Shown here one piece after another: positions 1 to 29,107 of a DNA stretch of 29,107 nt (position 1 is the stretch's first letter; each line of letters starts with the position of its first letter). The stretch comes from a virus. The stretch lies in IMG/VR virus record IMGVR_UViG_3300036791_001917, positions 1 through 29,107 of that record; one strand, written 5' to 3'. Both the position numbers and the translations under genes were made by a program. The notes below the pieces were generated by a model. That model was given only the letters and a program-made list of their open reading frames with translations. It ran no database searches and had not been told where the DNA came from.

Positions 1-147
1 ATGCCGCTGAAGAAGGGTACGAGCAAGGCGACGTTCCAGCACAACATCTCGACCGAGGTCAAGGCCGGCAAGCCGGTGAAGCAGGCGGTCGCAATCGCGT
101 GGTCGCAGAAACGCGCAGCGCAGAAGGCGAAGCGCGGCGGCAAATGA
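1..147 (+). CDS. Small basic protein, 48 aa, unknown function
   Basis: This is the only convincing rightward gene. It opens with ATG at the first base of the window and ends in TGA at 145-147. The product is short and Lys/Arg-rich; it begins MPLKKGTSKATF and carries KAGKPVKQAVAIAW before a basic tail. Short proteins with an MPLKKG start and a KQAVAIA core recur in phage and prophage genomes, but I know of no established function. It converges on the late operon and is separated from it by the hairpin at 150-177. Because the window starts at its first codon, its ribosome binding site and promoter cannot be seen, and a longer upstream start cannot be excluded. Nucleic-acid binding would fit the charge but is only a guess. 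Confidence 0.6.
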   Translation: MPLKKGTSKATFQHNISTEVKAGKPVKQAVAIAWSQKRAAQKAKRGGK

Positions 148-149
148 AA

Positions 150-177
150 AAGGCGACGCCCGCGAAGGCGTCGCCTT
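150..177 (-). terminator. Intrinsic terminator at the end of the leftward operon
   Basis: A perfect 10-bp inverted repeat (aaggcgacgc at 150-159, gcgtcgcctt at 168-177) with an 8-nt loop. Read on the minus strand the hairpin runs directly into a T5 tract (151-147), as expected for a Rho-independent terminator after the gene at 197-517. On the plus strand it is followed by cccaaaa rather than a T tract, so it should act weakly, if at all, on the rightward 48-codon gene. Confidence 0.75.
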
Positions 178-196
178 CCCAAAAGTGCAGGCGTTT

Positions 197-517
197 TTAA
201 GCTGGCCGCACCTGTCCCGGTGGATGCTGTCCAGCCGGCGTTGCCGGTTGCGGCGCAGTCGGCGTCACACCGGGTTGCGCGACGCCGGGTTTCGCTGGCG
301 TCACGCCCGCAGGCGTTACGCCCGGCTGCGTTGGCGGCACACCGGGTGGCGTTGAGGCCGTCGTCGGCGATCCTGCCTCGTGCGTGTCGCCGCCTTTGCC
401 CATGTTGCTCGTCTTCGGGATGGTCGATTCGCCGTACGAACCGAACTCATCGGGGGTCGACGTGCCGATGCCGCTCTTGGGTTTGTCGCCAGCGGGTTGT
501 GACGCTTGCTGTTCCAT
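197..517 (-). CDS. Pro/Gly/Thr-rich low-complexity protein, 106 aa
   Basis: Last gene of the leftward set. The ATG at 517 is preceded by a strong Shine-Dalgarno sequence (gaggag, 7 nt before the start), which supports translation. The N-terminal half is polar (KPKSGIGTSTPDEFGSYGES); the C-terminal half consists of short degenerate repeats of the PGVTP / PGVPPTQ / PAGVTPAKPGV type, with no predicted fold, no membrane segment and no signal peptide. It lies downstream of a predicted terminator (556-583), so it depends on read-through or on a promoter in the 87-bp gap, where I see no convincing -35/-10 pair. No function can be assigned; the composition suggests an extended linker-like or surface protein. 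It is followed at once by the terminator at 150-177. Confidence 0.6.
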   Translation of the reverse strand: MEQQASQPAGDKPKSGIGTSTPDEFGSYGESTIPKTSNMGKGGDTHEAGSPTTASTPPGVPPTQPGVTPAGVTPAKPGVAQPGVTPTAPQPATPAGQHPPGQVRPA

Positions 518-555
518 GATTTGTCTCCTCAGAAAAGCGAAGGCTACTCCATGGC

Positions 556-583
556 AAAAGGGGTGCCCTGTTGAGCACCCCTT
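556..583 (-). terminator. Intrinsic terminator between the two Pro-rich genes
   Basis: A perfect 9-bp inverted repeat (aaggggtgc at 558-566, gcacccctt at 575-583) with an 8-nt loop. On the minus strand the stem ends in a T4 tract (559-556). It sits 21 bp after the stop codon of the gene at 605-1144 and would end or attenuate the main late transcript there. Confidence 0.7.
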
Positions 584-604
584 CCGTTGCCCGAGGAAAG
601 CCTT

Positions 605-1144
605 TTATGTCGTCGCTGCTGCACTCGGCGTGACGTGATCGCCGGTCGGCACGTAGAGGACCACCCATCCGGTTTCTGGCGTCCAGCCGACTTTCTTTTC
701 CAGCTTCAGCGTTGGTGCCTGCGGCGGACTGTCTGGCGGGAGGATCGGCCCACCGCCGATGACAGGCGGATACGCCGGATTGTCCGGAAAGCCTGCGCCC
801 GGGCCGCCCACGATCGGGAATGCAGGATGACCCGGCGAACCACCAGCACCGGGCGGCGTGCCGGGGGGCGTCGGCCAGATGCTTGGCGGGATCGGATGTT
901 CGGGGTGACCGGGCCACCACGGCGGCTGCTGTGGCGGCTGCCCGCCCGTTGGCGGTTGCGGCCAGATGCTTGGCGGAATCGGATGCTCCGGGTGACCGGG
1001 CCACCACGGCGGCTGCGATCCGCTCGGCGGTTGCGGAGGCGTCGGCCAGATGGTCGGTGGGATCGGATGCTCTGGATGTCCGGGATACCACGGCGGCTGC
1101 GCTGGCGGCGCGACCGGCGTGATCAAAGCGAGAAACGGTTGCAT
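605..1144 (-). CDS. Proline/tryptophan-rich repeat protein, 179 aa
   Basis: The ATG at 1144 has a good ribosome binding site (ggaagg, 8 nt upstream). Residues 17-37, 45-65 and 74-94 are three near-identical copies of a 21-residue unit with the core PGHPEHPIPP followed by [ST]IWP, spaced 28-29 residues apart. A degenerate fourth copy (GSPGHPAFPIVGG) follows at about 102-116, then a Gly/Pro stretch. The C-terminal 35 residues (LKLEKKVGWTPETGWVVLYV) look like a small beta-rich domain. There is no signal peptide or membrane segment. Repeats of the PGHPxHPI kind are seen in uncharacterised phage proteins encoded near tail or lysis genes, as far as I recall; no biochemical role is known to me. An extended polyproline-like rod ending in a folded tip is a reasonable structural inference. 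Adjacent genes: a 69-aa helical protein upstream and a terminator downstream. Confidence 0.7.
   Translation of the reverse strand: MQPFLALITPVAPPAQPPWYPGHPEHPIPPTIWPTPPQPPSGSQPPWWPGHPEHPIPPSIWPQPPTGGQPPQQPPWWPGHPEHPIPPSIWPTPPGTPPGAGGSPGHPAFPIVGGPGAGFPDNPAYPPVIGGGPILPPDSPPQAPTLKLEKKVGWTPETGWVVLYVPTGDHVTPSAAATT
863..1096 (-). repeat. Three tandem coding repeats (PGHPEHPIPP unit)
   Basis: Direct repeats of about 84-87 nt inside the Pro-rich gene. On the plus strand the shared core includes the recurrent words ggtgaccgggccaccacgg and gcttggcgg-atcggatg. The two left copies are nearly identical in DNA; the right-most (N-terminal) copy differs at several bases, which points to recent duplication of one unit. 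Confidence 0.75.
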
Positions 1145-1192
1145 GGTCTGATCCTTCCAAGAAGTTGATGGGCAGCGAATCGTAGTGGCAAG

Positions 1193-1402
1193 TCAACGCC
1201 GCAGCAATGAGGCAATGACACCATCGCGAACAATCGTGGCCTTGAGGTCGCGCAATGCTGCCTGCACGGACGAGTCCTCGATGCCGGCTGCGTCGACAAC
1301 CTCTTGCAACTTCTGCAGCGCTGTGAGTTGCTCGACATTGCCCCTGTCGTGCTGTTCTCTCAGGTCGTGCAGCGCCTGCAACGCTTGCGCTAGGTAGTCC
1401 AT
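1193..1402 (-). CDS. Small alpha-helical protein, 69 aa, unknown
   Basis: The ATG at 1402 has a strong Shine-Dalgarno (ggggag, 8 nt upstream) and lies 33 bp after the preceding stop. The product (MDYLAQALQALHDLREQHDR...) is rich in Ala, Leu, Gln, Glu and Arg with hydrophobic residues at heptad-like spacing, so one or two amphipathic helices and perhaps self-association are expected. No Cys cluster, signal peptide or membrane segment is present. I do not recognise the family. Its position after the tail-tip genes and a lipoprotein gene fits accessory virion or host-interaction genes, but nothing in the sequence fixes a role. A 48-bp gap with no obvious signal separates it from the Pro-rich gene downstream. 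Confidence 0.6.
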   Translation of the reverse strand: MDYLAQALQALHDLREQHDRGNVEQLTALQKLQEVVDAAGIEDSSVQAALRDLKATIVRDGVIASLLRR

Positions 1403-1435
1403 GCCGATAGCTCCCCAACCGTCGTCATCGCGTTG

Positions 1436-1639
1436 TCATGGTTGAACGCGCTTGCTGTTGCTTTGGTTGTCGCAGGCGGCATTGGCCATCGCGTCGCGCG
1501 CATCGTAGATCACGTCGAGTGCGACGCAATGCGAAAACGATGTCGCGTCGCCTTTCGTTTCGCGCGTAGATACATCGACGAAGTGACATCCTGCCCACAA
1601 GAAAACGCAACTGCAAAGCATCAGAAGCGAATAGCGCAT
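1436..1639 (-). CDS. Predicted small lipoprotein, 67 aa
   Basis: The ATG at 1639 lies 7 bp after the stop of the J-like gene. The N-terminus (MRYSLLMLCSCVFLWAGC) has a basic residue, a hydrophobic core and a lipobox-like end, predicting signal peptidase II cleavage before Cys18 and attachment to the outer or inner membrane. Trp at -3 is unusual for a lipobox, which lowers certainty. The mature part is about 50 residues, polar, with Cys38 and Cys56 that could form a disulphide. Two roles are typical for such phage genes: Rz1-like spanin, or superinfection-exclusion lipoprotein (phage T5 Llp and similar). There is no overlapping Rz-like gene and no proline-rich mature part, so spanin is less likely. 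The ribosome binding site is weak, so expression may rely on coupling to the tail gene. Confidence 0.55.
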   Translation of the reverse strand: MRYSLLMLCSCVFLWAGCHFVDVSTRETKGDATSFSHCVALDVIYDARDAMANAACDNQSNSKRVQP

Positions 1640-1646
1640 CGCTCGT

Positions 1647-4600
1647 TCATCGTTTGGCGAGTTGCACGACCATCGACAGGAAGAAAATGCCGCCAGAGGT
1701 CGTCGTGAAATCGTCGCTGTATGTATTCGTGTCGCCAGTGATGAAGCCGAAGCGGTAGTAGTGCGTGCCGATGCCGATGTTGTCGACCACGACTGGCGTG
1801 AAGAGGCCGGGCCCCGGCGATGCCCGCATGAGTGTCGGTGTCGTGCCGGCAAACGCGCCCGTTTCGTTGCGCGAGAGACCGAACGCGTACGACCCCGAGA
1901 TGTGCACGCTGCCTTGGACGATGACCGGCACGGTCGTGGAACCGGTCGGGATGTCTGTGGCAGCAACGACGACGGTTACTTGAATGTTGGTGTGCCCGGC
2001 CGTGTCTTCCGCGAATTGAATCGCCGAGATTGCGTTCTTGACGATCTGCGCGGTGCTGATGTCGTTCACGTTCGACTGCGGGCCGAAGCGGATCTGCGCG
2101 AGTGCCGAGTTCACGCCGTAGAACGATGAATCGAAGAACAACGTGTAGCCGCTGCCGACGTTGTTCGTGCGTTTCACGATTCCGTTTTGCAGGTAGTAGA
2201 CGTTCAGCCCGTCGTACACGATTGCGAGCACGTCGCTTGCAGTGTAGGTACCGACCGATTGAACGGCGGTGCCGCTCTCGTAGATGGTGAGAGCGCTTGT
2301 GCCCGAGCAGTACCACGCGAAGTTGAGCGAGGCGTAGTTCTCGTCCGTGGTCGGGTTGTTGTCCAGACCGAATATCACGTCTCGATCCACGCGCGGAGCG
2401 TGCGCAGAGCAGAACGCGCCGTTTTTGTACGAGTCGCGCGAGTACACGTCCGAGTCCCACGCGTTGACGCCAGTGGTCTTTTCGGCGTAATTCCCTGACA
2501 GCACGCAACTGCCGCGCGCGATCAGGAAGAGGTCTGTCGTCGCGTCGAGCGTGCCCTTGTAGCTGTAGTCGGCCAGCGATCCGGGGACTGTCGATGTGCC
2601 GGTCACGGTGAGGTTGCCGTTCTGCAACTGGAACGTGACATCGACGAATTCGTACGTCGGCACCGTGCTGTCGCAATAGCCTTCGAAGCCGTTGCCTTCG
2701 CCGCAGCCCGGGATGCCGATCAGCACGTAGGCGCTGTGTGCCATGAACGCCGGTGAACCGAAGATCGGCGGCGACGCGCCGCATCGGTACATCGCAGCCG
2801 GCAGGCCACCGAGCAACCGGTTAGTCATCGGTTCGTCGTACGAGATCACGACGACGATGACATCTGAACCCAAGCCGTTGAGGAGCCCCGCCATGACGGC
2901 CGGAGTGGATGAATCGCCATAGGTGTCGTACGTCACCGCTGATTGCACTGCGCCGGTGGTGCGCTTGATGACGCAGACGGTATAGCCGCGCGAGATGCCG
3001 ATCAGATGAGTGCCGCTCACGCCGTCGTACAAGCCAGCGCGGTTGCCGTAGGCTGACGTATCCGAATAGCCGCGCGCGACGGCGGCGAACGTCGTGGGCG
3101 CGCCAACCACATTCGACCAGCCGACAGTGATGCCGGGCGGCAGTGCGATTTGATGTTGCACGGGTGGCGTCCATGCCGAGCGCACGCCGATGGAGTTGAT
3201 CGCTCGCGCGCGGAAGACGTAGATCGTCCCCGACAGCAACCCGGGAATCATCGTCGTGCGCGCCGCTGCGCGCTCCGGCCAGCTCGGCCAGTTGATCGTC
3301 GGGTCGGTCGGCAGGTTCACTGCCGGGACGTATTGCAATTCGATGTTCCCTGACTGGAGCACCGAGGCATCCGTGAAAGCGTTCCACGAAATCTGCGTGC
3401 GCGTCAGGATCGAACCGTCTTTCATCGCCGTCGCGCCGCTCGTCACCGTGAGGCCGGTCGGCATCGGCACGAACCATGGCAGCGGCAGTTGGGTGTTCGG
3501 CGCCGCGTCGGCCAGCGTGAAGCCTGCGTCAGGGTCCCAGATGGAGGCGTCTGTCTCCTTGCACGTGATCAGCATCCCGCTCGTCGGCGCGAACTCGGTC
3601 GCAAGAATCTCGAACAGCTTCGCGTCCCAGCCGAAGCGCGGCAGGGTCATCGCGACAGCGTCGAACACTTCCAGCGGATACGCGAGCATGTTGCATGGCA
3701 ACTTCACTGTCAGGGCTTGTCGCGCATCGCGCAACATGCAGCCGCACACGTGCTGTGCATGTTCGACATCGGTCACTGCAACGAGCGAAATGGCGCGCGG
3801 CAGTTCCATGCCGTCAGCCGTGATGTAGGCATCGGCGCGTACTGGCGGCGTGGGCGTCACGACGAAGGCGAGGCGGTCGTCCGCAATCGATGGCTGGTAC
3901 GAATTGACCAGATCGATGCGCGCGACGCCTGCGCTGATGTCGATCGACGCCTTGTCGCTGATCCAGTCGTTCGTGATGGTTGCAACGGGCGCGCGATACG
4001 CGCCGGCAACAATGCGCAGCCTGCCTCCGACCCATGCCATCTTTCCAGCCATCGACATGACGATCTCGTTCATCGCCTGCGTCGGATCGGCGTCGGTGGG
4101 GATGACCGTGTTGCACGTGTACATCGGCCGCGCGACAGTGCCGCCAGTGCCGCTCGTGATCACGAAGTTGTGCATCACGTCACAGGCGTTCGCGGCTGAA
4201 GTGAAGTCGTCGTAGAGGTCGCTGGCGATTGCGCCGCCGCCGTACGGATAGAGCGCCCAATCGCGCGCGATCAGCGCCGGGTTCTCACTCCACTGTGTCG
4301 CGCCGATTCGCGGGTCGTAGAGACGAGCGCCGCGAAAGACGGCACTGAACGCCGGCACGCCTTGCGGGAAGGCGTCAACGTCGAACGTCAGAGTCACGAG
4401 CATGCAGGCAATGCCGGCGAACTGGAAGTCCGTCGTATTGACGTTGGCTATGCCGAGCGCGACGAGTTCGGTGCCGATGTTCTGGCCCGGTGCTCCGGTG
4501 TAGCCGCGGATGCGCGCCTTCGACACGACGGCATCGGTGAAGTAATAGATGTACACCGGATAGCCGCTGCCGCCGCTCCATGACACGACGTTGCCTGCAA

Positions 4601-5195
4601 CGGTGAACGGCAGTGGATTCTGATAACCCTCGACGCCGCTGCCGCCGTTCCACTCGATGACGCTCACCGATCCGGGGGTCAGCGTTGTGGAAGCAGGCAA
4701 CGAGATCGTGTACGAACCGGAGGCCGCGCTGCCGACGCCGACCATGCCTTGCGACCCGGTGACGGTCTTGCCATACGGCTGGGTGAGCACGTAGCCGGAA
4801 GCGTCCACGCTCACGAGCGCGTCGGCCATGTAGAACTGTTCGAACCCGTCGATCTCGTGGCCTGCTACCGCGACGACGAACGTGTAGAACTCCTTGTTGG
4901 CGCCGTGCGTGGCTTTGAACAGGATTCCATCGACGTTGCGGATGCGGCCGTAGCAACGCGAGCGCGGGCCGTTCGTCGTCGCCGTCATGACGAGGCGATC
5001 CTGCAACGAGGCATTGAGTGCGTTGCGCGCAGCGGCGCGCGCCTGCCGCGCTTGGTACGTGCCGTACGCGTAGTACGCAGCGAACGTTATCGCGTAGGAG
5101 GCGAACGTGATGCCGGCCGCGCCAATGAGGATGCCTTCCGAGAACAGGGCCGGGACGACCCATGCCTCGATAGCGAACGCGACTACGCCCGGCAT
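1647..5195 (-). CDS. J-like central tail / host-specificity protein, 1182 aa
   Basis: Largest tail-tip protein, analogous to lambda gpJ: it closes the distal end of the tail tube and contacts the host. The start at ATG 5195 is preferred over 5285 because ggagagg precedes it and upstream residues look non-coding; it overlaps the preceding gene by 13 bp. Residues 5-45 are hydrophobic (two candidate membrane helices, rich in Ala, Ile and Tyr), as often seen at the start of phage tail-tip proteins. About 60-575 is the tail hub region with the conserved WSENPALIARDWALYPYGGG segment of TipJ-type proteins. About 577-689 is a fibronectin III-like domain (YVFRARAINSIGVRSAWT). About 729-846 matches an ILEI/PANDER-like fold. 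About 850-1050 is probably a LamG-like beta sandwich (YDGLNVYYLQNG), and the last 130 residues form a further beta-rich tip. Receptor binding by the C-terminal half is inference. Confidence 0.85.
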   Translation of the reverse strand: MPGVVAFAIEAWVVPALFSEGILIGAAGITFASYAITFAAYYAYGTYQARQARAAARNALNASLQDRLVMTATTNGPRSRCYGRIRNVDGILFKATHGANKEFYTFVVAVAGHEIDGFEQFYMADALVSVDASGYVLTQPYGKTVTGSQGMVGVGSAASGSYTISLPASTTLTPGSVSVIEWNGGSGVEGYQNPLPFTVAGNVVSWSGGSGYPVYIYYFTDAVVSKARIRGYTGAPGQNIGTELVALGIANVNTTDFQFAGIACMLVTLTFDVDAFPQGVPAFSAVFRGARLYDPRIGATQWSENPALIARDWALYPYGGGAIASDLYDDFTSAANACDVMHNFVITSGTGGTVARPMYTCNTVIPTDADPTQAMNEIVMSMAGKMAWVGGRLRIVAGAYRAPVATITNDWISDKASIDISAGVARIDLVNSYQPSIADDRLAFVVTPTPPVRADAYITADGMELPRAISLVAVTDVEHAQHVCGCMLRDARQALTVKLPCNMLAYPLEVFDAVAMTLPRFGWDAKLFEILATEFAPTSGMLITCKETDASIWDPDAGFTLADAAPNTQLPLPWFVPMPTGLTVTSGATAMKDGSILTRTQISWNAFTDASVLQSGNIELQYVPAVNLPTDPTINWPSWPERAAARTTMIPGLLSGTIYVFRARAINSIGVRSAWTPPVQHQIALPPGITVGWSNVVGAPTTFAAVARGYSDTSAYGNRAGLYDGVSGTHLIGISRGYTVCVIKRTTGAVQSAVTYDTYGDSSTPAVMAGLLNGLGSDVIVVVISYDEPMTNRLLGGLPAAMYRCGASPPIFGSPAFMAHSAYVLIGIPGCGEGNGFEGYCDSTVPTYEFVDVTFQLQNGNLTVTGTSTVPGSLADYSYKGTLDATTDLFLIARGSCVLSGNYAEKTTGVNAWDSDVYSRDSYKNGAFCSAHAPRVDRDVIFGLDNNPTTDENYASLNFAWYCSGTSALTIYESGTAVQSVGTYTASDVLAIVYDGLNVYYLQNGIVKRTNNVGSGYTLFFDSSFYGVNSALAQIRFGPQSNVNDISTAQIVKNAISAIQFAEDTAGHTNIQVTVVVAATDIPTGSTTVPVIVQGSVHISGSYAFGLSRNETGAFAGTTPTLMRASPGPGLFTPVVVDNIGIGTHYYRFGFITGDTNTYSDDFTTTSGGIFFLSMVVQLAKR

Positions 5196-5590
5196 TCGCC
5201 TCTCCATGCAACGTGCGCAGCGTCGAACGGAAGCCGCCCGAGCCCGCCGCCACGCGCTGGCGCCAGCCATTGCGATCCGCCCCACACAGCAAACGCTGGT
5301 CCGTCCGGCGTACCGACTAGGCCGATGTCGCCGACCTGTGCAAGTGTTGTACGAATGCGATCACCGAAACGCCTGTCGCCGAGCGCGATCATGCCGTCCG
5401 CGATCAGCGCCTGCGCCTCTTGCTCGGTGTCGTAGGTTCCGCGCAGATCGGCAGCGGGGTCGCTGCCTGTCACGGCCAGCACCGCGTCGGCTGCGAACAG
5501 GCCGCAATCGTTCTTGCCCCACGCGAACGGTGCGTTCTCGCGCTCGGCGACGAGCGCTTGCAGGTTCGATTGCCACGTGCGCAGTCTCAT
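5183..5590 (-). CDS. NlpC/P60-like tail assembly protein (DUF6950-like), 135 aa
   Basis: The segment FAWGKNDCGLFAADAV (residues 22-37) is the hallmark of the small NlpC/P60-related tail proteins encoded just before J-like proteins, with Cys29 at the place of the catalytic thiol. The family is related to cell-wall cysteine peptidases and corresponds by position to lambda gpK, which is needed at the tail tip and may cut peptidoglycan during entry. The product is short (135 aa), and a catalytic His is not obvious: His126 (DAAHVAW) is the only candidate and lies near the C-terminus. It may therefore be structural only. ATG 5590 lies 5 bp after the previous stop. The gene overlaps the J-like gene by 13 bp. 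Confidence 0.75.
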   Translation of the reverse strand: MRLRTWQSNLQALVAERENAPFAWGKNDCGLFAADAVLAVTGSDPAADLRGTYDTEQEAQALIADGMIALGDRRFGDRIRTTLAQVGDIGLVGTPDGPAFAVWGGSQWLAPARGGGLGRLPFDAAHVAWRGECRA

Positions 5591-5595
5591 GCCCG

Positions 5596-6156
5596 TTATT
5601 GCTTGAAGAAACTCGCGGCGGGCCAGACATCCTGATGCTGCGATTGCACGACGATGAATTGCAGGCATTTGTCGCCGGGAAACAGCGCTTCCTGATCGGA
5701 ATCGTTGTAGTGCATGCCCTTCGGCCGCGCGAAAGCGATGCCACGATGCTCGGCCGTGACGCTGACGATCGCCTGCGGCCCGGCCTGCTGGATCGGCATC
5801 TGATCGAGCGTGCCTGCCCACGTGAGCAATGCATCGAGGATCGTCTGCGTGTTCGGGTCGAGGATCGCGGTCCAGACTTGCACGCGCTTGCCTTGGATCG
5901 GTTCGGCCAGTGCAATTGCGAGCGTGTCGTTCTGCACGCCTGACAACGAGAACTGCAAGCCGACCACTGCGCCGCCCTGATCTTTGATCGTGTTCGCACC
6001 GATTGCCTTGCCGCCGATGAACGTGTTGCCTTCCCATACGATGTCCATCGCGGCGGTCGTGATGTAGAGGGTGTCGGTCGTGTCCATCTGGATGAGCTGC
6101 GTCATGCCCAGGCGGTCGCCGAGGACGGCGTTCGCGGGAGGGGACAGCGTTCTCAC
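5596..6156 (-). CDS. Minor tail protein (tail tip), 186 aa
   Basis: The GTG at 6156 overlaps the preceding stop as GTGA and has gaggaag upstream. This start gives VRTLSPPANAVLGDRL, which fits the usual N-terminus of the family better than the internal MTQLIQMD start. Conserved-looking segments are the early strand VWEGNTFIGG, the middle GLQFSLSGVQ, and the end DSDQEALFPGDKCLQFI followed by WPAASFF. Proteins of this pattern (about 180-200 aa, ending WPAA-FF) are encoded between the tape measure and the NlpC/P60 protein in many siphophages and are assigned to the tail tip, in the position of lambda gpL-like proteins. The family assignment is from memory of the pattern. No enzyme motif is visible. 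Confidence 0.7.
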   Translation of the reverse strand: MRTLSPPANAVLGDRLGMTQLIQMDTTDTLYITTAAMDIVWEGNTFIGGKAIGANTIKDQGGAVVGLQFSLSGVQNDTLAIALAEPIQGKRVQVWTAILDPNTQTILDALLTWAGTLDQMPIQQAGPQAIVSVTAEHRGIAFARPKGMHYNDSDQEALFPGDKCLQFIVVQSQHQDVWPAASFFKQ

Positions 6157-6740
6157 AGCGGGGCTTCCTCGAGATCGATTGCGAGGCCGGCCATGCTGCC
6201 GGGTTGGTAGTTCGCCGTGTTGTTCAGTGACACCATGAGAAGCTGCACGGTGGGCGCGCTCCACGCGACGGCGCTGCCGGATGCGAGCGTCACGCTGCGC
6301 ACGCGATTGACCAGCGGCACCGTGATGATCCCGCTCGCGGACGCGCAGTCTTCGAACACTTGAAAGACCTCGCCGCCGACGCCGAGCATGTCGCCGGCAT
6401 TGAGCGTGCCGCTGCCGAGGATCGAGAGCGAGAGCGCGCCCTGCGTTGCGGCGCCTGCGAGGGAGGGCGACCCGCGCATCGTGCCGGCTGGCACCATGCG
6501 CAGCCAGTACGGGGCGAGCACGCGTTCCATGCCGCCAGCCATGCGGTTGAAAAACGCGGCAGCGGCGCTGCCTTGATCGATGGACAAGTCGGGCAGGGTG
6601 ACGCTGACCTTCCAGAACTCGCCGGGGAATTCGACGGATTCGACCCTGCCGCCGAGCGGCGAGCGGAACTGCACGCCCGCCTTCTGGATGCCCCACGAGA
6701 CTTTCTGGGGAGTGAGGTACGTCGGCCACGCGAATGCCAC
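6153..6740 (-). CDS. Minor tail protein after tape measure (distal-tail-like), 195 aa
   Basis: A GTG start at 6740 (MAFAWPTYLTPQ) is supported by aaggagg 8 nt upstream and by the 4-bp gap after the tape measure stop. The product is beta-rich: an N-terminal strand region with VSWGIQKAGVQFRSPLGG and a later GTLNAGDMLGVGGEVFQVF segment that reads like the small OB/beta-barrel of phage baseplate hub or distal tail proteins, where a property 'coordinate' barrel follows a ring-forming domain. Position directly after the tape measure corresponds to lambda gpM or SPP1 Dit. It would form a ring joining tube and tip. It overlaps the next gene by 4 bp. Function is inferred mainly from synteny. Confidence 0.7.
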   Translation of the reverse strand: MAFAWPTYLTPQKVSWGIQKAGVQFRSPLGGRVESVEFPGEFWKVSVTLPDLSIDQGSAAAAFFNRMAGGMERVLAPYWLRMVPAGTMRGSPSLAGAATQGALSLSILGSGTLNAGDMLGVGGEVFQVFEDCASASGIITVPLVNRVRSVTLASGSAVAWSAPTVQLLMVSLNNTANYQPGSMAGLAIDLEEAPL

Positions 6741-6744
6741 GATG

Positions 6745-8892
6745 TCATCCTCCTTCGAAGCCCGGCCGTTGCATTGTCTGCAAGACGGCGCCCTTGGTCT
6801 GATTGATGATGGTCGGCATCAGCGCGGCGAGTTCGTTGCGCGAGACGCCGGAGGCGATTTGATAGGTGACGTTCACGTCGCCACCGGTTCCGCCGCCACC
6901 GCCCACCGCCGCGCTGGCGGCGCTGCCCAAAGCACCGGCCGCACCGCCGCCGCCGCCGCCACCCAGCATGCCTCCGACCATGCCGACGAGCGAGCCAAGC
7001 CAGCCGCCTACCTTGCCGGTGCCGCCTGCTGCCGTCTGAGGGCCGAACAGCAAGTCGGCGAGGTCGGCCTGCGTCGCCTTGACGATCATGTCTTCGATCA
7101 TCTTCTTGAAGTCGGCGGCGATGTTCTGGAAGTTGCCCGACAACGCATCCGCCAATCCCTTGCCGATAGCGGTGTCCAAATTCTTCGCGAGGTCCTGCAA
7201 CGCCATGTCCATCTTCGTGACCGCGGCAATCGCCGGGTCGGGATTGATGTTGTATAGCTTGTAAATCATCGCCGCCGTCTGATCTGCCGTGAGGCCAGCA
7301 TGCCGAATCTTGTCTTCGAACACGACGAGCGCCTTCAATTGTTCGTCTGGCGTGGACATCAACAGCGCGTGCATTCGATCTTCTTCTGCGGTCTTCTGCG
7401 CGGCGAGAAATTTTTCCGTCGCGGCGTAGCCCTCGATTTCCCCCTTCATGAATTTCTGTTGCTCTGTGTTCAGTTGCGACCAGCGCAACGCAAGGTCGTC
7501 GAGCTTCTGCCCTTGTGCTTCTAGCGACTTCGTCTGAGCGTCAGTGAACTGTGCGTACTTCGGATTCGTCGCGAGTTCTTCCTGCACCTTTTGCAGATGA
7601 CTGAATGCGTTTTGCGATGCGACGACGGTGTTGATTTGTTCTTGCAGTTTGTGCGTGAGGCTTTCGAATGCGGCCTCCAACGCCTTGGCATTCGCTGCCG
7701 CCTTCGGGTCGAGTGCCGGAGCTGCCTTTTTCGCCGCTTGCGTCGAATCGAACAACGGGTTGTCGAACGGGTTTGCGCCTTGTGTCGTCGAGGTAATGCT
7801 GCGCAGCAAAGCGTCGTTGCTGCTCTTGATCTTGGCAATCGTTTCGTCGTATTGGTCGTTGATCTTTTTCAGACCCGGCTTCATCGCGGCTGCGGTGATC
7901 TCCAGCGATTTGACGAGCGTGCCGAAGGGATCGGTGAGCCAGTCCGCTTTCGTGAACGTCTTGCCGACTTCCTGCACTACCGCTGAGAAGTAGAGCAACT
8001 TCGAGCGCAGCGTATCCAGTTCTGCGCTGGCGAATCGAATCTGCTCGGACACCCATAGCACTGCCTGCGCGAGCGACTGGAACAACTGCATGAGGCTGCT
8101 CGCGGAATTCTTCGCGTCGTCGCTCTCGATCGACCATTTGGTCAGGCTTTCGAGGATGGCGTTGATAGCTGGCCCGAGTTCGTTGACCAAATGGGCCCAC
8201 ACCGATTTCGTAACGAGCATGAAGCGGCCGAATGCCTGCTCCAATTCTTCCGAAGCCTTTGCGCTCTCGGCCGTGACGCCGCTATAGCGTTTCCAGAAAT
8301 CCTCGTTTTCCTGCATCGCCTGCTTACCCTCGGTAAGCAACGCGATGATTTCTCTGTAATTGCGCCCGAAGAGAGCGTTGCCGAGCGCAGCCTTGTTGGC
8401 GCTGTCTTCGTACGAGTTGAATTTCTCCGCAAGCTTGCCGATGAGTTCGTCGGGCGAAAGGTTCTGCAAATCCTTGATCGCGAAACCCATCTTGATGAAT
8501 GGGTCGGCGGCCTTCACGTCGCCTGACGTTGCCTTGGCGACCTGTACGTTGAGCCTGCTCATCGCGCTCGTGACGGATTCGGTGCTGATGCCGGCTTGCT
8601 TGGCCGCGAAATCGAGCGCGCCAAACTGCTCGACCGTCATCTGCACGCCCTTGCTCAATTTGTAGAGTTCGGCCTGCGCCTCGATGGCTCCCTCGACCAT
8701 GGACTTGAACCATTCGACGCTGATGATTCCGACCAATTCCTTCGCGAGATCGCTGATGGCGTCTCTCGCCGACTCGAATCCGTGCGCGATTTCGTCGGAT
8801 GCCTTCTTGCTGGACGCGACGGCTTCATTCAAGCTGGTTTGGAATTCGGCCAGCTTGACGACGAGGTCAATCGAGAGGGTTGCGAGCGACAT
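6745..8892 (-). CDS. Tape measure protein, 715 aa
   Basis: The ATG at 8892 follows aaggag with 7-nt spacing. The protein is long, mostly helical and rich in Ala, Lys, Gln and Glu; it begins MSLATLSIDLVVKLAEFQ and has coiled-coil-like stretches throughout, including residues about 25-60 and 370-540. Near residues 85-200 it has the TMP-like pattern GALDFAAKQAGIS followed by AALGNALFGRNYREIIALL, as in lambda-type tape measure proteins. The C-terminus is Gly-rich (GGMLGGGGGGGAAGALG at about 640-670) and hydrophobic, then ends with a short beta segment, the part that in other phages is released toward the host membrane. At about 0.15 nm per helical residue it predicts a tail of roughly 100 nm. It follows the chaperone genes, the standard order. 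Confidence 0.9.
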   Translation of the reverse strand: MSLATLSIDLVVKLAEFQTSLNEAVASSKKASDEIAHGFESARDAISDLAKELVGIISVEWFKSMVEGAIEAQAELYKLSKGVQMTVEQFGALDFAAKQAGISTESVTSAMSRLNVQVAKATSGDVKAADPFIKMGFAIKDLQNLSPDELIGKLAEKFNSYEDSANKAALGNALFGRNYREIIALLTEGKQAMQENEDFWKRYSGVTAESAKASEELEQAFGRFMLVTKSVWAHLVNELGPAINAILESLTKWSIESDDAKNSASSLMQLFQSLAQAVLWVSEQIRFASAELDTLRSKLLYFSAVVQEVGKTFTKADWLTDPFGTLVKSLEITAAAMKPGLKKINDQYDETIAKIKSSNDALLRSITSTTQGANPFDNPLFDSTQAAKKAAPALDPKAAANAKALEAAFESLTHKLQEQINTVVASQNAFSHLQKVQEELATNPKYAQFTDAQTKSLEAQGQKLDDLALRWSQLNTEQQKFMKGEIEGYAATEKFLAAQKTAEEDRMHALLMSTPDEQLKALVVFEDKIRHAGLTADQTAAMIYKLYNINPDPAIAAVTKMDMALQDLAKNLDTAIGKGLADALSGNFQNIAADFKKMIEDMIVKATQADLADLLFGPQTAAGGTGKVGGWLGSLVGMVGGMLGGGGGGGAAGALGSAASAAVGGGGGTGGDVNVTYQIASGVSRNELAALMPTIINQTKGAVLQTMQRPGFEGG

Positions 8893-8896
8893 GCGA

Positions 8897-9525
8897 CTAC
8901 TCCTTCGAGGGCTGATGCCACTGCTTGATCGTCATCAGGTTATCCAGCAATTCCTCGACATCATCGACTTCGTACATCGCGATTGCGAGATCGAGGGCCG
9001 ACCAATCGAAGCCACCAGCGCCGTTCGCGATCATCAGCGCCACGCGAATCGCCTCCCTCGATGCCGGTGTAGGAACGGGCGGGTCTTCGCCCTCGTACAC
9101 GACGCCGGCCTGCGCGTCGAGGAAGTCGGTCAGTTTTTTGCGGCGTCTTCCTTCTTCACTCGGTGATCGAGGAACGCCTGCACCGCACGATTCGACACGT
9201 CGGCGAGCAGCATCAAGTTGTCGGTTGACCATTCGAGGAAGAGTTCGACATCGAACTCCACCGGGGAATCGCTGCCGATTGCTGCACCGAGGATGTCGGC
9301 TTCGGTGAAGCCGCGCCAGCCGACGACGACTTCTCGTCCTGCGTTTCGCAGACGCCCGATGTGCTTTGTGTCTGCCGTGAAGACGTCCTGCCATGCGAGG
9401 AGTTGATCTTCGCTCGGCCGGCGTATCTGCAACGCGCGTCGCGGTGGGTCGTCCAATTCATGCCAGAACGTGCGCGCGTTGCGAAGCTGACGGAGTAGCT
9501 GCGCATTCCTGTTATCTGTCGCCAT
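8897..9525 (-). CDS. Tail assembly chaperone, -1 frameshift fusion (G-T type), 209 aa
   Basis: This is the predicted long product made when ribosomes slip -1 at A AAA AAC (9139-9133). The first 131 residues are shared with the short chaperone; translation then continues with LTDFLDAQAG in the -1 frame for 78 residues to TAG at 8897. The T-like part is acidic and helical (WSALDLAIAMYEVDDVEELL). It has no start codon or ribosome binding site of its own at the junction, which is what a frameshift-only extension should look like. In lambda the equivalent gpG-T bridges the tail tube protein and the tape measure during assembly and is absent from virions. Spacing to the tape measure gene is 4 bp. 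Confidence 0.8.
9130..9525 (-). CDS. Tail assembly chaperone, short form (G type), 131 aa
   Basis: The zero-frame product, starting at ATG 9525, 4 bp after the tail tube stop, and ending at TGA 9130 directly after the slippery heptamer. It is a mixed alpha/beta, charged protein (MATDNRNAQLLRQLRNARTF...). WQDVFTADTKHIGRL and DILGAAIGSDSPVEFD are its most distinctive segments. Sequence alone would leave it unnamed; the assignment rests on gene order (tail tube, this gene, tape measure) and on the frameshift site at its very end, both diagnostic for the chaperone pair of siphophages. It should coat the tape measure in excess over the long form. The ribosome binding site is weak. Confidence 0.8.
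   Translation of the reverse strand: MATDNRNAQLLRQLRNARTFWHELDDPPRRALQIRRPSEDQLLAWQDVFTADTKHIGRLRNAGREVVVGWRGFTEADILGAAIGSDSPVEFDVELFLEWSTDNLMLLADVSNRAVQAFLDHRVKKEDAAKN
9133..9139 (-). promoter_or_regulatory. Programmed -1 frameshift site, A AAA AAC
   Basis: On the minus strand the last zero-frame codons are GCA AAA AAC TGA. The heptamer A AAA AAC has the X XXY YYZ form required for tandem slippage, and slipping gives AAA AAA CTG ACC, in frame with the downstream T-like ORF. The zero-frame stop follows immediately, which keeps the unshifted product short. Confidence 0.85.
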
Positions 9526-9529
9526 GCGA

Positions 9530-10171
9530 TCACGCAGCCGCTTTCAGAACGAACCCCTTGACGGTGAAGTCGAACTGGCCGACGCCGAGTGCGCCTTGCC
9601 CAACGTCTTCGCCGGAGAGGGAAGGCTCGCCGTAGCAGAGGCGGACTGCGCCATCGGCCAACGTCACGCGAATGAGAGCGAAGCCGGTTTCCTGTGCAAT
9701 CGAATCGAGCAAGTCCCCTGCCACAGTCGGGCTCGTTTGCGCCAGGATCTTGATTTGGAACGTCTGCGCTGCGAGGTTGCCTTGCTCCTCCTGCGTGATC
9801 GTGTCGATCAAGCGAGTGGCGTTCAGCTTGGTGCCTGCGCCGCCGCCGATGGCGTAGGAAGTCGCTTCGACGAGAGTCACCCACGTCGCCGCGGGGATGA
9901 AATTGCCGCTCGTGTAGACACCCATGCTGCTCGTGTTCATGCCTTCGAGCTCGAACGTGTTCGCAGTCGGGTTGTTTACGCGCGCCGCTTGCCCTGTCAA
10001 TTGATCCATGCCGATGACCGAGTCGAAGTAGCCTGCGGCTGCGTCGAGCAATCCGTGTGCGGTTGCGGTTGCAACAGGTGGCTTCGCGTTGGTGACAGCG
10101 GTCACCGCAATGGCCGCGGCGAAAGTCGCTGCGACTTCGATTCGGACCGAGCGGCCCTTGACGTTTGCCAT
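9530..10171 (-). CDS. Major tail tube protein, 213 aa
   Basis: The protein lies directly before the chaperone pair, the position of lambda gpV. The start at ATG 10171 (MANVKGRSVRIEV) is chosen because agagggg precedes it, the upstream extension overlaps a terminator, and it aligns with the start of a paralogue encoded at 17157-18122. The product is beta-rich, with a conserved AHGLLDAAAGYFD segment at about residue 38, SYAIGGGAGTKLNAT in the middle and FDFTVKGFVLKAAA at the end. It would polymerise as rings around the tape measure. The predicted hairpin and T tract just upstream (10190-10213) suggest it is regulated separately from the head-completion genes, as suits a protein needed in many copies. 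Confidence 0.85.
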   Translation of the reverse strand: MANVKGRSVRIEVAATFAAAIAVTAVTNAKPPVATATAHGLLDAAAGYFDSVIGMDQLTGQAARVNNPTANTFELEGMNTSSMGVYTSGNFIPAATWVTLVEATSYAIGGGAGTKLNATRLIDTITQEEQGNLAAQTFQIKILAQTSPTVAGDLLDSIAQETGFALIRVTLADGAVRLCYGEPSLSGEDVGQGALGVGQFDFTVKGFVLKAAA

Positions 10172-10189
10172 GAGTTTTCCCCTCTGCGT

Positions 10190-10213
10190 AAAAAGCACCG
10201 CGTCCTGCGGCGC
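10190..10213 (-). terminator. Predicted attenuator or terminator before the tail tube gene
   Basis: On the minus strand gcgccgc, a 5-nt loop and gcggtgc form a 7-bp stem with one G-U pair, followed directly by T5 (10194-10190). It fills most of the 46-bp gap between the tail terminator gene and the tail tube gene. The stem is short, so partial termination or 3'-end protection is more likely than a full stop. Confidence 0.55.
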
Positions 10214-10217
10214 GAGT

Positions 10218-11909
10218 CTAGACCCATCGGTCGGCGGTGAGAATTGCCACGTCCATCGTGGTCGCCTGATCGAATCCACCCTGTCTGGTGAGCACGTCGA
10301 TGTCGTCGATGTCGGTGTCGAACACTTGCTCGACCGCATCGGCCAATTGCTCGGCGTGTTCCGCCTTGTATGCCCAGCACGCGATCGTGAATGAAATGCG
10401 ATCCGAGGCAACGCTGCCGTCGAGGAAATGCTGCCGATCGATCGACGCGGTCACGACGATGTAGGGCGCCACCGTTTTCTCGTCGGCTGCGTTGAGGATG
10501 ATCGCTCCCAGCCCCTGCAACTGCGGCGCGGCGCGCAGCAAGGCGATCATTTCCTCGGCGGCGCGACTCGGGCTGTGCGGCACAAGCACTATGGCGTCGC
10601 TGCCTGCATCGAAGCCTTCCACGCTGTAGCCTTCGGTGTCGTAACCGATGGAAACGCCTTCGTCGTAGCCGGCGTCCGAGAAGCCAGCATCGTCGTACGT
10701 GCTCGCCGTCGTCGCGGACCCTTCGTCATAGTCTGGATCCGAGAAGCCCGCAACGTCGAACGTCGCCGCCGCTGTTGTGGACCCTTCGTCATAGTCGAGG
10801 TCCGTGAAACCGGCAACGTCGAAGGTGTCGCTGCCGCTGCCATCTCCACCGCTGCCGCCTATCGGTTCGCCGGGGTCGAGGCGGCAATCGAACGTCACGA
10901 TTGCCGTGTCATCGCCGGTTTCGTGATCCAGCCCGCTGGTGCGAGTCGTCATCCGCACCTGTTGCGTCGTGTAGACGACGTTTTCGACCTCGTCGGCCAG
11001 CTGCTCGGCTTCGTCGGCGGTGCTTGCCCAGCAGGCAACGGTGAACGTGATCAGGTCCGAGGTCGCGTAGCCGCCGATGGTGTGATCCGGCTGAAGCGTC
11101 GCGTTCAGCACCGCATAGGGTGCTACCGTCTTCTCGTCGGCGGCGTTCATCGCGATCGATACCGAGATGTTCGCGGCAAGGAGTTCGCGGAATTGCGCGA
11201 CCGCAACGCTGACGTAGTGCGGCCATTCCTGTTCGCGCCACTGATGCGGGCCAGTCTCCGGGTCGAACCATCCGTCGACGCTGATTTCGCTGACATCCAG
11301 CAGCGTCTCGAAATCGACTCGAGCGCTGCGTTGCACGACGTGCAGATCGTCGCCTGTCGTGTAGATCGCTTGCTCGACCGCGTCGCCCAGGGTTTCCGCT
11401 TCGTCCGCTGTCGACGCCCAGCTTGAGATCGTGAACGTCGGGTTGTCGGCGAGCTTGACGCTGCCAATGGAACGCGTCACGTTGTGCGAGCCCGTGACGA
11501 CGATGTACGGCGACAGCACCTTCTCGTCGGCGGCGTTGAGCGAAATGTCGATAGACCCGCCGCCGCGATTGGACGGGTGGTCCGGGCCGCGGACGCTCGC
11601 CATCAGGGCGGCAATGCCCGGGTCGGCCCGAAGCATCGCTATCAGGTCGGCCTCTAGGGACTGGACATCGCCGACGCCGCCGCCAACGTCGCCTTCGTCG
11701 TAACCCAGAACGCTGAAGCCCGCGACATCGTAGAACGGTTCGCCTTCGCCGCTGGCGTCGTACCCTTGCTCGCCGAAATCGGGGGGGTCGTCGAAATAGG
11801 CGGTCGCGTCGAAGGGGACCGCCAAGGGGCGCGCAGGCTTTCCCGCTACCCTACCCGCGCCTGACAGCGGAACGTGCGCCTGAGGGCGAACTGACGCGAC
11901 GGGGGGCAT
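10218..11909 (-). CDS. Triplicated tail terminator (DUF3168-like), 563 aa
   Basis: Tail terminator or completion proteins normally have about 130 residues and form a hexameric ring capping the tube at the head end. This one holds three related copies, at about 81-215, 233-345 and 440-563. Each has NAADEK (at 125, 255 and 473), then a PYIVVT-like strand (PYAVLN in copy 2), FT[IV][SA].W near 159, 289 and 507, and a helix of the DEAEQLADAVEQV type followed by T[TD] and an R-rich strand. Between and before the copies lie short acidic repeats of the form FDVAGFSD..YDEG at about 59-73, 363-377, 384-398, 404-418 and 422-435. A single polypeptide could supply half of a hexameric ring. The N-terminal 58 residues are Pro/Ala-rich and of unclear role. 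ATG 11909 has gggag about 10 nt upstream. No frameshift is seen across the gene. Confidence 0.8.
   Translation of the reverse strand: MPPVASVRPQAHVPLSGAGRVAGKPARPLAVPFDATAYFDDPPDFGEQGYDASGEGEPFYDVAGFSVLGYDEGDVGGGVGDVQSLEADLIAMLRADPGIAALMASVRGPDHPSNRGGGSIDISLNAADEKVLSPYIVVTGSHNVTRSIGSVKLADNPTFTISSWASTADEAETLGDAVEQAIYTTGDDLHVVQRSARVDFETLLDVSEISVDGWFDPETGPHQWREQEWPHYVSVAVAQFRELLAANISVSIAMNAADEKTVAPYAVLNATLQPDHTIGGYATSDLITFTVACWASTADEAEQLADEVENVVYTTQQVRMTTRTSGLDHETGDDTAIVTFDCRLDPGEPIGGSGGDGSGSDTFDVAGFTDLDYDEGSTTAAATFDVAGFSDPDYDEGSATTASTYDDAGFSDAGYDEGVSIGYDTEGYSVEGFDAGSDAIVLVPHSPSRAAEEMIALLRAAPQLQGLGAIILNAADEKTVAPYIVVTASIDRQHFLDGSVASDRISFTIACWAYKAEHAEQLADAVEQVFDTDIDDIDVLTRQGGFDQATTMDVAILTADRWV
10647..10826 (-). 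repeat. Three tandem ~60-nt coding repeats (FDVAGFSD..YDEG)
   Basis: Within the tail terminator gene, three consecutive units of about 60 nt encode TFDVAGFTDLDYDEG, TFDVAGFSDPDYDEG and TYDDAGFSDAGYDEG with Ser/Thr/Ala spacers. On the plus strand the word cccttcgtcatagt recurs exactly 60 nt apart, showing a recent duplication. Diverged units flank the block (residues 59-73 and 422-435). Confidence 0.8.
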
Positions 11910-11936
11910 TTTCTCGATGCTCCCTTTGGCGCCCTT

Positions 11937-12428
11937 TCAGAGCGGATCCTTGCCGTTCACTTCCAGCTTTTTCATTTGCTTGCCAAACTGTTCTGTGAAC
12001 ACGTCGAGCGCCTGCCCGAGCGCGCTGGCTGCGGGTTGCAGGAACGGTTTCGCTTCTTGATGGTTGCCCTTGGCGCCGAACTCCAGCCAGCGCCAGTAGA
12101 ACGGGTCGTCCGGGTTATTCCTGCCACCGCCAGTGCGCATCGGCTTGACGTTGACGAAGACGCCCACGTCGCCGCCGCGCGCCGCTTGTTTCGACGTGCG
12201 GACCGAGATCGCTTTTTCCACCGTGCCGTGCCGCCACGCGGTGGGATTCGGATCGGTGGCTGCGGAATAGGCGGAATCGGAACGGCGCTTTGCCCGTGCT
12301 ACGTCGCGCACTACGCGCGCGCCGGCCGCGAGCGCATTGCGCAACGCACGTCTGCGCAATTTGTTCGGCAACTCGGTGAGCGTGGCGATGAGGTCGTCCA
12401 GCCCGTTGATCTTGACTTCATTGCTCAT
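11937..12428 (-). CDS. HK97 gp10-like tail completion protein, 163 aa
   Basis: Start at ATG 12428 (MSNEVKINGLDDLIATL), coupled to the preceding gene by an ATGA overlap. The N-terminal pattern (short strand, INGLDDL, then ELPNKLRRRALRNALAAGARVVRDVARA) and the later WRWLEFGAKGNHQEAKPFLQPA are characteristic of the HK97 gp10 family, in which a W-x-x-x-EFG turn and a KPFLRPA-type helix are conserved. Such proteins act at the head-tail interface, between the closure protein and the tail terminator, in the position of lambda gpZ. Length is normal for the family (about 130-170 aa). It is followed by the tail terminator after 27 bp. Confidence 0.85.
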   Translation of the reverse strand: MSNEVKINGLDDLIATLTELPNKLRRRALRNALAAGARVVRDVARAKRRSDSAYSAATDPNPTAWRHGTVEKAISVRTSKQAARGGDVGVFVNVKPMRTGGGRNNPDDPFYWRWLEFGAKGNHQEAKPFLQPAASALGQALDVFTEQFGKQMKKLEVNGKDPL

Positions 12429-12751
12429 GTCGCCGCGACCGTCCTGCAATAGAGGATGAGCGACGCGTGCTTGGCGTCAGTGTCCACTGGCTCGGCAATC
12501 AATTCGTACTGCCTTGCCATCCACGTGATGCGCCAGCTTGCGTCGATGTCGGGGCGGTAGTGAATCTCGACTTCGAGCGTCGCTGGCGATTGCATCGCGC
12601 CGGCCGAGAAGAATTCCCTGCCTTTCAGGGGACTGACGCGTGCAGCGACGGCGGCGACGGTCGGGAATTCGACACGCTGGCCGAAGCGATCGGTCGTCGT
12701 GGCCTGACAGTGCAGGGTGATCGTCTGATCGAGTTCGCCGGATTGCCTCAT
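12425..12751 (-). CDS. Head-tail joining (head closure) protein, 108 aa
   Basis: A small beta-barrel protein of the SPP1 gp16 / phage head-tail joining type. It begins MRQSGELDQTITLHCQ, has the typical DRFGQRVEFPTVAAVAARVSP segment (a D.-G-.-....-W-V-A-like pattern), GREFFSAGAM, the central HYRPDIDASWRI turn and a final ELIAEPVDTD stretch, all in the expected order. It forms a ring under the connector and plugs the packaged head. ATG 12751 abuts the stop of the large fibre gene with no gap; ggaag lies 10 nt upstream. In most phages it directly follows the gp6-like connector, whereas here the connector (18127-18846) is separated from it by more than 5 kb of fibre genes. Confidence 0.85.
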   Translation of the reverse strand: MRQSGELDQTITLHCQATTTDRFGQRVEFPTVAAVAARVSPLKGREFFSAGAMQSPATLEVEIHYRPDIDASWRITWMARQYELIAEPVDTDAKHASLILYCRTVAAT

Positions 12752-15730
12752 TCAATATTGCTTCCACAACTCGTGGCGCTGCGAAACGTTGCCGTCGCGC
12801 TCGTCCTTGATGCCGTAGTACTCGTAGTTGTACTGACCGCCACTCCAGTTCTCGACGCGACCGTACGGGCCGGTTAGATGCGTCATCGTCGTGAAACCGA
12901 AATTCTTGAACAATTGGATCATTTGCGAATACATCGCCGCCCCGCCGGGACCATCGAGCCAATTTTTGAAGTGCTCGATGACGTCGAACTTGAACTGATA
13001 GCCGTGATTCGAGTGCTGCGAGAAGCCGAAGGAGGCGCACATTCCGCATTCGTAAGAGCACATCTGAAGGCCGGGGACTTTCGATTGCGCGAAGTCGTGC
13101 GACACCTGCATCTGATACTGGACGAAATCCATTCCGGGCTTGATCTGGCTGTCGTAGTACGAATCGGGGACCATCCCGTCCGTGTACCCGGCGTTCCATG
13201 CGCTGTCCGGCCAGATCACGTCGCCGGTCGCGGATTGATAGACCTTGTCGAAATAGAAATAGGGCGCGTGTGAGTACCGGGAGCGAGAGAGCGTGGCCGC
13301 GAGGATCTGCGAGACCGTCTGCCCCGCGGTTATGAAGCCTGGGTCCACGTAGTCCCAAAAACCCGACCACGAATTCTGCGGGTACGACGACTGATTCTCG
13401 ACCATGCGAATGACTTGTCCGGCCGGGAAGACCGCCTCGAACGCCTTCCAGCATTGCAGCATCAGCCAGCCTTGTGCTGCTCCGCGAGCATTGGTGAGAC
13501 CCGCCGCAATGTGGCTGCCGAGCCCCGGGTCCCACGATTGCGGCACCTGATAGTTCCAATGCTCGTTCGCGGAAGTGACGTAGTACGTGAGTCCCGGTGC
13601 AGCGTCTTTCCACGCTTGCGCGTACGGGGTGTAGTAATCGGCCACCGGGTTGATGTCCAGACTTCCGATGAATGGATAGTTCAGTGTCGCGGGCGTCGCG
13701 ATATTCACCGGGATCGACCACCCACTGCCGTTGTTCGATTCAGTAAAGACGATGATCGCCCCGCCCGATGTAAGGCGGAGTTGGAAATGAAGCGCATCGA
13801 CGACGTGAACGTAGTAGATCGTCTGCGAGTGAATCGTCGTAATGTTGGTGAGTGGACCGTCGATCCATACCCGTTCGTTTTCCTTAAGACCGTGCGGAGT
13901 TGGAGGTGCTGCGACATCGTCAGCCCCGTGGCCGGTGCCATCAGGAGGCGGCTTGTCGTAGTTGTTCATGGCCGTCTGCGCCAGCATCGCAACCGTGCCC
14001 GCAGTGAGATCGATCTTGAACCGGTTGTACCTGTCGCCGATTGGCAGATTGATGTGAACCGCCTTCGCGCCAACCTCAAGCGCGACCTTGGCCATTACGA
14101 CAACCGGGCACGGGCCGAGATACATCGATCCGCCAGCCCAATAGCCGTGCCGCGATTCCGTGTTGCGAATGTCGGAGAACCAACGGTAGTAGTCCCCGAT
14201 TTCGGCGTTGAGTCCTTCCCAATCGAAGAAACGGATAGTGTTGCAACCTTGGTACGCCGCACGCCACGCCGGCCTAGTGATCTGCCCGGCATCGAGCAGC
14301 GAGCGCTCCGATACCTTGCAACAGACGACATTGGTCAGGTGAATAGTGCCGCCCGTGTCGTTTCCGAACCGCAGTGAAAGACTGAAATTCGACCACCCGG
14401 AAGTTCCCGCATCGAGCGCAGTGAACGTGGCACGCCCGTAGCCGGGTACGATGTTCGTCAGGTAGGGACCCGGTTGCCCCGATGTATTGGTCACCGCCAC
14501 GTACGCAGTCGGTGGAACGCAGGTGACTTCGTAATCGCCGGGCGGAAAGTAGCCGTGGTTGTCGTCCAGCGCGAAAACCGGATTCGTAATCGCCCAGTCG
14601 CCGGGATCGATGTTGGTGGGGAAAGCGTCCGCATCGACCGTGAAAGGCTGACCGTTCTGCTTGTTACCCCACCAGCCGCCATCGACCAGTTTCGAGATGT
14701 TGATGAATGGGTAACTCGAATACCAGTAGGAGAATTTCGCGGTGTTGTAGCTGTGGATCAGCGGGCTGAATTTGATGTATGGCTGGAGGGCGTTGAAGAA
14801 CACGGTCGCCATCTGCTGCCCGCCGGTCGGATTCGGGTGAATCCCGTCTGCGGTCATCGTCGCCGGATCGAATCCGGTGTACTGATCGACAACCGTGATC
14901 GGCGACTGCGGTGTCGAATTCGCCGCCGCCCATCCGGGGATCTGTGCGTTGAGCGACTGCACGCGCGCGTCGCCCCCGGGCCACTGCGTCCCCATGCCGA
15001 TGATCTGCGAGACGAAGAGATGCACGCTCGGGTTCTGCACGCGCGCGCGGTCGAGCATCGCCTTGTAGCCGTTGAGGATGCTCGTGTTCGACACGCTCGA
15101 ATCGGCGGCTGCGAGGTCGTTCGTCCCCATGTGCAGGATGACGATGTTCGCGGCGGTGCCGACGAACCAGTCATCCAGATCGCGTGCGTCGCTGTAGTAG
15201 GGCGGGCTGTTCGGCCAGCCGGGGCCGGTCCCGGAGCCGGCCGGGATGTTCAAGTCGGTCGCGCGATACCCGGAATACCCGTTGTGATCGAAATCGAGGT
15301 TGGCGATGTTGTTATAGGTGATCGAATTGTTGCCGACGAAATCGAGCGGTTGCTTGGCGAGAGCCGTCCATTCGGGCATCTGCTGCATGAGGAGCCGCCA
15401 GCCAGAGTTGGTCGTGTCGTTGGCGGTGATCGAATCTCCGAGCGGCATGATCTTCAGATGCCGGGCCGAATATTCCTCGCTGTCGCACTGAAGCTGCTTC
15501 CACAGGTTCGGGTTGTACGTCGATCCGAAATTCGCTGACGTTGCGACGATGGTGGCGTTCGTCACGTTCTGCACTGGCGACCACATCCGCCCCGTACCGA
15601 AGCGGATGTTGCCGGTGACGTTGGAAATGGTGTCGCCCTCGTTGGCGATTCGATACCAATGTTGCGTACGAGCGGGCGGCTTTGCCTTGCCTGACCCGTG
15701 CAGAAAGAGGTTGCGCAGCTTGGGGTTCAT
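12752..15730 (-). CDS. SGNH esterase plus probable glycoside hydrolase, virion protein, 992 aa
   Basis: Starts at ATG 15730 (ATGA overlap with the fibre gene). Residues about 92-320 form an SGNH/GDSL hydrolase: block I LKIMPLGDSIT (Ser100), block II glycine in NGYSGYRA, block III HMGTND (Asn204) and block V DGIHPN (Asp295, His298). These are the residues of the catalytic triad and oxyanion hole. Residues about 340-475 look like a beta-sandwich carbohydrate-binding region. From about 485 to 950 an alpha/beta fold with WRAAYQGCNTIRFFDW, TSANEHWNY (Glu723) and CSYECGM (Glu894) resembles clan GH-A (TIM-barrel) glycosidases with two candidate catalytic Glu. A segment at about 594-680 looks like an inserted beta domain. 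The likely role is deacetylation and cleavage of a host surface polysaccharide during adsorption; the esterase call is firm, the glycosidase call is inference. Confidence 0.75.
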   Translation of the reverse strand: MNPKLRNLFLHGSGKAKPPARTQHWYRIANEGDTISNVTGNIRFGTGRMWSPVQNVTNATIVATSANFGSTYNPNLWKQLQCDSEEYSARHLKIMPLGDSITANDTTNSGWRLLMQQMPEWTALAKQPLDFVGNNSITYNNIANLDFDHNGYSGYRATDLNIPAGSGTGPGWPNSPPYYSDARDLDDWFVGTAANIVILHMGTNDLAAADSSVSNTSILNGYKAMLDRARVQNPSVHLFVSQIIGMGTQWPGGDARVQSLNAQIPGWAAANSTPQSPITVVDQYTGFDPATMTADGIHPNPTGGQQMATVFFNALQPYIKFSPLIHSYNTAKFSYWYSSYPFINISKLVDGGWWGNKQNGQPFTVDADAFPTNIDPGDWAITNPVFALDDNHGYFPPGDYEVTCVPPTAYVAVTNTSGQPGPYLTNIVPGYGRATFTALDAGTSGWSNFSLSLRFGNDTGGTIHLTNVVCCKVSERSLLDAGQITRPAWRAAYQGCNTIRFFDWEGLNAEIGDYYRWFSDIRNTESRHGYWAGGSMYLGPCPVVVMAKVALEVGAKAVHINLPIGDRYNRFKIDLTAGTVAMLAQTAMNNYDKPPPDGTGHGADDVAAPPTPHGLKENERVWIDGPLTNITTIHSQTIYYVHVVDALHFQLRLTSGGAIIVFTESNNGSGWSIPVNIATPATLNYPFIGSLDINPVADYYTPYAQAWKDAAPGLTYYVTSANEHWNYQVPQSWDPGLGSHIAAGLTNARGAAQGWLMLQCWKAFEAVFPAGQVIRMVENQSSYPQNSWSGFWDYVDPGFITAGQTVSQILAATLSRSRYSHAPYFYFDKVYQSATGDVIWPDSAWNAGYTDGMVPDSYYDSQIKPGMDFVQYQMQVSHDFAQSKVPGLQMCSYECGMCASFGFSQHSNHGYQFKFDVIEHFKNWLDGPGGAAMYSQMIQLFKNFGFTTMTHLTGPYGRVENWSGGQYNYEYYGIKDERDGNVSQRHELWKQY

Positions 15731-17160
15731 GGCGTGACGGTGAAGTTGTCCCAAACGCTCACGGCCGCGGCGAAGCCCATCAACCCTATCTTGGTCGCGC
15801 TTGCGTTTGTCGGCATCGCGACGTTCGTGAGAACCGCCGTGTTGTCCGTCTTCACGGTGATGTTCGTGCCTCGTTTGACGATGGTGATCCCCACCCACGT
15901 GTTGTTCGTGATGACGTTGTTGGCGGACAGCGCGACATCGGTGGCCACACCGCCAGAAACGGATTTCAGTTGGAGCGCCAACGTGCCATCGCTTACTTGG
16001 AACATGTAATCGAAGTTGTTGAGGTCGACGACATTGAAGGCTATGCCCGACCAGACTGCTGTCGGGAGGAAGCTGCAATCGAGCGTGAAGTCGGTCTTGC
16101 CCGCGCCGAGTTCCAGATACGCGACGCTGTTGGTGGCCCCCGGAGTATTGAGGGAGGCCCCGCCTCCGGCAACGCCCCAGACGCCATCGAGCACGACCCA
16201 CGTCTTGCCGTCATCGGAGACGCCGAGGGAGGTGGCGTTGTCGGCGCGCGTGAACGTGTCGTACGCCAGCTTGGGCGGAGCGATCAGGTTGGTGACGGCG
16301 GTCGCAGGGAGTGCCGCTGACAGGTTGCCGGCCGCGTCGCCGATCTTGCCCGCTGCAATCGCGATGGTGGGCGCGTCGGCGGATGTCCACGCGCTGCTGT
16401 ACGTGATGGAGATGATCGCGCCACTGACAGCGATGCCGGTGATGGTGCGGCCTCCGGCCGCGCCGGTCGTTATGTCTGCAGCGATGGGCTGCTTCGCGCC
16501 GATGTTTTCGCTCATCGTCACCGTGATGACGAGCGGTGTCGCAGCGGCGATCACTTCCGACACGTATGTCGGTGCCGTCACGTCGAGGACGCTCAAAAGC
16601 GACCATGCGAAGATGACGTCCGTGCCCTCCTTGGAGGCGACGAAGAGCGTCTGTGCGCCGGGACCTGCCCCGAGTGAATCCGAGCCTTTGTTCAGCCACG
16701 CCGGTGGCGTAGTCGCAGCATGCGCGCCGACAGAATCTTGCAAGAAGATGCAGGAGCACGAGCCGTCAAGGACGGAGCCGAGCCCTTCGCTCAAGGCGAC
16801 ATCGGCCGTGAGCTTGTGGGAATACGCGCCAGAGTCACGCATGCGTTTGCCGAAGCCGGCGGTGTCCAGAGGTACGGCAGCCGTGAACGCGATGTCGAGG
16901 GCGTCGGCGCTTCCGCCCGTCCCCGACACGGTCAGATTGCCCGGCCCGAGGATGCTCGCCCCGTTGATCGTCTTGATGTTCGTGCCGGACACGAGGGTGT
17001 CCTGCTTGTTGTTCGCCGTGGCCTGCGCGGCGTCCGCACTGTTTGCGGCGTTGACGTGGTTGGCGTCGTGCTCGTTCCATGTGAGGGCGGAACCCTTGGC
17101 AGCGCGAGTGATGATCGTCGTCGCGTGCGGAGAGACTCCGGCTTGCTTGTCGGTGCTCAT
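15727..17160 (-). CDS. Fibre-like virion protein with Ig-like and lectin-like domains, 477 aa
   Basis: ATG 17160 overlaps the preceding stop (ATGA) and has aggaagga 9 nt upstream. Residues about 51-78 (KQDTLVSGTNIKTINGASIL) are a motif typical of phage tail fibre proteins. Residues about 190-285 (TAPTYVSEVIAAA, then VTMSENIG and IAAGKIGDAAGNLS) match the SwmB/bacterial Ig-like type of repeat seen in adhesins. From about 295 to the end a concanavalin/LamG-like beta sandwich is likely (YDTFTRADNATSLG, WSGIAFNVVDLNNFDYMF, MGFAAAVSVWDNFTVTP). No enzyme motif is visible. The sugar-binding fold fits recognition of a surface glycan, with the enzyme encoded next door acting on it. Its place among head-completion genes leaves open whether it sits on the tail or on the head. 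Confidence 0.7.
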   Translation of the reverse strand: MSTDKQAGVSPHATTIITRAAKGSALTWNEHDANHVNAANSADAAQATANNKQDTLVSGTNIKTINGASILGPGNLTVSGTGGSADALDIAFTAAVPLDTAGFGKRMRDSGAYSHKLTADVALSEGLGSVLDGSCSCIFLQDSVGAHAATTPPAWLNKGSDSLGAGPGAQTLFVASKEGTDVIFAWSLLSVLDVTAPTYVSEVIAAATPLVITVTMSENIGAKQPIAADITTGAAGGRTITGIAVSGAIISITYSSAWTSADAPTIAIAAGKIGDAAGNLSAALPATAVTNLIAPPKLAYDTFTRADNATSLGVSDDGKTWVVLDGVWGVAGGGASLNTPGATNSVAYLELGAGKTDFTLDCSFLPTAVWSGIAFNVVDLNNFDYMFQVSDGTLALQLKSVSGGVATDVALSANNVITNNTWVGITIVKRGTNITVKTDNTAVLTNVAMPTNASATKIGLMGFAAAVSVWDNFTVTP

Positions 17161-18122
17161 GCTGCTCGTTCCTTCCTGACTACTTTTTGAACGGTGACTT
17201 CGTCGTATCCGGCCACGTCAAAATCGGGAGCACTGTACGTCGTCGTCCCTGTGGGCGGTTGCATTTCGTCGAAACCATCGACATCGTATCCAACGACGCT
17301 GAATCCGCTGTCGGGAGGCGGCTGAGTACCCGGTGGCGGTTTGAGAAGCGGCGGCGGTTGATATGGTGGCACAGGCGGCGGCGCCTCGATAAGCGACGGC
17401 GGCTGATACGGTGGCACAGGCGGCGGCGGCTTGATAAGCAACGGCGGCTGATAACGCGGCGGCGTCAGGCCAGCGAGTTGCAGGAAAAGGCCGTCGAGAG
17501 AGAGCGTGAGCGAGCCGGTGCCCATCGCCTCGGCCTGCGCGCCTTCGGTCGGGTAGCTGGGAGTGCCGCGACAGACACGCAGCGCACCGCTGGCGACAAG
17601 CGTGATTCGTGCGACGACGTACGCGCCGGCCAGCGCCGCAGACTGCAACAAGCGCATCGCGGCGCTCGGGATCGATTGAGGGAGCACGGATAGCTGCACC
17701 GTCTGTTGCGCGAGGATCGACGGTCGGCTGCGCATCTGGCGGTCGAGGATCGTCGTCGCGTTCAACTGCTGCGTCGCCCCCGTGGAGCCCTCGCTCATCT
17801 GATAGCTCGTGCTCTCGGCGAGCGTCGCCCATGACGCGACCGGAACGAACAACGCCGAATCGGTGAAAGGTGGGTATGCGGTCGTATCGAGGCCGTCCGC
17901 CGTGAACGCGTCGACGGTCGGAGCCACGACGATTGCGGCCTGCCCTTGCAGTGGCGCCATGCCGTCGACGTTGGAGAAATAGCCGGCGCTCCATTCGACG
18001 AATCCGTGAGCTGGGGCTGTGACGGCTGCCGGGTTTACGCACGCTACGTTCGTGACCGTGATCGGCGGGCCATACGCAGACGCGATGTCGACCCGGACGT
18101 TCCTGCCAATGACCAACGACAC
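17157..18122 (-). CDS. Tail-tube-like paralogue with Pro-rich C-terminal tail, 321 aa
   Basis: Residues 1-218 align along their whole length with the tail tube protein at 9530-10171: GRNVRVDIAS with GRSVRIEVAA, AHGFVEWSAGYFSNVDGM with AHGLLDAAAGYFDSVIGM, ESTSYQM with EATSYAI, QLNATTILD with KLNATRLID. It then departs: residues 221-270 are proline-rich with three YQPPxLI/PPPPVPP-like units, and 271-309 carry two units (FSVVGYDVDGFDE, FDVAGYDE) related to the repeats in the tail terminator. The GTG start at 18122 has only a weak ribosome binding site but matches the paralogue's start. It lies directly after the connector and before fibre genes. It might be a minor tube or neck protein, or an adaptor anchoring the fibre. 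Homology is clear from the sequence; the role is inference. Confidence 0.7.
   Translation of the reverse strand: MSLVIGRNVRVDIASAYGPPITVTNVACVNPAAVTAPAHGFVEWSAGYFSNVDGMAPLQGQAAIVVAPTVDAFTADGLDTTAYPPFTDSALFVPVASWATLAESTSYQMSEGSTGATQQLNATTILDRQMRSRPSILAQQTVQLSVLPQSIPSAAMRLLQSAALAGAYVVARITLVASGALRVCRGTPSYPTEGAQAEAMGTGSLTLSLDGLFLQLAGLTPPRYQPPLLIKPPPPVPPYQPPSLIEAPPPVPPYQPPPLLKPPPGTQPPPDSGFSVVGYDVDGFDEMQPPTGTTTYSAPDFDVAGYDEVTVQKVVRKERAA
17313..17462 (-). repeat. Proline-rich coding repeats (YQPPxLI unit)
   Basis: Three in-frame units encoding YQPPLLIKPPPPVPP, YQPPSLIEAPPPVPP and YQPPPLLKPPPGTQP. At DNA level ggcggctgata-ggtggcacaggcggcgg-like words recur about 45 nt apart on the plus strand. The segment links the tube-like domain to the FDVAGYDE units. 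Confidence 0.75.
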
Positions 18123-18126
18123 GGCG

Positions 18127-18846
18127 CTAGACCCCGATGCTTGAACGCCGACCCCACAGAAGGTCTTTCACGCCCATCGGCAGTTCGACGATGGCCGATC
18201 GACTCAACGCGTGTTCGACTGCGGCACGGTTGAACCAGAAATGCCCGATGAGCAGGCGCATCGCAACGAGCACGTCTTCGTCGAGCGTTTCGGTATCGAC
18301 ACCGATCTCGCCGATATAGGCCATGCCTGCCGTGTAGTCGATGAGGACGCTGTCGGGTGCGTTGCCCGCTGACGGCCAAAGCTCGCCATATTGCAGCGCG
18401 ATGTCGCCGCTTTGCGTCAGGTAGTACGTCGTCGGGTCCATCACGGTGTAGTCGGTGTCGCTCGCGAGCTTGTAACGGATTTGCTCGATGGAACGGACCG
18501 GCTTGGGTGCTTGCAGCCAGTACGGCATCGACGTGAAAGTCGGCATCGATACGACGTACTGCTGGGCACCGATCACCTTGTCGAGTTCCCCCTCGCAGTA
18601 GTAGCGCGCTGCGCGAATCCACGATTGCAACAGCGTGTCTTGCATCGTGTCGCCGCTGTAGCCGGGCACGTCCTGACGAAGGAACAGGCGCGCTTCCGCG
18701 AGCGAGATCGGTTCCGTCGCAGGAGTCGAAACCCTGCGCACGCTCAAATAATGCAACGGGTGATGCGGATGCTCGTGGTGATAGCCGTAGCCGTAGCCGT
18801 AGCCGTAGCCCCAGTCACCGCCGCCGTAGCCAGGGTCGTAGATCAT
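18127..18846 (-). CDS. Head-tail connector (HK97 gp6-like adaptor), 239 aa
   Basis: ATG 18846 overlaps the methyltransferase stop (ATGA) and follows aggag by 6 nt. From residue about 38 the protein follows the gp6-like pattern: a V-Rhh-TPATEPISLAEARLFLRQD helix, then SWIRAARYYCEGELDKVIGAQQYV, LQAPKPVRSIEQIRYKL, the IDYTAGMA motif common in this family, and a final helix VAMRLLIGHFWFNRAAVE. Gp6-like adaptors form a 12- or 13-subunit ring beneath the portal. The first 30 residues are an odd Gly/Tyr/His-rich leader (GDWGYGYGYGYG, then HHEHPHHPLH) encoded by a hexanucleotide repeat; such a leader is not part of the family fold and its effect is unknown. Confidence 0.85.
   Translation of the reverse strand: MIYDPGYGGGDWGYGYGYGYGYHHEHPHHPLHYLSVRRVSTPATEPISLAEARLFLRQDVPGYSGDTMQDTLLQSWIRAARYYCEGELDKVIGAQQYVVSMPTFTSMPYWLQAPKPVRSIEQIRYKLASDTDYTVMDPTTYYLTQSGDIALQYGELWPSAGNAPDSVLIDYTAGMAYIGEIGVDTETLDEDVLVAMRLLIGHFWFNRAAVEHALSRSAIVELPMGVKDLLWGRRSSIGV
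18782..18810 (-). repeat. Hexanucleotide repeat encoding (GY)n
   Basis: The plus strand shows tagccg repeated four times plus tagcc, giving an alternating Gly-Tyr stretch near the N-terminus of the connector. Slippage would change length by two residues without changing frame. Confidence 0.85.
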
Positions 18847-19550
18847 GTCGCGCTCCTGCGAAATGCGAAGCTGCCGATGGATTCGCGGCCGATCGTTGTT
18901 TCGGCGTTGTTCGCTTCGATCGCCGCGAATCCGTGCCTGTGCATGAAGCCGACGAGGCCGCTTTCGGTGAAATACCAAAGATGCTCGCCGGGCTTGTAGT
19001 GTTTCGAGCCGCGCGCGTCGTCGCCGTCGCGATAAATCGGCGTCGAGATGAACACCCACCGATCGACGTTGTCGAGTATTTCGGACGGGTTCGCCATGTG
19101 TTCGATGGAATCCCACATCGTCACGGCGTCGACGCGCATGCTTCGCGGGTCGCAGAACAGGCTGCGTTCGAAGAGCCAGCGCACGCCAGCCGGGTTCACG
19201 TCCCAGCCGCTCGCTGTCGCGTATTCCAGAAAAGCCGTCACGAAGTAGCCGCCCCCGATGCCGACATCGACGATTGCGCCTTGCCAATGACGACGCACGA
19301 ATCCGATCCTCGCTTTGGTCAGAGCTCGACCCGTGTCGGTGAGGTCGAGGGCCTGATAGCGGTCGAAGTAGTCTGCGCCGTAGAAATCGGGAGCGGGCTG
19401 CACGTCGAGATAGCCGAGGCCGAGTTCAGGCAACCAGAGCAGGTGCCGCGCTGCGAGCGACGCGAAGTCGCCATTGGTCGAACTGCTCGCGAAGGTGGGC
19501 GTTCCCCTTCCTGCAAGCGTGTCGGGACGACGTGCAGCGGCAAAACTCAT
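18843..19550 (-). CDS. Class I SAM-dependent methyltransferase, 235 aa
   Basis: A Rossmann-fold methyltransferase. Motif I is AIVDVGIGGGYFV (SAM-binding Gly loop), a later acidic residue lies in ATASGWDVN, and the motif IV-like region is VTMWDSIEHMANP, followed by VFISTPIY and EHLWYFTESGLVGFMHRHGF. The order fits Methyltransf_23-type enzymes, which usually act on small molecules, sugars or glycans rather than on DNA; no DNA-methylase NPPY or DPPY motif is present. The start at ATG 19550 is uncertain: it overlaps the glycosyltransferase-like gene by 125 bp, and the first 30 residues (SFAAARRPDTLAGRGTP) are poor in family-like features, so a downstream start near DFASLAARH is possible. Pairing with a glycosyltransferase suggests methylation of a transferred sugar (inference). 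Confidence 0.75.
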   Translation of the reverse strand: MSFAAARRPDTLAGRGTPTFASSSTNGDFASLAARHLLWLPELGLGYLDVQPAPDFYGADYFDRYQALDLTDTGRALTKARIGFVRRHWQGAIVDVGIGGGYFVTAFLEYATASGWDVNPAGVRWLFERSLFCDPRSMRVDAVTMWDSIEHMANPSEILDNVDRWVFISTPIYRDGDDARGSKHYKPGEHLWYFTESGLVGFMHRHGFAAIEANNAETTIGRESIGSFAFRRSAT

Positions 19551-20955
19551 CAGGCATCCCCCAGCCAAGCAGGTCGTCGGCCATCGACGGGACGGTGATC
19601 CGCTCGGGCGCATTGTGGCCCCCTTGACCGCCGAGGATGATGAAAGCAGGCACATGCGCCGCGATCGCCGCCGGCAAGATCCAGCCAACAGGGCCGCACA
19701 CGGCGGCGGCTGCTTGCACGATGGCGAGGAGTTGCAACGCGTCGAACTCGCCTGCGTGATAGGACTCGTCGGCTTCCGGCAACGGGGCAATGGCAGTTTC
19801 CTCGCCGTCCTTGAGGTCGGCGATGCTCACCACGTGCATGCCTTCCCGCCGCAGCCAGCGCGCCACGTCGCGCACGTATTCGGGCAGCGGGTTGCGGGCG
19901 GGGTTCAACCATTCCTTGCGCACCGTGACCGGGCGGACCAAACAAACCGGCTTGGCGGTGACGATGGGTGAAGGCGGGAGCGGAGGCAGATCGAGCGCGG
20001 CACCGGATGCTTCGATGCCGAACGTGTCGCGCAGCCCGTGCCACATCGAATGGCCCGAATGCAGCGCGTTCACGTAGCTGATTGCGCGCATCGCGCAGCC
20101 GCGTTTGATGGTTGCACGCAACTCGGATTCCGTGGCGAAGGCTGTCGGCGTCCTCGCCTCGTTGCGTGCCTGCGTTCGCAGCGTGGTGCGCGACGCGAAC
20201 AGGCGCAGCGCCGGTGTCATGTCGGCGTAGAGCTGCGGCCAGGGCGTCGACAGGTAGACCCGATGACCGCGGGTCAATTCGCGAACGTACGGGCGCTGAT
20301 AGAGGTTGTCGCCGAGGCCGAGCATGCCGCGCACGAAGACTTCCGGGCGCGGCAGTTCGTCCTCGAGGTCAGCCTGCTCGAAGCAACGCAGGGCGGTCTG
20401 CCGCGAGCAGTTCACGACTTCGATGCCCATCCTGCGAAGGTCTTGCGCGGCGACTGCGAAGCGTTGGCGCCAGAGGACGAAGCCGCCCGCGACCGGGTTG
20501 CCGAGCGCCGGTGGGTGGTCCCGGTGGCAGTGCAGCCGGCCTCCGCTGGCCTGCATGTCGTAGCCGACGAGGATGATGCGCAGAGGCCCCCAGAGGGCGA
20601 TGAGATTCAACGCGGCGTAGCCGCTGTTGCCTCCGGTGTGGATGCAATGCGCGGCTGTGCTCATGCCGATGCCGCCATTGTCCGGGTCGAGGCCACGGAT
20701 CGCGTTGACACCGGGCACGCCGTCGTCCGTGCACCAGTGCTCGCCTTCGGTCTTGTCGATCTCGCGGCGGTAGTGCTTCCACCACTGTGCGTCGCCACCG
20801 TAGAGCACGTCGGCCCACGGCGCAAACGGTGCTAGCCCCGCGTTATTGACCGCGACGACTTTGCGAAGCGCTGGGTCTCGATCGCGCCATGCGTGGGCGA
20901 GTGCGCAGTCGTCGCTGCTGAGACTTGGGCCGCTGGCAAGGCAGACGACGACGCA
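19426..20955 (-). CDS. Two-domain glycosyltransferase-like protein, 509 aa
   Basis: The frame is open and coding-like far upstream of GTG 20808: the added residues include LLASGPSLSSDDCALAHAW and KVVAVNNAGLAPFAPWADV, running without a stop into LYGGDAQWWKHY. I therefore start it at ATG 20955 (GTG 20994 is the next option; neither has a good ribosome binding site). Residues about 1-220 resemble phage proteins of the MptE/DUF115 or GT42-like kind, with GPSL, HTGGNSGYAALNLIALWG and RIILVGYDM. Residues about 230-480 resemble a GT-B glycosyltransferase of the GT9 (heptosyltransferase-like) type: RGMLGLGDNLYQRPYVREL at the N-terminal half, then CLVRPVTVRKEW, CGPVGWILPAAIAAHVPAF and IILGGQGGHNAPER. 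The end CRCTSSRHACRK is Cys-rich. It overlaps both neighbours by about 125 bp. The acceptor is unknown; capsid protein or host glycan are both possible. Confidence 0.65.
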   Translation of the reverse strand, partial: CVVVCLASGPSLSSDDCALAHAWRDRDPALRKVVAVNNAGLAPFAPWADVLYGGDAQWWKHYRREIDKTEGEHWCTDDGVPGVNAIRGLDPDNGGIGMSTAAHCIHTGGNSGYAALNLIALWGPLRIILVGYDMQASGGRLHCHRDHPPALGNPVAGGFVLWRQRFAVAAQDLRRMGIEVVNCSRQTALRCFEQADLEDELPRPEVFVRGMLGLGDNLYQRPYVRELTRGHRVYLSTPWPQLYADMTPALRLFASRTTLRTQARNEARTPTAFATESELRATIKRGCAMRAISYVNALHSGHSMWHGLRDTFGIEASGAALDLPPLPPSPIVTAKPVCLVRPVTVRKEWLNPARNPLPEYVRDVARWLRREGMHVVSIADLKDGEETAIAPLPEADESYHAGEFDALQLLAIVQAAAAVCGPVGWILPAAIAAHVPAFIILGGQGGHNAPERITVPSMADDLLGWGMPDEFCRCTSSRHACRKGNAHLREQFDQWRLRVARSAAPALVA

Positions 20956-21152
20956 TCCTCGCCAGCGGCCAGCGCTCCCCCCGATGACAATTCACGCTTC
21001 ACGCGATGCACGGTGGGCGTTGCGATGATGCGCAGCAAGCCAGCGCGTTCAAGGTCGGTCGCGAGATTCGATTCGATCCAGATCGGCCGCCCTTCGTGGG
21101 CGCGAATGTCGTCGTGCTGAAAGTCGGTCAGCGGAATGGTCTCGACGTTCAT
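20832..21152 (-). CDS. Small protein after the capsid gene, 106 aa, unknown
   Basis: The start at ATG 21152 lies just beyond the post-capsid terminator; the Shine-Dalgarno is weak (ggga). Residues 1-50 look folded and conserved in style (IPLTDFQHDDIRAHEGRPIW, then NLATDLERAGLLRI), resembling the short beta proteins often encoded right after HK97-type capsid genes, but I cannot name the family. From about residue 60 onward the sequence is low-complexity (Ala/Ser-rich) and overlaps the glycosyltransferase-like reading frame, whose codons look the more constrained; the tail of this protein may be a by-product of the overlap. Annotation as a separate gene rests on position and the well-formed N-terminal half. 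Confidence 0.55.
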   Translation of the reverse strand: MNVETIPLTDFQHDDIRAHEGRPIWIESNLATDLERAGLLRIIATPTVHRVKRELSSGGALAAGEDASSSALPAAQVSAATTAHSPTHGAIETQRFAKSSRSITRG

Positions 21153-21172
21153 GGTGGCGTGTTCCCGAATTC

Positions 21173-21207
21173 AAAAAAGGGCAGTGCCGAATCACGCAGC
21201 ACCGCCC
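21173..21207 (-). terminator. Strong intrinsic terminator after the major capsid gene
   Basis: On the minus strand gggcggtgc, an 11-nt loop and gcactgccc form a 9-bp stem with one G-U pair, followed immediately by T6 (21178-21173). It lies 33 bp after the capsid stop codon and 21 bp before the next start. It would give an abundant transcript ending after the capsid gene, with read-through for the tail genes. Confidence 0.8.
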
Positions 21208-21239
21208 CCCGAACGCAATGGCAACTGCTCTGTCGGGAA

Positions 21240-22454
21240 TCAGGTCGCCGGCAGTGCCGGATTCTTGATGAATGCCTCGGGGCGATACACCGCGAGCGCC
21301 AACCGTTCTTCGCAACGGATCGTGACCATGTTCTTGATGAAGTCGTCCTGATTCTCGGTCGAGATCACGACGTTCGCATCTTCACGGTCGAAGATCTGCG
21401 AGCCCATCAGGAACGCGCCGGTCAGCGCGGTGCCTTGCGTCATCGCTTGCGTCGAGACGACGGGAAGACCCCACAGCATCGGCGTGCCCACGGCTTGCGG
21501 ATTCGAGAAGATGTAGTCGCCGATCGTGCTCTTCGTCAATTGGATGCCGGCCCAATCGGCCGGATGCAGCACGATGCCGGTCGACGGGAACAAGGCGAGT
21601 TCGGCTTGCAGAATCATCAGCCGGATCACGTCGATCTTGGTCGGGGTGGGGACCACGATCGGCGCGGAATACGTCGTCGCCTGCGTGTAGATGCCGTTCA
21701 GGTTGTTGCCCGTGCCGGAACCTTTCAGCAGCTGGTTTTCCTCGACCAGCTTCAGGCCGTAGCGCAGACGCCCGTCGATGTTCGACATCAGCGCCTGGAA
21801 GTCGTCGAGGATCTGGCGCGACGCCCTGATCCAGTGCGCGATGGTGACGACGGCGCTTTGCATCAGCGCGTAGACGAGTTGCGATTCGGCCTTCTGCGCG
21901 CCTTCGCTGATCGGAGCGGCGTTGTTGGTGAAGCCGGTTTCCTTCACGTACTGGATCATGTTCGACTGCGTCGTGCCGGGCGTGATCAGGTCGCGGATCG
22001 TCATGCGCCGCTCGGGGCCCTGGAAGACGACCGGCAGGTAGTCAGGCGGGACGCCGACCGTGGTCGTGTTGGTCGTGCCGATCGACGTGAGCGTGGCGCG
22101 CGGAATCTGGCCGACGTAGCCGGATTGCGTCGACTTGATGCCGCCGCCGTCGACCCATGCCTTCAACGCCTCATCCTGAATGAAGAGCTGGCCTGCGGTC
22201 TTTGGTGCGGTGCGTTCCTCGCTGCCGCGCCGCGCCTGCTTCTGCTCGATGTCCTGCAGCCGCGCCATCAGTTTGTTCTGCTCCATGAGCAGGCCATCGA
22301 CTTGCGGCTTGAGCTCGCCGGCCATGTCGCCCGATTTCTTGGCCTGCGCGAGAGCCTTTTCGCCGACCTCCTTCACCTGATCGCGGATGCGAAGCAGTTC
22401 TTCCTTGACCATCTTCGCGTCGACTTGCACGACGCCGGTGTCTTCTGCACTCAT
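21240..22454 (-). CDS. Major capsid protein, HK97 fold, 404 aa
   Basis: ATG 22454 overlaps the protease stop (ATGA) with ggagg 7 nt upstream. Residues about 10-75 form a charged coiled coil (MVKEELLRIRDQVKEVGEKA, then MEQNKLMARLQDIEQKQARR), the delta or scaffold domain expected to be removed by the prohead protease. The rest has the HK97 pattern: VPPDYLPVVFQGPERRMTIR near the start of the mature domain, TQSNMIQYVKETGFTNNA, KAESQLVYALMQSAVVTIAHW (E-loop and spine region), IDGRLRYGLKLVEENQLLKG, GIVLHPADWAGI and a final ENQDDFIKNMVTIRCEERLA. Cleavage probably falls near residues 80-110, but no site is certain. Length is normal. Followed by a strong terminator. Confidence 0.93.
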   Translation of the reverse strand: MSAEDTGVVQVDAKMVKEELLRIRDQVKEVGEKALAQAKKSGDMAGELKPQVDGLLMEQNKLMARLQDIEQKQARRGSEERTAPKTAGQLFIQDEALKAWVDGGGIKSTQSGYVGQIPRATLTSIGTTNTTTVGVPPDYLPVVFQGPERRMTIRDLITPGTTQSNMIQYVKETGFTNNAAPISEGAQKAESQLVYALMQSAVVTIAHWIRASRQILDDFQALMSNIDGRLRYGLKLVEENQLLKGSGTGNNLNGIYTQATTYSAPIVVPTPTKIDVIRLMILQAELALFPSTGIVLHPADWAGIQLTKSTIGDYIFSNPQAVGTPMLWGLPVVSTQAMTQGTALTGAFLMGSQIFDREDANVVISTENQDDFIKNMVTIRCEERLALAVYRPEAFIKNPALPAT

Positions 22455-23386
22455 GGGGATACCTCCGCGACGGTCCACTCGATGGACCGCATCGACAGAT
22501 CAACGGACAGCGACGCGAACGCGTCGCGCAATTCCTGCCCAGCGTCGCGCGTGGGCAGCAGCGGAGGCGTTGGCCGGGCAGCGCGTGGCGTGCCGCCTTC
22601 GGGAACAGCGCGCGGCGTGCCCCCGGTCTCCTTATATTCCTTGAGCATCGCGCGGCGCTCGGAGCGCGGCATGCCTGCCTTGGCGAGCGCCATGTCGAGC
22701 AGGTAGGCGGCGACGCGGTCGTTGGCGCGCGCCTGCTCGGTCACCTGATCGGCCGCGAGCAGCGAGTCGGCGAAACCGGATTCGATCGCGGCTTCGCCGC
22801 CGAACCATGATTCCTTGTCCATCAGCGCCATTGTTTCGGCTTGCGTCTTGCCGCTGCGCGCCGAATAGATCGACGCCATGCTGCGATCGAACGGTTCCAG
22901 CGATTGCGCGACTTCGACGAGATCGTTGCGATTGCCGAGCACGACCATCCACGTGTTGTGCATCATCAGGAAGGCGCTGCGCGCGATCTCGATGGTGTCG
23001 CCAGCCATCGCGACGACGGAAGCGGCCGAGGCTGCGAGGCCGAGCACGCGCGTCGTCACTTCGCCCTTGTGCTGGCGCAGCAAGTTGTAGATAGCGACGC
23101 CTTCGAACATGTCGCCACCGGGCGAGTTGATGTTCACGATCACGTCTTTCGTGTCGCCGATGCTGCGCAATGCGCCTGCGATCCGCTTGACGGTCACGCC
23201 TTCGCCGGTCCACGGATCGAACCCGATCGGGTCATAGATAGAAATCGAATTCTCGGTCGCTTGCGCGTTGCTTGCGACGACGTTCGGCGCCCACGTTTCG
23301 AGAGCGCGCGCGGCGAGTTCCCATTCCAGCGACGTACCTTCGGGACGCTCCTGATGACGCGCCATCGGCATGAAACGCTTCGTCAT
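22451..23386 (-). CDS. ClpP-like (S14) prohead protease, 311 aa
   Basis: The start at ATG 23386 (MTKRFMPMARHQER) is chosen for ggag 8 nt upstream and a 2-bp gap after the portal stop. Residues about 45-215 have the ClpP fold: VIVNINSPGGDMFEGVAIYN at 82-101, GLAASAASVVAMAGD with catalytic Ser120, and LMMHNTWMVVLGN with catalytic His143. S14-type prohead proteases trim the capsid protein's delta domain and may also act as scaffold. The C-terminal 70 residues are non-catalytic, with two GGTPRA units and a Pro-rich linker, then an amphipathic end; this part may bind the capsid interior. It overlaps the capsid gene by 4 bp. Confidence 0.9.
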   Translation of the reverse strand: MTKRFMPMARHQERPEGTSLEWELAARALETWAPNVVASNAQATENSISIYDPIGFDPWTGEGVTVKRIAGALRSIGDTKDVIVNINSPGGDMFEGVAIYNLLRQHKGEVTTRVLGLAASAASVVAMAGDTIEIARSAFLMMHNTWMVVLGNRNDLVEVAQSLEPFDRSMASIYSARSGKTQAETMALMDKESWFGGEAAIESGFADSLLAADQVTEQARANDRVAAYLLDMALAKAGMPRSERRAMLKEYKETGGTPRAVPEGGTPRAARPTPPLLPTRDAGQELRDAFASLSVDLSMRSIEWTVAEVSP

Positions 23387-23388
23387 GA

Positions 23389-24759
23389 TCACTGCTCCAT
23401 TGAGGCTGCTGATGCGTGTTCGGCGCGATTCTGCTCCGACTCGATTCCGAGCCACGCAAGAACCGCGTTGCGCGCCTGCACGGCGGGCGCGTTCGACGCC
23501 GTCGCCGCGCCGCCGAGTTCGTCGAGCGGCGCGAGGTTGACTTGCGCCGTCAGCACGTCCGCGTTGCCGCCGAACGGCGCCATGTTTTCCTTCGCGCGGC
23601 ACTCGTCGCGGGTGTAGATGCCGTTTTGCACCATCGTCGAATAGAACGCGGCACGCGCGGTGCTGTCGGCGCGCAGCAATGCTTCGATGTTGAATTCCGA
23701 ATACAAGTCCATGCGCTCGGTAGGCGTGAGCAGCTTGCGATTGATCGTCTGCTCGATGCGCTTCAGCCACGGGCGCAGCGTGAACGTCAGGAACCCGATC
23801 ATCTGCTGCTCGATGCCCGTGCCCCACGAAGTCGACTTCTCGCTGTGGCCGACCATGAACGGCGGCACGCGATACCAGCGGCAGATCTCCTCGATCGAGA
23901 AGGCGCGTGTTTCGAGCAGTTGCGCATCGTCAGGGTGGATCGACAGCGCGTTGTACTTGATGCCGGCTTCCAGCAGCGGCGCTTTGCCGGCGTTGATCGA
24001 ACCGCGATATTCCTCGAGTCGCGCCTGGAACGTCGTGCGCAGCTTTTCGGGAACGGTGTTCGGTGTCTCGAAGGTGCCGCTCATCATCAACCCGCGCCTG
24101 AACAGGGTTCCCGACGCGTGATCGGCGGCGAGCGCGTTGCCGAGCACGTTCGATGCATAGGCGATCGGGCTGAGGCCGACCAGCCCGTTCATCGTGAACG
24201 CCGGGACGTGCAGCATGTCGCTTTCGTCTGTTTCGTATTGCTTGCCGAGGTAGTCGTGCCAGATGTAGAGCAGCGTGCCGTCAGGCATGCGACGCACGAT
24301 GACGCCGGCCGGGTGCACGAATTCGAGCGAGACGACGACGCCGCCACCGCGAATGATCACCGCGTAGGCGTTGCCCCAGAGCAGCATCGAGGCGAGCATC
24401 GTTTCCCAGAACGTGACGGCGGTCATGTCCGCGTTTGGCGAATCGTGCAGGATGAAATAGAGCGGGTGCTTGTTCGCGACAGTGCGATCGGGGGTGCGGC
24501 GATACAGCAGGATCGGCAGCGTCGAGACGGTCTCGGAGATCAGGCGCACGCACGCCCAGACCGCGGACATGCGCAGCGCGGTGTCGGGCGTCACGCGTTC
24601 GCCGCTGTGCGCGGGCGCGCCTGAAAACTCGGCCCAGAATCGGGCGTTGGTGAGTTCGATCGGGATGCCCAGCCATGACGAGAGCGCGGCGCGGATCCGG
24701 GTTCGAAGCCCACCGGTGCGAGGAGGTTCGCTGCGCGTCGCGAGTTCGGTCGTCATCAT
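23389..24759 (-). CDS. Portal protein, HK97 type, 456 aa
   Basis: ATG 24759 is preceded by gaggag (8 nt) and lies 12 bp after the TerL stop. The pattern is that of the HK97-type portal family: ALRMSAVWACVRLISETVST near residue 63, LPILLYRR, HPLYFILHDSPNADMTAVTF, LLWGNAYAVI, LEFVHPAGVIVRR, the DMLHVPAF and SPIAYA segments, and later FSIEEICRWYRVPPFMVG with GTGIEQQMIGFLTFTLRPWL. Portal proteins form the dodecameric vertex through which DNA is pumped. The C-terminal about 50 residues are Ala-rich and variable. Length is typical (about 400-470 aa). Functions with TerL upstream and the protease and capsid genes downstream. Confidence 0.93.
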   Translation of the reverse strand: MMTTELATRSEPPRTGGLRTRIRAALSSWLGIPIELTNARFWAEFSGAPAHSGERVTPDTALRMSAVWACVRLISETVSTLPILLYRRTPDRTVANKHPLYFILHDSPNADMTAVTFWETMLASMLLWGNAYAVIIRGGGVVVSLEFVHPAGVIVRRMPDGTLLYIWHDYLGKQYETDESDMLHVPAFTMNGLVGLSPIAYASNVLGNALAADHASGTLFRRGLMMSGTFETPNTVPEKLRTTFQARLEEYRGSINAGKAPLLEAGIKYNALSIHPDDAQLLETRAFSIEEICRWYRVPPFMVGHSEKSTSWGTGIEQQMIGFLTFTLRPWLKRIEQTINRKLLTPTERMDLYSEFNIEALLRADSTARAAFYSTMVQNGIYTRDECRAKENMAPFGGNADVLTAQVNLAPLDELGGAATASNAPAVQARNAVLAWLGIESEQNRAEHASAASMEQ

Positions 24760-24771
24760 TGCAAACTCTCC

Positions 24772-26598
24772 TCAGAGTGGCGCGCTCTTGAGCAGGTCGG
24801 CCAACGGGTTGTCGGTGCTTGTTTCCAGCAACCCGATCGCCATCGCGAGCGTAACGATGCCGTCGATTCTGCCGCGCGACTTGCGCTTGCTGAAAATCTG
24901 GTTGCCCTTGTCGTCGGTCGCGACGAGCACTGCGCTCGCCGAGCAATACGTCATGCACGGGTTGCGATGCACGTCGAGGCGACCTTCGCCGATGATGTTG
25001 CCGAGCACTTCGATCGAGCGCGGCATCCACAGCGACGGCACGGCGCGGCCGTAGCGATCGGTTTTCGGTAGCGTGCGGTAGCCGCCTTGCGGATGCGCGA
25101 TCAATTCGATCTCGACGCTGGCGGTGTCCAGTTCGGGTTCGAGGAACGAGATGCGATACGGGTCGAAGCATGCGCGCGTCAGCGCCGGCAACAGCACGGT
25201 CAGTTCAGCCAGCCTGCGGGCGACCCACGCATAGTCGACGGCGCGCCCCGGCGTCGCGTGCAGGAACCCTTGACGCACCCAGAGCTCGTACGGCACGCGA
25301 TCGGTGCGGGCGCGTGCCTGCAGCGTGTCGAGCGGAGTCCAGAACTCGGTGTACGCCTTGACGCGGCCGTCCGGGTGCTCGCCGACGATCGACAGCGCGG
25401 TCAGGTCGCGCGTCCCCGACAGGTCGATCGCGCCGACGAGGTCGTCGCATTCGGCGAGCGTCGCGATCGGATCGAATTCGCGCTCGCAGCGCAGCCAGAA
25501 GTCGCCATCGATCCACGGGTTCTCGGCGCCGACCCATTGGCAGAAATTCAGCCGCGCGACCGACGACTGCTTGGACGGCATGCCGTGCGCTTCGCGCAAC
25601 TGCGCGCGAATGTAGGCCGGCTGGATGATGTGAAACAGGCCCGGGTTCGCTTTCGGCCAGCACGCTTCGTCGGCGAACGGTTCGTCGCCGTCGTCGAGCG
25701 CGCACACGTAGGCGAACCATTCGTCGTTGAAGTTGGCTTCGTCCGTCTGCGCGGCGGTGACGACCGAGATCGAATACTGGTGATGCTCCCAGCAGACGCT
25801 GTCGCGGTCGAAGCCGCTGTTGGTGATCTCGATGACGAGCGGCTGGCGACGCCATTTGCGGCCCGCCGAGGCCATGTTGACCATCGTCGCGTCGGGGTGC
25901 TCGTGCACCTCGTCGATCAGGAAGCAATGCGGGCGCGGGCCGGATTGCTTGTCCTCGCTGGCGATGGCGCGAAAGAAGCTCGCCGTGCGCAGGTAGGCGA
26001 GGTTGTGGCACGCCGGGCCGGCCGGCGTCTTCAGGACGCGCTTGGCGAGCGCGGGCGACAGGTCGACCATCGCGACGGCATCGCGGAACAGGATCATCGC
26101 CTGATCCTTCTTGGTCGCGGCGGCGTAGATCTCGGCGCGGTACTCGTTGTCGCTGGTCAGGCAGTACAGGCCGATGCCGGCAGCGAGCGGGGACTTGCCG
26201 TTGCCCTTGCCCATCTCGATGTAGGCGGTGCGGAAGCGCCGCGTGCCATCGGCGCGCAGCCAGCCGAAGATGCTGCCGATGATGAATTCCTCGTAGCCGA
26301 GCAGCACGAACGGCTGGCCTTCGAACTGGCCGCCGTTCAGGCGCAGCACTTCGGGGAAGAATTCGAGCGCGCGGCGGGCGACTTCGCGATCGAACGTCAG
26401 GCCGCGGGCGGGCGCGTTTTCGAGGTCGCGCAGATGGCGCGCGCACGCGGCGCGCACGTGCGGGCCGGCGAGGATCTGTTCGGCGACGACGCGTCGTGCG
26501 TAGCGCGTCGTCGGGTCGCTGCCGTCGTCAGAAGAAGCGGTCTTCCGGGTCGCGCGCGCCCGAGGTGCGTCCGTCGCCTCCGGGTGGGATTCCGACAT
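24772..26598 (-). CDS. terL: Terminase large subunit, 608 aa
   Basis: The packaging motor and nuclease, of the Terminase_1 (HK97/P27-associated) type. The ATPase has a Walker A-like loop YIEMGKGNGKS at 127-136 (Lys135) and Walker B CFLIDEVHEH with Asp229-Glu230. The nuclease domain starts near 388 with LVGAIDLSGTRDLTALSIV (Asp392, Asp398), carries ACFDPYRISF later, and ends with KSRGRIDGIVTLAMAIGL, which holds a further conserved acidic residue. ATG 26598 has ggag 5 nt upstream, although it overlaps the small subunit gene by 71 bp; a later start would cut into the N-terminal helix. Length is slightly above the usual 550-580. Such terminases normally cut at cos sites. Confidence 0.95.
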   Translation of the reverse strand: MSESHPEATDAPRARATRKTASSDDGSDPTTRYARRVVAEQILAGPHVRAACARHLRDLENAPARGLTFDREVARRALEFFPEVLRLNGGQFEGQPFVLLGYEEFIIGSIFGWLRADGTRRFRTAYIEMGKGNGKSPLAAGIGLYCLTSDNEYRAEIYAAATKKDQAMILFRDAVAMVDLSPALAKRVLKTPAGPACHNLAYLRTASFFRAIASEDKQSGPRPHCFLIDEVHEHPDATMVNMASAGRKWRRQPLVIEITNSGFDRDSVCWEHHQYSISVVTAAQTDEANFNDEWFAYVCALDDGDEPFADEACWPKANPGLFHIIQPAYIRAQLREAHGMPSKQSSVARLNFCQWVGAENPWIDGDFWLRCEREFDPIATLAECDDLVGAIDLSGTRDLTALSIVGEHPDGRVKAYTEFWTPLDTLQARARTDRVPYELWVRQGFLHATPGRAVDYAWVARRLAELTVLLPALTRACFDPYRISFLEPELDTASVEIELIAHPQGGYRTLPKTDRYGRAVPSLWMPRSIEVLGNIIGEGRLDVHRNPCMTYCSASAVLVATDDKGNQIFSKRKSRGRIDGIVTLAMAIGLLETSTDNPLADLLKSAPL

Positions 26599-27037
26599 TG
26601 ATGCGGCTCCGTGATGCGGGCGACATGCCGAACTCGACCGCGAAACGCGCCATGTCGCCGCGCGACGAGCGCAGCGTGCACAGCACCGGATTCATGATCG
26701 GGTTGCCATTGGCGGTGCGCACGAGGACGCCGCGCGTGACGGGGTCGGCGCGGGCGAGTTCTTCCATCGTGCGGGACGCCTCGACGTAGCGGCCGAACGC
26801 GTCGCAGTAGGCCATCAGCATCGGCGTGTCGAGCGCGGTCATCAACCCGCAATCGAACAACTGGCCGACGACGCGCTGCCATTCGGCCTTGGCGGTGGCG
26901 CCGAGGTGCGCGGGCGGCTCGGGTCGCGCGGGCGGCGGCTTCGGCTCGTTCTGGTTGATCGGGCGCCGGCCGGGGTTGCCCGCCGCGAGGCGGATCACGT
27001 TCGGAGTCGGCGCCCGGCCGCGTTTCATCATGGGCAT
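26528..27037 (-). CDS. terS: Terminase small subunit, P27 family, 169 aa
   Basis: The start at ATG 27037 (MPMMKRGRAPTPN) is supported by ggag 7 nt upstream; it overlaps the fusion gene by 10 bp. The sequence VIRLAAGNPGRRPINQNEPK near residue 14 is the hallmark of P27-type small terminases, followed by PPAHLGATAKAEWQRVVGQL, LMTALDTPMLMAYCDAFGRY and an end DPEDRFF. Small subunits bind the packaging initiation site and load TerL. The C-terminal stretch (INVGIPPGGDGRTSGARD) lies in the region overlapping terL. The usual length of the family is about 150-170, as here. Confidence 0.92.
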   Translation of the reverse strand: MPMMKRGRAPTPNVIRLAAGNPGRRPINQNEPKPPPARPEPPAHLGATAKAEWQRVVGQLFDCGLMTALDTPMLMAYCDAFGRYVEASRTMEELARADPVTRGVLVRTANGNPIMNPVLCTLRSSRGDMARFAVEFGMSPASRSRINVGIPPGGDGRTSGARDPEDRFF

Positions 27038-28191
27038 GGTGGTGCTCCGATCGAGGTTGCCGCGCCGGTCGCATTCTGCGCTACCTGCCCCACGTAGCGA
27101 AACGAATACGTCTTGACGCCTTCGCGAAAACCGCTGTCGCGCAGCATGTTGCCGCTCAGCACGGTCTTCAAGTTGCGCTTGACGTCGACGAGTTGCCACT
27201 CGGGCTGGCGCGCCATGTGGAGGTAGATCGGCGTGCTGGAGAATTTCGCCCACACTTCGTAGCCTTGCGCGGTCATCCACGCGCTGGTCTTGTTGATCAG
27301 CTGGATGCCCATGCCGAGGCCCGCGTAGTCGGGGTGGATCACGGTGCGATTGCTGTGCATCTTCTCGCGGCCGAGGTCGCTCTTGCGAAACGGCGTGTAG
27401 TTCGCGAAGCACTGGAAGCCGATCTGGTCGTCGCCCTTGAACAGGCCGAACACCTCGATGTGGCCGCCCGGGAGCTTGTCGCTCAGATAGTGATACTTGC
27501 TGAAATACTTCCAGGTCCGACGCTCAACGCGGCGGATGTCGAAGTGAAGCTGCTCGCTGCGCGCGAAGCTTCGTCGAAGCGACCTCCGGTCGGTGTATTC
27601 CTGCTTGTTGCAGTCGATCACCCAGTCGGGGTTGAGCCAGTCGTGCACGTCGTAGTGGCACGAGCACAGCACGATGCGCTTGTCGAACTTGCGGGCGTGC
27701 TTCTGGATGCAGTGCGACATCACCTTGCCAACGGTGCGATCGACGACGCTGGTCCACTCGTCCATGACGACGATCGTGCCGTCGACCGGCTGCGCCATGC
27801 GCAGCGCAGCTTCGGCGCGGGCGCGCTGGCCGTTCGACAGCGTGTAGGCGGGACGGATCCAGCAGACGACCGAGGTCAGGCCGACGCCGGCGAGCATCGC
27901 GGCGCATTCGTCGTACGAGTAGTGCTCGGGGAACTGGTCGATCACCGGCCGCGTCATGTCGAGCATCTCGCGGAAGCACTCGGCGCCCCAGATGTGCTGG
28001 GCGAGCGTCGTCTTGCCGCTGCCCGAGGCGCCGACGACGAGGCCGACGTTGAACGGCGTGGCGATGTCGATGCCGGCGAGGGCGAAGTGGTGGACGGCCT
28101 TCTTGTGCGGATCGATGTCGAGCGAGTTGGCGGCCTTGACGCAGCGAAACGAGGTCGCGACCGGCGATTCGAGCGTGAAGTCGACGTTCAC
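27028..28191 (-). CDS. ABC-type ATPase fused to GNAT acyltransferase, 387 aa
   Basis: Residues about 25-205 form a complete ABC-type nucleotide-binding domain without membrane partners: Walker A GASGSGKT (54-61), signature LSNGQRARAEAALRMA (118-133), Walker B TIVVMDE with Asp144-Glu145, D-loop SVVD, and H-loop CSCHYD (His179). Residues about 222-345 form a GNAT-like domain: FSKYHYLSDKLPGGHIEVFG, then GDDQIGFQCFANY, then IHPDYAGLGMGIQLINKT, whose AGLGMG matches the acyl-CoA pyrophosphate loop. Soluble ABC ATPases of this kind work on nucleic acids or protein complexes; phage Mu Mom, a GNAT-fold DNA-modifying enzyme, is a precedent for a nucleic-acid substrate. GTG 28191 is the start; the Shine-Dalgarno is weak. 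Not a transporter. Substrate unknown. Confidence 0.8.
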   Translation of the reverse strand: MNVDFTLESPVATSFRCVKAANSLDIDPHKKAVHHFALAGIDIATPFNVGLVVGASGSGKTTLAQHIWGAECFREMLDMTRPVIDQFPEHYSYDECAAMLAGVGLTSVVCWIRPAYTLSNGQRARAEAALRMAQPVDGTIVVMDEWTSVVDRTVGKVMSHCIQKHARKFDKRIVLCSCHYDVHDWLNPDWVIDCNKQEYTDRRSLRRSFARSEQLHFDIRRVERRTWKYFSKYHYLSDKLPGGHIEVFGLFKGDDQIGFQCFANYTPFRKSDLGREKMHSNRTVIHPDYAGLGMGIQLINKTSAWMTAQGYEVWAKFSSTPIYLHMARQPEWQLVDVKRNLKTVLSGNMLRDSGFREGVKTYSFRYVGQVAQNATGAATSIGAPPCP

Positions 28192-28205
28192 ATCACCGGC
28201 TTGAA

Positions 28206-28442
28206 TCAGTAGCCGAACGCGCCAAGCTCGGCGGCGCTGGGCCGTTGCTTGTCGTCGTCGTCGGCGTCGTCGCCCGCGTCGGCGGCGGTCTCGGCATCGA
28301 GGACATCGACGAGCAGTCGCAGCGACGTGTCGAGCCGCGTGCGAAGGGCGGCACCGTCGGCGAGCCGGGCGACCTCCCCCGCATCGGGAAGCCAGAACGT
28401 TTCGCGATGCTCGGGGCCGCTGTACGTGTGGATGATTTTCAT
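28206..28442 (-). CDS. Small acidic protein, 78 aa, unknown
   Basis: The start at ATG 28442 (MKIIHTYSGPEHRETFWLPD) overlaps the ParB-like stop by ATGA; a longer upstream start would duplicate the ParB-like tail in another frame with Arg-rich, non-coding-looking residues. The N-terminal half has a short beta segment and a helix (ALRTRLDTSLRLLVDVLDAE); the C-terminal 25 residues are strongly acidic (DAGDDADDDDKQ). Acidic tails of this kind occur in DNA-mimic and adaptor proteins, but nothing firmer can be said. Its place between the ParB-like and ABC-GNAT genes suggests it works with them. 14 bp separate it from the fusion gene. Confidence 0.65.
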   Translation of the reverse strand: MKIIHTYSGPEHRETFWLPDAGEVARLADGAALRTRLDTSLRLLVDVLDAETAADAGDDADDDDKQRPSAAELGAFGY

Positions 28443-29011
28443 GACATGAGCTTGACGTGAAAGCCGCGCCCGCTCATCTCGTCGTAGAGCGTCTGCAGCG
28501 AAGGCTCGTCGGCGCATTCGACGACGAGCAGGTGCTTGTCGACGTCGTCGACGTTGCGACGCGGCGGCAGGTTCGGGGTGCCGAGCATGCCGGCAAGCTC
28601 GCCGACAGAGAAGCCCAGCCGCAGGCCGTCGATGCCGGCACCGCGCAGCGAGTCGAGCTCGTAGGCGAGCTGCTCGACGTTCCAGCCGCTGTTCAGCGCG
28701 ATCTTGTTGTCCGCGAGCATGTAAGCGCGCTTCTGCTCGTCGGTGAGGCCGTGCAGCGTGATCGTCGGCACGAACGGCAGCGGCGGCTCGAGCAGCGCGG
28801 CAAGATGACGGCCGTGCCCGGCGATGATGGCGCCGTCCGCGTCGATCAGCAACGGGTTGGTGAAGCCGAACTGCGCGAACGAATCGCGCAACTGCGCAAG
28901 CTGCGCGGCCGAATGCGTTCGCGAGTTTCTAGGGTTTCCCCTAAGGGCCCTAGGATCGACGTAAACGACCGCTAGCGCGTTTGTTTGGGTCGGTAGGATG
29001 TCCGGTAGCAA
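28439..29011 (-). CDS. ParB/Srx-fold (ParB-like nuclease domain) protein, 190 aa
   Basis: Residues about 15-105 are a ParB N-terminal-like domain: YVDPRALRGNPRNSRTHSA, QLAQLRDSFAQFGFTNPLLI, ADGAIIAGHGRHLAALL (the GHGR element of the nucleotide-binding/nuclease pocket), ending with a LTDEQKRAYMLADNKIALNS helix common in phage members. The second half is a helical region plus a beta segment (DKHLLVVECADEPSLQTLYD). Members of this family in phages lie next to DNA-modifying enzymes and terminases; known activities include CTP binding and nucleolytic or regulatory roles. The start is TTG 29011, uncertain because the frame stays open to the right edge of the window (no stop in 29012-29107), so the gene may be longer. 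The first 30 codons are rich in rare-looking CTA, AGG and AGA. Confidence 0.75.
   Translation of the reverse strand: MLPDILPTQTNALAVVYVDPRALRGNPRNSRTHSAAQLAQLRDSFAQFGFTNPLLIDADGAIIAGHGRHLAALLEPPLPFVPTITLHGLTDEQKRAYMLADNKIALNSGWNVEQLAYELDSLRGAGIDGLRLGFSVGELAGMLGTPNLPPRRNVDDVDKHLLVVECADEPSLQTLYDEMSGRGFHVKLMS
28928..28954 (-). other. Clustered CCCTA/TAGGG palindromes within the ParB-like gene
   Basis: On the plus strand ctaggg, ttt, cccctaaggg and ccctagg follow one another. The segment 28940-28954 is a near-perfect palindrome (CCTA, A, GGGCCC, TAGG) with one extra A. It lies inside coding sequence but uses codons (AGG, CCT, AGA) that differ from the rest of the gene, so the base sequence itself may be selected, for example as a protein-binding or packaging site. 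No direct evidence for function. Confidence 0.35.
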
Positions 29012-29107
29012 CTCGCCCCCGTTCGTCGATCCTGGGCCCGATTTGGGGCCTTCCTGGGCATTTGCCAGCGGTCCCCTATCCCGAATTCGCGCCCGTTCCG
29101 AAAAATG

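Follow-up and report, generated by a model that had tools for sequence, protein, structure and literature searches.

A ParB-linked ABC-ATPase–GNAT fusion upstream of phage packaging genes as a candidate DNA-modifying enzyme

The stretch of DNA analysed here, hereafter the window, is the IMG/VR virus record IMGVR_UViG_3300036791_001917, with a length of 29,107 bases. On its minus strand, a ParB-like gene is followed, toward lower coordinates, by a gene for an acidic 78-aa protein, the gene for an ABC-ATPase–GNAT fusion (ABC-GNAT), the terminase genes TerS and TerL, a portal gene, and further head and tail genes (Table 1). The last bases of the ABC-GNAT gene are also the first of TerS, which starts with the ATG at 27037.

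Table 1. Genes, domains and motifs of the locus, in coordinates of the window.
Feature	Coordinates	Strand	Basis
ParB-like protein, ~190 aa; start codon uncertain, frame open to window end	28439..29011	-	PHROG 620, PHROG 498, PADLOC MTase_II
Acidic 78-aa protein between ParB-like and ABC-GNAT genes	28206..28442	-	ORF; elsewhere only in L003
ABC-ATPase–GNAT fusion, 387 aa, GTG start	27028..28191	-	ORF; PHROG 11143 E 7e-71; motifs in 53 relatives; AlphaFold2 pLDDT 84
Walker A GASGSGKT, residues 54-61	28009..28032	-	Motif; conserved in relatives
ABC signature LSNGQ, residues 118-122	27826..27840	-	Motif; conserved in relatives
Walker B and catalytic Glu TIVVMDE, residues 139-145 (D144, E145)	27757..27777	-	Motif; conserved in relatives
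H-loop CSCHYD (H179)	27649..27666	-	Motif; conserved in relatives
GNAT domain, residues 205-372 as modelled	27076..27579	-	AlphaFold2 domain model pLDDT 84.4; Foldseek PDB
YHYL motif (His234-Tyr235), candidate active-site residues	27484..27495	-	Family-wide conservation; resembles HY(S) in Mom
NR...HPDY-AGLGMG acyl-CoA pyrophosphate loop, residues 280-295 (AGLGMG 290-295)	27307..27354	-	Motif; conserved in relatives
Terminase small subunit, P27 family	26528..27037	-	Pfam Terminase_4 E 4e-21; TIGR01558 E 3e-20
Terminase large subunit	24772..26598	-	Pfam TerL_ATPase E 3e-25

The original prediction, made from the letters of the window, described a 387-aa ABC-ATPase that also carries a GNAT-like acyl-CoA loop, and this description held. 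Besides the motifs listed in Table 1, the protein has a Q-loop (Q86) and a D-loop (residues 148-151), so that the ABC-ATPase set is complete (Walker A, Q-loop, signature, Walker B with its glutamate, D-loop and H-loop). Across 53 relatives, the Walker A, the signature, the DE pair and the glycines of GNAT motif A are invariant or nearly so. Differences from the 96%-identical L003 gene are concentrated at the third codon position (17/14/52 for the three positions), and the changed codons comprise 43 synonymous and 22 nonsynonymous ones; the gene is real and under purifying selection relative to L003. An AlphaFold2 model of the full protein, based on the 53-sequence alignment, reached a pLDDT of 84, and Foldseek matched it to ABC nucleotide-binding domains. 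The isolated C-terminal domain, as modelled, has a GNAT fold and retrieved GNAT enzymes from the PDB with E values of about 1e-6 to 1e-5. With Pfam, the GNAT score of the window protein (15.8 bits) lies under the gathering score of 20.7, while that of a relative, L002, lies over it (29.0 bits).

ABC-GNAT matches the profile of PHROG 11143, a family without an assigned function, over its full length (E 7.1e-71), with residues 7-373 of its 387 aligned to positions 5-355 of 357. A profile-derived scan of IMG/VR confirmed at least 574 relatives among the 600 matches listed, and the fusion is therefore not unusual. It is also matched by 62 phage records, among them those of Pasteurella (57% identity), Leptospira, Gordonia, Streptococcus, Aeromonas and Tenacibaculum phages. 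The two domains are split in phages of the SSU5 type and in a number of Firmicutes phages; separate, adjacent ABC and GNAT ORFs were seen in Streptococcus, Oenococcus, SSU5-type and Tenacibaculum phages (L093, L086, L087, L092, L085).

The ParB-like protein matches PHROG 620 (E 6e-38), PHROG 498, which is a phage DNA methyltransferase family (E 5e-33), and PADLOC MTase_II over the ParB-like part of that model (E 4e-24); Pfam ParB_N gave no match to it. Its GHGR and ADN motifs align with those of ParBs linked to Mom and to TAGT. The phage ParB–DNA methyltransferase fusions of PHROG 498 have the same ParB-like domain, whereas their catalytic part is a SAM methyltransferase within the same polypeptide and the window has a separate ABC-GNAT gene instead. 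The linkage between the two genes is tight. In a first, close set of loci, a ParB-like gene lies directly upstream of ABC-GNAT in 70 of the 73 testable loci; three lack this arrangement, and in one of them, L004, the start codon that was chosen seems to be the cause. A second set, which has some contigs in common with the first, shows the same arrangement in 40/40 close loci, 21/23 divergent loci and 7/11 annotated phages; all these counts come from loci gathered non-randomly by similarity search, with mechanical gene calls, and take in some near-identical contigs. Since four annotated phages carry ABC-GNAT next to no recognisable ParB gene, ParB is not strictly required. Escherichia phage Cyrano has two ParB genes in tandem.

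Outside the window and L003, the ParB-like and ABC-GNAT genes share a few bases in nearly all cases, and only in these two is the pair split by the acidic 78-aa gene. In the comparison with L003, this gene has 23 nonsynonymous and 8 synonymous changed codons, an excess from which we conclude that it is weakly constrained. Since besides the window a single near relative has it, and constraint is low, the acidic protein was rejected as a component of the module and is regarded as a local insertion. The original prediction had placed both the acidic protein and the ParB-fold protein in one unit coupled to TerS; the genes and the TerS overlap are indeed there, but the acidic gene falls outside the conserved unit. 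Downstream of the cassette lie packaging genes from many terminase and portal families, and the cassette is therefore independent of the packaging type.

The same ParB family is found with other enzymes in the position of ABC-GNAT. We fetched 80 loci of this family (L259-L338); for 74 of them, the gene that is fused to ParB or comes next was classified. In this sample, biased by its selection for similarity to the window ParB, the Pfam partners were N6_N4 methylases (36), TAGT glycosyltransferases (10), Mom (8) and ABC_tran (6), together with the rarer C5 methylases (2), D12 methylase (1) and Tet/JBP oxygenase (1); the counts are per family and may overlap, and the PHROGs agree with the Pfam classes. 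The profile of ABC-GNAT itself recognised a partner in 7 of the 74 loci, and a long ParB fusion, with N6_N4 methylase partners, was present in 34. As a control, the genes upstream of the same ParBs (63 loci) contained one N6_N4 methylase and none of Mom, TAGT or ABC. The exchange can be followed in individual phages: Psychrobacter phage Y8A has the order ParB-Mom-TerS-TerL, Escherichia phage 613R10 has ParB-TAGT-orf-TerS-TerL, and Pasteurella phage Pmp13 has ParB-ABC-GNAT-orf-TerS-TerL, while in Microbacterium phage Appa the ParB gene overlaps Mom. Given this swapping of partners and the near-empty upstream control, ABC-GNAT appears to occupy the catalytic slot of a DNA-modification cassette, and DNA is its most likely substrate, given that every other well-represented partner is an enzyme with a known or named role in modifying DNA bases. 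The partner swapping is the main new evidence presented here, although the ParB association may partly figure in Iyer et al. 2013 already. A comparable association has been described for CmoX, a characterised phage DNA cytosine carboxymethyltransferase, in that many contigs with CmoX also carry a ParBc protein (PMC12783734).

The original prediction had pointed to Mom of phage Mu, a GNAT-fold enzyme that modifies adenine. Membership of the Mom family was not borne out: neither Pfam Mom (PF25680) nor PHROG 1384 matched the GNAT domain at E values up to 1, so the domain is not a Mom orthologue, and this assignment was rejected at the level of the family models, with remote similarity remaining. 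Indeed, hhalign related ABC-GNAT to Mom at 74% (E 3e-5) over the N-terminal half and to RimI at 71% over the acyl-CoA loop, whereas Mom and RimI were related to each other at 2.6%. Like Mom, which belongs to the GNAT superfamily as well, ABC-GNAT has a His-Tyr pair before beta-2. H234-Y235 is kept in almost all members of the ABC-GNAT family, and an HY pair at a comparable place is invariant in Mom; the hhalign path puts the two one residue out of register. HY was found in the comparable region of 26 of 28 ABC-GNATs and of 0 of 18 RimI sequences in which motif A could be recognised. The two families also have the ParB partner and the pre-terminase position in common, as in phage Y8A. In contrast to Mom, ABC-GNAT keeps the canonical GxG acyl-CoA loop, and Mom has no ABC domain. 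From the profile comparison with both families, the domain is best seen as a separate GNAT branch with features of both Mom and RimI rather than as a Mom. Run against the PDB, Foldseek did not discriminate between substrates, returning generic GNATs throughout. Mom has a solved structure (8bv8); in a BFVD search, Mom of Salmonella phage FSL SP-031 stood at rank 14 among other GNATs. In the T4-like Aeromonas phage PX29 (NC_023688 / GU396103), a Mom-like gene (36309-36881) occurs together with an ABC-GNAT gene (53233-54168), so the two are not mutually exclusive.

We favour the following explanation, at a probability of about 0.65. ABC-GNAT would provide the catalysis in a two-gene cassette for the modification of phage DNA, whose other member is the ParB-like protein. 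ABC ATPases dimerise around ATP, and two ABC domains might accordingly close on DNA upon ATP binding. The GNAT domain would then move an acyl group from acyl-CoA to a base amine, for which adenine N6 and cytosine N4 are the obvious candidates. ParB-fold proteins are known to bind NTPs and to act as switches (PMC12704722), and the ParB-like protein, whose NTP binding is predicted from sequence motifs, may recruit or license the enzyme on phage DNA and assist its loading. The cassette lies upstream of the packaging genes; acylation would precede packaging and mark progeny DNA against host nucleases, with a putative benefit against restriction. That the cassette makes a chemically new base, in which an ATP-driven, ABC-clamped acyltransferase, licensed by a ParB-fold NTP switch, would put an acyl group unseen in DNA onto a base amine in very widespread phages, we consider slightly short of an even chance.

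The acylation of nucleic acid, also put forward in the original prediction, is thus the best-supported reading, strengthened by the partner swap, but the idea is not new: the 2021 review PMC7824862 repeats a prediction by Iyer et al. 2013, according to which proteins of the GNAT–ABC type acylate a base in DNA, the same activity as proposed here. The review names Tenacibaculum phage pT24 as an example. This phage has the same pair of ABC and GNAT domains (34.8% identity over 70% of the query), but they are annotated as two ORFs rather than one polypeptide, and the neighbouring genes showed no ParB homologue, whereas the window has a ParB gene and a Terminase_4/TerL locus. Our literature searches for experiments in which phages acetylate or acylate DNA found nothing relevant.

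Several observations count against DNA acylation and lend themselves to other explanations. The nearest solved GNAT folds found by Foldseek act on proteins and small molecules, the best matches being acetyltransferases of protein N termini and of small molecules; RimI, matched through a canonical motif A, is as strong a match as Mom. Host RNA polymerase is acetylated by some phage GNATs, for instance Rac (PMC7824862). Taken together, this could mean that the acyl group goes to a protein on the DNA, be it host RNA polymerase, a nucleoid protein or a component of the terminase, and that ParB and the ABC domain only place ABC-GNAT there. We regard this as unlikely, though the strongest of the alternatives, as the other enzymes found with this ParB are mostly DNA base modifiers, and the wide variation of the downstream terminase families makes a fixed terminase target unlikely. 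A little less probable still is the acetylation of RNA, by which phage or host tRNAs would be protected. TmcA/NAT10, the tRNA/rRNA cytidine acetyltransferases, combine an ATPase and a GNAT domain in one chain and act on a nucleobase; TmcA (2zpa) ranked fourth in Foldseek with an alignment across both domains, and tRNA genes lie near some of the loci. However, the superposition on TmcA is poor (rmsd 13 A, TM 0.27), so that only the ATPase-plus-GNAT arrangement is held in common, the TmcA/NAT10 ATPase is not of the ABC class, and the ParB partner points to DNA rather than to the RNA substrate of these enzymes.

The pre-terminase region may also be a general cargo site, in which the genes could form a defence, exclusion or toxin module instead of modifying the phage's own DNA. 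ABC ATPases are common in conflict systems, and the ABC part, though not the rest, gave a weak PADLOC match to mad3 (E 4e-10). We consider such a module improbable, since the inspected loci have no regular nuclease or effector companion and the ParB pairing is kept in the divergent loci. Finally, some records annotate the protein as an 'iron siderophore transporter' or a 'hemin importer', and library matches to transporter ATPases exist. We nevertheless consider a role as a transporter ATPase or in the acetylation of small molecules very improbable; the ParB partner is conserved. The transporter ATPase was rejected, as the NCBIfam models listed score far under their cut-offs (e.g. 31.5 vs 220 bits). 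No permease partner was found in any inspected locus or annotated neighbourhood, and none of the examined parts of the window contains a permease or transporter gene, as the original prediction had stated.

If DNA acylation by this cassette is as predicted, a common phage group would possess a DNA acyltransferase gated by ATP and, probably, a modified base that is new, with relevance to the restriction of phages by their hosts and to tools for labelling DNA. In practice, a gene that comes after a member of this ParB family can be treated as a candidate for a DNA-modifying enzyme, and the partners without a known role become testable in this way. Some partners in the ParB-family loci L259-L338 were not recognised modifiers, namely cytidylyltransferase-like proteins (3), proteins with a histidine phosphatase match (3) and an asparagine-synthase-like protein (1); these are candidates for new DNA hypermodification enzymes.

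Elsewhere in the window, two distinct ORFs (9530-10411 and 17157-18122) each match the major tail protein family PHROG 584. A 1149-aa frame at 12752-16201 has a weak lipase-family match only and overlaps a long frame at 15727-17160, with unclear boundaries. In the head gene region, the ORF at 19426-20808 resembles PHROG 6804 (unknown) in its C-terminal part and, in its N-terminal part, a PHROG named alpha-2,3-sialyltransferase.
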